This document shows positions 1 to 64,000 of a stretch of DNA of 64,000 nt, in pieces (the first letter of the stretch is position 1; each line of letters begins with the position of its first letter). Where the stretch lies: assembly GCA_026129335.1 (NCBI GenBank), contig JAHCIH010000001.1:156678-220677 (forward strand), given 5' to 3'. This stretch comes from Anaerolineales bacterium (GTDB lineage Bacteria > Chloroflexota > Anaerolineae > Anaerolineales > UBA11579). The notes below the pieces were generated by a model. It was not told where the DNA came from, made no database searches, and saw nothing but the letters and a program-made list of their open reading frames with translations. Position numbers and translations under genes: made by a program.

Positions 1-762
1 CAGCGCCTCCGGCGGCGGGGAGGCCGCCGGGCCGGAGGTGAGCCGGGCGCCGAAGGGGTCGTCTGCGCTCAGTGGTTCCGCCGGCCCGGCCCGTTGGGGC
101 AGCCCGGTCGAGGTACCCAACAGGCGCCCCAGCCCCCAGCTGCCCAGCGCGGCGGCGACCAGCCCCAGCCCACTGACCACAAGGAACTCGCGACGGGTGA
201 ACATGCGCCCGCCGGCCCGCGGCACGGTGGCGGCGCGCAGCAGCCAGGCCAGCCCCCAGCCCCAACCGGCGAAGACCAGCGCCAGCCAGACCATGGTGAA
301 ACCGGCCAGGGAAACGCTGCCCAGCCAGATCTCGACCAGCAGCACGGCGGCCAGCAGCACCAGGCCGCCGGCCTGGCCGAAGAAGATCAGCCTGCCGGGC
401 TCTCGTTCGCTTTGCCTGCCCAGCCAGGCGCCCAGACCGCCGCCGGCGGCCACCAGCAGGCCCAGCGCCATGACTTGCTCGGTGAGCTTGGCCGCATCCG
501 AAATGCTGCCCACCGGCAGCACGCCCTGCAGGGCGCGGATCACCACCACCATACCGGTGATCACCGAGCCGATCAGCCAGCCCGGCAGCACGCGGGCCAA
601 CCAGTCGAACAAATCGAAGGGCACGAAGGGGAAGCCCCAGGCTTCGTAGCCGAAGGCCAAAATGCCCAGCACGGCCAGGCTGCTGAACAGCCCCAGCCAA
701 AGGCCGAGCCGGGTGTTGGAGATGCTTTGGCGCGGGAAAGAGTCCTGACTGCTCACAGCCAC
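1..762 (-). CDS. Molybdopterin oxidoreductase, sulfite-oxidase-like, N-terminal part (partial)
   Basis: The open frame runs off the left edge of the window, so only the first 254 codons are seen. It opens with GTG preceded by a GGGGCAGAGG-type ribosome binding site. The protein has about five hydrophobic segments (near residues 20-40, 62-78, 96-114, 126-146 and 152-175), then a twin-arginine-like TRREFL motif at 189-194 followed by another hydrophobic stretch. The phrase PFVPFDLFDWLARVLPG near residue 45 is typical of membrane-anchored sulfite-oxidase-family proteins of Chloroflexota; this is recognised from memory, not from a search. The molybdopterin domain itself would lie to the left of the window. 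A TATAAT element sits at 782..777 on this strand. Confidence 0.65.
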   Translation of the reverse strand, partial: MAVSSQDSFPRQSISNTRLGLWLGLFSSLAVLGILAFGYEAWGFPFVPFDLFDWLARVLPGWLIGSVITGMVVVIRALQGVLPVGSISDAAKLTEQVMALGLLVAAGGGLGAWLGRQSEREPGRLIFFGQAGGLVLLAAVLLVEIWLGSVSLAGFTMVWLALVFAGWGWGLAWLLRAATVPRAGGRMFTRREFLVVSGLGLVAAALGSWGLGRLLGTSTGLPQRAGPAEPLSADDPFGARLTSGPAASPPPEAL

Positions 763-804
763 TGTACCTCTGCCCCATTATAGGGCGCGCGCCGCGCGAG
801 AAAA

Positions 805-1128
805 TTAATCTACTTTGGGTGTTTCCTGGCTGGCCTGGACCCGCCGCACGATCCAGACGACGAAGACGATCACCAGGTAGACAGCCAGCAGCAGCAAGCC
901 GAGGGGCAGGGTGACGATGCCCAGCCAGCCCATCATGCCGAAGGCGTACAGCGTGCTGCCCAGGTCCACTCCGCCCACCACGCAGGGGTTGACGAAGCCC
1001 TCATGCAGGGTACAGCCCATGGCTTCGGCAAAGGTGCCCGCGCCCATCGCCAGCCCGATCGGGCCGCAGGTGATCACGGCGATGGCCAGCACGATCAGGA
1101 TATGCAAAATTGCCCAGCGGTTCTTCAT
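805..1128 (-). CDS. Small membrane protein, unknown function
   Basis: A 107-residue protein with a hydrophobic N-terminal segment (residues 6-30) and a second long hydrophobic block (about 60-93) ending in a basic stretch (VRRVQ). A loop between them carries two cysteines (residues 39 and 49). A GAGGAG-like ribosome binding site precedes the ATG. It lies downstream of the VOC gene on the same strand with 22 bases between them. I do not recognise the family; it is probably an integral membrane protein with two or three segments. Confidence 0.6.
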   Translation of the reverse strand: MKNRWAILHILIVLAIAVITCGPIGLAMGAGTFAEAMGCTLHEGFVNPCVVGGVDLGSTLYAFGMMGWLGIVTLPLGLLLLAVYLVIVFVVWIVRRVQASQETPKVD

Positions 1129-1150
1129 GACCCTACTCTCCTCAACACTT

Positions 1151-1537
1151 TTATTTGTTCAGCACTTGCCCAAAGGCGATGTCGTGTCCGTCCAGGTCCT
1201 GCACGCCGAATTCCCGCGTGCCCCAGGGCGTGGTGTAAATGGAGAAATCGATCTGCGCGCCGCGCTCTTGAAATTCTGCATAGAGCTCATCGGCGTTGTC
1301 CACCCAGATGTAGATGTTGTTGGTCTTATCGACGATCTTCCAATTGGGCAGGTGTTCCACGCCGCGCGCTTTTTCAGCCAGCATAAGATGGAATTCATCG
1401 CGGCCGAGGATGGCGAAACTGGGCGGCTGGTTGAACAGATCAACCTGGGTAAAGCCCAGCTGGTCGCGGTAATAGCCGCTGGCCGCGACGACATCGGCCA
1501 CCAGCAGCACGGGCGCGCCTTCCAGTAGTTTGGCCAT
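1151..1537 (-). CDS. VOC (glyoxalase/bleomycin-resistance fold) protein
   Basis: A 128-residue single-domain protein with the VOC pattern: an N-terminal beta strand (APVLLVADVVAASGYYRDQL) and a C-terminal half ending in FGVQDLDGHDIAFGQ, the place where the metal-binding or substrate-binding acidic residue of these enzymes sits. Family members include glyoxalase I, extradiol dioxygenases and antibiotic-binding proteins, so the substrate cannot be named. It starts 10 bases after the stop of the desaturase gene and has no strong ribosome binding site, so it is probably co-transcribed with the desaturase. Confidence 0.8.
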   Translation of the reverse strand: MAKLLEGAPVLLVADVVAASGYYRDQLGFTQVDLFNQPPSFAILGRDEFHLMLAEKARGVEHLPNWKIVDKTNNIYIWVDNADELYAEFQERGAQIDFSIYTTPWGTREFGVQDLDGHDIAFGQVLNK

Positions 1538-1547
1538 AAGGTAGAGC

Positions 1548-2579
1548 CTAGCTTGCGCTGGGCTGGTTGCGGAAGCGGCGGGCGTATTCGCCCCAGCTGA
1601 TCAGCTTGTGGGTTTGTTCATCCCACAGGTGCAGGAAGATGCTCTTGAAGCTGCTCAGCAGCGTAATCGTCTTGACCTGTTGGAAGCTGGGGTTTTCGTA
1701 ATGCGCCCGCTCCAGGTTGTAGTTGGGGATCTTGGGGCTAAGGTGGTGCAGGTGGTGGAAGCCAATGTTGCCGCTGAACCACTGCAGCACACGCGGCAGC
1801 TTGAAGAACGAGGAGCCGCGCAAGGCCGCCTCGGCATAGTCCCACTCCTCGTGCCAGCGCCAATAGGTGTCCTCGAACTGGTGCTGCACGTAGAACAGGT
1901 ACACGCCGATCGAGGAGACGAAGACCATCATCGGCAGCCACATCTTAAGCAAGTTGACGTAGCCGATCAGCGAACCGACGACCACAAAAACGAGCGCCAG
2001 CATCAGGTTGGTGAACAGCACGCTGTTGCGGTCTTGCTTGTCCTTCCAGCTGAGTCCCTTGGGGATGCGGTGCAGGATGATGAACATGATGCTGGGGCCG
2101 ATGACGAAAAGGATCAGCGGATGGCGATAGAAACGATAGCGCACCTTGCCCCAGAAAGGCAGTGCTTTGTACTCCTCCACGGTGATCGTATCCACATCGC
2201 CGATGCCGCGGAAGTCCAGGTCGCCGGAATTGGCGTGGTGGCGGGCATGCGCGCTGCGCCATGCGTAGTAGGGCGTGAGGGTCAGCACGCCCAGGAAAGT
2301 GCCCACCCAATTGTTCCACTTGGTGGATTTGAAGAACGAGTTGTGCCCGCAGTCGTGCTGGATGATGAAGATGCGCATCAGGAACAGGCCCGCCAGCACG
2401 GCCAGCGCCAGGGTGATCAGGTAGTTGTATTGCAGGCTGTAGTACATCAGCACCCAGACCGCAAAGAAAGGCACCAGGCTGTTGACCAGCTGCCAGATGC
2501 TCTTGCGATGGTCGGGCACCGTGTATTGTTTGACGATCTCCACCCAGGCGGGTTTGGGGCTGCCGGCGGCTTCTTGCAT
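1548..2579 (-). CDS. Membrane fatty acid desaturase
   Basis: A 343-residue integral membrane di-iron desaturase. The three histidine boxes are visible: HDCGH near residue 75, HARHH near 111, and HHLHH near 275, which together bind the two irons that activate oxygen to put a double bond into an acyl chain. Hydrophobic segments fall near residues 30-70 and 190-230. The length and box spacing fit the family of acyl-lipid desaturases. The ATG is preceded by a GGAG site. It likely adjusts membrane fluidity. The VOC gene follows on the same strand. Confidence 0.9.
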   Translation of the reverse strand: MQEAAGSPKPAWVEIVKQYTVPDHRKSIWQLVNSLVPFFAVWVLMYYSLQYNYLITLALAVLAGLFLMRIFIIQHDCGHNSFFKSTKWNNWVGTFLGVLTLTPYYAWRSAHARHHANSGDLDFRGIGDVDTITVEEYKALPFWGKVRYRFYRHPLILFVIGPSIMFIILHRIPKGLSWKDKQDRNSVLFTNLMLALVFVVVGSLIGYVNLLKMWLPMMVFVSSIGVYLFYVQHQFEDTYWRWHEEWDYAEAALRGSSFFKLPRVLQWFSGNIGFHHLHHLSPKIPNYNLERAHYENPSFQQVKTITLLSSFKSIFLHLWDEQTHKLISWGEYARRFRNQPSAS

Positions 2580-2643
2580 GAACCTACTCCAGAAAAAGAA
2601 TGGCTGATTGTAGCAGGTTTTGCCGGCCAGGCAGCCGTCGGGA

Positions 2644-3363
2644 CTATTCGCGGATATCCGCGAAGTTCTCCACCAACACCTTGCCGAACAAACGCAGCCA
2701 GAGCACGTTGGTCACCCGGATTACGGTTTCGGTGATGGAGCCCCAAATGGTCGCATAGCGTCTGCCGGATGCGTCCACCTTGTTGTTTTTGAGCAGCTTC
2801 ACTTTGCCCTGTTTGGCCAATTCAAAGCCCAGATAAGTATCGGCCTGCATGCTGAATTCGGAGTTGTGGCCGCCCACCGCGTCGTAGGCGGATTTCTTGA
2901 AGGCCATGTTCATGCCGATCAGTGAAGCGATGGTGAAGCGGAAAGAGATGCGGTTGAGTACGCGCACCAACCAGCGGATCAGTGGGTGGCCGTCGTAGTA
3001 TTCAAACGAGCCGCCCACCCCGACCAGTTCGGGATCTTCCTGGAAAGCCGCGTGGATCTTCTTTAGCCAATCGGGGGGTACGCGCGTGTCGCAATCGGTC
3101 ATGGCGATGTATTCGCCTTGGGCCTCGCGCACCCCGGTGATGCAGGCATGCACGTAGCCTTTACGGGTGGAGCGCACCACTCTGGCGCCCATGCCGGTGG
3201 CGATCTCAGCAGTGCGGTCGCTGGAGTTGTTGTCGCTCACCACCACCTCGCAAGCTACGCCGGCCTGCGTCACGGCCCGGTTGATGTGCTCCAAACAAGT
3301 GGCTATGACGCGTTCTTCGTTGTAGGCGGGGATGACTACAGAGATGACGGGTTTTGTCGGCAT
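2644..3363 (-). CDS. Family 2 glycosyltransferase
   Basis: The frame is open for 40 further codons upstream, but the protein core starts at the ATG at 3363 (MPTKPVISVVIPAYNEE), which is the normal N-terminus of a GT-A fold family 2 enzyme. The protein is 239 residues. The nucleotide-sugar binding motif TDCDTRVP near residue 100 supplies the DxD-type metal ligands. There is no membrane segment of note. It probably transfers a sugar to a lipid or polysaccharide acceptor that cannot be identified. The start has no ribosome binding site; a TATACT element ends 6 bases before the ATG (see the promoter entry). Confidence 0.85.
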   Translation of the reverse strand: MPTKPVISVVIPAYNEERVIATCLEHINRAVTQAGVACEVVVSDNNSSDRTAEIATGMGARVVRSTRKGYVHACITGVREAQGEYIAMTDCDTRVPPDWLKKIHAAFQEDPELVGVGGSFEYYDGHPLIRWLVRVLNRISFRFTIASLIGMNMAFKKSAYDAVGGHNSEFSMQADTYLGFELAKQGKVKLLKNNKVDASGRRYATIWGSITETVIRVTNVLWLRLFGKVLVENFADIRE

Positions 3364-3375
3364 GCCGCGAGTATA
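3364..3375 (-). promoter_or_regulatory. -10 element abutting the glycosyltransferase start
   Basis: TATACT at 3375..3370 is followed by only 6 bases before the ATG at 3363. A weak TTTGCG -35 lies about 16 bases upstream. Transcription would begin at or next to the start codon, giving a leaderless message. Confidence 0.5.
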
Positions 3376-3500
3376 CAAGAGGGCATTTTTGCGCAAAATT
3401 AAAGCTGGCTGAGTGAAGCTGTTCCCCTCGTTAGTTTGTAACACTCGATCTCCTTTTTCGTTCTTTACGCCACAGCTAACCAATCTCTGAGGAGGATGTT

Positions 3501-3644
3501 ATGCGCAGAAATCTTGGTTTCACTTTATTGGCAATTTGGTTGATTCTGGTGGGCGTGGCTGAATTCGTCAGTCTGGGCAGCATTGCCGGCTTGCTGAACG
3601 TGCTGGCCCTGGCCGCCGGCGTCCTCATCCTCCTCGGGCAGTAA
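3501..3644 (+). CDS. Small one- or two-segment membrane protein
   Basis: A 47-residue protein that opens with MRRNLGFTLLAIWLILVGV and is almost entirely hydrophobic, with a possible break at residues 21-27. A strong GAGGAGG ribosome binding site lies 7 bases before the ATG, and a good terminator follows at 3716. Small proteins of this shape, ending in a GVLILLG-type segment, are common in Chloroflexota, but I know of no assigned role. It is divergent from the glycosyltransferase and appears to be a monocistronic unit. Confidence 0.7.
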   Translation: MRRNLGFTLLAIWLILVGVAEFVSLGSIAGLLNVLALAAGVLILLGQ

Positions 3645-3715
3645 TCCCCCCCACAGCCCGCCCGGCGAGTACGTGGCCGGGCAACCCCGGCTTCTGCCGC
3701 CGGGGCCCCTCTCGA

Positions 3716-3746
3716 GGCCATCCGCACACTGTGCGGATGGCCTTTT
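3716..3746 (+). terminator. Terminator after small membrane ORF
   Basis: A perfect 12-bp stem GGCCATCCGCAC / GTGCGGATGGCC with a 3-base loop, followed by TTTT. It ends the 3501-3644 transcript. Confidence 0.85.
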
Positions 3747-4122
3747 GGTTGTGGTGGCCGCCGGGCCTGGCCTGTGTTTACACGGTAGATACGGTCGCTT
3801 TCTTCGATGATGTCGCCTGTGTCGATTGTGTAATTCGGGCAAGTAACCACAAACACAAAGGGCTGGGCGGCCTGGTGGCCGCCCAGCCTCCCTGCGAGCC
3901 GGCTGCTCCACTGTCCCCCAGGCCAGCGCTCCCCTGCCAGCGTCCCGGCGTGCCTGTTCCCGGCCGGGCGCCCACCCGAGCTGTCCCCAATGGCGGCCGA
4001 CCATCGTGAACTTCGCTTACCGGATAAACCACCCAACCTTCCCAGGCGAGGAGACCGCCATTAATGCCAGAGTTTGCTGAAAGCTGTGGCGAAGAGGCCG
4101 CCGCGTCAAGCGGGAGATTGGG
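3747..4122. other. Non-coding interval with a strong hairpin; possible structured RNA
   Basis: These 376 bases contain no convincing protein: frames open on the minus strand (for example 3525-4004) are rich in Arg/Gly/Pro and look like shadow. A perfect 12-bp inverted repeat GGCTGGGCGGCC/GGCCGCCCAGCC lies at 3861-3888 and is followed on the minus strand by CTTTGTGTTTG, a weak T-rich tail. Upstream on the minus strand are further complementary segments, such as GGCGGTC near 4062 with GGCCGCC near 3993, and CCCGGC with GCCGGG near 3950-3965. It may be a non-coding RNA on the minus strand, or only a leader or terminator region. Confidence 0.35.
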
Positions 4123-4500
4123 TCAGCGGCGACGGCTTTGAATGAATAGCGCGCCAGCGGCGACGATCACCGTGAACAAGGCTGGCAGATAGAACAGCCC
4201 GATGGAAAAGCCGGCCAGCAGGGTGAGGACCAGCGGCGGCAGGCAGGCGGCCAGCGCCCAGCCGGGCTTGTTTGAAAGATAAAAGCCCAGTGGCGCGGCG
4301 TAGAGCAGGGTGAAGACCACCAGGATCAGCGCCCCCCAGCCGCCCTGCGACTCCAGCCAACTGGTCTGGAACACGGTCGTGTTGCCGGCGCTATCCACCG
4401 AAACGCCCGTGCCGCTGGGCGTCAGCAGGATGTATACGCTGGCCGCCAGCGCCAGCAGCGCAGCGATGAACAGAGGGATGCGCGGGAAGTGGTAATCCAT
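4123..4500 (-). CDS. Four-segment membrane protein, unknown function
   Basis: A 125-residue protein with hydrophobic stretches at about residues 8-26, 56-73, 80-96 and 98-118 and a basic C-terminus (QSRRR). No family is recognised. The start is at the ATG at 4500; a TACAAT element ends 6 bases before it and there is no clear ribosome binding site, which suggests its own leaderless promoter although it lies just after the lipid kinase gene. Confidence 0.65.
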   Translation of the reverse strand: MDYHFPRIPLFIAALLALAASVYILLTPSGTGVSVDSAGNTTVFQTSWLESQGGWGALILVVFTLLYAAPLGFYLSNKPGWALAACLPPLVLTLLAGFSIGLFYLPALFTVIVAAGALFIQSRRR

Positions 4501-4512
4501 GGCCCTATTGTA
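4501..4512 (-). promoter_or_regulatory. -10 element abutting the start at 4500
   Basis: TACAAT at 4512..4507 is followed by AGGGCC and then the ATG. The 6-base gap would put the transcription start on the start codon. No good -35 is visible. Confidence 0.4.
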
Positions 4513-4533
4513 GCAATGCGCGCCGGCGGCTGG

Positions 4534-5454
4534 CTAGCTTACCCGCCGCGGCACCGCCACATTCAGCGCGGCGGGCAGTAGGGTCACTTCCACCGGCGTC
4601 TCGCCGATCCAGTCGCCGTCGCCCTGCACCGCCAGGCCGTGCGGCGCTTCGATGACCACGCTGTGCTGCATCGCGGCATAGTCCAACCAGGGGCGGCGGA
4701 AGTGGTTGCCGCGCAGGAAATTGAACACCACCCACAGGTAGCGCAGCCCGGTGGGCGCATCCAGGTGGCACAGCTCCATGCGCCCATCGTCCGAGCGCAC
4801 TTCCGGCCACCAGCGCAGCGCCTTGTAGCCCAGGCTGGCCGAGTTGAGCACCATCACGTCGCTGGCGTGCATGCGGCGCATCTCGCCATCGGCGCGCACG
4901 CTGAATTCGGTCGGGTGCATGGCAAAGAAGTTGAGCAGCAGGCTGACGATGTATGAACTCTTGCCGAAGATACGTTTGCGCCACGGGCCGGTCTCGCGCA
5001 TCGCCCGGGCGGTCATCCCCGCGCTCACCGAGAGCAGGTAGGCGTGCCCGTTCACCTGAAGCAGGTCCAGCTTGTGCACGGCGAAGTCCCCGGCCAGCAG
5101 CGCGGCGGCTTCGTCCAGGTCCAGCGGCAGGTCCAGCTCGCGGGCCAGTACGTTGCCGGTGCCCATGGGCAGGATGCCTATTGGGCAGCGGCTCGCCGGC
5201 CCCCCGGCCGTGAGCGCGGTGGCGATGTCCGAGACGGTGCCGTCGCCGCCCGCCGCGATGATCAACCGCGCCCCGTCCGCCAGCCAGGGCTGCAGGCGGG
5301 CGGCCAGCTGCTCGCGGTGGCACTCCACGTAGTCCACCCGGCGGCCGGCGAAATGCGCCTCCATCAGACGCGCCAAAACCCCCGCATCCGCCGCGCTGGC
5401 GCCCGGGTTGTGGACGACGAGCACATCAGCAGGCGCAGATGAAGGGGGTTCCAA
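4534..5454 (-). CDS. Diacylglycerol/sphingosine-kinase-family lipid kinase
   Basis: About 306 residues. The N-terminal half has the DAGK catalytic signature (VLVVHNPGA near residue 11 and IIAAGGDGTVSDIA near 65, the GGDG nucleotide loop), followed by PMGTGNVLARELDLP, the second conserved motif. The C-terminal half is the beta-sandwich typical of YegS/BmrU-type kinases. The likely reaction is ATP-dependent phosphorylation of a lipid such as diacylglycerol. The start is uncertain: the longest frame opens with TTG 6 bases after the stop of the sugar dehydrogenase gene, and a GTG lies about 11 codons later. It is the last gene of a three-gene operon. Confidence 0.8.
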   Translation of the reverse strand: MEPPSSAPADVLVVHNPGASAADAGVLARLMEAHFAGRRVDYVECHREQLAARLQPWLADGARLIIAAGGDGTVSDIATALTAGGPASRCPIGILPMGTGNVLARELDLPLDLDEAAALLAGDFAVHKLDLLQVNGHAYLLSVSAGMTARAMRETGPWRKRIFGKSSYIVSLLLNFFAMHPTEFSVRADGEMRRMHASDVMVLNSASLGYKALRWWPEVRSDDGRMELCHLDAPTGLRYLWVVFNFLRGNHFRRPWLDYAAMQHSVVIEAPHGLAVQGDGDWIGETPVEVTLLPAALNVAVPRRVS

Positions 5455-5460
5455 GGCGTC

Positions 5461-6729
5461 CTATCGGCTTTGCAGTTGGTAGATGCCGCCGGAGCGGTCT
5501 ACCAGAAAGATTTCGCCGTGTTGGTCACGGCCGAACGAGGAGATTTGGAAGTTGGTTTGAAAGAGCCGAGCGTTCTGCCAGCTGCCATCCGGGTTTTGCA
5601 GCAGGCCGAAGACGGCGCCGCTGCAAAAGTCGCCATACAGGTACACGCCGCGCCACGCTGGCAGCCGGTGGCCGCGGTACACATAGCCGCCGGTCACCGA
5701 GCAGCCGGAGCCGTGGTCGTATTCGGCCACGGGGAAGACCAGGTCAATACCTCCCGGGGGTGTGCCCTGATAGGGGTGGCTGCCTTCGTAGAAGTTCCAG
5801 CCAAAGTTGGCCCCCCCCGCTGAGCCGCCCGGCAGGAAATTGATTTCTTCCCAGGCGTTCTGGCCCACATCGCCGATGTAGAGATCGCCAGTGGCCGTAT
5901 CGAAGCTGAAGCGCCAGGAGTTGCGCAGGCCGTAAGCCCAGATCTCTGGCAAGCCAGGGCCGTTGCCCTCCGGAATGGCGTAAGGATCGCCGCCGTCGAC
6001 GTCAATGCGCAGCAGCTTGCCCAGGTGAGTATCCAGCGACTGGCCGGCGCCCAGCGGGTCGCCGCCGGAGCCGCCATCGCCCAAGGCGATGTACAGATAG
6101 CCATCCAGGCCAAACTCCAGGTGGCCGCCGTTGTGGTTGGGGTAGGGCTGCGCCACGCGCAGCAGCACGGCTTCGCTGCCCGGGTCGGCTTCGTCCCCGC
6201 CCGGCACACTGCTGTAACGGGCGATCACCGTGTCGCCGGACGAGTCGGTGTAGTTGACGTAGAAATAGCCGTTCTGCACATACTTCGGGTGGAAAGCCAG
6301 GCCCAGCAGGCCCTGCTCGTTGCCCCGGCTGCCCACCCGCGAGCGGATGTCCAGGAAGAGCGCCGGTTGCGCGCCGTCCTCAGGCAGGACCCAAATGCGG
6401 CCGGGTTGCTCCACCACGAACAGGCGTCCGCTGTTGTCCGCGCTATGGGTCAGAAAGATCGGGCTGTTGAAGCCGCTGGCCACCAGGCCCCAGGTGTAGC
6501 CCGCTGCGTCCGGCAGCTGCTCAACATCACCGCTGGGCTGCTCGGGTGCGGCGGTGTCCTCGGGTTCGGCCGCGGCTTGCGTGTCCGCCGGTGCCGAGGG
6601 CTGGGCCTCGCTCTGGGTAGGCAGTTCAGGGGGCGGCGCGACCACTGTGGGCGTTCCGCCGCCGCAGGCGGCCAGCAGCAACCCCAGGGTGAGGGCGGCG
6701 CCCAGGCGGATGCTACGACTCTTTGTCAT
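5461..6729 (-). CDS. PQQ-type sugar dehydrogenase lipoprotein (GSDH fold)
   Basis: 422 residues. The N-terminus is a lipoprotein signal with lipobox LLAAC at residues 18-22, then a Pro/Glu/Ala-rich linker to about residue 75. The rest is the six-bladed propeller of glucose/sorbosone dehydrogenases: NPIFLTHSADNSGRLFVVEQ, GLLGLAFHPKY, NHNGGHLEFG and EIWAYGLRNSWRFSFD are family signatures. It probably oxidises an aldose outside the membrane with PQQ as cofactor, though no PQQ synthesis genes are in the window. Its start overlaps the end of the DUF1232 gene by 17 bases, and the lipid kinase follows after 6 bases. Confidence 0.85.
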   Translation of the reverse strand: MTKSRSIRLGAALTLGLLLAACGGGTPTVVAPPPELPTQSEAQPSAPADTQAAAEPEDTAAPEQPSGDVEQLPDAAGYTWGLVASGFNSPIFLTHSADNSGRLFVVEQPGRIWVLPEDGAQPALFLDIRSRVGSRGNEQGLLGLAFHPKYVQNGYFYVNYTDSSGDTVIARYSSVPGGDEADPGSEAVLLRVAQPYPNHNGGHLEFGLDGYLYIALGDGGSGGDPLGAGQSLDTHLGKLLRIDVDGGDPYAIPEGNGPGLPEIWAYGLRNSWRFSFDTATGDLYIGDVGQNAWEEINFLPGGSAGGANFGWNFYEGSHPYQGTPPGGIDLVFPVAEYDHGSGCSVTGGYVYRGHRLPAWRGVYLYGDFCSGAVFGLLQNPDGSWQNARLFQTNFQISSFGRDQHGEIFLVDRSGGIYQLQSR

Positions 6730-7075
6730 GGTAGTCAGCGTCGATCACTTCCGGGTCAGGCTTGGGCCGCCCTGCCTTCTTCTTTGGCTCGGCCTCCTGC
6801 TCCAGCTGGCTGCGGTGCTCTTCCACCACCTCGGGCGGGCAGAGATCGAGGAACAGCGTGTTGGCGATCCAGATGACCAGCGCATCGTCGACCAGCGGGA
6901 TGGCCATGTCGAACGGGGAGATCAGGTAGAGGATGGAGAAGACCGGCAGCGCTTTGGCCAGCAGGCTCACCCGGCTGTCCGCCAGCAGGCGGACGATCAG
7001 GCGGATTTGGATGCCGAAACGGGCGAAGAAATCGCCGTCGAATTTCGAGACCATTCGTCGTTTTGGGTCGCTCAT
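6713..7075 (-). CDS. YkvA/DUF1232-type membrane protein
   Basis: 120 residues. The central segment LLAKALPVFSILYLISPFDMAIPLVDDALVI holds the DUF1232 signature, a hydrophobic hairpin with SPxD followed by an acidic VDD. The C-terminal 30 residues are highly charged, with a KKKAGRPKP stretch. The function of the family is unknown. The ATG is preceded by GGAAGGACACCC. A TATAAT element at 7135..7130 on the minus strand is a plausible promoter for this three-gene operon, leaving a leader of about 50 bases. Confidence 0.75.
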   Translation of the reverse strand: MSDPKRRMVSKFDGDFFARFGIQIRLIVRLLADSRVSLLAKALPVFSILYLISPFDMAIPLVDDALVIWIANTLFLDLCPPEVVEEHRSQLEQEAEPKKKAGRPKPDPEVIDADYHDKES

Positions 7076-7161
7076 GGGTGTCCTTCCACGGCCAGCTATT
7101 GCGTATTGATAACGTATGCCGTGGGCGAGATTATACCGTTCGCGCCCAAACGCCCGCGGGG

Positions 7162-7174
7162 TACAATGGCCGCC
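7162..7174 (+). promoter_or_regulatory. -10 element abutting the EamA start
   Basis: TACAAT at 7162-7167 is followed by 7 bases and then the ATG at 7175. A TTCGCG at 7139-7144 gives a 17-base spacer but matches the -35 consensus poorly. Confidence 0.45.
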
Positions 7175-8074
7175 ATGCCCGCGACCGCATCGTGGAGAGC
7201 CTACGCCGCCCTGTTCGTGGGCGTTCTTATTTTAAGCCTCTCGGCGATCCTCACCGCGATTGCCCAGGCCCCGGGTTCGGTGGTCAGCTTTTACCGTGTG
7301 CTCATCGGCAACCTGGTGCTGCTGGTACCCTTCGCCGCTGTTTTCCGCAGGGACCGCGCCCGGCTCTCGCGCCGCGGCGTGGGCCTGGCGCTTTTGGCTG
7401 GCTTCTTCTTCGGGCTGGACCTGGCCGCCTGGGCCACGGCGATCAACCAGGGCGGCGCCACCATCCCCACCCTGCTGGGCAACCTGGCGCCCATCTGGGT
7501 GGCCCTGGGCGCCTGGCTGATCTTTAGGGAGCAGCTCAACTGGAAGTTCTGGAGCGGCCTGGGCATCGCCCTGGCCGGCGTGCTCGCCGTGCTCAACCTC
7601 AGCTTCGAGAACGGACTGAGCGCCACGCCGGGCGCCGGCTTCGGCCTGATCTCGGCTTTCTTTTACGGCGCCTACCTGCTCACCACCCAGAAGGGCCGCG
7701 ATCACCTGAACGCGCTGAGCTTCTTCTGGCTGGCCGCGCTGGGCTCGGCGCTGTGCCTGCTGGGCCTGGTCTTCGTGCTCGGCGACCCGCTCACCGGCTA
7801 CTCGGCGCAGACCTATTGGGCCTTCATCGGCCTGGGCGTCATCGTGCAGGGCGGTGGCTGGTTGCTGATCACCTTCGCCCAGGGCTATTTGCCCGCCTCG
7901 CTGGTGGCGCCCACCCTGCTGGTGCAGCCGGTGCTCACCGCCTTCCTGGCTGGCCCGTTGCTGGGCGAGCAGTTCAGCGCTCAGCAGTGGCTGGGCGGCG
8001 CGGCGGTGCTGCTGGGCATCATCGTGGTCTACCGCAGCCGCCTGCTGCCGCGCCTCGCGCCCAGGGCGGTCTGA
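7175..8074 (+). CDS. EamA/DMT family transporter
   Basis: About 300 residues with ten hydrophobic segments arranged as two EamA repeats. The first repeat includes ATAINQGGATIPTLLGNLAPIW and the second ends in LLGEQFSAQQWLGGAAVLLG, both family signatures. DMT proteins export amino acids, drugs or metabolites; the substrate is unknown. The frame is open far upstream, but the hydrophobic core begins just after the ATG at 7175 (an in-frame ATG at 7166 is also possible). TACAAT at 7162-7167 lies 7 bases before the 7175 start and no ribosome binding site is seen. A second EamA gene follows 21 bases after the stop. Confidence 0.85.
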   Translation: MPATASWRAYAALFVGVLILSLSAILTAIAQAPGSVVSFYRVLIGNLVLLVPFAAVFRRDRARLSRRGVGLALLAGFFFGLDLAAWATAINQGGATIPTLLGNLAPIWVALGAWLIFREQLNWKFWSGLGIALAGVLAVLNLSFENGLSATPGAGFGLISAFFYGAYLLTTQKGRDHLNALSFFWLAALGSALCLLGLVFVLGDPLTGYSAQTYWAFIGLGVIVQGGGWLLITFAQGYLPASLVAPTLLVQPVLTAFLAGPLLGEQFSAQQWLGGAAVLLGIIVVYRSRLLPRLAPRAV

Positions 8075-8095
8075 ACCGTAAGGAAGCGCGGGGCT

Positions 8096-9061
8096 ATGCC
8101 ATCTAAAGCGAAACCCATGTCCAAGCACACCGTTCAAACTGCGACGCCAAGCGGCAAACTGGACCCCGTCGGCCTGGCAAACTTATTTGTCGTCTACATC
8201 GTGTGGAGCAGCACCTACCTGGCCATCCGCCTGGCGGTGCAGGAGGGCGCCGGCTTCCCGCCCTTCACCCTGGGCCTGATGCGCGCCGCGGTAGGCGCCG
8301 GCGCGCTGCTGCTTTGGGCCTGGCTGCGCAAAGAGAACCTGCGCCCCACCCGCGCCGAAATGGTCACCCTGGCCGTCTCCGGCTTGCTGCTCTGGGTGGG
8401 CGGCAACGGCCTGGTCACCTTCGCCGAGCAACGCACCGAATCGGGCCTGGCCGCCCTGCTGGTGGCTTCCTCACCGATCTGGGCGGCGATCATCGAAGCC
8501 ATCGCCGACCGCAAATGGCCTTCGCGCATGTTGGTATTCGCCCTCTTCGCCGGCTTTGTCGGCACCGGCTTGCTGGTCGTCCCCGAGCTGCTCGGCGGTG
8601 TCGCCGCCGATATTCTCGCCACCCTGGCCCTGGTGGTCGCCGCGCTGGCCTGGTCGGCCGGCTCGGTGTTCCAGGCCCGCCGCCCGGTCTCGCTGACCCC
8701 CGGCGCCAGTTCCGCCTACCAGATGGTCTTCGGCGCGCTGGGCTTCGTGGTCCTGGCCCTGCTCACCGGCGAGCCACGGCCCACGCCGACCACCGAGGCC
8801 TGGTGGGCTTTCTGGTATTTGGCCGTGGTCGGCTCCATCTTCACCTTTACCGCCTACGTCACCGCCCTGCGCCGCCTGCCCACCCAAATCGTAATGACCT
8901 ACGCCTATGTGAACCCGGTGCTGGCCGTGCTGCTGGGCAGCTGGTGGCTGCAAGAAGAAATCACGCCGTGGATCATTGCCGGCAGTCTCTTTGTGCTGCT
9001 CGGCGTGGCTGGCGTGTTCCGCGATCGGCGCATGCGCCAGGCAGCCGCAACCAGGGCGTAA
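8096..9061 (+). CDS. EamA/DMT family transporter (second copy)
   Basis: 321 residues, with about 25 polar N-terminal residues and then ten hydrophobic segments. The motifs VYIVWSSTYLAIRLAV and PTQIVMTYAYVNPVLAVLLG are typical of the YedA-like branch of EamA exporters. It differs clearly from the preceding EamA protein, so the pair is not a recent duplication. An AAGGAAG site lies 9 bases before the ATG; another in-frame ATG at 8117 could be used instead. It is probably in one transcript with the upstream EamA gene and with the LiaI-like gene after it. Confidence 0.85.
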   Translation: MPSKAKPMSKHTVQTATPSGKLDPVGLANLFVVYIVWSSTYLAIRLAVQEGAGFPPFTLGLMRAAVGAGALLLWAWLRKENLRPTRAEMVTLAVSGLLLWVGGNGLVTFAEQRTESGLAALLVASSPIWAAIIEAIADRKWPSRMLVFALFAGFVGTGLLVVPELLGGVAADILATLALVVAALAWSAGSVFQARRPVSLTPGASSAYQMVFGALGFVVLALLTGEPRPTPTTEAWWAFWYLAVVGSIFTFTAYVTALRRLPTQIVMTYAYVNPVLAVLLGSWWLQEEITPWIIAGSLFVLLGVAGVFRDRRMRQAAATRA

Positions 9062-9098
9062 AATATACGTATATCGCAGTGAGGCAGTTGGAGGAGCA

Positions 9099-9611
9099 AT
9101 GAATCAAGAACGCAGAGGCAATTTACTGGTCGGCATCCTGCTGATCCTGGTTGGCGGGTGGTTCCTGGCCAGCCAGTTCATCCCGGAGCTGGCTGAGCTG
9201 ATCAATCTCGAGTTCAGCTGGCCCTGGTGGGTCATTGGCGTGGGCTTCGCCTTCCTGTTGTTCGCCATCGCCGGCCGCGAGCCGGACCTGGCGGTGCCCG
9301 CGAGTATCATCGGCGGCATCGGCAGCATCCTGCTCTACCAAAACAACACCGGCGACTGGTCCAGCTGGGCCTATGTGTGGGCGCTGATCCCCGGCTTTGC
9401 CGGAGTGGGCGTGATGCTCTCGGCGTTCATCCAGGGCCGCTTCGCCCAGGGGCTGCGCGATGGGTTGAACGCCATCCTGTTCAGCCTGCTGATGTTCGGC
9501 ATCTTCGGCAGCTTCCTCGGCGGGCCTCCCATCCTGGGCCAGCTGTGGCCGCTGTTGCTGATCGGCGCCGGCGTCTGGCTGCTGCTCGGCGGCCGGCCCC
9601 GCTGGGGCTAG
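9099..9611 (+). CDS. LiaI/LiaF-like transmembrane protein
   Basis: 170 residues with about five hydrophobic segments in helical pairs: residues 8-26, 42-57, 67-78, 92-108 and 124-160. The paired short hairpins (NLLVGILLILVGGWFLA and LWPLLLIGAGVWLLLGG) are what the LiaI-LiaF-like transmembrane region looks like, in proteins often linked to envelope-stress sensing. The assignment rests on shape only. A GGAGGAG site lies 2 bases from the ATG region, and the VOC gene begins 3 bases after the stop. Confidence 0.6.
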   Translation: MNQERRGNLLVGILLILVGGWFLASQFIPELAELINLEFSWPWWVIGVGFAFLLFAIAGREPDLAVPASIIGGIGSILLYQNNTGDWSSWAYVWALIPGFAGVGVMLSAFIQGRFAQGLRDGLNAILFSLLMFGIFGSFLGGPPILGQLWPLLLIGAGVWLLLGGRPRWG

Positions 9612-9614
9612 CCC

Positions 9615-10316
9615 GTGGCCAACGAACGCACCTATCCTTGCCTGCCTTGCGCAGATATTGATGTATCCGTCGCTTTCTACGAGAGCCTGGGTTTCAAAAG
9701 AACCTACCGGCAACTGCGCCCTAACCCCTATGCGGTTGTAGCCCGCGAAGACCTCCACATCCATCTTTTTGGCATGGAAGGCTTCGACCCGGCGGATTCC
9801 TACGGCACCGTCATCGTCGTTGTGCCGGACCCGGACGCGCTGTATCAGGCTTTCGCCGCCGGGCTGCGCCAGCACTACGGCAAGCTGCCCGTGAAGGGTA
9901 TCCCGCGCCTGCTGCGACCGCGCAAGAAATACGGCACCGTGCGCGGCTTCAGCGTGGTGGACCCGGGCGGCAACTGGCTGCGGGTTTCCAAACTGGGCGA
10001 CGAAGAGTCACAACCAAGCCGGGAAGCAACCGGTCTGGCCCAGATCCTTGAAGTTGCCGCTCGTTTGGGGGATGCCCACGGAGACGAGGCCCAGGCGCTG
10101 AAAACCCTGGAGACGGGTTTGGCGCGTTACAAGGACGCCGCCGCGCCCGACTTGGCCCGGGCCTACTTGTACAGAGCCGAGCTGGCCGTGCGTACAGGCA
10201 ACACCGATCTGGCGCGCAGCTCACTGGCCACGGCTGAGGCACTGGAACTCGGCGACGATCAGCACGCTCTCCTCGCGGAGGATTTTGCGCACGTCAGGGA
10301 GCTGATCGACCAGTAG
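9615..10316 (+). CDS. VOC protein fused to a helical C-terminal domain
   Basis: 233 residues, starting with GTG. Residues 1-130 form a bleomycin-resistance-type VOC domain (CLPCADIDVSVAFYESLGF at the start; GFSVVDPGGNWLRVSKLGD at the end). Residues 135-233 are a different, all-helical region rich in Ala/Leu (for example LAQILEVAARLGDAHGDEAQALKTL and later DLARAYLYRAELAVRTGNTD) that looks like two or three TPR-type helix pairs. Bleomycin-resistance-like proteins bind a drug or cofactor; the helical part may mediate protein contacts. No activity is claimed. Confidence 0.7.
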   Translation: MANERTYPCLPCADIDVSVAFYESLGFKRTYRQLRPNPYAVVAREDLHIHLFGMEGFDPADSYGTVIVVVPDPDALYQAFAAGLRQHYGKLPVKGIPRLLRPRKKYGTVRGFSVVDPGGNWLRVSKLGDEESQPSREATGLAQILEVAARLGDAHGDEAQALKTLETGLARYKDAAAPDLARAYLYRAELAVRTGNTDLARSSLATAEALELGDDQHALLAEDFAHVRELIDQ

Positions 10317-10341
10317 CTTCGAAGCTTGAAACTCGCCGCGA

Positions 10342-10394
10342 TATAATCGCGCGAGTAGCTGGACTGGCGCAGTGAAGAGCTGCGCCAGTTTTTT
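10342..10394 (+). promoter_or_regulatory. Promoter and terminator-like leader hairpin before moaA
   Basis: TATAAT lies at 10342-10347. A perfect 10-bp stem (ACTGGCGCAG at 10363-10372, CTGCGCCAGT at 10380-10389) with a 7-base loop is followed by six T residues to 10394. The moaA ATG is only 10 bases after the T run and has no ribosome binding site. A transcript from this promoter would meet a terminator after about 40 bases, so it may be an attenuator. Alternatively the hairpin ends the upstream VOC transcript. Confidence 0.6.
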
Positions 10395-10404
10395 CAATAT
10401 CGCC

Positions 10405-11415
10405 ATGACTCAACCGCTCGACACCCTCGGCCGCCCGCTGCGCGACCTGCGCATCTCGGTCACCGACCGCTGCAACTTCCGCTGCACGTACTGCATGCCC
10501 AAGGAAGTCTTCGGCCGCGGATACCAGTTCCTGCCCCGCGAAGAGTTGCTCAGCTTTGAGGAGATCGCCCGGCTGGCCGCGGTGTTCGCCGGGCTGGGCG
10601 CCTGCAAGCTGCGCCTCACCGGCGGCGAGCCGCTGATGCGCCGCGACCTGGAGGGCCTGGTGGCCATGCTCAGCCAGGTGCCTGGCATCGACGACCTGGC
10701 GCTGACCACCAACGGTTCCTTCCCCTTGGAGCGCATCGCCGCGCTGCAGGCCGCCGGCCTGAAGCGCATGACCGTCAGCCTGGATGCGCTGGACGATGCC
10801 GTCTTCAAGGCGATGAACGACGTGGATTTCCCCGTGGCCGCCGTGTTGGACTGGATCGAGGCCAGCGCCGCGGCCGGGCTGGGCCCGGTCAAGGTCAACA
10901 TGGTGGTCCAGCGCGGCGTCAACGAGGGCGAAATCCTGCCCATGGCCCGCTATATGCGCGAGCGCGGCCACATCCTGCGCCTGATCGAGTTCATGGACGT
11001 GGGCAGCACCAACGGCTGGCGGCTGGACGACGTGGTCACTGCCCGGCAGATCTACGAGATCGTCCATGCCGAGATGCCGCTGGAGCCGCTGCAGCCCAAC
11101 TACCGCGGCGAGGTCGCCGAGCGCTACCGCTACGCCGACGGGGGCGGCGAAATCGGCATCATCGCTTCGGTCTCGCAGCCCTTCTGCGGCGACTGCACCC
11201 GGGCGCGGCTCTCCGCCGACGGCAAGCTTTTCACCTGCCTCTTCGCCATTCAGGGCGCCGACCTGCGCGCCCTGCTGCGCGAAGGCGCCGGCAACGCCGA
11301 GTTGAGCGCGGCCATCGCCTCCGTTTGGCAGCGCCGTGCCGACCGCTATTCCGAGCTGCGTTCGCAGCAAACCGCCGGGCTGCCCAAAGTGGAAATGTCC
11401 TACATTGGCGGGTGA
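10405..11415 (+). CDS. moaA: GTP 3',8-cyclase MoaA
   Basis: 336 residues. This radical-SAM enzyme makes the first intermediate of molybdenum cofactor from GTP. The N-terminal cluster motif is [13 protein letters not shown] with cysteines 23, 27 and 30; the C-terminal cluster has [10 protein letters not shown] and the later KLFTC. The protein ends in the expected Gly-Gly (SYIGG). The frame is open a little further upstream, but the ATG at 10405 matches the normal N-terminus. It is the first gene of a five-gene run and is consistent with the molybdoenzyme at the left edge. The other molybdopterin genes are not in the window. Confidence 0.93.
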
Positions 11416-11418
11416 CCG

Positions 11419-12162
11419 GTGACAGCACTCAACCCCGCGACCATCAACACGGTTGTCTTCGACTTCGACGACACGCTGCGCGAGTCCGAGCCGCGCGGCA
11501 ACGATTTCTTCCGCCAGTATCTGGTCTCGCAGGGCCACGAGTTCGCCCCCGAGGCCGCCCGCGCCGCCCAGCTCTGGGAACACCGCTATTGGGCCACCTC
11601 GCCCGAGCTGCTCGCCGACATGGACGCCTTTGACGGCGACGAGACGCCGGCTTTCTGGCAGAACTACAGCCGCCTGAATATGCGCGCGCTGGGCCTGGTG
11701 GAAGACGAAGCCGTTCGCTTGGCGCCCCTGGTGCACGCCCACATGCGCGAGCACTACCGCCCGCGCAACCTGCTGCGTCCGCGCACCCTCGAGACTTTGG
11801 CCGAGCTGCGCGCCGCCGGTCTCTCACTGGGCATGCTGACCAACCGCAGCCGGGCCGTCTACGCCGACATGCACGCCCTGGGCCTGGACCTGTACATGGA
11901 CTTCTACCTGACCGGCGGGCAGCTGGGCGCCTACAAGCCGGACAAGCAGATCTTCCTCAACTTGCTGAAATTCATCGGGCGCGGGCCGCAAGAGGTGCTC
12001 TACGTGGGCGACAACTATTACGCCGATGTGGTCGGCGCCCACGCCGCCGGCCTGCCCGCGGTGCTGGTGGACGCCCGCGGCCTGTACGCCGGCTACGACG
12101 CGCTGACCATCGAGACCCTCGACGAGCTGCTGCCCCTGCTGGAGTTGGAGACGATTGGCTGA
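11419..12162 (+). CDS. HAD-family phosphatase
   Basis: 247 residues, starting with GTG 3 bases after the moaA stop. The HAD motifs are in order: DFDDT (residues 15-19, nucleophile and acid/base aspartates), MLTNRSR near 137, YKPDK near 173 with the conserved lysine, and YVGDNYYADVVGA near 196 with the metal-binding aspartate. A helical cap lies between motifs I and II, as in phosphoglycolate-phosphatase-like enzymes. The substrate is unknown. Its stop overlaps the TTG start of the glycosylase gene by 8 bases. Confidence 0.85.
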   Translation: MTALNPATINTVVFDFDDTLRESEPRGNDFFRQYLVSQGHEFAPEAARAAQLWEHRYWATSPELLADMDAFDGDETPAFWQNYSRLNMRALGLVEDEAVRLAPLVHAHMREHYRPRNLLRPRTLETLAELRAAGLSLGMLTNRSRAVYADMHALGLDLYMDFYLTGGQLGAYKPDKQIFLNLLKFIGRGPQEVLYVGDNYYADVVGAHAAGLPAVLVDARGLYAGYDALTIETLDELLPLLELETIG

Positions 12163-12742
12163 GCGCCTGGGCCGTGACTTCTTCGCCCAACCCACACTGG
12201 ACGCCGCCCGCGGGCTGCTGGGCTGCCTGCTGGTGCACGAAGACGCAGCCAGCGGGCAGCGCCTCTCCGGCATCATCACCGAGACCGAGGCCTATTGCGG
12301 CGAGGGTGACCTGGGCTGCCACGCCAAGGCGGGCCGCACCCGGCGCACCGATCCGCTCTATGGGCCGCCTGGGCACGCCTACGTCTACTTCACTTATGGC
12401 AACCACTGGCTGTTCAACTGCGTCACCTGCCCCGAGGGCGAGCCGCAGGCCGTGCTGCTGCGCGCCATCCAGCCCGTGGAGGGGTTGCAGGTGATAGCCC
12501 AACGCCGCGCCGGCCAGCCGGAAAAGCGCTGGACCGACGGGCCGGGCAAGCTGACCAAGGCGCTGGACATCGACGAGCGCCACAACCGCGCGGACCTGAC
12601 CAGCAGCACAGCTATAATATTCATTGAAGCCGGGCCGCCTGTGCCGGAGCAGCGGGTCACCCGCACGGCCCGCATCGGCCTGTATTCCGTGCCGGAGCCC
12701 TGGAAGAGCATACCCTGGCGCTTTCTGGCCGAAAACGCTTGA
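12155..12742 (+). CDS. 3-methyladenine DNA glycosylase, MPG type
   Basis: 195 residues. It excises alkylated purines from DNA. The family signatures are clear: ITETEAYCGEGDLGCHAKAG with the active-site Glu and Tyr, GHAYVYFTYGNHWLFNCVT, VLLRAIQP and DGPGKLTKALDI. Length and layout match the mammalian-type AAG/MPG family rather than AlkA. The reading frame begins with TTG and overlaps the HAD gene, which implies translational coupling. There is no ATG near the conserved N-terminus, which supports the TTG. Confidence 0.9.
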   Translation: MAERLGRDFFAQPTLDAARGLLGCLLVHEDAASGQRLSGIITETEAYCGEGDLGCHAKAGRTRRTDPLYGPPGHAYVYFTYGNHWLFNCVTCPEGEPQAVLLRAIQPVEGLQVIAQRRAGQPEKRWTDGPGKLTKALDIDERHNRADLTSSTAIIFIEAGPPVPEQRVTRTARIGLYSVPEPWKSIPWRFLAENA

Positions 12743-12758
12743 ACTCTGAGGAGACGAA

Positions 12759-13553
12759 ATGACCAAACTACTGGAAGGCAAAACCGCCCTGGTCTTCGGG
12801 GTGGCCAACGACCGCTCCATCGCCTGGGGTGTGGTGAAGGCGCTGCACGAGCACGGCGCCAAGATCGGCATCAGCTACGCGGGTGAGGTGCTCAAGAAGC
12901 GCGCTGTGCCGCTGGCTGAGTCCATCGGCTCCACTTTTGTGGAGGAGTGCGATGTGACCAAAGATGAAGACATCGCCGCCGTCGCCGAAAAGGCCAAGAA
13001 AGCCTTCGGCGAAATCGACATTCTGGTGCACGCCATCGCCTTCGCCAACCGCGATGAACTGGGCGGCTATTACTACGACACCTCCCGCGCCGGCTTCCAC
13101 ACGGCGATGGATATTTCGGTGTACTCCTTCACCGCCCTGGCCGCCGCCTTCCAGCCCATTATCCGCCCCGGCGGCTCGCTGATGACCATGACCTACTACG
13201 GCTCGCAGAAAGCCGTGCCCAGCTACAACGTGATGGGCGTGGCCAAGGCCGCCCTGGAAGCCTCGGTGCGCTACCTGGCGCGTGACTTTGGCCCGCAGAA
13301 GATCCGCGTCAACGCCATTTCGGCCGGCCCCATCCGCACCCTGGCCGCCTCCGGCGTCGCCGGCTTCAAGAATTTGCACAACCGCTTCGCCGAAGTGGCC
13401 CCGCTGCGCGAGGGTGTGACCATTGAAGACGTGGGCAACGCTGCCCTCTTCCTGGCCTCCGACCTCTCCGCCCGCACCACCGGCGATATCGTTTACGTCG
13501 ATTCCGGTTTCAACATCATCGCCATCGGCGACGACGAGGCCAAAAGCCCCTGA
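12759..13553 (+). CDS. fabI: Enoyl-ACP reductase FabI
   Basis: 264 residues. It reduces trans-2-enoyl-ACP with NAD(P)H, the last step of each fatty-acid elongation cycle. The cofactor motif [12 protein letters not shown] is at 14-25. Catalytic Tyr146, Tyr156 and Lys163 stand at the same numbers as in the E. coli enzyme. The late motif [13 protein letters not shown] is the substrate-binding loop. A GAGGAG site precedes the ATG by 6 bases. The stop overlaps the bactofilin start (TGATG). This gene and the desaturase at 1548 are the lipid genes of the window. Confidence 0.95.
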
Positions 13554-14128
13554 TGTTCCGTCGCAAGAACGCCTCCCCGCAGGCGGAAGCCGCGCCGCTG
13601 CCGCGCATCACCTCCGTGGTGGCAGATGGCGTCAGCCTCAGCGGCAAGCTGACCGGCGCCGGCGGCGTGCGCATTGAAGGCGCTTACGATGGCGAGATCG
13701 AGCTCGACGGGCTCTTCGTCATCGGGCCGACCGGGCGGGTGACCTGCCCGCAGTTGCGCGCCCGGCATGTAATCATCGCCGGGGCGCTGCGCGGCGACAT
13801 TCTTGCCGAGCGCGTCGAGATCCGCGCCAACGGCCGCGTCTGGGGCAACGTGGTCACCGCCTCCATGTCCACCGAGGAAGGCGCCTTCCTGCGCGGCCAG
13901 ATCCAGATGGAAGAGCAGGTCGAGTTGGGCATCCAGCCGCCGGTCGCCGAGGCACCGCCGCCGGACGAAGCCGCGGCCGCAGCAGAGGAGCCGCCGCAGG
14001 CCGCCGCCCCGGCGGCAGAGCCGCCCGCCGAGCCGGAAGCGAAGGCGAGGCCAGCCAAGCCGGCAAAGCCGCCCACCGCGGCCGAGCCGGAGAAGAAGCC
14101 GGCGGGCAAATTCAGGCGCAAGAAGTAA
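13553..14128 (+). CDS. Bactofilin-family cytoskeletal protein
   Basis: 191 residues. Residues 20-125 are the bactofilin core, a right-handed beta-helix recognised by the repeated hydrophobic rungs GVRIEGAYDGEIELDGLFVIGPTG and VEIRANGRVWGNVV. Such proteins polymerise without nucleotide into filaments at the membrane and influence cell shape. The C-terminal 65 residues are low complexity: acidic/Ala/Pro, then Lys/Arg-rich and ending in KFRRKK, which could bind membrane or nucleic acid. The ATG overlaps the fabI stop codon, so the two are translationally coupled. Confidence 0.88.
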   Translation: MFRRKNASPQAEAAPLPRITSVVADGVSLSGKLTGAGGVRIEGAYDGEIELDGLFVIGPTGRVTCPQLRARHVIIAGALRGDILAERVEIRANGRVWGNVVTASMSTEEGAFLRGQIQMEEQVELGIQPPVAEAPPPDEAAAAAEEPPQAAAPAAEPPAEPEAKARPAKPAKPPTAAEPEKKPAGKFRRKK

Positions 14129-14157
14129 AGAACGGCCCAAAGGCCGTTCTTTTTTTA
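14128..14157 (+). terminator. Terminator of the moaA-bactofilin operon
   Basis: Stem AAGAACGGCC / GGCCGTTCTT with a CAAA loop, followed by a run of T. It overlaps the bactofilin stop codon. Confidence 0.9.
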
Positions 14158-14178
14158 GCCGCTTGTGGAGCGTAGTTG

Positions 14179-14925
14179 CTATTGAGAATAGACTACTTTC
14201 AGGAATCGACGAAGAAGAAGCCAGAGTAGCAATGCCTGATAGGCTATTGCTATCGCAAGATATGCCCAGACATTCGTTTCACCCGATTCTAGTAACCAAT
14301 AAATCTTGAGCGGCCAAAATGGAGGCAGCACTCCGAAAGCCCAGTGCCAGTTGGAACTAACAAAGTAACTGAACATCGGCAGCATAAGCATGATAAAGCC
14401 CGCAGCCTTCATCAGGGCAAAACCCTGAACTTTGTTGGCGGCAAAGCTACCCAGGAACAACATCCAAAGCGGTGCGAGCAGCGCGGCAGAGAGTGCTACA
14501 ACGAGCTGCTGCGCTATGCTTAAATTGCCAAGACCGGCAATGGGAAAGGCAATCAGAGTAACTAACATCGAGAGAGCCACCGGTAAGCTGATGCGGTAGG
14601 CGATATAGCTGCTGATCGATAGCGGCGAAACCAAGAGTGCCTGCAAGGTTTGGTTGTCGCGCTCATCCAGCACCAAAAAGCCAAGGGCCAGGCCAACAAA
14701 GGCACTGGAGAGCGTCACAAAAAAGTAACTCATCGCCAAGAAATAAAAAGGCTCGATGTCGAATCCTGCTCTTTCTAAAAATTGTGCACGGATCCACGGT
14801 ATTACAAAGCGGAAAAGCAAGGCAAACACCACGGGCATGACAGCAATGTATGACAGCATGCTGTCACGACGAATCCCGCGTAAGTCCACAGGTCCGAGAG
14901 CGCGGAGGGCTTTGAAGGCGTTCGT
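14179..14925 (-). pseudogene. ABC-2 type export permease, second subunit, start codon lost
   Basis: Six hydrophobic segments and LDERDNQTLQALLVSPLSIS near residue 75 mark an ABC-2 permease like the so-called fluoroquinolone exporters. The conserved N-terminus (NAFKALRALGPVDLRG) is encoded in frame, but the codon expected to be ATG is ACG (14925..14923). A GGAG site lies 9 bases before that ACG, which fits an ATG-to-ACG mutation. A GTG 12 codons later (14889) could give a shortened product of 236 residues. Base composition is more AT-rich than the neighbours. It belongs to a three-gene operon that has lost its promoter side. Confidence 0.65.
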
Positions 14926-14926
14926 T

Positions 14927-15631
14927 TTACTTCACTCCTTCCCGGCGGATGACAAAACGCCGAAAAACACGCAACGAGAGGTAGAGAAGTAAAGCCGACC
15001 AGGCCGCGCCATATCCAATGCCATAGACCAGCTGCCATGCCGGAATCTCACTGAACGCGCCGCGCAAAATAACCAGCGGCGCTTGTAATGGGTGCAGCCA
15101 AAACAACCAATGGTCAGAGACTCCGGCAGCATAGAGAATTGGGGGCAAAGAGGCCAGTACCCAGAGCACTGAAGGAAAAATAAATTCATTGAGTGAGTCA
15201 TAGGCGGCTACAGCAATGAAACCAGACAAGCTGTAGATTGCGGCCGTTATCAACACACCCAGAACAAACAGCGGCCAGTTAAACGCCACCCCCGAGAGCA
15301 GTACCACGATGATAGCGCTTTCCAATAGCGAGAGGATCCCAAGCGTGAGCACTTTCGAAAAAAGGTACTCCACAGGGCGCAGCGGGGTGATGATTTGCGC
15401 TTCCATCGTGCCCTCTGCCTTTTCAAGAAGGACAAGTCCAGCCATGAAATAGAAAGTGGTGATCAGCAGGTTCCCAATGATCAGCATCGGCCACACATGC
15501 CGGTAGTCCGGGATGCTGAGGCGTGTAAGCGCAACCACAAGCACAACGGCAACAAAGACCACCGCATAATAAAAGCCATTGCGGATCTGCAGATGTAGAT
15601 CCGTCTGCATTGTGGGAAACAAGCGGTTCAC
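14927..15631 (-). CDS. ABC-2 type export permease, first subunit
   Basis: 234 residues with six hydrophobic segments. The EKAEGTMEAQIITPLRPVEYLFSK motif near residue 70 is the cytoplasmic coupling loop of ABC-2 permeases, and the protein resembles the fluoroquinolone exporter permeases. It starts with GTG that overlaps the stop of the ATPase gene by 4 bases (GTGA). It is intact, but its ATPase partner and the second permease are both damaged, so the transporter is probably not functional. Confidence 0.75.
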   Translation of the reverse strand: MNRLFPTMQTDLHLQIRNGFYYAVVFVAVVLVVALTRLSIPDYRHVWPMLIIGNLLITTFYFMAGLVLLEKAEGTMEAQIITPLRPVEYLFSKVLTLGILSLLESAIIVVLLSGVAFNWPLFVLGVLITAAIYSLSGFIAVAAYDSLNEFIFPSVLWVLASLPPILYAAGVSDHWLFWLHPLQAPLVILRGAFSEIPAWQLVYGIGYGAAWSALLLYLSLRVFRRFVIRREGVK

Positions 15632-16374
15632 GACAGATCTCTGCCGGTTACTTCGATGAAGATACTTTCCAGGGTGGCTTCGGTAGAGTGCATGGTTTGC
15701 ACGGTGTGGTTGCGCAGCACATCCAGGAATTGCTGATTGGCCCCCAGGTCGCTCATGCTGAATTCTTTGCTTGCAAGGGCTCCATTCTCCTCATACTCAA
15801 CGCGTACATTGGCTGTGCCGTATTTGAGCTTAAGTGCCCGCGGCGAATCGATGAGCGCAATTCGGCCATCAACAATAAACGCCACGCGGTCGCAGAGTTC
15901 ATCTGCCACGCTCATATCGTGTGTTGTGAGGAACACAGTCTTGCCGGCATCACGCTGTGCCATCACAATTTCCTTTACTCGGCGGGCATTTACCGGGTCC
16001 AAACCGGCAGTGGGTTCATCCATAAAAAGCAATTCGGGATTGTGAATAAGCGCACGCGCAATATTAAGTCGATGGCGCATGCCCTTGGAGTATTGCGAAA
16101 CCAGCATCTTGCCGTCGTCGTTCAGATTTACCAGAGAGAGCAGTTCCTGTGGATCAAGCTTCTTTCCCTCATAGAGCGCGCCAAAGTAGCGCAAGTTTTC
16201 ATGCCCGCTAAGTTTTAAATAAAGGTTGGGGATCTCAAATGACACGCCAATACGCTCATAGATTTCGGAACCCCATGTGGCCAGATCGCGTCCAAAAACA
16301 GATACATGGCCAGCAAAATCTCGTAATAAGCCCGTGAGAACCTTTTGGGTTGTTGATTTTCCAGCGCCGTTGTG
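15628..16374 (-). pseudogene. ABC transporter ATPase, beheaded at the Walker A motif
   Basis: The reading frame has QYSKGMRHRLNIARALIHNP (ABC signature and flanks), LLFMDEP (Walker B) and FLTTHDMS (switch histidine). Upstream it breaks inside Walker A: HNGAGKST is present but the expected preceding Gly and the first 35-40 residues of the domain are missing. The frame stays open to 16485, but that part is antisense to a permease fragment and encodes no ABC sequence. Without the A-loop and half of Walker A, ATP binding is unlikely. The break is at about 16374. Confidence 0.75.
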
Positions 16375-16776
16375 CCTGTGGCTGATATCCACCACGGTAG
16401 CTTGTTGGCGATACAGTATGCAAAGCGCCTTTCTCGCGATGTCCGCGTTGTTTCCATAATCACCAATTCGCAGGTCGAAGAGCATATTAGAGAGCGATGG
16501 AAGCGCTTTTCCGCAATCACCAAAGGTGTCGAATTAGTTTTAATCAACTATGATTACCGTGACATCTTTGAACCATTGGAAAAATACATAACCAAGGTCA
16601 ATAATGAAGAATTTCCCGAGAAGCTTACAACAGTAGTGATCCCAGAATTCGTAACTGAGAACTGGTTGGTGCGTTTCCTTCACAGTGGAACAGCGGATCG
16701 CTTAAAAGCTCGATTAGTGGCTCAAAGGGATATCGTTATAATCGATGTGCCCTATCACGCTGAAGCGCCGCTATAG
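16372..16776 (+). pseudogene. APC-family permease, C-terminal cytosolic fragment
   Basis: The encoded text VPVADIHHGSLLAIQYAKRL followed by VVSIITNSQVEEHIRERW and TTVVIPEFVTENWLVRFLHS matches the C-terminal cytosolic domain that follows the 12 membrane segments in large APC-type amino-acid permeases of this group; I recognise it by pattern. No membrane segment is encoded upstream: the frame meets the ABC ATPase sequence at about 16371. The fragment is 135 codons, so roughly three quarters of the gene is missing. The sequence is AT-richer than the flanking genes. Confidence 0.65.
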
Positions 16777-16866
16777 TTAAGCTACATCCAAAGCGTCTAC
16801 GGCGGCCAAATGGAAGAGAAGTCCACGTAAGCTCTAACGCAAGCATAGCCTCCGCCCTCCATCGTC

Positions 16867-18594
16867 ATGAAATTCCTTTTTGCCCAAATTCCGCACCTGC
16901 TGGCTGAACGGTCAAACCGTGTGAATGTAGTGGGTTTGCTGCGATTTTTTCTTGTGTTGGTGATCATGATCACCGCCTACAGCGTCATCTTCCATTTCAT
17001 CATGGAATATGAAGGCAGGTCGCAGACCTGGGTAACCGGCTTTTATTGGACACTGACGGTGATGTCCACTCTCGGTTTTGGCGACATCATTTTCCAATCT
17101 GATTTGGGCAAGATCTTTTCTGTCGTTGTTCTGCTGAGTGGGATCGTCTTCCTGCTTATTTTGTTGCCTTTCACGTTCATTGAGCTCTTCTACGAGCCCT
17201 GGATGCGCGCCCAGCAGGCCGCCCGTGCTCCTACTAGCCTGCCGGCCAAAACTTCCGGACATATTATCCTCACTCACTTCGACCCTGTGACCAAGTCGTT
17301 CATCCGCAGGTTGGAGCAATATGGCTTCCCCTATGTCTTGCTGGTCGCCAGCCTCCAGGAGGCGCTGGATCTGCATAACCAAGGGTATAAGATTATGAGG
17401 GGATATTTGGACAATCCCAAGACCTACGATTTTGCGCAAGCTCATCAGGCTCGCCTGGTTGTGGCCACAGCCAGCGATCAGGTTAATGCAAACATTGTCT
17501 CCACGGTACGCGAGGTCTCAGAGACTGTTCCCGTTATTTCAACGGCCAACTTCCACGCCTCAGTCGATATTTTGGAGTTGGCCGGCAGTACGCATGTCTT
17601 GGAGTTGGGCGAAATGATGGGGCAGGCCTTGGCCCGGCGCGTGCTCGACAACGAGCGCCTCACCCACCCAATCGGTCAATTTGGCGAGCTAATCATTGCT
17701 GAGGCCATGGTGCGCAATACCTCGCTCGTCGGCCAAACCCTCAAAGAAAGCCGCCTGCGCGAGCTGGCCGGAATCAATGTCCTTGGCATCTGGCAGGATG
17801 GTGTCTTTCAGCCCACACAGCCCGAGACAGCCATCGCCGAAGACACTGTTCTGGTTATCGCAGGCTCTGAGGATCAGATCGCTCAGTACAACGAGGTGTA
17901 CCACACCACCAACCAGGTGAATGGCCCTATCGTGATTATTGGCGGCGGTCGGGTTGGCCGCGCAGCTGCCCAGGCGCTGGCCGTCCGCAACATGGATTAT
18001 CGTATCATTGAGAAGGATCCGGCGCGCATTCGCAACTCACAGAAGTACATTCTGGGAGACGCGGCTGAAATTGAATTGCTGGTTGAAGCTGGCATTCACC
18101 AAACCCCCGCGGTGATCATCACCACCCACGATGACGACATGAATATTTATTTGACAATCTACTGCCGCCGGTTGCGCCCGGATGTCCAAATTGTCTCCCG
18201 CGCCAACTTGGAACGCAACGACGCCACGTTGCATCGCGCTGGCGCGGATTTCGTCCTCTCCTATGCTTCCACCGGCGCCAACACCATGATTAACTTGATC
18301 AGCCGGGAGAATATTTTGATGGTCGCGGAGGGTTTGGATATCTTTGAAGTCGATACGCCTGATTCGCTGGTAGGCCAAACCTTGGCAGAAGCAGACATTC
18401 GCCGCAAGACCGGCTGTACCGTTGTTGGCTTGCAAAACGATAGCCAGCTACAAACAACGCCAGACCCTTTCAGCCCGCTGCAGCGCAACGATCATTTGGT
18501 GCTGATAGGTTCGCCCGAGGCCGAAAAACGCTTCCGCAAACTTTACGGCGCTGAAAGCAAGTTGATAGAAGCAAAGAAAAAGCCGGTCATTTGA
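16867..18594 (+). CDS. Potassium channel with two TrkA/RCK modules
   Basis: 575 residues. Two membrane helices (about 22-45 and 84-108) flank a pore loop with selectivity filter TLGFGD at 68-73, a variant of TVGYGD. The cytosolic part has a first degenerate TrkA-N region from about 130 (GHIILTHFDPVTKSFIRRL), a TrkA-C region near 277-340, a second TrkA-N with an intact GGGRVGRAAAQAL at about 358, and a second TrkA-C to the end. It would gate potassium flow in response to nucleotide or ion binding. There is no clear ribosome binding site. Confidence 0.88.
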   Translation: MKFLFAQIPHLLAERSNRVNVVGLLRFFLVLVIMITAYSVIFHFIMEYEGRSQTWVTGFYWTLTVMSTLGFGDIIFQSDLGKIFSVVVLLSGIVFLLILLPFTFIELFYEPWMRAQQAARAPTSLPAKTSGHIILTHFDPVTKSFIRRLEQYGFPYVLLVASLQEALDLHNQGYKIMRGYLDNPKTYDFAQAHQARLVVATASDQVNANIVSTVREVSETVPVISTANFHASVDILELAGSTHVLELGEMMGQALARRVLDNERLTHPIGQFGELIIAEAMVRNTSLVGQTLKESRLRELAGINVLGIWQDGVFQPTQPETAIAEDTVLVIAGSEDQIAQYNEVYHTTNQVNGPIVIIGGGRVGRAAAQALAVRNMDYRIIEKDPARIRNSQKYILGDAAEIELLVEAGIHQTPAVIITTHDDDMNIYLTIYCRRLRPDVQIVSRANLERNDATLHRAGADFVLSYASTGANTMINLISRENILMVAEGLDIFEVDTPDSLVGQTLAEADIRRKTGCTVVGLQNDSQLQTTPDPFSPLQRNDHLVLIGSPEAEKRFRKLYGAESKLIEAKKKPVI

Positions 18595-18606
18595 CCGGCT
18601 TTCTTG
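18580..18606. terminator. Shared bidirectional terminator
   Basis: Stem AAGCCGGTCA / TGACCGGCTT overlaps the channel stop codon and has T-rich tails on both sides, so it serves both the channel and the convergent universal stress gene. Confidence 0.85.
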
Positions 18607-18611
18607 CAAAG

Positions 18612-19085
18612 CTATTCGTCCTTCTGCGCGCGGATCAGCAGCAGCGGCCGGTCCACCTTTTGCAGCACGCCGTTGGTCACACTGCCGTAGAACACACGCT
18701 CCAGGCCGCTGCGGCCGTGGCTGCTCATCGCGATCAGGTCGGCGTTCTGGTCTTCGGCGGACTGCACGATGCTGCTCACCGGGTCGCCGCGCATCACCAC
18801 CGTTTCCGTATTGATCTTCTGCTTGCTCAGCGAGTCGGCCTGTGCCTTGAGGTACTTGGCGGCTTCCTTCTCCGCGTCCTGCAGGCTTTTCCAATACAGC
18901 TCCAGTTCCTGCGGTGCGGGGGTGGCTGCCATGCTCAGGCCCGGCGTGAAAGGCACCATGCCCGGCTCCACCACGTAGAGCAGGATCAGCGTGGCGCCTT
19001 CTTTCGCGGCCAGGTTCTGCGCGTGCGGCAGGATGCGCTCAGCCCGTTTGGAGCCGTCCAGGGGAACCAAAATTCGTTTGTACAT
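18612..19085 (-). CDS. Universal stress protein, UspA family
   Basis: 157 residues from the ATG at 19085, which has a GAGGAGG site 5 bases upstream; the frame extends 12 codons further but without a site. It opens with MYKRILVPLDGSKRAERILP and carries the ATP-binding pattern G-x2-G-x9-G-S at SSHGRSGLERVFYGSVTNG near residue 125. It is a single Usp domain with an inserted helical segment in the middle. It is convergent with the potassium channel gene. Confidence 0.9.
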   Translation of the reverse strand: MYKRILVPLDGSKRAERILPHAQNLAAKEGATLILLYVVEPGMVPFTPGLSMAATPAPQELELYWKSLQDAEKEAAKYLKAQADSLSKQKINTETVVMRGDPVSSIVQSAEDQNADLIAMSSHGRSGLERVFYGSVTNGVLQKVDRPLLLIRAQKDE

Positions 19086-19102
19086 TCTGCCCTCCTCTCT
19101 AT

Positions 19103-19133
19103 AAAAGAAAACGCCCGCCAATTGGCGGGCGTT
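19103..19133 (-). terminator. Terminator of the 19137 gene
   Basis: AACGCCCGCCAATTGGCGGGCGTT is nearly fully self-complementary (AACGCCCGCC / GGCGGGCGTT around AATT) and is followed on the minus strand by TTTCTTTT. It lies between the NAD(P)-binding gene and the stress gene, so the latter needs its own promoter or read-through. Confidence 0.8.
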
Positions 19134-19136
19134 ACT

Positions 19137-20822
19137 CTAGCGTTTGCCGCGGCGGCCCTCGTCCTCATGGATCGAGACCCAGGCCACGATTTCGCCGATG
19201 TTGAAGCTCTCGCTGGTTTGCCACTGGCGCAGTTCCGGGTAGCCACGGTCGGCGCGTGAGGAACTGTCGCCGGAGAGGCCGTCTTTCAGCATGGCGCGGA
19301 TGCCCGCCAGCCGGGTTTGCCAGCGTTCCATGTTGGCCGCGGTCAGGTCCACCCAGCCCTGCTCCACATTGTCCGATTTCAGCACCGGGCCTCGCAGCAT
19401 GCGTTTGCCATCGGGCAGCACGATGGGCAGGCCGATGGAGATGATCTTCTGGCGCAGGGCGGCGTCTTCCGTCACCAGCGCCTCCAGCTTGGCGGCCATC
19501 TCTTTCGGCTTGTCGGCCAGCGCCTCGCTCAAGGTGGCGTAGACCTGCTTGAGCAGGAAGGATTCGTAGAGCAGCTTGGACATGCGCGGCGGGCCGAGGA
19601 TCTCGAAGGCCACCGATTCGCCGTGCTCGGCGCCCAACTGGCGCAGGCGCTCCAGCGCCGCCTCGCGCAGCACGCCGGCGCGGAAGGTGGGGCCCATCAC
19701 CGCGCCGTCCAGCGCGCCGACGATGTCGCGGCCGGTGTTGCCGCCCAATATCTCGCGGGTCACATTCTGGGCGATCTCCTCCGGAGTGACGAATTCCATC
19801 TGGCCCAGCGAGGTGATCGCGGCGAAGTCGCCGGCGGCGAACAGGCCGTTCTCGCCGGTGTTGATGTACACCGCCTCGAGCACGTCGCCGGTCGCCGCGC
19901 CGAACTCGCCGTGCGCGGCCAGGTTGGCCGCGTCGTCCATCGCCACGGCCTGCTCCGGCGGGCAGTCGTAGAGCAGCACGTCCTGCCCGCCGCGGCGGAT
20001 CGGCCCGTAGCCGATCTCCTTCCAGGCGATCAGCGCCGAGGGCTTTACTTCCTTGACCACTTGCGGGCCGCCGGGGGTGCGCGCCATCAGGAAGGTCAGC
20101 AGAGTCTGCGCGCCGGCCAGGGCCGCTTTGGACATCAGCACCCGCGAGGGCTTTTCTTCGCCATGTGTATAAGGGATGTTCAGGCCCATGCCGCCGGTGC
20201 CGCTGGTGCCCACCTTCACGTAGGCCTGCGTGCCTGCCGCCAGCATCGCCTCGTGCAGGATCTGCACGTGGCGCACCAGCTGCGGGATGTACAGCGCCGC
20301 CAACAACTGCTCGACTTCGTCGGGCCAGTTGGTGGCGGCGTCTTCTTTGGCGATCAGACCCTGCAGTTTGCCGGCCGCGGCGTAAATATTCTGGTAGGCC
20401 ACCGCGGTGGAGGTGTTGATGCAGTCGACCACGATATGGCTGGGCGAACCATCCAGACTTGGCGCGGCGCCCTGGATGATCTGGTAGAGCAGCGAGGCGG
20501 AAAGTACCTCGGGGGTTAGCTCGTCGACAATGTCGGCGACCAGGCGGCGGCGTTTCTCGGGGTCGGCCAGCACCGCCGCACGGGAGGGCGAGTCCGTGAG
20601 CCATTCGGCGCGCACGAAAATGTCGCCCCACACGGGGAAGAATTGGGTCGTACTGTCGGGGAATTCGGCCTTTAGTTCAGCGACGGCCTGCTCGGCTTCC
20701 GCCTTGTGCAGCGAACTGACCAGCAGCCTGGCCGGCTCATGGGCCAGCAGTTCGCGGCACACCGCGCGGCCGACCAAGCCGAAACCTCCCAGTACGAGGG
20801 CATTCTTTCCACGTATATCCAT
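19137..20822 (-). CDS. Large NAD(P)-binding Rossmann protein, SDR-like
   Basis: 561 residues. The N-terminus MDIRGKNALVLGGFGLVGRAV has the GxxGxxG dinucleotide loop of short-chain dehydrogenases, but the protein is about twice the size of a classical SDR and has no obvious YxxxK near the expected place. Later segments include VKVGTSGTGGMGLNIPYTHG near 205 and AVMGPTFRAGVLREAAL near 365. I do not recognise the function. A GGAG site precedes the ATG, and a terminator follows directly. It appears to be a single-gene unit. Confidence 0.6.
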   Translation of the reverse strand: MDIRGKNALVLGGFGLVGRAVCRELLAHEPARLLVSSLHKAEAEQAVAELKAEFPDSTTQFFPVWGDIFVRAEWLTDSPSRAAVLADPEKRRRLVADIVDELTPEVLSASLLYQIIQGAAPSLDGSPSHIVVDCINTSTAVAYQNIYAAAGKLQGLIAKEDAATNWPDEVEQLLAALYIPQLVRHVQILHEAMLAAGTQAYVKVGTSGTGGMGLNIPYTHGEEKPSRVLMSKAALAGAQTLLTFLMARTPGGPQVVKEVKPSALIAWKEIGYGPIRRGGQDVLLYDCPPEQAVAMDDAANLAAHGEFGAATGDVLEAVYINTGENGLFAAGDFAAITSLGQMEFVTPEEIAQNVTREILGGNTGRDIVGALDGAVMGPTFRAGVLREAALERLRQLGAEHGESVAFEILGPPRMSKLLYESFLLKQVYATLSEALADKPKEMAAKLEALVTEDAALRQKIISIGLPIVLPDGKRMLRGPVLKSDNVEQGWVDLTAANMERWQTRLAGIRAMLKDGLSGDSSSRADRGYPELRQWQTSESFNIGEIVAWVSIHEDEGRRGKR

Positions 20823-20853
20823 TCACACTCTCCATTATTTTTCGGGGTAGTTG

Positions 20854-20873
20854 GGGCGCACGGCCGTGCGCCC
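20854..20873. repeat. Family A palindrome (core variant)
   Basis: Perfect 20-bp palindrome GGGCGCACGGCCGTGCGCCC, the same core as the copy at 40863-40889. The outer arm is altered to GTAGTTGG on the left. Confidence 0.7.
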
Positions 20874-20913
20874 GGCCCAAGGATACCGCGATTGAATCCC
20901 CTGCGCAAAGATG

Positions 20914-20946
20914 AAAAGCGGCGCACCCTACGGGGGGCGCCGCTTT
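20914..20946 (-). terminator. Terminator after the PadR-HAAS operon
   Basis: On the minus strand AAAGCGGCGCC and GGTGCGCCGCTTTT form an 11-bp stem around CCCCGTAGG, followed by TTTT. It closes the operon after the decayed third HAAS copy. Confidence 0.6.
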
Positions 20947-21084
20947 ACTTGGACAACCCTGGCTTGCTCCTGCTCCCAGGCCGTCCTGCAGCGCGCTGCG
21001 CAGTTCCAGCTGCACATCTTCGCGACAAGTTTCGGGCAGCAGGCGGCCTACTTCGGCCATATAGCGGTCTATCAGATTGCTTAT
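20947..21084 (-). pseudogene. Remnant of a third HAAS-domain gene
   Basis: On the minus strand directly after the second HAAS gene the frame reads ISNLIDRYMAEVGRLLP and then CREDVQLELRSALQD, matching the N-terminal HAAS segment of the two upstream paralogues (ERYIHEVGAHLP..DVQLELRSLLQD and DRYLAAVGMHLP..DVQLELRSAIQD). Only about 42 codons resemble the family. The expected overlap ATGA at the upstream stop is ATAA, so the start codon is ATA. The rest of the gene has been deleted. Confidence 0.7.
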
Positions 21085-22061
21085 TTCTCTCCTTCATTCA
21101 ACAGGCCGCGCAGCGATTGGTTGGCCCGCCATAGTTTGTACAACCGTGCAGAAGCATCCACCAACAGGATGAGGAAAGTGACGATGAAACTGATCATCAG
21201 GGTCTGCTCCAGCACTCCCGCGCCGGCCCGGCCGGCCAGGTTGGCGGTGATGCGGCCCACCAGGGCCACAGAGCCGAAGGCAAACAGGACGTCGGCGGCA
21301 CGCAAGGCCTTGTTCCAGCGCCGGCGGATCAAAGCCATCACGCCGACGACCACCTCGCCAGACCACACAATGGTGAACCACAGCTTGTGCGCGCCGAGCT
21401 GGCCCACAATCGCCGGGATGATGTCGAAGTCCGGCGGCAGCAGGTCAAGGTCCGGCATGCCGGGCGACCAATCCGGGAAGAAGTTCACCAGCGCGATAAA
21501 GATGATCAGGAAGAAAACCTCAACCACCTTGTCAAAGATGTTGACCCGCTGCGGGTCTGGCTGCACTTCCGGCAAGCTTTGCGGGTCCCAGTCGTCTTCG
21601 GCCAGGTTGATGTTTAACACCCGGCGCTCGATGAGCGCGAAGATCAGCGTGATGATGCCGAAAGAGGCGAAGAGCGTGCTGAAGAAATTGCTCAGCACGT
21701 TCCCTGCGCTGAAAGGCGTTTGCCCGCCGGTCACCAGTGCCGCGGCCAGGCCGATCAGGTGCAGGGCGGTGATGATCGTGCCTGAAACGCGCAGCACCAT
21801 GTAGTAGTAGGGCATGGTTTGCGGGCCGATCAGATAGCTGTTGCTGCCGTAGCTCAGCGCGATCGCTTCCGGGCGGCCAAACTCCCTCAGCAACTCCACC
21901 ACTGCGGGATGGTCTTCCGGCTTGTCTGCGTCCAGCCCGCGCTCTTCCAGGGCGTCCTGGATGGCGCTGCGCAGCTCCAGCTGCACATCCGCGCGGGTTT
22001 TGCTTGGCAGGTGCATACCCACCGCTGCCAGATAGCGGTCGATCAACTTGGATGGTTTCAT
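21081..22061 (-). CDS. HAAS-domain membrane protein (copy 2)
   Basis: 326 residues from the ATG at 22061, which overlaps the previous stop as ATGA. Residues 1-60 are a HAAS (permease-prefix) helical domain with DVQLELRSAIQDALEERGLD. The rest has about seven hydrophobic segments (near 80-100, 110-135, 185-205, 225-245, 255-275, 285-310). HAAS domains are usually found next to PadR regulators and are thought to be sensed or controlled by them; the biochemical role is unknown. It is about 30% similar by eye to the next gene, so it is an older tandem duplicate. Confidence 0.8.
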   Translation of the reverse strand: MKPSKLIDRYLAAVGMHLPSKTRADVQLELRSAIQDALEERGLDADKPEDHPAVVELLREFGRPEAIALSYGSNSYLIGPQTMPYYYMVLRVSGTIITALHLIGLAAALVTGGQTPFSAGNVLSNFFSTLFASFGIITLIFALIERRVLNINLAEDDWDPQSLPEVQPDPQRVNIFDKVVEVFFLIIFIALVNFFPDWSPGMPDLDLLPPDFDIIPAIVGQLGAHKLWFTIVWSGEVVVGVMALIRRRWNKALRAADVLFAFGSVALVGRITANLAGRAGAGVLEQTLMISFIVTFLILLVDASARLYKLWRANQSLRGLLNEGEK

Positions 22062-23032
22062 TTGTTCTCCGTAGTACTCGGAACCCCGAGAGGATTGTTC
22101 GCTTTGCCGCTCAGCAGGCGATAAAGCTGCCAGCCCGCCTCCAGCAGGGCAATGCCCAGCACGATCCACAAAGCGAATTTGGCAATGCCATCAACGATCG
22201 CCAGCTTGGCGATTGCCGGGCTCTGCACGATGGTGTAGAGCACATAGATGGAGGCCAGCGAAAGTGCGAATTCCACAACGCGCAGGCGGCTCGTCCAGCG
22301 ACCTGCTCGGTAGACCAGGGCTTTCAGCGCTACTTCACTGACCCATAGCGCGCTTAGCCAGGGCAGATAAGCCAGGAACTGGTCGCTGAGCATGGGTACT
22401 ACGCCAATCCCGTTGTCGTGCCAGCCCACGATGCCGATCCACTGCGGCGCAAAGTTGAACACCAGCAGTGCAGCGATCGTGAAGAAGATGCCCACCAGCA
22501 GCTCTGTGCGATTGATCCGCTCGGTGTCCTTGATTGCCGGCAGCTTGTGCGGGTCCCAGTCTGCGCCGGCTTTGGCCGGTTTGATCCAGCCCAGGCCCTC
22601 CATCAGGTAAAAGGCGAAAGCGACAGCGCCGAAGTTGAGCAACATGGCCTGCGCGTACGAGCCGAGGAACCCGCCCAACTCCGTCAGGTTGATGCCGGGC
22701 TGGTTGAGGCGCAGGCCCAGCCCAACCAGAAAGACCACGGTGATCACGCTGGCGACGATGCTGTAGCTGAGCCGGAAGGCGGGGAAAGCCACCGGGCTGA
22801 CCAACTGCTGCTCTGTGTGATAGCGAGCAGCCAGCTCCTCAGGGTGGCCATATTCTTTGAGCAGCTCGGCGACGCCGCCAGCGTCGCCGGCTTTGTCGGC
22901 GTCCAGGCCGCGGGCGGACAGCTCGTCTTGCAGCAGGCTGCGCAGCTCCAGCTGCACATCCTGGCGGCTGCGCCGCGGCAAGTGGGCGCCCACTTCATGG
23001 ATGTAGCGTTCAAGCAAATTCTGATCGTTCAT
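22058..23032 (-). CDS. HAAS-domain membrane protein (copy 1)
   Basis: 324 residues from the ATG at 23032, which overlaps the PadR stop codon (ATGA). Residues 1-60 form the HAAS domain (LLERYIHEVGAHLP, DVQLELRSLLQDELSARGLD), and the remainder has about seven hydrophobic segments. An intervening soluble segment (about 150-170, KAGADWDPHKLPAIKDTERI) is shared in position with copy 2, where it reads EDDWDPQSLPEVQPDPQRV. The two copies therefore have the same domain order. The PadR gene, this gene and copy 2 are linked by start-stop overlaps and act as one unit. Confidence 0.8.
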   Translation of the reverse strand: MNDQNLLERYIHEVGAHLPRRSRQDVQLELRSLLQDELSARGLDADKAGDAGGVAELLKEYGHPEELAARYHTEQQLVSPVAFPAFRLSYSIVASVITVVFLVGLGLRLNQPGINLTELGGFLGSYAQAMLLNFGAVAFAFYLMEGLGWIKPAKAGADWDPHKLPAIKDTERINRTELLVGIFFTIAALLVFNFAPQWIGIVGWHDNGIGVVPMLSDQFLAYLPWLSALWVSEVALKALVYRAGRWTSRLRVVEFALSLASIYVLYTIVQSPAIAKLAIVDGIAKFALWIVLGIALLEAGWQLYRLLSGKANNPLGVPSTTENK

Positions 23033-23385
23033 TTCTTCTCTTCCTTCAGCAGGCCGCGCAGCGCACGGCTGAGCGCCTGCCATTCTTGACCCAGGTCGGC
23101 CAGCGCCTCGCGCCCTTGCGGGCTGATGCGGTAGTAGCGCCGCGGGCGGGCCTCGCTAGCCAGTTCCCACTCGCTTTCCAGCAAGCCCTGCGCCTCCAAG
23201 CGGCGCAGCAGCGGATACAGGGTGCCCTCGGGGATGTCCAGCGCCTGGGCGGCCAGCTGCTGTTTGAGCGAGTAGCCGTATTGCCGCTCATGCAACTGGC
23301 TGAGCACCGCCAACACCAGGGCGCCGCGGCGCAGTTCGCCGGTCAGCGCTTCGAGCAGGGCGGGGTATTCCTCTTGTGTTACCAT
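23029..23385 (-). CDS. PadR-family transcriptional regulator
   Basis: 118 residues, almost only the winged-helix domain: YGYSLKQQLAAQALDIPEGTLYPLLRRLEAQGLLESEWE near residues 36-74 holds the recognition helix and wing, followed by the dimer helix. PadR proteins repress their own operon. The ATG has no ribosome binding site; its promoter lies directly in front and contains an inverted repeat suitable as an operator. The stop codon overlaps the start of HAAS copy 1. Confidence 0.9.
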   Translation of the reverse strand: MVTQEEYPALLEALTGELRRGALVLAVLSQLHERQYGYSLKQQLAAQALDIPEGTLYPLLRRLEAQGLLESEWELASEARPRRYYRISPQGREALADLGQEWQALSRALRGLLKEEKK

Positions 23386-23422
23386 GTTGGATACTATACT
23401 GTATATTGCATAGTATTGTCAA
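23386..23422 (-). promoter_or_regulatory. PadR promoter with operator-like inverted repeat
   Basis: TTGACA at 23422..23417 and TATAGT at 23398..23393 are 18 bases apart, and the -10 element ends 7 bases before the PadR ATG, so the message is probably leaderless. ATACTAT and ATAGTAT at 23391-23397 and 23410-23416 are inverted repeats 12 bases apart that cover the -10 region, a natural site for PadR autorepression. Confidence 0.7.
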
Positions 23423-23457
23423 GAAAAAGTAACCGCAGTTTTTTGGGCTGCGGTTAC
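23421..23457 (-). terminator. Terminator of the 23470 SDR gene
   Basis: Stem GTAACCGCAG / CTGCGGTTAC followed by CTTTTTC on the minus strand. It runs directly into the -35 of the PadR promoter. Confidence 0.85.
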
Positions 23458-23469
23458 TTTCGTCTGACG

Positions 23470-24270
23470 CTAGCCCAGCATGCGCTGCATCTGCTTCTGG
23501 ATGAAGCGGGTCGCCGCCCGCGGGTTGAGCCGGTAGAACAGGTTCATCATCTTCGAGTCGCGGCCCACGAAGGCCTGGAACTTGGCCTTCTCCATCGCGG
23601 CGATGATCTCCGCCGCGGCATCCGCCGCCGAGGCCATCGGCAGGCCCGAGGACTCGGCATCCGCCCCGCCCATTTCCACGCCGGAGTTCTTGCCGATGTC
23701 CGTGGCCGTGGCCCCCGGGAAGGCGACGCTGACGCCCACGTTGCTGCCCAGCAGCTCGGCGTAGAGGCCCTCGGAGAGCAGCTTGACCGCCGCCTTGGTC
23801 GCCCCGTACAGCGTTTGGCCGGGGAAGGGGAAGAAGCCGCCCATGCTGGAGACATTGACGATGTGCGCCTCGGGCCGCTTGAGCAGCTCCGGCAGGAAGC
23901 TTTTGATCATGTAAATCTGGCTGTAGAGGTTGACGTGGATCACCCGCTCGATGTCCTTGTAGTCCAGCTCGTTGAAGGGCACGAAGGGCTGGATAATGCC
24001 GGCGTTGTTGATCACGCCGTCCACCGCGCCCTGGGCGGCGATGACCTGCGCGGGCAGCGCCGCCACCTTGGCGCGGTCGCTGAGGTCCAGCACATGGGTC
24101 GAGACGCGCTCCGCCGCCTCGCCGGCCAGCGCCTGCGTCTCGCGCAGCCCGGCTTCGTTGATGTCGGCGGCGGCCACCCGCGCGCCGCGGGCCAGCAGCC
24201 CCAGGGTCAGCGCCCGGCCGATGCCGGCGCCCGCCCCGGTGACCACGATCACTTTGTCTTGTACTTTCAT
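23470..24270 (-). CDS. Short-chain dehydrogenase/reductase (classical SDR)
   Basis: 266 residues from the ATG at 24270, which has AAGGAA 6 bases upstream; the frame is open 20 codons further without a site. Cofactor loop TGAGAGIG at about 12-19, NNAG near 90, and the catalytic triad with VSSMGGFFPFPGQTLYGATK, where Ser, Tyr and Lys fall near 137, 150 and 154. It is a generic SDR of the acyl-ketone or alcohol type; the substrate is unknown. The C-terminus contains a basic stretch (LNPRAATRFIQKQMQRM) that could contact the membrane. It is a single-gene unit. Confidence 0.88.
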   Translation of the reverse strand: MKVQDKVIVVTGAGAGIGRALTLGLLARGARVAAADINEAGLRETQALAGEAAERVSTHVLDLSDRAKVAALPAQVIAAQGAVDGVINNAGIIQPFVPFNELDYKDIERVIHVNLYSQIYMIKSFLPELLKRPEAHIVNVSSMGGFFPFPGQTLYGATKAAVKLLSEGLYAELLGSNVGVSVAFPGATATDIGKNSGVEMGGADAESSGLPMASAADAAAEIIAAMEKAKFQAFVGRDSKMMNLFYRLNPRAATRFIQKQMQRMLG

Positions 24271-24390
24271 GGCTATTCCTTTGATAAAGGCTGTTTTGTT
24301 GATTCTAGCGGCGCGAGCCGCCGGGCGCATGGGGCGAATGTCCCCTGAAAAGTATTAATCATCATGATTGCACAGGGGTGGGTCTACATA

Positions 24391-24600
24391 GTGATCCTTT
24401 GCTGCGCTCAGGATGAAGAGGGTGGCAGGTAGGGTGGTGGGTTACCCCGCCCCGTGGGCGCGCGCCAGAGCGCGAAGCCGTGGTACGGGCGTAGCATGCT
24501 ACGCCCCTACGCGCAATGTTGTCCACCAGAGCGTTTATCGGAAATTGTGTGCATGGTGATCCTTTGATGCGCTCCGGGATGAAGTGGGTGGCAGGTAGGG
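24391..24600. repeat. Direct repeat pair in the non-coding interval
   Basis: A 44-base segment beginning GTGATCCTTTG and ending GGGTGGCAGGTAGGG occurs at 24391-24434 and again at 24556-24600 with about four differences. The second copy runs into a Family A palindrome, and another Family A copy lies between them. The interval 24271-24618 holds no gene. Confidence 0.75.
24483..24510. repeat. Family A palindrome
   Basis: A 28-bp palindrome with the core GGGCGTAGCATGCTACGCCC, a right arm CCCCTAC and a left arm GTACGGGC. Confidence 0.8.
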
Positions 24601-24622
24601 GCGGTTTGCAAACCGCCCCTAC
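24595..24622. repeat. Family A palindrome supplying a stop codon
   Basis: A perfect 28-bp palindrome with GTAGGGGCGG arms and a TTTGCAAA centre. On the minus strand its CTAC end provides the TAG stop codon of the RepA-like gene (24619-24621). Confidence 0.85.
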
Positions 24623-25983
24623 GCGGTGGGGGATGGCGGATTCGACGGTACCACCGCTCCGGGTATGGGTGTTTGTGCATTTGCGAGTTGGTAGAGGGCT
24701 TTTTGGCCGCGGCTGCCGCCGTCGGCGCGCTGGACGTGGCCGCTGGTGACGAGATAGTGCAGCAGGTTGCGGATGCTGCCGGGAGCGATATCGGCGAGAC
24801 AGGCGGTGAGTTCGGGAAAAGTCATTGGCTCAGTCTGCAGCAGGCCAAGGATTTCGCCCGCGGCGGGCGAGAGCGAACGGGCCGCGGCTGCGGCAGTGGA
24901 GGCAGGGGTGAGATGAAATGTGGCCTGACCACCCGGCCCGCGGCCGAAACTAGCCTGGGCAGTGAGGGATACGGGGGCGATGTCGCGGGCTTTGAGTGTG
25001 ACGAGGTGGATGATGTCCTCGTCGGGCGCGGATTCAATGGCGAGCATGTGGTCTACACCTGAAGCGATGAGACTGGAGCCTCGGAAGACGCCGCGCTTGT
25101 TGGCGTGGTGGATGACGAGGACAGCGGCGTTGGCCTCGCGGGCCAGGCGGGAGAGGTTGGCGATGACGGGCTGCATGGAGAGGACGTTGTTCTCGTCCAC
25201 ACCGGACATGACGTTGACTAGGGCGTCGATAATGATGAGGCCGGCTTTGAGGGAGCGGGCGCGAGCGGCGATGGCATCCACTTCGGAAGGATTGGCAAGG
25301 TTGTAGCCAGCAGGTGGAATGAAGTGTAGGGGCACTTCGTGCCCCTTAGGAGAATCTGCCCGGCTCACGCCGGGCAACGATTCTCCAGCCAATCCGTGGC
25401 CGCGGAGGGTACGACCGAGGCGATCCCAGGTGCGCTGGAGGCCGCCTTCCTGGTCGAGGATTAATACCGGGATACCAGGGCGGGGAGACCCCGCCCCTAC
25501 GAGAGGCGACGATTGTGAGGGCGCATTGCCATGCGCCCCTACGGGATGGCCCAACCAAGGTTGGCCGGAGGCGACGCTGACGGCGAGATCGAGGGCGAGC
25601 CAGGTCTTTTTGGCGCCGGGTGCGCCGACGAGCATGTTGAGGCTGGGACGGGTGATGATGCCCTGAACGCACCAGTCCTGTGCGGGCGGCTGGTCCAGGG
25701 TTTCCCAGGCGGAGTAGACGCGCAGGGAATCCTGCGGCGGGTCTGGAATAGCGTCAAAGGCATCTTCAACCTCGAGCTCCATGTGGACGGCGAAGGACGA
25801 GCCGGCAATGGCAGCCTGGAAGGCCTGCTGGCGCTGGAACAGCCCGCCGGAAACGGCGCGGACGGCCTGGTAGGCTTCACGCCAGTCTTCGGGCAGGTCG
25901 GCTGGCGGGACGGCGGCGATGCCGTGGTGGATGAGCCGGGCGAGCGCGGCCGCGGCGCGTTGGTTGGATTGGTCGTCGGACAT
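24619..25983 (-). CDS. RepA-like RecA-fold ATPase with winged-helix tail
   Basis: 454 residues from the ATG at 25983, which has a GGGAGG site 7 bases upstream. The ATPase core runs from about 106 to 390: a Walker A variant GAPGAKKT at 120-127 (Lys where Gly is usual), GLIIIDAL as Walker B near 247, and later HHANKRGVFRGSSLI. Residues 395-440 form a winged helix (LQTEPMTFPELTACLAD). Members of this group are plasmid or phage replication helicases and stand-alone ATPases. Residues 147-169 and 201-220 are encoded by palindromic repeats (see findings). The stop codon comes from another repeat. No mobility gene lies beside it. Confidence 0.75.
   Translation of the reverse strand: MSDDQSNQRAAAALARLIHHGIAAVPPADLPEDWREAYQAVRAVSGGLFQRQQAFQAAIAGSSFAVHMELEVEDAFDAIPDPPQDSLRVYSAWETLDQPPAQDWCVQGIITRPSLNMLVGAPGAKKTWLALDLAVSVASGQPWLGHPVGAHGNAPSQSSPLVGAGSPRPGIPVLILDQEGGLQRTWDRLGRTLRGHGLAGESLPGVSRADSPKGHEVPLHFIPPAGYNLANPSEVDAIAARARSLKAGLIIIDALVNVMSGVDENNVLSMQPVIANLSRLAREANAAVLVIHHANKRGVFRGSSLIASGVDHMLAIESAPDEDIIHLVTLKARDIAPVSLTAQASFGRGPGGQATFHLTPASTAAAAARSLSPAAGEILGLLQTEPMTFPELTACLADIAPGSIRNLLHYLVTSGHVQRADGGSRGQKALYQLANAQTPIPGAVVPSNPPSPTA
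25326..25385. repeat. Family A palindrome plus second hairpin inside the RepA-like gene
   Basis: GTAGGGGCACTTCGTGCCCC at 25326 is followed directly by a larger inverted repeat with arms GGAGAATC and GATTCTCC around GCCCGGC/GCCGGGC. The whole 60 bases is translated in frame. Confidence 0.8.
25478..25500. repeat. Family A palindrome inside the RepA-like gene
   Basis: GGGCGGGG AGA CCCCGCCCC followed by TAC. It is translated in frame as part of residues 162-169. Confidence 0.8.
25517..25542. repeat. Family A palindrome inside the RepA-like gene
   Basis: Arms GGGCGCAT / ATGCGCCC around TGCC, followed by CTAC; translated in frame as residues 148-156. Confidence 0.8.
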
Positions 25984-26439
25984 AGATGGCCTCCCTTGTA
26001 AATATTTGTCAAAGCATAGCATTGACATGCCATGTTTTGTCGAAAAAATGAGAATTGTTAAGCAATTAGCATGGATTCGATGCGCTGAAGAGGGGGGCGA
26101 CTGCTGCTTGGGAAGGGTCTATTGTGCGGTTAGCAAGGGTTAGTCCAGCCGTCAAGTGGCGGCTTCTCGCTAACCTGCGGCTCGACTGCTGGCAGCAGGT
26201 GATGGCGAGCAGTGTCTGTAAGTCTTCATTGGGGCTGTCCCGCGTCGGCTCTAACAAGGCCCAAACTCTACCTTGGTTATCTTAGAAGCCAGCGGCAAGC
26301 CCCCTGTAGACGAGTTGGGCGAGCGCGGTCGCGCTGGTCTTCTGACACATATAGCCCTGTCAGCGAATAGCGCGTGGCTGGCAAAGTAAGAGAATTCCCG
26401 CTAAAATCATATAGCCTCCGATGTCGAGGAGGATTAGAG
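25984..26439. other. Non-coding interval, possible gene remnant
   Basis: No intact gene is visible. At 26350..26282 on the minus strand a short frame, beginning MCQKTSATALAQLV and then hitting a stop after 22 codons, resembles the N-terminus of the RepA-like protein (AAAALARLIHHGIAA). TTGACA-type elements occur near 26008 on the minus strand (TTTGACAAATATTT). The rest is of lower GC and shows no clear signal. Confidence 0.4.
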
Positions 26440-27192
26440 ATGTCGAAAAACACACTTACTCTTGGGCTTGAAGGTAAAGTCTCTTTGGGAGATTACACCA
26501 ACACCCTGAACGAGTTTGCCGCTCTCGTTAATGAACTTGCTGATGAAGTTGCTGAGGGTGCTCAAATTCAATGGACTGTTGAAGAACTTTATGCGGGGAG
26601 TGCGTCTGCCACTTTTCAGGGATACCACGAGCAATCCGTCTATGTAGAAAAAGTAATAACCGCTTACGAAAACGTGGGAGTATCTATCCAGAATGACCTG
26701 CCCTTTCCATATTCTCCCAGAATTAGACGCCGCGTTGAGCGTATGACCGATGTTTTGAATGGTCAAATCACGGCTATTCGATTTGAGACTGAGGCTAAAG
26801 ACAGCTATATAACTAGCAAGCCTGAAGCTGGAAAGAAATCCCCAACCATTAAGTACTCTATCGGCAGCGTTAAGGGCATCGTTCAAACCTTGAGCAGCAG
26901 GGGTAAATTGAAGTTCACCATCTGGGATAGTATTTTTGATAGGGCTGTTAGTTGTTACCTGAAAGAGGGGCAGGAAGAGACTATGCGCGGTATCTGGGGG
27001 AAAAACGCTGTTGTTTCTGGCGATATAGGGAGACGACCTGATACCGGAATACCGATTGTTATCCGAAACGTAATTGATGTTCAGCTAATACCACAGTATG
27101 AGCCTGGTAGCTATCGAGAAGCTAGAGGGGCCATTTCCTGGGAAGGGGAGGAGAAGCCAGAAGAAGTTATCAGGAGATTGCGAGATGGCTGA
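26440..27192 (+). CDS. Hypothetical protein, AT-rich accessory gene
   Basis: 250 residues from the ATG at 26440, with GAGGAGG about 10 bases upstream. I do not recognise a family. The N-terminal part (GLEGKVSLGDYTNTLNEFAALVNELADEV) looks helical, and the C-terminal part has strands (GIPIVIRNVIDVQLIPQYEPG). There is no signal or membrane segment. The gene is clearly more AT-rich than its surroundings. Its last 8 bases overlap the start of a PIN-domain gene, so the two form a unit, but the size and sequence are not those of a known antitoxin. Confidence 0.65.
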   Translation: MSKNTLTLGLEGKVSLGDYTNTLNEFAALVNELADEVAEGAQIQWTVEELYAGSASATFQGYHEQSVYVEKVITAYENVGVSIQNDLPFPYSPRIRRRVERMTDVLNGQITAIRFETEAKDSYITSKPEAGKKSPTIKYSIGSVKGIVQTLSSRGKLKFTIWDSIFDRAVSCYLKEGQEETMRGIWGKNAVVSGDIGRRPDTGIPIVIRNVIDVQLIPQYEPGSYREARGAISWEGEEKPEEVIRRLRDG

Positions 27193-27681
27193 ACCAAAGA
27201 GAATCTATTGGGATGCTGATGTCTTTTTAAGCTATCTTAACGATGAACCGAATCGCAGTAATGTCATTGAGACAATATTGGATCAAGTTGCTTCGGAGAG
27301 GAAACTCATCATAGTAACTTCTACGCTTTCAGGGTTGAAGTGGCTTGGACCGCCATCGAGAATTTGAACCGGACCCTGTCTGTTAGTGAAGAAGAGAAAA
27401 TCGACCAGCTACTCGGAAATCAAGAAGTGGTTGAATTAGTGGATTTCAATGACGCAATAGCCCTTAGAGCCCGAGACTTCATGCGCAATGGGATGCAAAG
27501 TGGTGGCAAAAAATTGCGGACAAACGATGCAATCCATCTAGCCTCGGCAGATTGGGTACAAGCTATTGAGCTCAATACATATAACCTGAGCGATTATAGT
27601 TTTTTTAAAGGACAAGTTGCTTTTCAAATACGTGAACCGGTTGCAAGTCAGCCAAAGTTACCAGGAATATCTAAACATTAA
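27185..27681 (+). pseudogene. PIN-domain ribonuclease gene with frameshift
   Basis: The frame starting at the ATG at 27185 (MAEPKRIYWDADVFLSYLND) has the first PIN aspartates and runs to TSTLS near 27331. The remainder of the same domain continues in another frame: VEVAWTAIENLNRTL, then LRTNDAIHLASADW with the second catalytic Asp. Restoring one base at the GGG at 27332-27334 would join the two parts into one protein of about 165 residues. It is either a real one-base deletion or a sequencing error. PIN proteins are usually RNases of toxin-antitoxin pairs. It is coupled to the hypothetical gene upstream by an 8-base overlap. Confidence 0.75.
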
Positions 27682-27747
27682 GGAATTCTCTAACACGATT
27701 CTTGTACTCGTTCCGTAGCCGTTCCTCTATAATTTCCTGCATACAGA

Positions 27748-27804
27748 CAATCTAGAAGATTGCTTCGTCGGCCTGGCTCTCGCCAGGCACTCCTCGCAAT
27801 GACG
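27748..27804. repeat. Family B repeat, partial
   Basis: Contains the element's internal CAATCT-AGATTGCTTCG palindrome and the terminal CTCCTCGCAATGACG arm, but the left arm CGTCATTGCGAGG is missing. It lies 34 bases before the clpC start. Confidence 0.75.
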
Positions 27805-27837
27805 GGGATGACGTTTCTTTAAAGGTAGGTACTGATT

Positions 27838-30312
<2,475 letters not shown>

Positions 30313-30374
30313 ATAGCGGTTAGCGATTAGCTTCTAGCTGTTAGTAAATCGGGGGGAATGCGACGATAAAAACC

Positions 30375-30404
30375 AAAGCCGCCCCGGAAACGGGGCGGCT
30401 TTTT
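30375..30404 (+). terminator. clpC terminator
   Basis: Stem AAAGCCGCCCCG / CGGGGCGGCTTT with GAAA loop and a T tail. It is nearly identical to the terminator at 31676 (one loop base differs). Confidence 0.9.
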
Positions 30405-30412
30405 GTTGGGTC

Positions 30413-30468
30413 TTGACAAGATGTTTAATAGCGCTTATATTATGCAAGCAAGTAACTTGCTTGCATAA
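30413..30468 (+). promoter_or_regulatory. TetR promoter and 29-bp operator palindrome
   Basis: TTGACA at 30413-30418 and TATATT at 30436-30441 are separated by exactly 17 bases. Immediately downstream, overlapping the last base of the -10, is a perfect palindrome of 29 bp centred on A30454, with arms ATGCAAGCAAGT / ACTTGCTTGCAT. This is very likely the binding site of the TetR protein encoded next to it. Confidence 0.85.
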
Positions 30469-30478
30469 AAGGTAGAGA

Positions 30479-31069
30479 ATGATAGAGAATCAATACGAGG
30501 AATATGATGAAACGCAACAAGCCATCATCGAGGGGGCGATTCGCGCTGCGATTAAATACGGATTTCAAAACCTAACCACCAAAAAAATCGCCGAGGAAGC
30601 CGGCGTGAACGAGGTAACCCTATTCCGACGTTTTGGCAGCAAGACAGCTGTTCTGGAAACCTTATTCAAATACGAGGCTGAATCCATCGCCACGAGAGCG
30701 ATCTTCTACACAGGCAACCTTGAAGAAGACCTCATTCGGATTGTGGATACGTTGTGGCAGGCCATAAAGAAGCGGGAGACCCTTATTCCAGCCATCTTGA
30801 ACGAGCTGCCGCGTAATCCTGAAATCCGCCGATACGCCCAGCATTCAATCAAAAAGGTCCAGGCTCTGATGGAAATACTAGAGCGCTATCAGGGCGAAGG
30901 AAAACTCAGGCCCAACTCTGTACATCTGCAATTTTTGATGTTGATTGGACCACTTGTCTTTCTGAACAGCCTGTCTGACGTATTTTCTAGCAACGCGCCA
31001 TCTTTCCAAGCTGAGAGCTATGTTGCCCAATATCTGGAAGGGCAAGGAACAAACCAGCCGCCAACGTAA
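30479..31069 (+). CDS. TetR-family transcriptional repressor
   Basis: 196 residues. N-terminal helix-turn-helix region at about 15-60 (AIKYGFQNLTTKKIAEEAGVNEVTLFRRFG with the TetR signature), followed by an all-helical ligand domain. The start codon has GGTAGAG upstream. The gene is AT-richer than its neighbours, and the palindrome in its promoter suggests autoregulation. The HXXEE gene begins about 10 bases downstream and is a plausible target. Confidence 0.88.
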   Translation: MIENQYEEYDETQQAIIEGAIRAAIKYGFQNLTTKKIAEEAGVNEVTLFRRFGSKTAVLETLFKYEAESIATRAIFYTGNLEEDLIRIVDTLWQAIKKRETLIPAILNELPRNPEIRRYAQHSIKKVQALMEILERYQGEGKLRPNSVHLQFLMLIGPLVFLNSLSDVFSSNAPSFQAESYVAQYLEGQGTNQPPT

Positions 31070-31079
31070 CGGAGGAACA

Positions 31080-31676
31080 ATGAACGACGAGAAAAAGCGC
31101 TTCACGCTCTACACCCAACTGCTAAATGGGATATCAACAGTTTTGGGGCTAATCTTTATTGGACAATTGATTCTGAATCCCAGCTTGGTGAACGATCCCA
31201 ACTGGGTCTATTGGCTCTTGGTGGTAACGGCGGGCATGCACACTTTTGAGGAATACACATTCCCCGGGGGCTTCACGAAATGGTTCAATACCCGTTTCTT
31301 CGACAGTAAGAATGACGACTTGCCCCTTTCTGCGAAACGGGCTTTCTATACGGATGCTGCAGCTGGTGTAGTTATCCTGCTGACGCTGGCTTTTACCGGC
31401 GCGCAATGGCCGTGGCTGACGTTGGGAATTGCGTGTATTTTCTTTATCAATGGCAGTTGGCATCTGACCAACACAATAACCCGCGGTGTGTATTCGCCAG
31501 GGGCGGTCACCTCGGCCTTGTTCAACTTGCCACTGGGCGGGTATGTTGTGTACTTCTACGTCGCCAATGGCTTAGCAAGCCCGTATGACATAGGCATCGC
31601 TTACGCCATCGGGTTGCTAATGCACATTGGTTTCTTCGGGGCCATGCGCCGTTTCGCTGCCGCAACGCCAAAATAA
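31080..31676 (+). CDS. HXXEE-domain membrane protein
   Basis: 198 residues from the ATG at 31080 with GGAGG 5 bases before it. Six hydrophobic segments. The HTFEEYTFPGGF segment near residue 54 is the HxxEE motif, and H128-type SWHL and the later MLMH-like HIGFF follow in membrane segments. HXXEE proteins are small integral membrane proteins of unknown function, often next to TetR regulators. This gene is in one cassette with the TetR gene and is probably under its control. Confidence 0.78.
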   Translation: MNDEKKRFTLYTQLLNGISTVLGLIFIGQLILNPSLVNDPNWVYWLLVVTAGMHTFEEYTFPGGFTKWFNTRFFDSKNDDLPLSAKRAFYTDAAAGVVILLTLAFTGAQWPWLTLGIACIFFINGSWHLTNTITRGVYSPGAVTSALFNLPLGGYVVYFYVANGLASPYDIGIAYAIGLLMHIGFFGAMRRFAAATPK

Positions 31677-31708
31677 AAAAGCCGCCCCGGAGACGGGGCG
31701 GCTTTTTG
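31676..31708. terminator. Bidirectional terminator of the HXXEE gene and convergent lipoprotein
   Basis: Stem AAAGCCGCCCCG / CGGGGCGGCTTT with GAGA loop and T tails on both strands. Nearly identical to the one at 30375. Confidence 0.9.
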
Positions 31709-31714
31709 TTACTC

Positions 31715-32824
31715 TCAGCGCCTCGGCGTTGGCGTTGGTTGCGGAGTGGGCTGCTGCGCTGGCGCCTGTTGGTCGCAGGCCAGCAGGCGCAGGTCGCGGT
31801 AGATCGCCGAGCGCACCAGGTCGGCGGCCTGCCCGCTGGCCGGCTCGATCACGAATTGGTACACCACGTTCGCCTGTGTAAAACCGCTGTCATCCTCCAG
31901 GTGGTCGCCGGTCACCATCAACCGGTAATAGCCGTCGCCGAGCGGGGTCATCGAATGGCCGCTGCTCCATTCCGTGCGCTGCCCGTTTTGTTCCAGGTGG
32001 AAGTACAGCGTGACGCCGCGCAGCCCATCCGGATGCGCCGCACGCACCTGGAAGCCGATCTCGTTGGGTATGCAGATGCCGGTGTACACCGTATCGCTGC
32101 TGAGGGTTTTCTCACTGAAACTGGCTTCATCTTCCCCTGCGGCCGCATCGGCCATTGGCGCCAGATAGATGCCCAGCGCGGTGGGCAGGTAGGGGTCAGA
32201 GGCGACCGGAACGGGATAGCCAACCGAGGGCGCCGAGCCGGAAAAGCCCCAGCCGGCCTTGAAGACCTGCAGCGTGCAGCTGCCCGCGGGCAGGCCGCTG
32301 AAGTTGAACGCGCCGTCGGCCGCGGTGGTCTGCACTTGCGAAGCGCCGCAACCATCCAGGTGCACGTCCACGTCGTCCAACGGGTCTTCGCCGGTCTCGA
32401 TGAGGCCGTTGCCGTTGGCATCGGCGTAGACCACGCCCTGGACGATGCTCGCCGACGGTGGGATGACCACGTAGGTTTCAGCAAACTGGCCCCATTGGCC
32501 AGCGTGGTTGCGGGCGCGCACGCCGAGGGTGTATTCGCCGGCGTCCGGCGGCATCCAGGGGCGCGTGTCGATCACCAGGCTGGAGCTGTCGCTGACCGCG
32601 GAGCGCTCGGTGACCTCGCCGTTCACGGAGAACTCGAGTTCGGCGATGCCGCCGGAATCACTGTGGTGCGAGACCAGCTCGACGGTCTCGAGGCCGTAGA
32701 CGCCCGGGAGCGGCGCATCGAACCAGGACAGCGGGCCGTTGGCCGCCGCCGGCTCAGGCTCCCGCGGGGCGCAGGCGGCCAGCAGGGTCAGTGCAATCAA
32801 GATAAGCAGAGAAGTCTTGTTCAT
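31715..32824 (-). CDS. Lipoprotein with SdrD-B-like domain
   Basis: 369 residues. Lipoprotein signal with lipobox LLAAC (residues 14-18). Residues 35-125 resemble an Ig-like fold (VELVSHHSDSGGIAELEFSVNGEVTE), followed by IVQGVVYADANGNGLIETGEDPLDDV near 129, which is the SdrD B-like/Cna-B pattern with calcium-binding DANGNG. The C-terminal part has two further beta-rich regions and a Gln/Pro/Thr tail. It is an exposed lipoprotein of unknown role. It is the second gene after 32837-34798 on the same strand, with a 12-base gap. Confidence 0.7.
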   Translation of the reverse strand: MNKTSLLILIALTLLAACAPREPEPAAANGPLSWFDAPLPGVYGLETVELVSHHSDSGGIAELEFSVNGEVTERSAVSDSSSLVIDTRPWMPPDAGEYTLGVRARNHAGQWGQFAETYVVIPPSASIVQGVVYADANGNGLIETGEDPLDDVDVHLDGCGASQVQTTAADGAFNFSGLPAGSCTLQVFKAGWGFSGSAPSVGYPVPVASDPYLPTALGIYLAPMADAAAGEDEASFSEKTLSSDTVYTGICIPNEIGFQVRAAHPDGLRGVTLYFHLEQNGQRTEWSSGHSMTPLGDGYYRLMVTGDHLEDDSGFTQANVVYQFVIEPASGQAADLVRSAIYRDLRLLACDQQAPAQQPTPQPTPTPRR

Positions 32825-32836
32825 CTTTAGCTCCGC

Positions 32837-34798
32837 TCAGTTGCCAGGCGCGTAGTAGCGCACCTGCAGTTCCACGTGATCGAGCAGCGAGTAGCACACC
32901 AGCCGCTCTCCCCCAGTGTAGAAGACGCCCTGGTTGTAGGCATCCGCGTAGTTGGGGGCGAGGATGAAGCCGTGGTTGTTGGCGGGGTTCTTTATCCAAC
33001 TCAGCACAGCGCTGGTCACGTCTATCGAGTTCGCGCCCACGGCCATGGAGAACGATTTGTAGGGAGCGAAATACTGCTCGCGCCACAACAGGTTGTCGTT
33101 GGCGATGTAATGGCCGGAACTCAGCCCGGTCCAGTCTTGCTTGGCCCTGCCCAGGCGGCTGAGGCACAAGGGTTTCAAGTTGGTGGCCACCCAGCTGTCC
33201 AACTGGTAGTTCAACCCCACCGACTTGAAGCGCAGGTTGACCTGCTGTATGGCTCCGAGCGATTTAAGGATGTCCAGGTCGAACTTCACCGCCGCAGAGG
33301 CTTCGCCCTGGCGGATGCAGTTCCCCGGGCTGAGCACGTGCATGCCGCCGGTGATCTGCGTGCCCGCCGGGGTGTATTGCGGCGAGCCGACATCGCAATC
33401 CAGATTGATCCACTCGTTGTAGGTGCTCAGCCAGTCCACCGGCTTCAGGATGACTTCCTGCGGTTTCACGGATTCTCCGCAGAATGTGGCCATCTCCGAA
33501 TTTACTACTTCGCCGGTCAGCGATTCCGCATAGGCGCTCACACCGAAACAGGTACCGCCCCAGCCCAAGGGGATGGCCAGCACTTTTTGGGCGCCATTGT
33601 CGATGACCCGCGAGTTGAGGACATAACTGAACTGGTCGTCCATCTCATAAAAGATGTACCCGTCGGCATGCTCCAGCCACTTGCAGTTCTCTGTCGGCCA
33701 GCACAACTGCACCGGCTGCCACTCCCAGACGAAGACGTCGTACTGCTTCACGGGGCCGTTCAGCAGGCTCTCACAGACCAGGCCGGCCAGGAGGTTGCCG
33801 GAGGAGTAATGCGACATGCATTCGGCCACGCTCTGCGCTTTACGCAAAGCGAAAGGCGCCGGCATCTGCCAATCGTTCGAGGGTTCGCCGGCGTAGGTGA
33901 TCGTCTGGCCGCTGGCTTGGAACCCTTCAGCGGAGATGATCACTTCATCCGGCATTTGGGCCTTGTCGAGTTGGGTTTCACCCCTGCCCAGATACTTCAG
34001 AATACCGCCTTCCCAGCCCCAGCATTCCAGCATCAGAGTCAGCTGCTGTTGGCCAGGGAGCAGGGATTGCAGCCACTTCTCGCCAGGCAGGAAAGCGAAG
34101 TCCTCCTGCGGCACGCGCTGCCAGCCGCCGCCGGTGGACTGGTAGCAGTACGACTGGTCCACCGAGGTGGTTGGCGCCAACTCCCAATGGATGATTGGGC
34201 CGGCGCCAGCGGCCTCCGGCGGCGGGGGCGCCGCAGACCCATCCTGCCCGGCGGGCAGGGTGACGGGCTGGTCTGCTTCCAGCGGCTGGTCGGGGCTGAG
34301 CCCAGGGTTCCAAGCGGCGGCCTCTTGCGGGGCCGCGCCGTGCTGCGTACTGAGCTCTTCGAGCGTCTGCCCGGCTGCAGCGAGAACCTGCGTCAAGCCG
34401 GCGGCGTTCACGTTGAGCAGCACGGTTTGGGAAACCCCCTCTTCTCCCTGGCTGTCACGGGCGCGCACCACCAGCGTGTGAATGCCGGGGCTGCCCGCCT
34501 CCCAGTCCCAGGCGAATTGGGCAGGCTCTTCGGAGCCGGCGATGGACTGTTCGGCGACCAGTTGGTTGTCCACCCACAACTCGGCGGCGGCCAGCGGCGA
34601 GGTGCTCCAGGCCTGCGCCAGCACGGGCAAGGCATCGCCCTGTACGACCGAAAGGCCGTTGGCGGGCGCAAGAATGTCCACCAGAACCGGGGAGATCGAC
34701 GCGCCTTCGCGCGGAGCCCCCTGCGGGCGGGCCCAAAGGAACAGGGCGCCGCCGAGCAGGAGGATGATCAGCAACAGCAGGGGGATGCGCAATTTCAT
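32837..34798 (-). CDS. Secreted/anchored protein with Ig-like and LysM-like domains and DNRLRE-like end
   Basis: 653 residues. An N-terminal uncleaved-looking anchor or signal (RIPLLLLIILLLGGALFLWA). Residues 38-128 look like an Ig-fold repeat (VDILAPANGLSVVQGDALPVLAQ). Residues 132-185 resemble LysM (VLAAAGQTLEELSTQHGAAP..WNPGL..LPAG). The C-terminal part has VDVTSAVLSWIKNPANNHGFIL near 610-630, typical of DNRLRE-type cell-surface domains. About 14 cysteines suggest disulfides outside the cell. Its role is unknown. It precedes the SdrD-B lipoprotein in one unit. Confidence 0.6.
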   Translation of the reverse strand: MKLRIPLLLLIILLLGGALFLWARPQGAPREGASISPVLVDILAPANGLSVVQGDALPVLAQAWSTSPLAAAELWVDNQLVAEQSIAGSEEPAQFAWDWEAGSPGIHTLVVRARDSQGEEGVSQTVLLNVNAAGLTQVLAAAGQTLEELSTQHGAAPQEAAAWNPGLSPDQPLEADQPVTLPAGQDGSAAPPPPEAAGAGPIIHWELAPTTSVDQSYCYQSTGGGWQRVPQEDFAFLPGEKWLQSLLPGQQQLTLMLECWGWEGGILKYLGRGETQLDKAQMPDEVIISAEGFQASGQTITYAGEPSNDWQMPAPFALRKAQSVAECMSHYSSGNLLAGLVCESLLNGPVKQYDVFVWEWQPVQLCWPTENCKWLEHADGYIFYEMDDQFSYVLNSRVIDNGAQKVLAIPLGWGGTCFGVSAYAESLTGEVVNSEMATFCGESVKPQEVILKPVDWLSTYNEWINLDCDVGSPQYTPAGTQITGGMHVLSPGNCIRQGEASAAVKFDLDILKSLGAIQQVNLRFKSVGLNYQLDSWVATNLKPLCLSRLGRAKQDWTGLSSGHYIANDNLLWREQYFAPYKSFSMAVGANSIDVTSAVLSWIKNPANNHGFILAPNYADAYNQGVFYTGGERLVCYSLLDHVELQVRYYAPGN

Positions 34799-34905
34799 CT
34801 ACACCTCCATACGTTTGCTTGCAGAAGCCAACTGGCCTCAGGGTCGGTGTAGACGCAATGTGCAAGCAGACCCGAATCCATTATATAACCAGCCTACGGC
34901 GAGTT

Positions 34906-35589
34906 CTAAGGCTCCATCGCCACCAGGGCCTGCCAGGTCTGCGGGCCGACGATGCCGTCCACCGTGAGACCGTTCTTGGCCTGGAAGTCGTCCACCGCGG
35001 CGCGGGTCAGGGGGCCAAATTGGCCGTCCACGTTGACCTGGTTGTAGCCGAACTTGCCGCTCAACAGGCGCTGCAGGGCGCGTACGGCCTGGCCCGTGTC
35101 GCCCTGGTCCACCGTGCGGCCCTGGATCAGCGCGGCCCAGGTCTGCGGGCCGACGATGCCATCGGTCCCCAGGCCGGCGCCATTCTGGAAGGCGATGACC
35201 CGCTGGCGGGTTTGCGGGCCGAAAAGGCCGTCCACGGTGACATCATGGCCGTGGGAGCGCAGCAGGTGCTGGATGGCGAACACTTCCGGCCCGCTGTCAC
35301 CATTGCGGAACAGAGGCCAGTCCGGGATGACCAGCGCGGTGGCGGTGGGCGTGTGCGTGGCTGCGGGCAGCTCGGTGGGGCTCGGCTGCGGTGTGGGGCT
35401 GGCGACCTCGGTCTCCGCCGGGGTTTCGGTGGCCGTCTCGGTGGGGGTCACCTCGGCGGTCAGCTCAGCGTTGGCCTGCAGGGTGAGTTCCACGGCCATG
35501 GCCATCATGGTGGCCTGGGAGTCGGCGGCGGCAGCCGGGCTGCAGGCCACCAGGGCGGTGCTGATGAGTAAAAAAGCAAACAGTTTCAC
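34906..35589 (-). CDS. Lipoprotein with two peptidoglycan-binding domains
   Basis: 227 residues from the GTG at 35589, which has GGAGG 5 bases upstream; the frame is open 9 codons further. Lipobox LVAC near residue 16, a long Thr/Pro/Glu linker (about 40-90), then two PG_binding_1 domains (about 92-160 and 165-225) with the repeated pattern GPEVFAIQHLLRSHGHDVTVDGLFGPQTRQRVIAFQ and GQAVRALQRLLSGKFGYNQVNVDGQFGPLT. It would anchor to the membrane and bind the cell wall. Confidence 0.88.
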   Translation of the reverse strand: MKLFAFLLISTALVACSPAAAADSQATMMAMAVELTLQANAELTAEVTPTETATETPAETEVASPTPQPSPTELPAATHTPTATALVIPDWPLFRNGDSGPEVFAIQHLLRSHGHDVTVDGLFGPQTRQRVIAFQNGAGLGTDGIVGPQTWAALIQGRTVDQGDTGQAVRALQRLLSGKFGYNQVNVDGQFGPLTRAAVDDFQAKNGLTVDGIVGPQTWQALVAMEP

Positions 35590-35706
35590 GGGTTCCTCCA
35601 AAGTTTGAATGATCATTTCTTAGAGTCACCTGGCGGCCAAAAGCTTCATATTTGCGCGCGAATAGGGTTGCAGATGCTGTGCTAGAATGCATTTTCCTGT
35701 CCAATT

Positions 35707-37374
35707 ATGAAAAAGCAAATTCTCCTCCTCGTGGTCTTGTGCGCCAGCCTGCTGGCCGCAGGGGCGGTTTACGCGGCCACCGCTTCGGTGGTTACGGTGG
35801 ATGACGGCGGCGGCGATGATGTGGGCTATTACACGGCCCTGGCGATTGACGCCAACGGCAACGCCATCATCGCCTACTACGACTGGACCAATGGCGAACT
35901 CAAGATGGCGTTCTGCAACGACCAGGTGTGCAGCAGCCCCACGATCCAGACCATGGCCACGGGCCTTGGCGGCCTGGGCAGCTTCACCAGCATCGCGCTC
36001 GACGCCAGCGGCAACCCGGTGGTCAGCTACTATACGACTGCCAATTTCGGAACCCTGCGCTTGTTGACCTGTTTTGACCCGACTTGCGCAGCGAGCGCTA
36101 ATCTTCTTGTTGAAGATAACGGGGTGGGCTCGTACACTTCGCTGGCGCTTAACAGTTCGGGCAATGCGGTGATCAGTTATTACGGCCCCGGCACCCTCAA
36201 GTTGGCCTATTGCACAAACATAATCTGCAGCACCAACGTGATCAATACAGTGGACGATGGCGGTGGGGTGAATGATGTGGGCCTGTTCTCGTCGCTGAAG
36301 CTTGGCGCCGGCGGTTTTCCCGTCATCGCTTATTATGACGCCGACGCCGACAGCGTCAAGCTGGCGCGCTGCAATGATGTGGACTGCACGCTGCCGGCCA
36401 CGATCAATACGGTGGACGACAGCAGCCACGTCGGCTTCAACGGCATCTCGCTGGAACTGCGCAACTCCGGCTTCCCGGTGATGAGCTACTACGATGTGAC
36501 CAACCAGCGTCTCAAGCTGGCCAGTTGTGTGGACGCAGACTGCACCGCTCCGCCTGTAATCAACGTGGTCGATTCGGGCGATGTGGGCGAATACTCTTCG
36601 TTGAAGCTGGACGGCAACCTGCCGGTGATCAGCTACTTCGACAACGGCAACGGTGACCTCAAGCTGGCGCGCTGCCTGGACCCGAATTGTGCTTCGGCGG
36701 ACATTCAGGTGGTGGACGATTCGGGCGAAGTGGGTTGGGACACCTCACTGCAGCTGGGCAGCGCCCACATCAGCTACTATGACGTGACCAACGACAGCCT
36801 GAAATTCGCCTTCATCCCGGATGATGGTACTGTGCCGGCCCCAGTCACCGTTGGCGAGGCCAGCCCGCAGGCGCTGCCGGCCACCGGCTTTGCGCCGGGC
36901 GGGGTGGCGGCCTTGCCGGCGACCCGCCCCGAATACGCCGCCACGCAGATGGAGCTGATCATCCCCGCGCTGGATGTGCACACCACCATATTGGGCGTAC
37001 CCCAGGCAGACGGCAGTTGGGACGTGAGCTGGCTCGGCAGCCAGGCCGGCCACCTGCAGGGCACGGCATGGCCCACCTGGCTGGGCAACAGCGTGCTCAC
37101 CGGGCACGTGTGGGATGCGGACAATACGCCGGGCGTGTTCGCCGGCATCCACACATTGAAATACGGTGACCAGGTGGAAATCCGCGCCGACGGTCGCAGC
37201 TACACCTACGAGGTGCGCCACTCGCAATTGGTCTTGCCCAAGAACCTGAACGTGCTCACCCGAAACGACGGCTACTCCTGGGTCACTTTGCTCACTTGCG
37301 AACTCTTCAATCCCTTCTCCGGAGATTATTTCCTCCGGCGAGCCGTATCCGCCGTGCTGGTCTCAGTGGAATAA
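35707..37374 (+). CDS. Secreted seven-repeat beta-propeller fused to a sortase
   Basis: 555 residues. Signal peptide at 1-23. Residues 27-375 hold seven repeats of about 48 residues, each with a YYD-type strand (for example VISYYGPGTLKLAYC and VMSYYDVTNQRLKLASC) and, in six of them, a CX4C pair, which suggests a seven-bladed propeller. LPATG at 390-394 follows, then a sortase domain: TGH with His467, TLLTC with Cys531 and LRRAV with the catalytic Arg near 545. There is no membrane anchor after the sortase domain. The gene is divergent from the peptidoglycan-binding lipoprotein. A TAGAAT -10 lies about 17 bases before the start. Confidence 0.82.
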   Translation: MKKQILLLVVLCASLLAAGAVYAATASVVTVDDGGGDDVGYYTALAIDANGNAIIAYYDWTNGELKMAFCNDQVCSSPTIQTMATGLGGLGSFTSIALDASGNPVVSYYTTANFGTLRLLTCFDPTCAASANLLVEDNGVGSYTSLALNSSGNAVISYYGPGTLKLAYCTNIICSTNVINTVDDGGGVNDVGLFSSLKLGAGGFPVIAYYDADADSVKLARCNDVDCTLPATINTVDDSSHVGFNGISLELRNSGFPVMSYYDVTNQRLKLASCVDADCTAPPVINVVDSGDVGEYSSLKLDGNLPVISYFDNGNGDLKLARCLDPNCASADIQVVDDSGEVGWDTSLQLGSAHISYYDVTNDSLKFAFIPDDGTVPAPVTVGEASPQALPATGFAPGGVAALPATRPEYAATQMELIIPALDVHTTILGVPQADGSWDVSWLGSQAGHLQGTAWPTWLGNSVLTGHVWDADNTPGVFAGIHTLKYGDQVEIRADGRSYTYEVRHSQLVLPKNLNVLTRNDGYSWVTLLTCELFNPFSGDYFLRRAVSAVLVSVE

Positions 37375-37405
37375 AAAAACCGCCCGAAAGGGCGGTTTTT
37401 GTTTT
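37375..37405. terminator. Shared terminator of the sortase gene and sdhB
   Basis: Stem AAACCGCCC / GGGCGGTTT with GAAA loop and T/A-rich tails on both sides, between convergent genes. Confidence 0.9.
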
Positions 37406-38103
37406 TAGCCGGTGATGGCTTGCTTGACCTCGGCAATGGCTTGCGTCACGTGGATCTCGCGCGGGCAGGCTTCTGTGCAGTTGAAAGCCGTGCGGCAACG
37501 GAACACGCCGCCGTGGTCGGAGAGGATCTTGAGGCGCTCGCCCCCCGCCTGGTCACGGCTGTCGAAGATGAAGCGGTGTGCGTTGACGATGGCCGCCGGG
37601 CCGACGTACTGGTCGTCTGCCCAGTAGACCGGGCAGGAGGTGGTGCAGGCGGCGCACATGATGCACTTGGTGGTGTCGTCGAAGCGCTCGCGCTGCTCGG
37701 GGCTTTGCAGGCGCTCTTTGCCGTCGGCGGGCACCTCGTCGTTGACCAGGTAAGGCATCACCGCCTTGTAGCTGTCGAAGAACGGCTCCATGTCCACGAT
37801 CATGTCTTTGAGCACGGGGAGGCCGAGGATGGGTTCCACGGTAATCTCGTTGCCCACGTCTTTCACCAGCACCTTGCAGGCCAGCATGTTGCGGCCGTTG
37901 ATGCGCATGGCGTCTGAGCCGCAAACGCCGTGGGCGCAAGAGCGCCGGAAGGAGAGCGTGCCATCCACATGGCCCTTGACATGCTCCAACAGGTCCAGGA
38001 CGCGGTCGGTGGGCTGGGCTTCGATGTTGTAGGTGTCGAAGGAGGGCGTGCTGCGGCCGGCCTCCGGGTTGTAGCGAAAGATCTTGAGATAAACCAGCAT
38101 CAC
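37405..38103 (-). CDS. sdhB: Succinate dehydrogenase iron-sulfur subunit
   Basis: 232 residues. N-terminal [2Fe-2S] domain with CAHGVCGSDAM (cysteines near 56 and 61) and C-terminal [4Fe-4S]/[3Fe-4S] domain with CIMCAACTTSCP (near 147) and the third set CRTAFNCTEACP (near 203). It carries electrons from the flavin to the quinone site. It is the last gene of the sdhCDAB operon, 11 bases after sdhA. The two opening codons are both ATG with AGGAG upstream. Confidence 0.95.
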   Translation of the reverse strand: MMLVYLKIFRYNPEAGRSTPSFDTYNIEAQPTDRVLDLLEHVKGHVDGTLSFRRSCAHGVCGSDAMRINGRNMLACKVLVKDVGNEITVEPILGLPVLKDMIVDMEPFFDSYKAVMPYLVNDEVPADGKERLQSPEQRERFDDTTKCIMCAACTTSCPVYWADDQYVGPAAIVNAHRFIFDSRDQAGGERLKILSDHGGVFRCRTAFNCTEACPREIHVTQAIAEVKQAITG

Positions 38104-38114
38104 ACGGCTCCTGA

Positions 38115-39908
38115 TTAATACACGCGTTCCATGGGTTGGTGTTTGGTGATCGTCACCGGCTTGTAGTCCAGTTTCACCTGGTCGCCGTCCAGCCAGGCCA
38201 GGGAGTGCTTGAGCCAGTTGGCGTCGTCCCGCTGCGGGAAGTCCTCGCGGGCGTGAGCGCCGCGGCTTTCCGGCCGGGCTTCGGCGGAGACGGCGGTGAC
38301 CAGGGCCACATCCAGCAGGCAGCCCAATTCCCAGGCATTCAGCAAGTCGGTGTTGAAGCGGCGCCCGTGGTCGTCCACGCTGACGTTTAGATAGCGACTG
38401 CGCAGTTCGCGCATCTTCTCAGCGGCGCTGTGCATGCCCTCGGCAGTGCGGAACACGCCCACGTCGTCCATCATCTTCATCTTCATCTCTTCGGCGATGG
38501 TGACGATTTTCTCGCCGCCCTTGCCGGCCAGCAGGCGGTCCAGCTGCTCGCGGGTGAAGGCGGTGGGGTCTTCGTCCAGCGGCTTGTAGTCGGCGCCCTT
38601 GGCGTATTCGGCGGCCTTGATGCCGGCCTCTTTGCCGAAGACGACCAGGTCCAGCAGCGAGTTGGTGCCCAGGCGGTTGGCGCCGTGCACCGAGACGCAG
38701 GCGACTTCGCCGGCGGCGAAGAAGCCAGGCACCACGGCGCCTTTGGCATCAGCCAGTACCTGGGTGTGGAAGTTGGTGGGGATGCCGCCCATGGCGTAGT
38801 GCGCGGTGGGCTGGATGGGCATGAGTTCTTTGATAGGGTCCACGCCCAGGTAGGTGCGGGCGAAGTCGACAATGTCGGGCACCTTGGAGAGGAGCTGCTC
38901 GCCGGTGACGATCAGCGGCTTGCCGTCCGGACCGGTGCGACCGTCCAACTCGGCGTATTTGTTCACCGTCTCCGGGCGCATATCCAGATGGACGTAGCGG
39001 CCGCCGTTGATGCCGCGGCCTTCTTTGACTTCGAGGAAGATGGAGCGGCTGACCACGTCGCGCGAGGCCAGGTCTTTGACCGTGGGCGCATACCGCTCCA
39101 TGAAGCGCTCGCCCTGGTCGTTGACCAGAATGCCGCCCTCACCGCGCACGCCTTCGGTGATCAGGATGCCCATCTTGAAGATGCCGGTGGGGTGGAATTG
39201 GAAGAATTCCAGGTCTTGGGCGGGCAGGCCGCGGCGCATGGCGATGGCCACGCCGTCGCCGGTGTAGGCGTAGGCGTTCGAGGTGACCTCCCAGACGCGG
39301 CCGTGGCCGCCGGTGGCGAAGACCACCGACTTGGCGTGGAAGACGTGCAGGTCGCCGGTGGCGAGCTCCACGGCGACCACGCCGTTGACCACGCCGTCGC
39401 GCATCAGCAGGTCGAGCACGTGGAACTCATCGTAGAAGTTGACCTTGTTCTTGATGCACTGCTGGTAGAGGGTCTGCAGGATCATGTGGCCGGTGCGGTC
39501 GGCGGCGTAGCACGAGCGCATCACCGGCTTCTTGGTCTCGTTGTTGGTGTGCCCGCCAAAGCGGCGCTGGGCGATGGTACCGTCCGGGTTGCGCGAGAAG
39601 GGCAGGCCCATGTGCTCCAACTCGTAGACCACGGGCACGGCCTGGGTGCACATGTATTCGATGGCGTCCTGGTCGCCCAGGTAATCGCTGCCCTTGACCG
39701 TGTCGAAGGTGTGCCAGTCGGCGTGGTCTTCTTCCAGGTTGCCCAGCGCCGCGCCGATGCCGCCCTGGGCGGCGCCGGTGTGCGAACGGGTGGGGTAGAG
39801 CTTGCTGAGCACCGCGGTGTCCGCGCTGCGCGAGGCGTAGAGCGCGGCCATCAGGCCGGCGCCGCCGGCGCCTACGATGACGACTTCGTGTTGATGATGT
39901 TGCACCAT
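38115..39908 (-). CDS. sdhA: Succinate dehydrogenase flavoprotein subunit
   Basis: 597 residues from the ATG at 39908, with AAGGAA upstream; the frame extends 16 codons further but the conserved N-terminus ([24 protein letters not shown]) fits this start. FAD is bound at [10 protein letters not shown] and covalently at the His of [17 protein letters not shown]. Substrate-site residues appear in [11 protein letters not shown] and [12 protein letters not shown]. It oxidises succinate to fumarate in the TCA cycle. It is the third gene of sdhCDAB. Confidence 0.95.
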
Positions 39909-39921
39909 GAGGGTTCCTTGA

Positions 39922-40302
39922 CTAATGAGTGATGAGTTCCGGACGGGCGCCGCCAATCAGCGCGATAGCGCCGATGAGGCTGATGACCAGCCAGAGCACC
40001 AGCAGCAGAATGCTGACGTTGCGCCGGCCGCGCTCGCTGCGCACGAAGTCGAAGCTGACCTGGCGCAGGCCATACATACCGTGTGCGAAAGCGAAGGCAA
40101 GCAGCAAGAAGTTGTAGACCACCCAACCGGTGTTGGCCAGGCGCACGGCCACGTAATTGATATCGATGGCGTGCACGCCCACGATGACGTCCTGCAAATA
40201 GACGTGGAACCAGGCCAGCGGGATGAGCAGGATGCCGCTGTAGCGCATGGCGCGCCAGGCGATCGCTTCGAAACGGGGTTTCATTTTTGCTTGTGTGGCC
40301 AT
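39922..40302 (-). CDS. sdhD: Succinate dehydrogenase membrane anchor SdhD-type
   Basis: 126 residues with three hydrophobic segments (about 20-37, 56-80 and 92-116). It sits between the first anchor gene and sdhA in the usual order, 3 bases after the sdhC stop. His residues in the first two segments ([15 protein letters not shown]) could bind heme. The assignment rests on position and shape. Confidence 0.85.
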
Positions 40303-40305
40303 GGC

Positions 40306-40755
40306 TTAGTGGGTTCCGATGAAGGGGAGCAGGTTGATGCCGTGGTTGTGCAGCAGCATGTTGTAGGTCATCCACAGCGCGGCGGGCGCCCAGAGCAGTA
40401 CGCTGATTGCCAGCGTGATGCGCACGGCGTTGCGCTGGGTCTGGATGGCCCAGCGCTTGGGCATCCACAGGTCGGTCACCGCGATGCGCAGGCCATTGAC
40501 GCCGTGGTAAATCACGGCGAAGACTAGGCCGATTTCGCCGAGCATGAACGGCGTGCTGCGGTAGAGGGCGATGGCGTGCTCGTAGAGCTCAGGATAGAAG
40601 TAGACCGTGGAGGTGTCCAGGATGTGGATGATGAGGAAGAGGAGCACGCCCAGCCCGGTGAGGCGGTGGAGCAGGAAAGCGTAGTGCCCCTCCCTGCCCT
40701 GGTACGTGGCATACCCGGTTGCAGTAGTTTTGAGCGGTGATGCGGAACTAGCCAA
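40306..40755 (-). CDS. sdhC: Succinate dehydrogenase cytochrome b556-type anchor
   Basis: 149 residues from a TTG at 40755 that has AGGAGG 5 bases upstream; upstream ATG options in the same frame have no site. HYAFLLHRLTGLGVLLFLIIHI with the conserved HRxTG near residue 27 and heme-ligand His residues is the family signature. Three membrane segments. It anchors the complex and holds the quinone site. A TATAAT at 40816..40811 on this strand, about 50 bases upstream, is a likely promoter for the operon. Confidence 0.88.
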   Translation of the reverse strand: MASSASPLKTTATGYATYQGREGHYAFLLHRLTGLGVLLFLIIHILDTSTVYFYPELYEHAIALYRSTPFMLGEIGLVFAVIYHGVNGLRIAVTDLWMPKRWAIQTQRNAVRITLAISVLLWAPAALWMTYNMLLHNHGINLLPFIGTH

Positions 40756-40810
40756 GAAGGCCTCCTGCAAAGTTGTGGAAACTTGATGTTTTTGGAAAGC
40801 CAGTATGTGA

Positions 40811-40816
40811 ATTATA
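40811..40816 (-). promoter_or_regulatory. -10 element of the sdh operon
   Basis: TATAAT on the minus strand, about 55 bases before the TTG start. The -35 is weak (CTGAAA at about 17 bases). Confidence 0.45.
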
Positions 40817-40862
40817 GCACCGGTGTCCAAAGCTTTCAGCGGCCAGCGTTCAGCTATCAGCT

Positions 40863-40889
40863 GTAGGGCGCACGGCCGTGCGCCCCTAC
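40863..40889. repeat. Family A palindrome
   Basis: GTAGGG / CCCCTAC arms around the same GCGCACGGCCGTGCGC core as the copy near 20854. Confidence 0.85.
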
Positions 40890-40897
40890 CGAAAGGC

Positions 40898-41503
40898 CTA
40901 AAAATCGATGCGCATGATGATGCGCCGCTTGCTGGGTTGGCTGATTTTCCTGAAACCGGCTTCCTCGAAGATGTTGTAGCTGCCCACGTGCAGCTCGCCC
41001 CAGGTGATCGTTTTGCCCGGGTGGGTGATCATCGAATAGGCTTCCAGGGCGCGGGCGCCGCGCTGGCGGGCAAAATCGACCGCTGCGAGCGCCAACGCAT
41101 AGGTGAAGCCGCGGCGGCGGTAGCCGTTGCGCACGATGAAGCAGGTCACCGCCCAAACGCTCTCGTCGTTTTCGTCTTCGTCCTCGCGGCCGACCCAGAG
41201 CCACTTCCTGAGCATCAGGTTCTCGTAGACCGGGCGCGGCTCCACGGCGCACCAGCCCACTGGCTCGTCGCCCAGGTAGGCGACCAGGCCGCTCGTCTGT
41301 GATGCTTGCGCATCACTGCAGTGGGTCTGGGCGCGCAGGCGGTCGGCGCGTTCCTCGTCGCCCACCAAGCGCCAGTTGCGCTCGTGAATCTTGAAGCGCT
41401 GGCAATAGCAGGGCTTGCCGTGGCAGCGCGCCGGGCCGAGGATGGCGATCAGGTCATCCCAGGAAGCCTGGTTGGCGGGGAGGATGGTGAGGGCACTTTC
41501 CAT
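40898..41503 (-). CDS. GNAT-family N-acetyltransferase
   Basis: 201 residues. The acetyl-CoA site is visible as VRNGYRRRGFTYALALAAVDFARQRGARALEAY, the R/Q-x-x-G-x-G/A motif A. Motif B (HVGSYNIFEEAGFRKISQ) follows at the C-terminal part. The N-terminal region has several cysteines (CHGKPCYCQRF), a feature I know from a subgroup of such proteins. The substrate is unknown. Its start lies 12 bases from a Family C repeat. Confidence 0.85.
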   Translation of the reverse strand: MESALTILPANQASWDDLIAILGPARCHGKPCYCQRFKIHERNWRLVGDEERADRLRAQTHCSDAQASQTSGLVAYLGDEPVGWCAVEPRPVYENLMLRKWLWVGREDEDENDESVWAVTCFIVRNGYRRRGFTYALALAAVDFARQRGARALEAYSMITHPGKTITWGELHVGSYNIFEEAGFRKISQPSKRRIIMRIDF

Positions 41504-41515
41504 ACAAACCTTTTA

Positions 41516-41573
41516 AACCACAAAGACACGAAGAACACAGAGTTTTTCTTGTGTCCTTTGTGCCTTTGTAGTG
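41516..41573. repeat. Family C repeat
   Basis: Inverted repeat with arms CCACAAAGACAC and GTGTCCTTTGTG (imperfect), a third dispersed palindrome type. A related half copy is at 47522-47541. Confidence 0.7.
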
Positions 41574-41605
41574 AGTAACGCGGTGTGCGCCCCTACCTGA
41601 CCGCG

Positions 41606-41693
41606 CGTCATTGCGAGGAGTATTCCAGCGCGTCAGCGCTGGAAACGGACGAAGCAATCTGGGACTTTAGCCAAACGCCTAGATTGCTTCGTC
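41606..41693. repeat. Family B repeat lacking the right arm
   Basis: CGTCATTGCGAGGAG at the left and an internal CGAAGCAATCT / AGATTGCTTCG palindrome. An insert with a perfect hairpin TTCCAGCGC / GCGCTGGAA lies at about 41622-41643. Confidence 0.75.
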
Positions 41694-41710
41694 TGCCGAT
41701 GGCCTACCAA

Positions 41711-41735
41711 AGGGCGAAGCATGCTTCGCCCCTAC
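41711..41735. repeat. Family A palindrome
   Basis: AGGGCGAAGCATGCTTCGCCCCTAC: core GGCGAAGC/GCTTCGCC around AT, right arm CCCCTAC. Confidence 0.8.
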
Positions 41736-41823
41736 GACAGATAGACAGGGGCTTGGGGATTGCTTCGCCCGCTTTGTTGCGCAACGCAAGGCTCGCAAAG
41801 ACGAACCAGACAGGCAGGCAACC

Positions 41824-41851
41824 GTAGGGGCGGCTTGCAAGCTGCCCTTAC
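41824..41851. repeat. Family A palindrome
   Basis: GTAGGGGCGGCTTG / CAAGCTGCCCTTAC, a near-perfect 28-bp palindrome, 9 bases before the icd stop. Confidence 0.85.
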
Positions 41852-41859
41852 ACGATATG

Positions 41860-43155
<1,296 letters not shown>

Positions 43156-43180
43156 CCATCTCTCCGGTGATTTTTGGGTG

Positions 43181-43251
43181 ATTATACTAGCGCCTCGTAT
43201 TGGCAAATTTATCAACGCCGGGCCGCGTAAGCCGTCCGCATTTGATATAAT
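43181..43251. promoter_or_regulatory. Divergent -10 elements between icd and the P-ATPase
   Basis: TATAAT at 43186..43181 on the minus strand faces icd with a leader of about 20-25 bases; TATAAT at 43246-43251 on the plus strand faces the P-ATPase with a leader of about 90 bases. Neither has a strong -35. Confidence 0.5.
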
Positions 43252-43343
43252 CACTTTTGCACGCCTGCAGTTGGATTTCCCCAAACCAAAAGCCTGCTTA
43301 ATATCGTTCATAATCCGCAAGTAGTCCCGAAGGAGGACCGCTA

Positions 43344-46157
43344 GTGGCACGTACGCCTGTACCTGTTAACCGAGAACAACAAATTAATGAACCCTGGCAC
43401 AACCTCGGTCGCGACGAAGTGGCCGAGAAGCTGGGCAGTTCCAGCGAGCGCGGCCTGAGCGAGGCCGAGGCCAAAGCCCGCCTGGAAAAATATGGCCCCA
43501 ACCGGCTGGAGGAGGCTCCCCCCAAGGGCTTCCTTTCCATGTTGTGGGAGCAACTGAACAACTTTGTCGTCTATCTGCTCTTCGCCGCGGCGGGCATTTC
43601 CATCGTCCTGGGCGAATGGGTGGAGGCCAGCGCCGTGCTGGCCATTGTGGTGCTCAATGCCGGCTTCGGCATCATCCAGGAACGCCGCGCCGAACAGGCG
43701 CTGGCCGCCCTGCGCCAGCTGGCCGCACCGGACGCACAGGTGCTGCGCGACGGCCACCGCCTGACCATCCCCTCGCACGAGGTGGTGCCCGGCGACATCG
43801 TCTTCGTGGAGGCGGGCAACTACATCCCCGCCGACCTGCGCCTGTTGGATGCGGTCAACCTGCGCGTGGAAGAAGCTGCGCTCACTGGCGAATCGCTGCC
43901 CGTAGAGAAATCCGCCACTCGCTTGGAGCAGGCGGATGTCTCGCTGGGCGACCGGGTCAACAGCGCCTTTATGGGCACGCTGGTGGCCTACGGCCGTGGC
44001 CGCGGCATCGTGGTGGCCACCGGCATGCGCACCCAGGTGGGCCTGATCGCCGAGATGTTGCAGGCCGTGCACCAGGAGCCGACGCCGCTGCAGCGCCGCC
44101 TCGAAGAACTGGGCCGCTGGCTGGGTTGGGCCGCGCTGGCCATCTGTGGCGTGGTCTTCCTCGTCGGCTGGCTGCGCGGGCAGGATCCGCTGCACATGTT
44201 CGAAGTCGCCGTGACCCTGGCCATCGCCGCGGTGCCTGAGGGCCTGCCGGCGGTGGTGACCATCAGCCTGGCGCTGGGCATGCGCGAGATGATCCGCCGC
44301 AATGCGCTGATCCGCCGCCTCTCCTCCGTAGAGACGCTGGGCTCGGCCACCGTGATCGGCTCCGACAAGACCGGCACGCTGACCCAGAACGCGATGACCG
44401 TCACCGACGTGTGGGTGGACGGCCGGCGGGTCTCCGTCTCCGGCACGGGCTACGTGCCTCAGGGCGAGTTCAGCCTGGACGGCAAGCCGTTCGATATTCA
44501 AAAGAACCACGGTCTAAGCAGCGCCCTGTGGCTGGCCGCCCTGGACAACGACGCCATCCTGGAGCCCAGCGGCGAGAGCGGCCACCAGCCGACTTTCCGT
44601 GTCATCGGCGACCCGACCGAGGCGGCCATGCTGGTCGCCGCGGCCAAGGGAGACGGGCGCTACACCGAGCTGGGCAAGTACTACCCGCGCGTGCAGGAGA
44701 TCCCTTTCAGCTCCGATCGCAAGCGCATGACCACCATCCACCAGATCGTCGAGCCGCACGCCGAGGACCTTTCCCCGTTCACCGAGGACGACGCCAAGCG
44801 TGATTGGCATGTGGTCGCCCTGAAGGGCGCTCCGGACGTGGTGCTGGAGCTGTGCAAGCAGTACTTGACGATAGATGACCAGCCGGTGGACTTGAACGAC
44901 AGCATGCGCGCCCGCATCCTGGAGGCCAACGACAAAATGGCCCAGGATGCGCTGCGTGTGATCGCCGTGGCCTACAGACTGGTGAAGGATATGCCCGAGC
45001 CGTTGACCGAGGAGAACGTGGAGCACGACCTGGTCTTTGTGGGCTTGTTCGGCATGATCGACCCGCCGCGGCCGGAGGTGAAGGATGCGCTGGTCAAGGC
45101 CCGCAAGGCCGGCATCCGCACGGTGATGATCACCGGCGACTACCCGCAGACCGCGCGGGCCATCGCCCTGCAGATCGGCCTGGTGACCGAGGGCAACGAC
45201 AAGGTGATCCCCGGCACTACGCTCAATGAGATGAGCGACGAGCAGCTACAGGAAGAAATCCGCCAGACCAGCGTGTTCGCCCGCGTGTCGCCGGAACACA
45301 AGGTGCGCATCGTCAATGCGCTGCGCGCCAACGGCAACGTGGTGGCGATGACCGGCGACGGTGTGAACGATGCGCCGGCCCTCAAACAGGCCGACATCGG
45401 CGTAGCTATGGGCATCACCGGCACCGACGTGGCCAAGGAAACCGCTGATATGGTGCTGACCGACGACAACTACGCCAGCATCGTCTCGGCGGTGGAGCAG
45501 GGCCGGGTGATCTACAGCAACATCCGCAAGTTTGTCTTCTTCCTGCTCTCCTGCAACACGGCGGAGATCGCCATCATCTTCACCGCCATCATGATGGGCC
45601 TGCCTTCGCCGTTGGCGCCCATCCAGCTGCTGTGGCTCAACCTGCTCACCGACGGCGCCCCGGCGCTGGCGCTGGGCACCGAGAAGGGTGACCCCGATGT
45701 GATGGAACAGCAGCCGCGCGGCAAGGACGAGCCGATCATCGACGGCGAGATGCGCCTGGGCATCGCCATCCAGACGGTGGTCAAGACTGCCGCCGTGCTA
45801 GCCGCTTACCTGGCCGGTTTGCAGCTGTACTCGCAAGTGGAAGCGGCCACCATGGCCTTCCTCACCCTGGGCTTCTGCGAACTGGCCCGCGCCTACACCG
45901 CCCGCTCGGAACACTATTCCATGTTCCATGGCGGCATGTTCAGCAACCCGAACATGAACTGGGCGGTGCTGATCTCCACCGTGCTGCTCTTGGTGGTGGT
46001 CTACCTGCCCGGTTTGAACGACATCTTCGAGACCCAGGCCCTCGGCTTGCAGCACTGGGCCTACATCCTGCCGCTGGCCCTGGTGCCCGCTATCGCCGCG
46101 GAGATCACCAAATGGTTCCTGCTGCGCAACCTGCGCCGCCAGCAGGCGGCCGCCTAG
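43344..46157 (+). CDS. Cation-transporting P-type ATPase, calcium-type (P2A)
   Basis: 937 residues, starting with GTG that has AAGGAGG upstream. N-terminal cation-ATPase domain, ten membrane segments, PEGLP in the fourth membrane segment (about 298), phosphorylation motif DKTGTLTQ near 341, nucleotide-domain and the hinge [14 protein letters not shown] near 672. SCNTAEI (M5) and [17 protein letters not shown] (M6) contain the Asn and Asp used for calcium in SERCA/PMR1-type pumps. It would export calcium or manganese. It is one of the longest genes in the window. Confidence 0.92.
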
Positions 46158-46171
46158 GCTGACTACGAATC

Positions 46172-46205
46172 AAAAAGCCCGCCGGTTACCGGCGGGCTTT
46201 TTTGT
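46172..46205. terminator. Shared terminator of the P-ATPase and 46218 gene
   Basis: Stem AAAGCCCGCCGG / CCGGCGGGCTTT with a short loop and T tails on both strands. Confidence 0.88.
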
Positions 46206-46217
46206 TGGCGGTTGGGC

Positions 46218-46571
46218 CTACTTGGGCAGCTGCGCGGCCCGCTTGGACAGCGACAGCCCCAGGAACATGACGCCGATGCCGAAGATGGGGTGCAGAGCCC
46301 CGATCAGCGGCTGTTGGTCGTGGACCAGCAGCCGTTGGGCGCCGAGCAAGGCAAAGGCCAGCAGGCTGAGGCCGATGATGCGCGGACCCATTTTGCCGGC
46401 TACGGACAGCACGAGCATCAGCAGCAGGGCGATGGTCATGATCTGGCCGCTCATCGAATGGTAGCCGGCGGGGATGGCGCCGAAATAGGCCGCGCCGATC
46501 AGGATGATCTGCACAAAGCCCCAATAGAAGACGGCTTTGCCCAGACCGATGAAAAGATTGCGTACATTCAC
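46218..46571 (-). CDS. Small membrane protein, DUF6220-like
   Basis: 117 residues from a GTG at 46571 with GGAGG 7 bases upstream; the long frame upstream of it is a shadow of the DNA-binding gene. Four hydrophobic segments with His residues near segment ends (YHSMSGQ, LHPIFGIGV), which resembles DUF6220. Its function is unknown. Confidence 0.55.
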   Translation of the reverse strand: MNVRNLFIGLGKAVFYWGFVQIILIGAAYFGAIPAGYHSMSGQIMTIALLLMLVLSVAGKMGPRIIGLSLLAFALLGAQRLLVHDQQPLIGALHPIFGIGVMFLGLSLSKRAAQLPK

Positions 46572-46621
46572 AGTGATGCCTCCGAGGGAATGAATGGCTG
46601 GTGTTAGTAGACCAATTATAG

Positions 46622-46656
46622 AGCCAAACAAACGCCCCGCCAATTGGCGGGGCGTT
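46622..46656 (-). terminator. Terminator of the 46660 gene
   Basis: AACGCCCCGCC / GGCGGGGCGTT around AATT, followed by TTGTTTGG on the minus strand. It resembles the terminator at 19103. Confidence 0.8.
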
Positions 46657-46659
46657 GGG

Positions 46660-47316
46660 CTACTTGCGGTTGGCCGAGAAGGCCTGGTAAGTCTCGAGCA
46701 ATGAGAGCAATACCTGGTTGGTGAAAGCGTCCATACGGCGGGCCATGTCCCCCCAAGCCTGGGCCGAGCGGATGGCGGCTTCTTCGTAGGAAGCCAGCAG
46801 CGCTTCCTGCAGCGCATTGCGGAAGAACAGGAAGGCCTGGGTGGCCTGCACCGAGTCCAGGCCGTGGCGGCGGCCCAGGGTGGCGTAATCGTAGCCCATG
46901 GCGCGCGCTTCGGCTTGGCCCACCTCTTCGTCGGAAGCGAGGAAGGTGTTGAGCCCCTGCATCAGCTTGCGGCCGCTGCGGGCGTATTCGCCGCGGGCGG
47001 CCTCGTCCAGCTTCTGGTACCAGTCCTGCTGGGCCAGGGCGCCTTCGCTGATCTGCACGCGGGTATAGCCCAGGGCGCTCTGCACCAGCTGGGCCGCCTC
47101 AGCCTTGGAGGCGTTGGCGCGCTGCGATTTGGCCCACAGGTCGAGCTCCTGGCGGCGGAAACGGCGGTGGCCGCCCTGGGTGCGGTGGCTGGGCAGGTGG
47201 CCGCGGTCGGCCCAATTGCGCACGGTGCTGGGGTGCACGCCCAGCCAGCTGGCCACTTCGCTCAGGGTCAGCCAATCCGTGTTGGCATGTTTGGGTTGTG
47301 TGATGGCGGTGTCCAT
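46660..47316 (-). CDS. MerR/excisionase-type DNA-binding protein
   Basis: 218 residues. Residues 13-62 form a helix-turn-helix of the MerR/HTH_17 type (LTLSEVASWLGVHPSTVRNWADRGHLPSHRTQGGHRRFRRQEL), followed by a helical region of about 150 residues that could be a sensory or oligomer domain. No cysteine pattern for metal sensing is seen. The start is preceded by AACAAAGA, with no strong ribosome binding site. It is a single-gene unit. Confidence 0.75.
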   Translation of the reverse strand: MDTAITQPKHANTDWLTLSEVASWLGVHPSTVRNWADRGHLPSHRTQGGHRRFRRQELDLWAKSQRANASKAEAAQLVQSALGYTRVQISEGALAQQDWYQKLDEAARGEYARSGRKLMQGLNTFLASDEEVGQAEARAMGYDYATLGRRHGLDSVQATQAFLFFRNALQEALLASYEEAAIRSAQAWGDMARRMDAFTNQVLLSLLETYQAFSANRK

Positions 47317-47393
47317 TCTTTGTTGGTCGCTAACCTACAAATTCTATCAACGAGGAACCACGGCGAACAATGGAGGTTTTGGAGATTAGTAAC

Positions 47394-47512
47394 CGTCATT
47401 GCGAGGAAGCCCGGCGTTAGCCAGGGCTGACGAAGCAATCTAAGCGTTGATTTGTGCACCGAGATTGCTTCGTCGCTTCGCTGGCTGCGGCGCTCCTCTC
47501 CTCGCAATGACG
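47394..47512. repeat. Family B repeat, full length
   Basis: 119 bases bounded by CGTCATTGCGAGG and CCTCGCAATGACG, with CGAAGCAATCT and AGATTGCTTCG inside, separated by a short variable centre. It is a nested palindrome. Confidence 0.85.
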
Positions 47513-47556
47513 AATGGGGCTCTTTGTGTCTTTGTGGTTAGCTCTGCATTGATTGG

Positions 47557-47607
47557 GTAGGGGCGCAGCATCCCTTCGCTTCGCTCAGGACAGGGCTGCG
47601 TCCCTAC
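47557..47607. repeat. Family A-like repeat with long loop
   Basis: GTAGGGGCGCAGC and GCTGCGTCCCTAC are complementary ends of a 51-base element with an inner CCCTTCGC..AGGACAGGG stem. Confidence 0.7.
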
Positions 47608-47611
47608 GACC

Positions 47612-48571
47612 CTATGCGAAGACAGGCTCGTCGGCGAACGCGTCCACCAGGGCGGTGAAGTCACCGGGCGTCTCACTGGTCAACAGTTGCTGGCGCTGCT
47701 CGGTGCTCAGGCGGAAGGGGCTGATGTAGCGGCTGGCGTGCTTGCGGAAGAGCACCAGGCCGCGCTCCGCGCCGTAAAAATCCAACATCGCGTCCAAGTG
47801 GGCCAGCATGGTCTCGCGCACCTGCTCGGCGGGCACATCCTCGCGGTCCAGGCCGGCGAAGATCCACGGGTTGCCAATCGCGGCGCGGCCGATCATCACC
47901 GCGTCGCAGCCGGTGAAGCGGCGCATGCGGGCGATGTCGGCGACGCTGCGCACATCCCCGTTGCCGATCACCGGGATGCTCAACGCGGCCTTCACCTCGG
48001 CGATGGCCTCCCAGTTCGCCTCGCCCTTGTAGGCTTGCTTTTTGGTGCGCCCGTGCACGGCCAGCAGCTGGCCGCCGTTGTCCTGCACAATGCGGGCGAT
48101 CTCCAGGTAGTTGAGGTTGTCCTCGTCCCAGCCCAGGCGCATTTTGCCGGTAACCGGAATGTCCAATTCCCGGCTCAGGCTGCTGAAGATCTGCGCCACC
48201 TTGGCCGGCTGGCGCAGCAGGCCGGCGCCAGCCCCGCGGCCGGCCACCGTCTTGGCTGAGCAGCCCATATTGACGTCGATGATGTCCGGGTTGCGTTCAC
48301 GCAGGCGCAGCGCCGCCTCCAGCAGGCGGGCCGGATCGTCGTCGAAGAGCTGGAAGGTGATCGGGCGCTCGCCTTGGCTGTAGGTCAGGCGGCGCTCCAG
48401 CGCCGGATGAACGTTGACCACGTCGATGGCGTTGACGAATTCGGTATAGCTCATCGCCGAGCCCAGGCGGCGGGCCATGGCGCGGAAAGGCAGGTCCGAG
48501 AAGCCGTCCATTGGCGAGAGGATCGCTTCGCCGTAGACGGGCAGGTTGCCGATGTGGAAGGTGGGTTCCAT
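47612..48571 (-). CDS. tRNA-dihydrouridine synthase
   Basis: 319 residues. FMN-dependent reduction of uridines in the D-loop of tRNA. Signatures: SPMDGFSDLPFRAMAR near 20, ITFQLFDDDP near 71, DVNMGCSAKTVAGRGAGAGLL near 98 with the catalytic Cys and GAGL loop, and VHGRTKKQAYKG near 170. The DusB/DusC-type length fits. The start lies 10 bases after the stop of the DUF3307 gene, and a TAGAAT element that overlaps the stop codon ends 7 bases before the ATG. Confidence 0.93.
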   Translation of the reverse strand: MEPTFHIGNLPVYGEAILSPMDGFSDLPFRAMARRLGSAMSYTEFVNAIDVVNVHPALERRLTYSQGERPITFQLFDDDPARLLEAALRLRERNPDIIDVNMGCSAKTVAGRGAGAGLLRQPAKVAQIFSSLSRELDIPVTGKMRLGWDEDNLNYLEIARIVQDNGGQLLAVHGRTKKQAYKGEANWEAIAEVKAALSIPVIGNGDVRSVADIARMRRFTGCDAVMIGRAAIGNPWIFAGLDREDVPAEQVRETMLAHLDAMLDFYGAERGLVLFRKHASRYISPFRLSTEQRQQLLTSETPGDFTALVDAFADEPVFA

Positions 48572-48584
48572 CGCCCCTATTCTA
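48572..48584 (-). promoter_or_regulatory. -10 element abutting the dus start
   Basis: TAGAAT at 48584..48579 is followed by AGGGGCG and the ATG; the gap is 7 bases. It overlaps the stop codon of the upstream gene. Confidence 0.35.
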
Positions 48585-48920
48585 ACCAGCCGCCAGCAGG
48601 GCCACCAGCGCCAGCAAAATTAGGTGAGCGGCCTGGTCTTGCCACAGTTCAAAGGCCGGTTCGTAGGCGCCCAGCTTCTGCGCGAACAAAGCGCGCAGCC
48701 AGATCAATGGCTTGCGCGTATCGATCAGTAGGTGCGAAATGCCCAGCGCCAGGGCGGCGTTTGCCGGCAGCACCAGCAGGTAGCCCAGGGTGTGGATGCC
48801 GCTGTGCACCCAGGCGGCCGGGTGGTACAGGCTGGTTTTGTGCTGCGCCATCCAGTCGCTCTGCAGGAACCAGTCGGCGGCCAGATGCACGATCAGACCC
48901 TTGAGGAACAGCTCGCTCAT
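48582..48920 (-). CDS. DUF3307 membrane protein
   Basis: 112 residues with three or four hydrophobic segments. HLAADWFLQSDWMAQHKTS near residue 12 and SHLLIDTRKP near 62 are the conserved motifs of DUF3307. Its function is unknown. Its start overlaps the end of the kinase gene by 4 bases, which ties it to the cyclase/kinase operon. Confidence 0.8.
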   Translation of the reverse strand: MSELFLKGLIVHLAADWFLQSDWMAQHKTSLYHPAAWVHSGIHTLGYLLVLPANAALALGISHLLIDTRKPLIWLRALFAQKLGAYEPAFELWQDQAAHLILLALVALLAAG

Positions 48921-50305
48921 CGCCGCGCCCCACTGGCGGGCAGCCAGACTTCGAAGCGCGTGCCACCCGGCTCTGAGGACAGTAGGATGTCCCCGCCGTG
49001 CTTGTGGACGACGACGTTGTAGCTGATGTTCAGGCCCAACCCACTGCCTTGGCCGGGCGGCTTGGTAGTAAAGAAAGCGTCGAAGACCCTGGGCTGGATA
49101 GCTTCGGGAATCCCCGGGCCGTTGTCCTCAAAGGCGACCACCGCCCAGTCGCCCTCGAGGCGGGTTTCGATCTCGATCTCGCCTTGGCCGTCCATGGCGG
49201 CGATGGCGTTGTCGAGAATGTTGGTCCACACCTGGTTGAGTTCGCTGCCGTAACCCTGGATGGCCGGCAGGTCCGGCGCGTAACGGCGTTTCACATTCAC
49301 CCCGCCGCGCAGTTTGCTGCCCAGGATCAGCAGCGTGTCCTCGATGCCGGCATGCAGGTCCACCGCCTGCACAGGCGCCTGGTCCAGATAGGTGTAGGAT
49401 TTGAGCGCCCCGACGATGGCGGAGACCCGCCGAGCGCCGGCGCCGATCTCGGCCAGCAGGGCATGGGCGGCGTAGCTGGCGCCCAGCCAGGCAAGCACCG
49501 CGGCCAACTCCTGCGGCGCGAACTGTGCGGCCAGCTCATCCAGCGTCGCGGGCGTATAACCCAGGTCAGCCAACTGGCCCGCGCCGCCGGTGGGCAGGCC
49601 ACGCCCATGCAGCCCGGCCTCCAACGCGGCCATGCGGTCGCTGCGTTCCAGCGCGTCCAGGCCCGCCGGGGCAGTGGCCCGCGCCTGCGCTTCGGCGTGC
49701 AATGCTTCGGCGCGGGCGGCTTTCTCTTTGGGCATGGCCAAACCATCCAGCGCGCTGCGCGCGGCCAATAAAGCGGCCAGGCTGCTTTGCAGCTGCTCGG
49801 CGCCGCGCTGGATGGCCGCGGCGGGGTTGTTCAGTTCGTGGGCCACGCCGGCGGTCAGCGTGCCCAGCTGGGCGAGGTTTTCGCTTTGCTGCATCGCCGC
49901 CTGGGTCCCGCGCAAGCGGGCCAGCATCTCGCGAAACATGGCGTGCAGCAAGGTGCGGCTGCTGGAGAGCAATTCATCGAAAGATCGCTTGGGGATGGCC
50001 AGCAGCACGCTGTCGCTGTGCGCTTTTACGCTGGCCATGCGCGGTGCCTCGTCGAAGAGGGCCACTTCACCAATCAGCTCGCCGGGGCCACGCAGCGCCA
50101 GCAGCATTTCACGGCCCGCCGAGGCCTTGAGCACCTCCAGACGGCCGCTTTGGATCACATAGGCTTCGCCGCCTGCATCGCCCTCGCGGAAAAGCATCTC
50201 CCCCGCGGCGAGCCTGACTTCGCTGAGCATATCCGCCAGACCTTGCAGGTCTTTTTCGTCCAGGCCCGCGAACAGCGATATCTGCCTGAGTGCGTCCAGC
50301 CTCAT
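48917..50305 (-). CDS. Histidine kinase with N-terminal cyclic-nucleotide-binding domain
   Basis: 462 residues. Residues 5-120 form a CNB domain with GELIGEVALFDEAPRMASV near 92, which matches the phosphate-binding cassette including the Arg that contacts the cyclic phosphate. Then a helical region with the H-box TAGVAHELNNPAAA near 150, and the HATPase domain with ELNQVWTNILDNAIAAMDG (N-box), FEDNGPGIP and GSGLGLNISYNVV (G boxes). No membrane segment. Its start overlaps the receiver-flavoreductase stop (ATGA-type). It would phosphorylate a receiver in response to cAMP or cGMP. Confidence 0.88.
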   Translation of the reverse strand: MRLDALRQISLFAGLDEKDLQGLADMLSEVRLAAGEMLFREGDAGGEAYVIQSGRLEVLKASAGREMLLALRGPGELIGEVALFDEAPRMASVKAHSDSVLLAIPKRSFDELLSSSRTLLHAMFREMLARLRGTQAAMQQSENLAQLGTLTAGVAHELNNPAAAIQRGAEQLQSSLAALLAARSALDGLAMPKEKAARAEALHAEAQARATAPAGLDALERSDRMAALEAGLHGRGLPTGGAGQLADLGYTPATLDELAAQFAPQELAAVLAWLGASYAAHALLAEIGAGARRVSAIVGALKSYTYLDQAPVQAVDLHAGIEDTLLILGSKLRGGVNVKRRYAPDLPAIQGYGSELNQVWTNILDNAIAAMDGQGEIEIETRLEGDWAVVAFEDNGPGIPEAIQPRVFDAFFTTKPPGQGSGLGLNISYNVVVHKHGGDILLSSEPGGTRFEVWLPASGARR

Positions 50306-51960
50306 ACCGTCCTGAGGTATTGGTGCACTAGGCTCACGGCGATGCCGCCCTGGCCCACCGCCGAGCCCACCCGGCGGATGGCCGCGTGGCGCACATCCCC
50401 GGCGGCGAAGATGCCCGGCACCGAGGTTTCCAATAGATAGGGGTCGCGCTCCAACGGCCAGCTTTTCGGCCAGGCGCCGTTTTGCAGCAAGTCGCTGCCG
50501 GTCAAAATGAAGCCCTGCGAGTTGCGCTCCACCAGGCCGGCGACCATCTCGGTATGCGCTTCAGCGCCGATAAAGATGAACAAGGCGGCCGCGGGCAGGG
50601 AGCGCACTTTGCCGCTTTCCACATCCTTCACCCGGATTTTTTCCAGGCGGCCGGTGCCGGCGACGCCTTCCACCTGGCTGTTGGCGAGCACCCGGATGTT
50701 GGGCGCCGCCTTCACCTGCTCGACGAGGTACTGCGACATGCCCTTCAGCATGGGCGCGCGCACCAGGATGGTCACCTGTTTGGCGTATTTGGCCAGGCCG
50801 ATGGCGCCCTGGCCGGCCGAATTGGCCCCGCCGAGCACATAGACGTGCCTGCCTTTGTAGCTCATCGCCTCGGTGACCGCTGCGCCGTAGTACACACCGG
50901 CGCCTTGCAGGTCTCTGACACCCGGAGCGTCCAACTGGCGCAGGGTGACCCCGCTGGCGATGATCAGCGCCAGGCAGCTGAGTTCCTCGCCGTCATCCAG
51001 GGTGAGGATCTTGTAATTGCCCTCGGCGCGCACGGCGCGCACCTCGCGGGCGGTGAGCACTTCGCAGCCCAGACGCACCGCCTGGTCCGTGGCGCGGCGG
51101 GCCAGTTCGCGCCCACTGACGCCGTTGGGGAAGCCGAGGTAGTTTTCGATGCGCGCGCTGGTGCCCGCCTGGCCGCCGGTGGCGCGGCGCTCGATGATCA
51201 GCGTGCGCAGGCCCTCGGAGGAGGCGTATACCGCGGCGCTGAGCCCGGCCGGCCCGCCGCCGATGATGATCAGGTCGTAATGTTCTTCGGAGGCCTGGGT
51301 GCGGATGCCGACCTTCTCGGCCAGGGCGCGCTCCACTGGCGCGACCAGTTGGCTGCCGTCCGGGAAGAAGACCACCGGCAGCCTCCCGCCGGCCTCGGGC
51401 ACAGCTTCCACCAGAAGCCGCGCCTCAGCGTCGTTTTCGACATCCAGCCACTGGTAGCCAATCCGGTTGCGGGCGAGGAAGTCTTTGACTGCGTGGCTGC
51501 TGGCGGACCACAGGGTGCCGGCCACGCGGATGCCGTCGTAGGGCAGCGCCGCCTGGCTCAACCACTCGTCCAGCAGTTCGTCCAGCACCGGGTAGAGGTG
51601 TTCCTCAGGCGGGTGCCAGGGCTTCATCAGGTAATGGTCGAGCCCGATGGTGTTGATGCTGGCAATGGCCACTTCGGTGTCGGCGTAGGCGGTGAGCAGC
51701 ACCTGGCGCGCATCGCCGTAATATTTGCGCGCCTCGGCCAGGAATTCGATCCCGGTGATGCCGGGCATGCGCTGGTCTACCAGGAAGAGGGCGACGGGGT
51801 CGTTGCGCTTTTTCAGCGCTTTGACCAGTTCCAGGGCCTCGGCCCCGGAGCCGGCTTTGAGCACGCGATAGGTCTCGCCGTATTGCGAGAGCAGGTCGCG
51901 CTCGATGGCGTTGAGCACCTGTACTTCATCGTCCAGCGCGAGGATGACCGGCTTCGCCAT
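50302..51960 (-). CDS. Receiver domain fused to thioredoxin-reductase-like flavoprotein
   Basis: 552 residues. Residues 1-125 are a CheY-like receiver with LALDDE, phosphorylatable Asp in FLVDQRMPG, LLTAYADTE and the conserved Lys of LMKPW. A thioredoxin-like region follows at about 145-215 (GTLWSASSHAVKDFLARN). Residues 225-545 are a two-domain FAD/NAD(P)H oxidoreductase (IIIGGGPAGLSAAVYAS and VYVLGGANSAGQGAIGLA). The redox CxxC expected at YCATCDG is replaced by GVYYGAAVTEA, so it is not a thioredoxin reductase in the usual sense. It is coupled to the kinase gene by a 4-base overlap. Confidence 0.88.
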   Translation of the reverse strand: MAKPVILALDDEVQVLNAIERDLLSQYGETYRVLKAGSGAEALELVKALKKRNDPVALFLVDQRMPGITGIEFLAEARKYYGDARQVLLTAYADTEVAIASINTIGLDHYLMKPWHPPEEHLYPVLDELLDEWLSQAALPYDGIRVAGTLWSASSHAVKDFLARNRIGYQWLDVENDAEARLLVEAVPEAGGRLPVVFFPDGSQLVAPVERALAEKVGIRTQASEEHYDLIIIGGGPAGLSAAVYASSEGLRTLIIERRATGGQAGTSARIENYLGFPNGVSGRELARRATDQAVRLGCEVLTAREVRAVRAEGNYKILTLDDGEELSCLALIIASGVTLRQLDAPGVRDLQGAGVYYGAAVTEAMSYKGRHVYVLGGANSAGQGAIGLAKYAKQVTILVRAPMLKGMSQYLVEQVKAAPNIRVLANSQVEGVAGTGRLEKIRVKDVESGKVRSLPAAALFIFIGAEAHTEMVAGLVERNSQGFILTGSDLLQNGAWPKSWPLERDPYLLETSVPGIFAAGDVRHAAIRRVGSAVGQGGIAVSLVHQYLRTV

Positions 51961-51972
51961 GCCTGCTCCGGA

Positions 51973-52821
51973 TCAGTTGGCGTGCTTCCATACCCAGGCG
52001 CCGACCGCCTGGCTCTTGCCTTTGAGCTCCAGGCGGCGTTTCTCCAGCCCGCCGGTGTCCAGGTCGATGTGGGCGGCGATCGTCTCGCTGACCAGGATTT
52101 CGCCGGGACCGGCGGCGGAAGAGAGGCGCGCTGCGGTGTTGGCCGCATCGCCGAGCATGGTGATGTCGGTCATGCCGTCGGGCGTGCCCACCGCGCCGAA
52201 GTAGCTGAGGCCGCTGTGCAAGCCGATGCCCACCGGCACCCAGGGGCCAGCCGGGTCGTTGTGGCCGGTGGCCTGCAGAATCTTCTGGGCGGAGCGCAGC
52301 GCGCTTTGGTGATACTGCGCCCCCGCCAGCCCCGAGACGAAGAAGGCCGCCACCTGGTCGCCAGCCAGCTTGTCGATGAAGGCGCCTTCATCGACAAGCA
52401 CGGCGGTTGCCTCGCGGTAGAAGCGGTTGATCAACTGGCTGAACTCGGCGGGGTTCCTGTTCTCAGCCAGGGCCGTGGAGCCGCGGATATCGGCGAAGAG
52501 CAGCGCCATGTCCACTTCGGCGCTGGCGTTGTTGGCCACGACCATGGTCTCGCATTCATTGCACAAGTTGGGGTTGTAGCGCGATTTGTCTTTCCCGATC
52601 GCGCGCATCAGCGGCGCGCCCGGGCCGCGGAACGGCGCATGGCACCAGATGCAGCGTGGGTCGGAGGGCAGCACCTTGAGCAGGCCTCCCTCCATGGCCA
52701 CCCGCCACTTCAGGTGGGGTGGGGAACGCCGGGCGAGGCCGGGGTATCCCTCGAGCAGCCAAACCCGCAAGACCTCATCGGCGTCCATGTCCCCGAGTAT
52801 TTTTGGCTTTTTCTCGTCCAT
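51973..52821 (-). CDS. Class III adenylyl/guanylyl cyclase with Zn-ribbon-like N-terminus
   Basis: 282 residues from the ATG at 52821, with GGAG 6 bases upstream. Residues 55-95 have two CxxC knuckles (CIWCHAPF and CNECE). Residues 105-280 are a class III cyclase domain: LLFADIRGST with the metal Asp, DKLAGDQVAAFF with the second metal Asp and the adenine-specifying Lys, and LGDAANTAARL with the transition-state Asn and Arg. All catalytic residues I looked for are present, so cAMP is the likely product. It is the first gene of the operon that contains a CNB-domain kinase. Confidence 0.88.
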   Translation of the reverse strand: MDEKKPKILGDMDADEVLRVWLLEGYPGLARRSPPHLKWRVAMEGGLLKVLPSDPRCIWCHAPFRGPGAPLMRAIGKDKSRYNPNLCNECETMVVANNASAEVDMALLFADIRGSTALAENRNPAEFSQLINRFYREATAVLVDEGAFIDKLAGDQVAAFFVSGLAGAQYHQSALRSAQKILQATGHNDPAGPWVPVGIGLHSGLSYFGAVGTPDGMTDITMLGDAANTAARLSSAAGPGEILVSETIAAHIDLDTGGLEKRRLELKGKSQAVGAWVWKHAN

Positions 52822-52955
52822 ACCGATCTCCATAGGCAGCCGGTTGCACGAATCTGGGCCCATTATCTCACCATTTGCCGTGCGGAGCAGGGGCCGAGAA
52901 GCGGGTGAAAGTGACAGTGTATACTGCTCCCATTCCAAAACCCAGGTGAAACTCA

Positions 52956-54221
52956 ATGGCGATGTCTCATTTCGAGAAAAAACTTGATTTATATGCTGAA
53001 CTGATCTTGAAGGTGGGCTTGAACTTGCAGCCCGGCCAAAAATTGGTGGTCAGCGGCAAAAACCTGTTCCGCGGCGCGCCGCTGCGCTCCGCCCCGCTGG
53101 TGCGCCGCATCGCCGCCCAGGCCTACCAGATGGGCGCGCCGCTGGTCGACGTGATGTGGGACGACGACCAGACGCAGCTGATCCGCTTCCAGCACGCCCC
53201 GCGGGACGCCTTCGGCGAGTACCCCAGCTGGCGCACTCAGGCGCTCTACGAGCACGCCAAGAACGGCGCCGCGATCATCTCGATCTACGGTGAGGACCCC
53301 GACCTGCTCAGCGGGCAGGATGCCAAGCTGGTCACCCAGGCGCAGCGCACCATGGAAAAGCACATGATGCCGCAGATGGAACTGCTGATGAAGAACGCCT
53401 ACGCCTGGCTGCTGGCCTCGGTTCCGCACCCGGCCTGGGCGGCCAAAGTCTTCCCCGACCTGCCGGCCGAGCAGCAGGAAGATGCCCTTTGGGAGCAGAT
53501 CTTTAACCTCTGCCGGCTGGACCAGCCGGACCCGCTGGCCGCCTGGGACGCGCACATCAAGCAATTGAATGAAGCCAGCAGCTACCTGAACGAGAAACAG
53601 TACGACGCGTTGCACTACACCGGCCCGGGCACGGACTTCACCGCCGGCCTGCCCGCCGGGCACGTCTGGAACAGCGCCCAGTCTGACACGCTGGGCGGCA
53701 TCACCTTCACGCCCAACCTGCCCACCGAGGAGGTCTTCACCCTGGGCCACAAGGACCGCGCCGAGGGACAGCTGGCCGCCAGCATGCCGCTGAGCTATGG
53801 AGGGCGGTTGGTGGAAGACTTCAGCCTGACCTTCAAAGACGGCCGCGTGGTGGACGTGAAGGCCAAGAAAGGCGAGGAAGTGCTGCGCGACATCCTGGCC
53901 AGCGACGACGGCGCCGGCCGCGTCGGCGAGATCGCCCTGGTGCCGCACAGCTCGCCCATCGCCCAGTCCGGCGTGCTCTTCTACAACACACTGTTCGACG
54001 AGAACGCCGCCAGCCACATCGCCATCGGCCGCGCCTACCGCTTCACGCTGAAGGGCGGCGAGACGATGAGCGACGCCGACTTCGCCGCCGCGGGCGGCAA
54101 CGACAGCCTGGTGCACGTGGACTTCATGATCGGCTCGGACAAGATGGACATCGACGGCATCACCAAAGACGGCGTCCGCGAGCCGCTGATGCGCCAGGGC
54201 GAGTGGGCGTATAAGAGTTAA
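52956..54221 (+). CDS. M29-type aminopeptidase
   Basis: 421 residues, from the ATG at 52956 (a second ATG follows two codons later). VHVDFMIGSDKMDIDGI near the C-terminus and GEIALVPHSSPIAQSGVLFYNTLFDENAASHIAIGRAY near residues 325-360 hold the metal ligands of the thermophilic aminopeptidase family. It removes N-terminal residues from peptides. It is divergent from the cyclase operon. TATACT at 52920-52925 is a likely -10, and AGGTG lies 8 bases before the ATG. Confidence 0.92.
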   Translation: MAMSHFEKKLDLYAELILKVGLNLQPGQKLVVSGKNLFRGAPLRSAPLVRRIAAQAYQMGAPLVDVMWDDDQTQLIRFQHAPRDAFGEYPSWRTQALYEHAKNGAAIISIYGEDPDLLSGQDAKLVTQAQRTMEKHMMPQMELLMKNAYAWLLASVPHPAWAAKVFPDLPAEQQEDALWEQIFNLCRLDQPDPLAAWDAHIKQLNEASSYLNEKQYDALHYTGPGTDFTAGLPAGHVWNSAQSDTLGGITFTPNLPTEEVFTLGHKDRAEGQLAASMPLSYGGRLVEDFSLTFKDGRVVDVKAKKGEEVLRDILASDDGAGRVGEIALVPHSSPIAQSGVLFYNTLFDENAASHIAIGRAYRFTLKGGETMSDADFAAAGGNDSLVHVDFMIGSDKMDIDGITKDGVREPLMRQGEWAYKS

Positions 54222-54223
54222 CC

Positions 54224-54343
54224 CGTCATTGCGAGGAGGCCCGGCGTAGCCAGGGCCGACGAAGCAATCTAAGTGTCGGGATTTGTGCACTGAGATTGCT
54301 TCGTCGCTCCGCCGGCTGCGCCGCTCCGCTCCTCGCAATGACG
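54224..54343. repeat. Family B repeat, full length
   Basis: 120 bases bounded by CGTCATTGCGAGGAGG and CTCCTCGCAATGACG with CGAAGCAATCT / AGATTGCTTCG inside. It ends 14 bases before the next gene and just 1 base before its AGGAGA ribosome binding site. Confidence 0.88.
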
Positions 54344-54357
54344 CAGGAGAGATCAAA

Positions 54358-54999
54358 ATGCAAACATTCACTTCAGGAGACAAACAACACCGCGGCTACC
54401 TGGCCCTGCCGCCCGGCGGCAGCGGCCCCGGTTTGCTGCTGCTGCACGCCTGGTGGGGACTGACCGACTTCTTCACTGAATTGGCCGATAAGTTCGCCGC
54501 CGAGGGCTTCGTGGTCTTCGCGCCGGATTTCTTCGCCGGTGCGCAGGCCTCCGAGGTCGCCGATGCCGAGAAGCTGGTCACCGCCGCCGAGGAGGATTTC
54601 CCCGCCATGCAGGCCCTGGCCGAGGGTGCGCTGGCCTACCTGCAGGCCCATCCCGCGGCCAGCGGCAAGCCCGCTGCGGTGGGCTTCTCGTTCGGCGCCG
54701 CGTATGCCTACGTGCTCGACCAGGCGCACCCGGATGCGCTGGGCAAAGTGGTGCTCTTCTACGGCATGGCCGGTATCGATGTGAGCAAGAGCCATGCACA
54801 GTACCTGGCCCACTTCGCCGAAGACGACCCCTACGAATCCACCGAGGAGGCGCGGGCCATGAATGCGCCCAACCTGCAGGTGCACATTTACCCAGGCACC
54901 GGGCACTGGTTCTTCGAGCACAACCGGCCAGATGCCTACGACGCCGAAGCCGCCGGGCTGGCTTGGGAACGCACCCTGGCGTTCCTCAAAGCGGCCTGA
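54358..54999 (+). CDS. Dienelactone-hydrolase-family protein
   Basis: 213 residues from the ATG at 54358 with AGGAGA 7 bases before; an upstream open frame runs through the Family B repeat and is not coding. Alpha/beta-hydrolase fold: oxyanion loop HAWWGLTDF, nucleophile in VGFSFGAAYAY, and the catalytic His in GTGHWFFE. The nucleophile is Ser where carboxymethylenebutenolidase has Cys. The substrate is unknown. It is separated from bioY by 41 bases. Confidence 0.85.
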   Translation: MQTFTSGDKQHRGYLALPPGGSGPGLLLLHAWWGLTDFFTELADKFAAEGFVVFAPDFFAGAQASEVADAEKLVTAAEEDFPAMQALAEGALAYLQAHPAASGKPAAVGFSFGAAYAYVLDQAHPDALGKVVLFYGMAGIDVSKSHAQYLAHFAEDDPYESTEEARAMNAPNLQVHIYPGTGHWFFEHNRPDAYDAEAAGLAWERTLAFLKAA

Positions 55000-55040
55000 T
55001 GTTATGATTGTTTCGATACTCGCCTTTTGAGGAGATGGCA

Positions 55041-55613
55041 ATGCAACAACAAGTCCTGGCTGAAAGAGTACTGGTCCGTTCCGGCGCCAAACCCGGCGCC
55101 CTGACCGACGGCCTGCTTATCCTGCTGAGCGCTTTGTTCATCGCTGCACTGGCGCAGGTGCGCATCCCCCTGCAGCCGGTGCCCATCACCGGCCAGACCC
55201 TGGCCGTGCTCTTGGTGGGCATGGCCCTGGGCAGCCGTCGCGGCCCCTTGGCCGTGCTGGCTTACCTGGGCATGGCCGCCGCCGGCCTGCCCTTCTTCAC
55301 CGGCGGGCAAGCGGGCCTGGCCTACATGGGCGGCCCCACCGGAGGCTACCTGGTGGGCTTCGTGGCCGCCGCCTGGCTGGTCGGCTGGCTGGCCGAGCGC
55401 GGCTGGGGCCGCAGCCTGGGCCTCACCCTGGCTGCCATGGCGCTGGGCAACCTGGCCATCTATGCATTCGGCATCAGCTGGCTGCAGACCCTGATGGGCG
55501 GCTGGCAGCCGGCGCTGGCGGCGGGTTTGTATCCCTTCCTTATAGGTGATACCATCAAGGCGCTCCTGGCTGCGCTGCTTTTGCCCGCAGCCTGGAAATT
55601 GGTCAAGAACTAA
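55041..55613 (+). CDS. bioY: Biotin transporter BioY
   Basis: 190 residues from the ATG at 55041, 6 bases after GAGGAG. Six membrane segments. VRIPLQPVPITGQTLAVLLVGMALGSRRG near residue 35 and AGLAYMGGPTGGYLVGFV near 92 are the family signatures. It is the substrate-binding subunit of an ECF-type biotin uptake system. The energising subunits (EcfA, EcfT) are not in the window. The start was set by the ribosome binding site. Confidence 0.92.
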   Translation: MQQQVLAERVLVRSGAKPGALTDGLLILLSALFIAALAQVRIPLQPVPITGQTLAVLLVGMALGSRRGPLAVLAYLGMAAAGLPFFTGGQAGLAYMGGPTGGYLVGFVAAAWLVGWLAERGWGRSLGLTLAAMALGNLAIYAFGISWLQTLMGGWQPALAAGLYPFLIGDTIKALLAALLLPAAWKLVKN

Positions 55614-55635
55614 GTAAGAAAGCAAGAGGAAGTAA

Positions 55636-56310
55636 ATGTCTCAACAAACCATTGATCTGCTGGACCTGTTCGGCGTTGCCGCCCAGGCCATCCAGCAAAA
55701 CCGCACTCAGCTCAACAAGGCGGACACCTACAATGGCAACCACGGCGACAACATGGCCGAGATCATGGAAGTGGTCCAGCAGGCGATGCGCGAGAAGAAA
55801 AACGCCGATGTGCCCAGCCAGCTGGAATACGCCGCGCAACTGGTGCGCCAAAAGAGCAACAGCGGCTCCGCCAATGTGCTCGCCGGCGGGCTGGCCCAGG
55901 CCGCCCAGCAGTTTCTCGGCGGCCAAACCCAAAACAAGAGCAAGGGCAGCGGCATCCCCATGGACCTGGCGCTGAGCCTGCTGATGACCATTCTCAACGG
56001 CGGAAACAAGAGCCAGAGTTCCGGCAGCCAGGACCTGGTCGGCAGCCTGTTGGGCAGCCTGGTCACCGGCATGTCCGGCAGCCAGAAGCCGGCGGCCAGC
56101 AGCAAGCAGGGCGGCGGCGCCGACCTGCTCAGCATGGGCCTGGACCTGCTGCAGGCTTCGCAGGAAGCCGGCATCGACGTGGGCCAGCTGGCTCAGACGC
56201 TGGTCTCCGGCACCGAGATGGGCAAGAGCGACCACCGCGCCCAGTCCGGCCAGCTGATCGCCAACGCTGCGCTCAAGATGCTGATGGCCAATATGGCCAA
56301 AGGCAAGTAG
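55636..56310 (+). CDS. Gln/Ser/Gly-rich protein with a DhaL-like NHGDNM motif
   Basis: 224 residues. Residues 20-45 read QNRTQLNKADTYNGNHGDNM, which recalls the metal/nucleotide loop NGDHGTNM of DhaL-type kinases. The middle (about 75-180) is rich in Gly/Ser/Gln, with LGGQTQNKSKGSG and SGSQDLVGSLLGSLVTG. There is no membrane segment or signal. Its function is unknown. An AAGAGGAAG site precedes the start, and a good terminator follows. Confidence 0.6.
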   Translation: MSQQTIDLLDLFGVAAQAIQQNRTQLNKADTYNGNHGDNMAEIMEVVQQAMREKKNADVPSQLEYAAQLVRQKSNSGSANVLAGGLAQAAQQFLGGQTQNKSKGSGIPMDLALSLLMTILNGGNKSQSSGSQDLVGSLLGSLVTGMSGSQKPAASSKQGGGADLLSMGLDLLQASQEAGIDVGQLAQTLVSGTEMGKSDHRAQSGQLIANAALKMLMANMAKGK

Positions 56311-56330
56311 CCGCCCCCCAACCACACAAA

Positions 56331-56358
56331 AAACGGACGCCAGCGGCGTCCGTTTTTG
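56331..56358 (+). terminator. Terminator after 55636-56310
   Basis: Stem ACGGACGCC / GGCGTCCGT with AGC loop, followed by TTTT. Confidence 0.9.
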
Positions 56359-56434
56359 TTTTCTCCCTGGCGTTAATCCACACGCTTGGGTTCGGGTTTA
56401 TACTTTGGCTCCAATCCCTGCAAACGAGGTTCTT

Positions 56435-58942
56435 ATGCGTCGTCTTGGCCGTATCCTGCTCGGTGTGCTCGCTCTCCTGGCTGTGCTTTTGGTGGTCGCG
56501 GGCATCTATGTGTACATTTCGATTGACGATTCTTTCCCCCAGACGGAAGGTGAAATCCAGCTCTCCGGCTTGAGCGCGCCGGTGGACGTCTACCGCGACG
56601 CGGCCGGCGTGCCGCACATCTTCGCCTCCAGCGAATACGACTTGTTCTTCGCCCAGGGCTATGTGCACGCCCAGGACCGCTTCTGGCAGATGGACTTCCA
56701 ACGCCACGTAGGCGCTGGACGGCTTTCCGAGATGCTCGGCAGCAACACCCTGGACACGGATATTTTCCTGCGCACGGTGGGCTGGGAGCGCGTCGCCCGC
56801 CAGGAGCTTGAAATGCTGGACGCGCAGACCCGTGACATGCTGCAAGCCTATGCCGACGGTGTGAACGCCTACCTGGCCGAGCGCAAAGGCCCCCAGATCT
56901 CTTTGGAATACCTTTTCCTGAGCTTGCTCAACCCCGGTTACCAGCCGGCGCCCTGGGAGCCGCTGAACACGCTCACCTGGGGCAAGGCGATGGCCTGGGA
57001 CCTGCGCGACAACATGGACAACGAAATCGAGCGCGCCATCCTGTCCAGCACGCTGCCGCCCGAGCGCATCGCAGAACTCTTCCCGCCATATCCCGAAGAC
57101 CACCCGCTGATCCTGCCGGAATATGAGTTTACCGGCGAAGCGATCATGACCGAGATCCAGAACCAACCCGGCCTGCCGGAGGCCCTGGGGCCGCTGCTCG
57201 CCGGGGTGCAGCGCAACATGGCCGCTGTGGACGGCTGGCTGGGCGGCGAACCGCAGGCGCAGCTGGGCTCCAACAGCTGGGTCATCTCCGGCGAGCACTC
57301 CGCCAGTGGCATGCCGCTGTTCGCCAACGACCCGCACCTGGGCGCCAGCATGCCCTCCATCTGGTACCAGGTGGGCCTGCACTGCGCGCCCAAGGGGCCG
57401 GACTGTGACTTCGACGTTGTCGGCGTCTCCTTCCCCGGCGCGCCCGGCGTGGTCATCGGCCACAACGAGCGCATCGCCTGGGGCTTGACCAACGTGGGCG
57501 CGGATGTGATGGACCTGTACATCATCCGGGTCAACCCGGACAACGAGAACCAGTACGAAGTGAACGGCCTGTGGCTGGATATGGAAGTGGTCCACGAGGA
57601 GATCCGCATCGGCAGCGCCGACACGATGGACCTGCCGGTGCGCATCACCCACTTCGGCCCGATCATCTCCGATGCCTACGGCCCGCTGCGGGATATCCAC
57701 GAAACCTCCGGCATCAACCTGCCGTCGGACTACGCCATCGCCTTGAGCTGGACGGCGCTGGAGCCGGGCAACACCCTGCAGTCCATCCTCAAGATCAACC
57801 GCGCTCAGAACTTCGATGAATTCCGCCAAGCGGCGCGCGAGTTTGTGGCGCCTTCCCAGAACCTGCTCTACGCGGATGTGGACGGCAACATCGGTTACCA
57901 GCTGCCCGGGCACATCCCGCTGCGCGCCTCTGACGGGCGCTATCCCATGCCGGGCTGGGTGGATACCTTTGCCTGGCAGGGCTACATCCCCTTTGAGCAC
58001 CTGCCCTATGCGCTCAACCCCGAAGCCGGCTACATCGTGGCGGCCAACAACGCCATCGTCGGGCCGGACTATCCCTTCGCCATCGTGGATACTTGGGATT
58101 ATGGCTATCGCGCCATGCGCATCGAGGAGCTGATCCTGGCCGCCCCCGGCCCGATCGACACCAGCTACTACCAGCAGATGCTTTTCGACAATGCCAACCT
58201 GGGCGCGCTGGAGATCATCCCCAGCCTGGCGCCTTTGCAGTTTGCCGACCCGCGCACCGCGGCTCTGCGTGACGAGCTACTCGCTTGGAACGGCGACCAG
58301 GGCAGCGATTCCTCGCAGGCGCTGCTGTTCAACTACTTTTGGCGGCAGCTGCTGGCGGACATCTTCCACGATGAGCTTCCCGAGGACTACCGCCCGGGCG
58401 GCGGTTCGCCCGCCTTTACCACTGTGAAGAGCCTGCTGGCTGACCCGACCAACCTCTGGTGGGACGACACGAGCACCGCGGCGAAAGAGACCCGCGACGA
58501 GGTCCTCACCGCGGCCTTCGAAACCGCGCTGGCCGACCTCAGCGCCAGCCACGGCAGTGACCCGGCAGGCTGGGCCTGGGGCCACGAGCACACCATCACC
58601 TTCGAGCATGAGGTGATGGGCAGTTTCCCGCTGATCAATCGCCTCTTCGACCGCGGGCCGTTCCCGGTCAGCGGCGGTAGCTCCATCGTCAACGCCACCA
58701 ACTGGAATGCCAGCAGCGGCACCTTTGCGGTGACCAGCCTGCCCTCCAAGCGCAGCATCTTCGATCTGGCGGACTGGGATGCTTCCTGGCAGATCCACAT
58801 CACCGGCCAGTCCGGCCACGCCTACGCCCCGCATTACATCGACATGGCTGAGCCCTGGGCGGCCGGCCAGATGAACCCGCTGCCCTGGACGCGCAGCAGC
58901 GTGGAAGCCGCCGCCGCAGTCCACCTGCGGCTGCTCCCCTAG
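56435..58942 (+). CDS. Penicillin acylase-family N-terminal nucleophile hydrolase
   Basis: 835 residues from the ATG at 56435, with ACGAGGT 5 bases before. An N-terminal membrane segment or signal (residues 7-30). The alpha part has FFAQGYVHAQDRFWQMDFQRHVGAGRLSE near 80. The beta chain starts at the Ser of LGSNSWVISGEHSASG near 283, the autoprocessing and catalytic nucleophile. NDPHL and GVSFPGAPGVVIGHNERIAWGLTNVG are further signatures. It hydrolyses amide bonds of unknown substrates, such as N-acyl compounds or quorum-sensing lactones. It is likely membrane-anchored and outside the cell. Confidence 0.93.
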   Translation: MRRLGRILLGVLALLAVLLVVAGIYVYISIDDSFPQTEGEIQLSGLSAPVDVYRDAAGVPHIFASSEYDLFFAQGYVHAQDRFWQMDFQRHVGAGRLSEMLGSNTLDTDIFLRTVGWERVARQELEMLDAQTRDMLQAYADGVNAYLAERKGPQISLEYLFLSLLNPGYQPAPWEPLNTLTWGKAMAWDLRDNMDNEIERAILSSTLPPERIAELFPPYPEDHPLILPEYEFTGEAIMTEIQNQPGLPEALGPLLAGVQRNMAAVDGWLGGEPQAQLGSNSWVISGEHSASGMPLFANDPHLGASMPSIWYQVGLHCAPKGPDCDFDVVGVSFPGAPGVVIGHNERIAWGLTNVGADVMDLYIIRVNPDNENQYEVNGLWLDMEVVHEEIRIGSADTMDLPVRITHFGPIISDAYGPLRDIHETSGINLPSDYAIALSWTALEPGNTLQSILKINRAQNFDEFRQAAREFVAPSQNLLYADVDGNIGYQLPGHIPLRASDGRYPMPGWVDTFAWQGYIPFEHLPYALNPEAGYIVAANNAIVGPDYPFAIVDTWDYGYRAMRIEELILAAPGPIDTSYYQQMLFDNANLGALEIIPSLAPLQFADPRTAALRDELLAWNGDQGSDSSQALLFNYFWRQLLADIFHDELPEDYRPGGGSPAFTTVKSLLADPTNLWWDDTSTAAKETRDEVLTAAFETALADLSASHGSDPAGWAWGHEHTITFEHEVMGSFPLINRLFDRGPFPVSGGSSIVNATNWNASSGTFAVTSLPSKRSIFDLADWDASWQIHITGQSGHAYAPHYIDMAEPWAAGQMNPLPWTRSSVEAAAAVHLRLLP

Positions 58943-58948
58943 CCAACA

Positions 58949-58983
58949 AAAAAAAGCCCCTGCAACTGCAGGGGCTTTTTTTT
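58949..58983. terminator. Shared terminator of the acylase and DedA genes
   Basis: Stem GCCCCTGCA / TGCAGGGGC around AC, flanked by long A and T runs on both sides. Confidence 0.92.
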
Positions 58984-58987
58984 GGTG

Positions 58988-59665
58988 TTACTTTTTGCGG
59001 GTAATCCGCTCGACCATCACCATGCCGGTGCCGCGCTTGCGCAGGTAGTAGAAGTAGGCGATGCCCGCCGCCATCATCAGCGCCAGGACGAAATAGCCGA
59101 TGCCTTCCATGCTTTCGAAGCCCTCGCTGACCGAGGTGGCTGCCTGCAGGCTGGTGTAGCCGAAATACAGGTACAGCACATTGCGTACCAAGGTGCCCAG
59201 CAGGGTGTAGAGCAGATAGGAGCGCAGGTTGAGTTTGATCAGCCCGGCCACCAGGGATACCGGCGCAGTGGGGATGATCGGGATGGCGCGCAGTAGAAAG
59301 ATGACCAGGCCATCCCGGCGGCCTTTGTTCAGGTGCGCGCCAAAGCCTTCTACCTCGGCGGAGGAGATGCCCAGGTACTTGCCAAAGCGGCCCAGTACGA
59401 TGTCTTCGCCCAGGTCGGCGAGAATGTAGACCACCCAGCTGCCCAGCGTCTTGCTGATGCCGCCGATGACCGCCAGCCAGCCGAGATACAGTACCGGGTG
59501 GCCGGCGGAGGCGGCCAGCGAGCCGGCCAGGGTCATCACCAGCGGTGAGGGGATCGGGGCAATGACCTCCTCCACAAAAGCCGCCACGATGGTGAACAGC
59601 GGCAGCGGCAGGCTGGTCGCCATTGTGTGCAGCAGATCGATCATTGCGTCGAGAATTTGAGACAT
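58988..59665 (-). CDS. DedA-family membrane protein
   Basis: 225 residues with about five hydrophobic segments. VEEVIAPIPSPLVMTLAGSLA near 30 and LLRAIPIIPTAPVSLVAGLIKLNLRSYLLYTLLG near 130 are DedA (SNARE-associated) signatures. DedA proteins are thought to flip undecaprenyl phosphate or phospholipids. It is the third gene of a unit with the PrsW gene (22 bases upstream) and the folding lipoprotein. Confidence 0.85.
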   Translation of the reverse strand: MSQILDAMIDLLHTMATSLPLPLFTIVAAFVEEVIAPIPSPLVMTLAGSLAASAGHPVLYLGWLAVIGGISKTLGSWVVYILADLGEDIVLGRFGKYLGISSAEVEGFGAHLNKGRRDGLVIFLLRAIPIIPTAPVSLVAGLIKLNLRSYLLYTLLGTLVRNVLYLYFGYTSLQAATSVSEGFESMEGIGYFVLALMMAAGIAYFYYLRKRGTGMVMVERITRKK

Positions 59666-59687
59666 GTGCTAAATAAGCTCCTTGTTG

Positions 59688-60884
59688 TCAGGCGTTTGGA
59701 TCGCTTCTTAGTTTGCGGTTGATGCGCCAGATAAAGTAGGCGCAGCTGATGCCCAGCACAGCCAATAATACCGAGGCCACCGCGGCGAATTCCACCGGCA
59801 CCAGCCCGCCGGGGATTATCTCACTGATCGCCCCCGCGGCGCTGAGCAGCACCAGGCCATTCCACAGGGCGTGAATGAAGATGATCAGGCCGAATACGGC
59901 CAGCAGGCCGCCGTATTTGCGCTGCTGTTTGAAGCGCACTGCAGCGTAGCCGCCCAGCCCGGCGGTGAGGATGTGCATGGCGCTGGCCCCGCCGCGGGCC
60001 GCGGCGGCCAGCACCAGCGTATCCGCCGGGGCGCTGAGGAACAGGTTTTCGGCCAGGGCGAAGCCCGCCCCGCCCAGCGCGCCGAGGGCGAAGCCGTCGG
60101 CGCGGCTCAGCGGCCGGCGCAGCAGCAGGTACGCTGCCAGAGGCTTGAACAGCTCTTCGATGATCGGCACCATCACAGACAGGGCGAAGAAAGCGGCCAG
60201 CAAAATCACCGGGTCGTTGAAGAAGGGCGCTATCAGGCTGAGGTCTTCTTCCACCAGGCTCACCGGCGCATCCATCAGCGCTTGCAGCGCCTGGCTGAGC
60301 TGCGGCGAGAGCTGGACGTATATCGCCAGCACGATGAGCAGGGCGATGCCGGCCAATATCTCCAGGATGAAGGCGATGGCCGGCACGCCCACCAGGCCGC
60401 TGGTCAGCGCCCCCCACACCCGCTGGGCTGAGCCGAGCTGCAAACCGTGCAGGGCCAGCCAGGCCAACCAGACCACCACCAGCACCGCAGGCACCAGGTA
60501 GAGCAATGCGACCAACCACTCCAGGCCGGCTTGCAGCGCCCAGTGGCTGGCGACCAGCGCCAGGGGCAGCGCGAGGATCGCGTAGCCGAACCGGCTGCCG
60601 AATGCCCGGAACCCCTGCGCCGGCAGGTTGAGTATGCGCCGCAGGGCATGCCAGGCGGAAGGCGCCAGCGCCAGGCAGGCGGCCAGGGTGCCCAGAAAGG
60701 TGGTGAGCACGAACAGCGGCTCCTGGCCGATCGTTCCCAGCCAGGGCGCCAGAAGCGTGTTGAGCGCCAGCCCCAAAATCAGCGTCAGACCGCCGGCTAC
60801 CATCAAGCCGCTGCAGCCGAACTGCAGCAGGGTCAGCCAGTCAAAAGGGACCGGCTTGCTGGGTTGTATTTTGGGCGTGGTCAA
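59688..60884 (-). CDS. PrsW-family intramembrane metalloprotease
   Basis: 398 residues with about ten membrane segments. The PrsW signatures are all present in the C-terminal half: VPIIEELFKPLAAYLLLR near 258 with the EExxK, GFALAENLFLS near 293 and MHILTAGLGGYAAV near 322, followed by IHALWNGLVLL near 351 that provides another His. These Glu and His residues bind the catalytic metal. Family members cut membrane-embedded anti-sigma factors. No sigma factor is encoded next to it. Its ATG overlaps the stop of the folding lipoprotein gene. Confidence 0.85.
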   Translation of the reverse strand: MTTPKIQPSKPVPFDWLTLLQFGCSGLMVAGGLTLILGLALNTLLAPWLGTIGQEPLFVLTTFLGTLAACLALAPSAWHALRRILNLPAQGFRAFGSRFGYAILALPLALVASHWALQAGLEWLVALLYLVPAVLVVVWLAWLALHGLQLGSAQRVWGALTSGLVGVPAIAFILEILAGIALLIVLAIYVQLSPQLSQALQALMDAPVSLVEEDLSLIAPFFNDPVILLAAFFALSVMVPIIEELFKPLAAYLLLRRPLSRADGFALGALGGAGFALAENLFLSAPADTLVLAAAARGGASAMHILTAGLGGYAAVRFKQQRKYGGLLAVFGLIIFIHALWNGLVLLSAAGAISEIIPGGLVPVEFAAVASVLLAVLGISCAYFIWRINRKLRSDPNA

Positions 60885-62128
60885 TGGACCTCAATGCTGA
60901 CGCCGTAGAGCATGTCCCCCGGAGGTAGGCCAGCATTTTGGGAAACGTCCCGGTGGGTGAGCTGCAGGGCAACATCCATGCCCTGAATGACTTCGCCGAA
61001 AATGGTGTAGCCGCCATCCAGGTGCGGCGCGGGGCCAAAGGTGATGAAAAACTGGCTGCCGTTGGCGGTGGGGCCGGAGTTGGCCATAGCAAACAGGCCG
61101 GCGCGGTCGAACTTCAGGTTGGGATCGGTTTCGATGGCGAAGAAGTAGCCCGGGTCGCCGTATCCGGTGTTGGAGGGGTCGCCGGACTGGGCCACGAAGC
61201 CGGGGATGACCCGGTGGAAAGTGATGTTCTCGAACCAGCCCTGCTCCACCAGGAAGACGAAACTGTTCACCGCCATCGGCGCCACTTCCGGCATCAGCTG
61301 CACCACGATGTCGCCCTTCTCGGTGTGCAGGGTGGCGGTGTAGCTGGCCCCGGGTTGCAGGGCCATCGGCGGGCAGCTATGGAACTGGCGCGCGGTGAGC
61401 AGCTTGGCCTGGATGATGTTGTCCAGGCTGAAGATGTCAAGCGGCCCGCCGTAGTACAGCGATTCGTTGATCACCAGGAAGGGCGTGCCCGGCAGGCCGA
61501 TCTCCTGGCCCTCGTCCCAGGCGGCTTGCGCCAGGGCGACCAGCTCTTCACTGTACAAGTCGTCTGTAAATTGCGCCGCGTCCAGTTCCAACTGGCGGGC
61601 GGCGTCCGCCAGCCAGGCCTCAAAGCCGGCCTCGTCCAGCGCAGACCATTCGGGCTGCTCGGCGAAGAGCAGGTCGTGCATCTCCCAGAACTTGCCCTGA
61701 CGCCCGGCCGCCTCGGCGGCCTGCGTCGCCAGGGCGGCCTTGGCGTGCAGCGGCTGCTCCGCCGAGCCGATCAGCGGGTAATGGCGGTAGACCACGCGCA
61801 AATCGTCGGGGTAGCGTGCCAACAACTGGTCGAGCACGCCGCTCAGCTGGGCGCAGAAGATGCACTCGAAATCGCTGTATTCCAGGATGGTGATCGCCGC
61901 ATCTTCCGGGCCTTGTTGCCAGTCGGCGGCGCGGATCGCATCGAAGGGCAGGCCGGCCAGGTAGTCGCCGCCGGCCGGCGGGCTGGTCACCGCGGTGCAC
62001 ACCGCCGGCGGATAGCCGGATGGGGCGGCGAGCTGCGTTTCAACCGGCTCGGCGACCTCAACCGGGGTGGGGGCCGGTGCGGCGCAGGCGGCCAACATAA
62101 GGATGAGTGCAAACAGGGGGAGACGCAT
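60881..62128 (-). CDS. Lipoprotein with DsbA-like thioredoxin and cyclophilin domains
   Basis: 415 residues. Lipobox LAAC at 13-16. Residues 60-225 are a DsbA-like thioredoxin with the active site ECIFC near 92-96, and residues 250-415 are a cyclophilin (GDIVVQLMPEVAPMAVNSFV, FHRVIPGFVAQSGDPSNTGYG, ANGSQFFITFGPAPHLDGGYTIFG with the catalytic Arg/Phe/Gln/Trp positions). It would catalyse disulfide exchange and proline isomerisation of exported proteins. The start is at the ATG at 62128, with TACAAT ending 8 bases before and no ribosome binding site. Its stop overlaps the PrsW gene start by 4 bases. Confidence 0.88.
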   Translation of the reverse strand: MRLPLFALILMLAACAAPAPTPVEVAEPVETQLAAPSGYPPAVCTAVTSPPAGGDYLAGLPFDAIRAADWQQGPEDAAITILEYSDFECIFCAQLSGVLDQLLARYPDDLRVVYRHYPLIGSAEQPLHAKAALATQAAEAAGRQGKFWEMHDLLFAEQPEWSALDEAGFEAWLADAARQLELDAAQFTDDLYSEELVALAQAAWDEGQEIGLPGTPFLVINESLYYGGPLDIFSLDNIIQAKLLTARQFHSCPPMALQPGASYTATLHTEKGDIVVQLMPEVAPMAVNSFVFLVEQGWFENITFHRVIPGFVAQSGDPSNTGYGDPGYFFAIETDPNLKFDRAGLFAMANSGPTANGSQFFITFGPAPHLDGGYTIFGEVIQGMDVALQLTHRDVSQNAGLPPGDMLYGVSIEVH

Positions 62129-62142
62129 AGAGGCGAATTGTA
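62129..62142 (-). promoter_or_regulatory. -10 element abutting the DsbA-cyclophilin start
   Basis: TACAAT at 62142..62137 followed by TCGCCTCT and the ATG; the gap is 8 bases. No -35 is evident. Confidence 0.4.
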
Positions 62143-62179
62143 GCCTGAAAGCCGCGGCGTTGAACGGATGGGCCGCGGG

Positions 62180-63427
62180 CTAACTTTCCGGCACGGCGAG
62201 CAGGCTCTGCAAACCTTCGAAAGAAGTCAGCCAGGCCATGCGGCCCACGAAATCTTTCAGGCTGGGGCTGAGCGCGTACAGCTCGCGCACCGCGGCGCCC
62301 ACCGGGTCGGCCCCCGCCGGGCCGGTGGGGCTGTCGGCGTAGCTGCCGTAAAAGGCAAAGTAGGCCTGGTTCAGCTTGCGGATGGCGAAGCCGTGCTCCC
62401 AAAAGAACAGGCGCCGCGCTTCCATATAGGCTTCAGCCTCGTCAATCTGCCCCGCTTCCAGCAGGGCGTCCACCTGCAGGCGGGTCTCGTGCATCTCGGC
62501 GCGGAAGTCGAAGACAGGCGGTGGGGGTGGCCCGGCCGGCGGCTCCTCGGGGCTGGTCTGCGGTTCGACAGGCGGCGGAGGTGGCGGCAACCGCTCCGGG
62601 TAGTAGCGGGCGATGACCGCCTCACCCACTTGGCGGCCGGCCAGGGTGGCGGTGGTCTCGTTCATCGTGGTCAGTTCACGGCTGTGGTAGTACAGGAAAC
62701 CCAGCGGCCGCAGGGTCAGGTAGTTGTGCAGCCACTCATGGGCAATCGTCTCGACCAGCCAGTTGAGATTGCTGGTCTGCGCCACCATGGTGGGGTAGAC
62801 GCCGATGCCCCCTACCGGAACGACCAGAGCGGAGACATCCATGCCGGCGGTGACTTCATCCTCGATGCGGATGTGGTCCGCCAGGGTCAACTCCGTGCGC
62901 AGTGAAATGTTGTGCTGTTGGGCGATGTGGTCACGCGGCGAAACGATCAGCGCCCAGGGTAGCGGCGTGCTGTGGTACAGCAGTGGCGGGAAGACCGCGA
63001 AGCCCTCCTCGGCGAAGACCGCGCTGACCTGCGCCTGCAGGATGCTCTCGGCCAGCGGGGCGGCCTGCTCACGCAGCGTGTAGAGCCGCTCCAACTCGGC
63101 GGCCAGCGCGTCCCGCTCGGATGGTGTGGAGGCGGGGTCGGCGTGCAGGCGGCGCAGTTGCTCCTCCGCGTTTAGGATGTGCTGCACCAGCGCCATCGTG
63201 GCGCGCACATGCTCGCTTTGCGCTTCCGTGTCCAGGAAGCGATGGGGCGCCTGGGTTGCCTGGCCCAGTTTGAGTGCCGCGGCGCGCGCAATCCACGACA
63301 AATAGTCAAACTCGGTGTCCCAGGTGTAGTGGCGGATGCCCGCCTCAGGCCCCGGCATACGCAGCTCTGAGGCGGTGGGCGTGAGGCTGAGCACCAAGGC
63401 GATCAACAGGCTGGCGAAGCGGCGCAT
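62180..63427 (-). CDS. Exported protein with HExxH metalloprotease-like motif
   Basis: 415 residues from the ATG at 63427; the upstream open part has no role. Signal peptide at 1-20 (FASLLIALVLSLTPTASE). LNWLVETIAHEWLHNYLTLRPLG near 215 carries the HEWLH zinc motif, and MNETTATLAGRQVGEAVI near 252 supplies a possible third ligand Glu in a gluzincin-like arrangement. A Pro-rich linker (about 277-303, PPPPPVEPQ) precedes a helical C-terminal region. Its substrate is unknown. A TATCAT element ends 7 bases before the ATG. Confidence 0.72.
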   Translation of the reverse strand: MRRFASLLIALVLSLTPTASELRMPGPEAGIRHYTWDTEFDYLSWIARAAALKLGQATQAPHRFLDTEAQSEHVRATMALVQHILNAEEQLRRLHADPASTPSERDALAAELERLYTLREQAAPLAESILQAQVSAVFAEEGFAVFPPLLYHSTPLPWALIVSPRDHIAQQHNISLRTELTLADHIRIEDEVTAGMDVSALVVPVGGIGVYPTMVAQTSNLNWLVETIAHEWLHNYLTLRPLGFLYYHSRELTTMNETTATLAGRQVGEAVIARYYPERLPPPPPPVEPQTSPEEPPAGPPPPPVFDFRAEMHETRLQVDALLEAGQIDEAEAYMEARRLFFWEHGFAIRKLNQAYFAFYGSYADSPTGPAGADPVGAAVRELYALSPSLKDFVGRMAWLTSFEGLQSLLAVPES

Positions 63428-63496
63428 GCGAGCGATGATACTGGGCGCGAATCGGGACGTCAAATCGGCGAAGGCCGGGTGCTATAATCGCCGCGC
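63428..63496. promoter_or_regulatory. Divergent leaderless promoter pair
   Basis: In 69 bases, TATCAT at 63440..63435 (minus) ends 7 bases before the metalloprotease ATG, and TATAAT at 63483-63488 (plus) ends 8 bases before the epimerase ATG. No ribosome binding site is seen for either. Confidence 0.55.
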
Positions 63497-64000
63497 ATGA
63501 ATTTTTTGATCACCGGCGCAGCCGGTTTTCTCGGCTCCAGCCTGGCCAACCAGCTGGCCCGTGAGGGCCACTTGGTGCGCGGGCTGGACGACCTCTCCAG
63601 CGGCGACCCCGACGCGCTCTACAAAGACGTGCATTTCACCCGCGGCGACGTGAACGACCGCCCCAAATTGTGGTCGCTGCTGCAGGATGTGGACTGCGTC
63701 TACCACCTGGCCGCCCGGGTGCGCGTGGCCGAGTCGCTGCTCTACCCACGCGAGTACACCGAAGTGAACGTGGGCGGCACGGTGAGCCTCATGGAAGCGA
63801 TGCGCGACGTGGGTGTGCGCCGGGTGGTTTTTGCCTCCTCCGGCGCGGTATATGGCGACCAGCAGGAGCAGCCGCTGAACGAGGCCGCCGCGCCCAACCC
63901 GCGCTCGCCCTATGCCGTCTCCAAGCTGGCCGCGGAATATTACGTGCGCACCATCGGCGCCCTGTGGGGCATCGAGACGGTCTGCCTGCGCATCTTCAAT
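63497..64000 (+). CDS. NAD-dependent epimerase/dehydratase (partial)
   Basis: The gene runs off the right edge, so only 168 codons are seen. MNFLITGAAGFLGSSLANQL has the GxxGxxG loop of extended SDRs. VYHLAARVRVAES near 69, FASSGAVYGD near 115 and SPYAVSKLAAEYY near 135 with the YxxxK complete the active site. It resembles UDP-glucose 4-epimerases and related nucleotide-sugar enzymes, but the specific reaction cannot be told. A TATAAT element ends 8 bases before the ATG. Confidence 0.88.
   Translation, partial: MNFLITGAAGFLGSSLANQLAREGHLVRGLDDLSSGDPDALYKDVHFTRGDVNDRPKLWSLLQDVDCVYHLAARVRVAESLLYPREYTEVNVGGTVSLMEAMRDVGVRRVVFASSGAVYGDQQEQPLNEAAAPNPRSPYAVSKLAAEYYVRTIGALWGIETVCLRIFN

Follow-up and report, generated by a model that had tools for sequence, protein, structure and literature searches.

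Gene content and layout of the operon

The stretch of DNA analysed here (hereafter the window; 64,000 nt from an Anaerolineales genome) carries on its minus strand, in order, a class III nucleotidyl cyclase gene (51973-52821; from ORF calling and Pfam), a response regulator in which a receiver (REC) is joined to a thioredoxin reductase (TrxR)-like protein (50302-51960; 552 aa), a histidine kinase with a cyclic nucleotide-binding (CNB) domain (48917-50305; 462 aa), a DUF3307 gene (48582-48920; 112 aa) and dusB, for a tRNA dihydrouridine synthase (47612-48571). Successive spacings from the cyclase to dusB are 12, -4, -4 and +10 nt, the last placing dusB 10 nt past the DUF3307 gene. The minus-strand ORFs thus confirm the four-gene order, the 12-nt gap and the two 4-nt overlaps given in a preliminary description of this DNA. 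The Pfam models Guanylate_cyc, Response_reg, Pyr_redox_2, cNMP_binding, HATPase_c and DUF3307 all scored above their cut-offs, and each gene assignment of the operon is backed by NCBIfam as well as Pfam. A divergent M29 peptidase gene (52956, plus strand) lies upstream. Because a promoter and terminator scan of the operon found neither a sigma-70-like promoter nor a clear terminator, co-transcription is argued from the gene spacing, and dusB is probably co-transcribed with the four genes upstream of it.

The operon cyclase is the single PF00211 match in the host genome, and the operon kinase is the single PF00027 match. By comparison, 15 genomes with the kinase and REC-TrxR pair had 3-19 CNB matches each; the host genome is therefore unusual among pair-bearing genomes for its one CNB match, with the qualification that the assembly is 72% complete and others may be missing.

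A DUF3307 gene also adjoins the kinase at loci L046 (10346-11023), L064 (13166-13900) and L242. It was seen next to kinases with an intact phosphate-binding cassette (PBC) in at least four genomes, and in genome G103 it lies between kinase and cyclase. We also note a palindromic hairpin of very high stability (-82 kcal/mol, z -10.4) with GTCATTGCGAGGAG ends, REP/MITE-like and repeated in the window; copies at 54222-54345 and 47395-47511 flank the segment holding the operon, and further copies of the hairpin end occur at 27790 and 41607.

A receiver fused to cysteine-less redox folds

The response regulator consists of a REC domain, then a Cys-less glutaredoxin (Grx)-like domain and then a Cys-less TrxR-like flavoprotein. 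The receiver's Asp, Thr and Lys residues, described earlier as present, are intact: D10/D11, D62, T90 and K113 are invariant across the 11 aligned sequences, and the predicted phosphoacceptor Asp62 is encoded at 51775-51777 (minus strand) within an invariant DQRMP motif. The Grx-like domain (51301-51534, minus strand) matched TIGR02200 (mycoredoxin) weakly, below the cut-off, and has a beta-alpha-beta-alpha-beta-beta-alpha layout in the structure model. Its active-site Cys is absent (WSxxSH) and a cis-Pro-like LPVVFF is kept; any Cys in the active-site stretch was found in 10 of 136 aligned sequences, and none in the window protein. With regard to the TrxR-like FAD/NAD(P)H core (50305-51285, minus strand), YYGAA replaces the CxxC and none of the 136 aligned sequences has a Cys at this site (YYGAA-type residues instead), in agreement with the flavoprotein lacking CxxC that had been proposed.

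The regulator scored 239 bits against TIGR01292, where the cut-off is 343, and with the redox CxxC of the NADPH domain missing it falls outside the thioredoxin reductases. An active glutaredoxin or thioredoxin reductase was rejected because both Cys pairs are missing. The protein does belong with REC-TrxR regulators, as phosphorylation residues and a TrxR-like FAD/NAD(P)H domain are fused in it. Full-length relatives are 53-65% identical in other Anaerolineae, and homologues occur in many phyla.

The kinase and its cyclic nucleotide pocket

The kinase comprises a CNB domain, a DHp hairpin with an insertion and a HATPase domain. Its CNB assignment is based on a PF00027 match of 82 bits and on a phosphate-binding cassette, GEVALFDEAPRMAS, that has the Glu and the Arg expected to contact ribose and cyclic phosphate (50030-50071, minus strand; located by alignment). 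The H-box reads HELNNP, HATPase_c scored 90 bits, and the H-box and N/G boxes are conserved in the alignment, so that motifs and alignment together bear out the intact cassette, H-box and ATPase boxes reported previously. The HisKA model scored below its cut-off and covered the first DHp helix only. The insertion at the hairpin tip (49517-49741, minus strand; ~75 residues, 189-263) is helical in the structure models, which were of moderate quality (pTM 0.48 and 0.39) and used for secondary-structure layout only. It carries a conserved RSDxE..LE.WL motif, matched no Pfam family and may be a family-specific recognition module of these kinases.

The window kinase and its subclade keep the cassette intact, but most other relatives have lost its Arg, among them most of those sampled outside Chloroflexota; on the kinase tree the state of the PBC is nearly clade-confined. 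At six loci (L060, L072, L184, L246, L248, L251) a REC-like sequence seemingly replaces the CNB domain at the kinase N-terminus. As REC can replace CNB there, the input module appears exchangeable and the CNB domain not essential to the pair. Two kinase homologues (G582:C94:30460-31842 and G637:C13:8099-9478) have one in-frame TAG in the match.

An old and widespread two-component pair

We searched one draw of 150 class-level genomes for the kinase and for full-length REC-TrxR. Besides the window genome, exactly the same 10 of the 149 others carried both. In a contig scan that yielded 80 REC-TrxR loci, spanning Chloroflexota, Actinomycetota, Cyanobacteria, Acidobacteria, Bacteroidota, Pseudomonadota and others, a kinase match was present on the stored stretch in 65. 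Co-occurrence and adjacency thus identify the two as a cognate two-component pair, as the preliminary description had assumed, and one that by sequence looks obligate. Since the 65 loci with a kinase match are spread across many phyla, the pair is an old, widespread two-component system, usually without a cyclase.

It could be argued that the CNB-kinase has a different regulator as its main target, with REC-TrxR serving as a phosphate sink or feeding redox information into the kinase. In 4 of the 10 genomes the two genes are unlinked, and REC-TrxR adjoins a GAF-kinase plus a LuxR-type regulator at L052 and a LuxR-type regulator at L048. However, the perfect co-occurrence, the usual adjacency and the conserved residues of REC chemistry make this very unlikely, and we favor direct signaling from the kinase to REC-TrxR.

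Across phyla, the pair is repeatedly accompanied by a small zf-UBP (PF02148-like) gene, at ~17 loci within 250 bp and two more (among them L055:1613-5644, L243, L247, L182, L101, L053, L129, L098, L140, L138, L113, L119 and L211:9137-9487). The neighboring cyclase-AAA-TPR protein of G047 carries the domain as a C-terminal fusion. No zf-UBP gene was seen near the window operon.

A putative class IIIb adenylyl cyclase

The cyclase is 282 aa long from the ATG at 52821, which has GGAG just upstream, or 286 aa from an in-frame ATG at 52833, where our residue numbering starts. The catalytic domain (52003-52512, minus strand) contains both metal Asp residues (D115 and D159), K155, T225, N232 and R236. 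D115, D159, K155, N232 and R236 are invariant in aligned relatives, and the metal Asp pair, adenine-type Lys and Asn/Arg pair noted at the outset therefore stand. The second base-contacting residue aligns with the Thr (D-x-T225) of CyaC and CyaB, not with Asp. This Lys/Thr arrangement, with the metal Asp and Asn/Arg transition-state pairs, would place the enzyme as class IIIb-like. An N-terminal putative Zn knuckle, C61-x2-C64 ... C91-x2-C94 (52552-52653, minus strand), is kept in a Chloroflexota relative (G103), a deltaproteobacterial MAG (L082) and Sinorhizobium (S.) meliloti.

A Lys/Thr pair in class III cyclases is of the adenylyl cyclase type, which argues against a variant of our reading in which the wiring is the same and the messenger or direction differs: the cyclase would make cGMP or be regulated downstream (by redox through the Cys knuckle or by bicarbonate through the IIIb site), and the cNMP would inhibit the kinase rather than activate it. 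An intact PBC alone fits cAMP and cGMP equally, the knuckle Cys are conserved, and the Lys/Thr pair recurs in the CyaC and CyaB alignments, all of which leave room for such a variant. Bicarbonate or redox control of this cyclase is nonetheless only putative, and we regard the variant as quite unlikely; production of cAMP is the preferred reading.

Cyclase linkage among relatives

Linkage was defined as a class III cyclase lying no more than 6 kb from the kinase, a limit chosen on a first set of genomes (set 1) and fixed beforehand for a second set of new genomes (set 2). Among PBC-intact kinases, 10 of 34 were linked in set 1 against 1.25 expected (P = 1e-7) and 4 of 20 in set 2 against 0.29 expected (P = 1.6e-4), the expectation being a Poisson estimate from each genome's cyclase count that ignores clustering and shared ancestry. 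Together, 14/54 were linked (~1.5 expected) and about three quarters of the intact kinases had no cyclase within 6 kb, a proportion affected by some short contigs that lower the observed linkage. Of these 14 cyclases, 12 were on the kinase's strand (P = 0.013). With regard to PBC-degenerate kinases, linkage was 0/66 in set 1 (0.64 expected) and 0/12 in set 2, a group in which the cassette rule also placed the PRTAG-cassette kinases L250 and L252 and the truncated kinase L245, none of them linked; this gives 0/78 scored degenerate (0.9 expected). We set these zeros aside as evidence, given a cyclase density so low that only 0.64 was expected in set 1. An 82-aa cyclase fragment in disrupted frames (L065) was left uncounted.

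Linked cyclases vary in type and gene order. The window has the short Zn-knuckle type, G103 and G067 the classic 430-aa type, and G026, G114 and G047 a cyclase-AAA-TPR type, to which, by ORF length, Sphaerobacter, G475 and others also belong. L190 has an intact PBC inside an otherwise degenerate branch, with two flanking cyclases of two further types. Three genomes, G475, Sphaerobacter (L116) and G585, each have a single cyclase, and it lies directly behind the kinase. The same Zn-knuckle linkage was not found in the other sampled Anaerolineae and was seen only in another phylum, at L082, where the cyclase frame starts as the REC-TrxR gene ends, the kinase lying ahead. The kinase was present in 10 of the 14 genomes with a short Zn-knuckle cyclase, compared with 35 of 382 (P = 1e-7).

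On the kinase tree we count 11 changes in linkage, a scatter much like that of shuffled labels (11-14), which, with the differing cyclase types, suggests that linkage was gained or lost repeatedly; a tree-corrected pairs test did not reach significance, the independent pairs being too few. Conserved co-occurrence of all three genes had been suggested as a check on the proposed circuit, and the outcome is divided. The pair co-occurs, in the same 10 genomes; the cyclase is missing from most homologous operons, and the cNMP pocket has been lost by most relatives, yet linkage to PBC-intact kinases exceeds expectation. The cyclase therefore did not belong to the ancestral system, and an original three-gene operon was rejected. 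By sequence, it resembles an exchangeable add-on that a cNMP-binding kinase subfamily may have recruited repeatedly.

The same absences would suit a passenger cyclase, co-transcribed by chance or for shared expression, with the CNB-like domain sensing something else and cAMP acting elsewhere. The pair evidently works without a cNMP where pocket and cyclase are missing, the PBC-degenerate relatives must sense something else, and the incomplete host genome adds to the case. Against it, both genome sets show more linkage than cyclase density predicts, the linked cyclases are of several kinds, the window kinase keeps an intact PBC, and the host genome yielded no second CNB protein. We consider a passenger cyclase unlikely, and cAMP gating of the kinase the better explanation.

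A proposed route from cAMP to a flavoenzyme

We infer, with a probability of roughly 60%, that the operon is a cAMP-gated version of the widespread two-component pair. The sole cyclase and sole CNB protein found in the genome, the excess linkage and the differing cyclases on the tree make cAMP gating of the PBC-intact kinase subfamily likely. The circuit first suggested is partly supported, by the pairing of kinase and REC-TrxR, by the linkage above cyclase density and by the single cyclase and single CNB domain found in this genome; a general presence of the cyclase in homologous operons is not. The class IIIb-like cyclase would make cAMP. Binding of this cAMP in the CNB pocket, which is intact in this soluble kinase, would shift the kinase/phosphatase balance, a step suggested by the cassette and by how often cyclases have been captured beside such kinases. 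Adjacency, perfect co-occurrence and intact motifs suggest that the kinase then phosphorylates Asp62 of the REC-Grx-TrxR protein, which may alter the oligomeric state or activity of its FAD/NAD(P)H core. As the redox CxxC is missing, this core is probably not acting as a thioredoxin reductase and is more plausibly an NAD(P)H-dependent oxidoreductase or diaphorase acting on a partner.

A stronger form, which we offer tentatively and at less than even odds, is a closed circuit that would run from the sole adenylyl cyclase of the cell, of class IIIb type and possibly sensitive to bicarbonate or, via its Cys knuckle, to redox state, through the sole cNMP receptor, a cAMP-gated kinase, to a phosphorylation-controlled NAD(P)H flavoenzyme rather than a transcription factor. 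Bacterial cAMP is known chiefly as the ligand of CRP-type transcription factors. A PBC-intact kinase subfamily that repeatedly acquires cyclases and has a flavoenzyme partner would offer a concrete route from second messenger through phosphorelay to redox metabolism, and sister kinases with intact and lost PBCs are a natural experiment. No description of a cAMP-gated histidine kinase was found in the open-access papers searched, a scope outside which most subscription papers fall, and nothing useful was found there on the exact combination of cyclase, CNB-kinase and REC-TrxR.

Comparison with known systems

By alignment, the class IIIb cyclases Spirulina CyaC and Pseudomonas CyaB share the Lys/Thr pair and metal Asp residues of the window cyclase, which is unlike them in being short and soluble with an N-terminal CxxC...CxxC knuckle. 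In Deinococcus (L209) and Tsukamurella (L211), a histidine kinase annotated only as 'ATP-binding protein' stands beside an 'FAD-dependent oxidoreductase'. Its place in the operon, adjoining a REC-TrxR relative, matches that of the window kinase, and judged by that position it presumably belongs to the same family; most sampled relatives outside Chloroflexota lack the PBC Arg that the window kinase keeps. The Paraburkholderia fusion at L212, annotated as 'cyclic nucleotide-binding domain-containing thioredoxin-disulfide reductase', has the same Grx-TrxR core, also without CxxC, under a CNB-like regulator domain. In contrast to the window system, the CNB domain is fused directly, there is no phosphorelay, and the PBC Arg is missing from the cassette.

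The fusion of REC with a TrxR-like flavoprotein is itself a known architecture, described in the portions of PMC5847659 and PMC9953108 considered here as 'Mycobacterium-like' REC-thioredoxin reductase or TrxB-type regulators, the same fusion as in the window. The Cys-less Grx-like middle domain is absent from those portions of the two accounts. Set against the TrxB-type regulators as they are presented there, what differs at this locus, by sequence, is a partner kinase with an intact cNMP pocket, together with a cyclase in the same operon.
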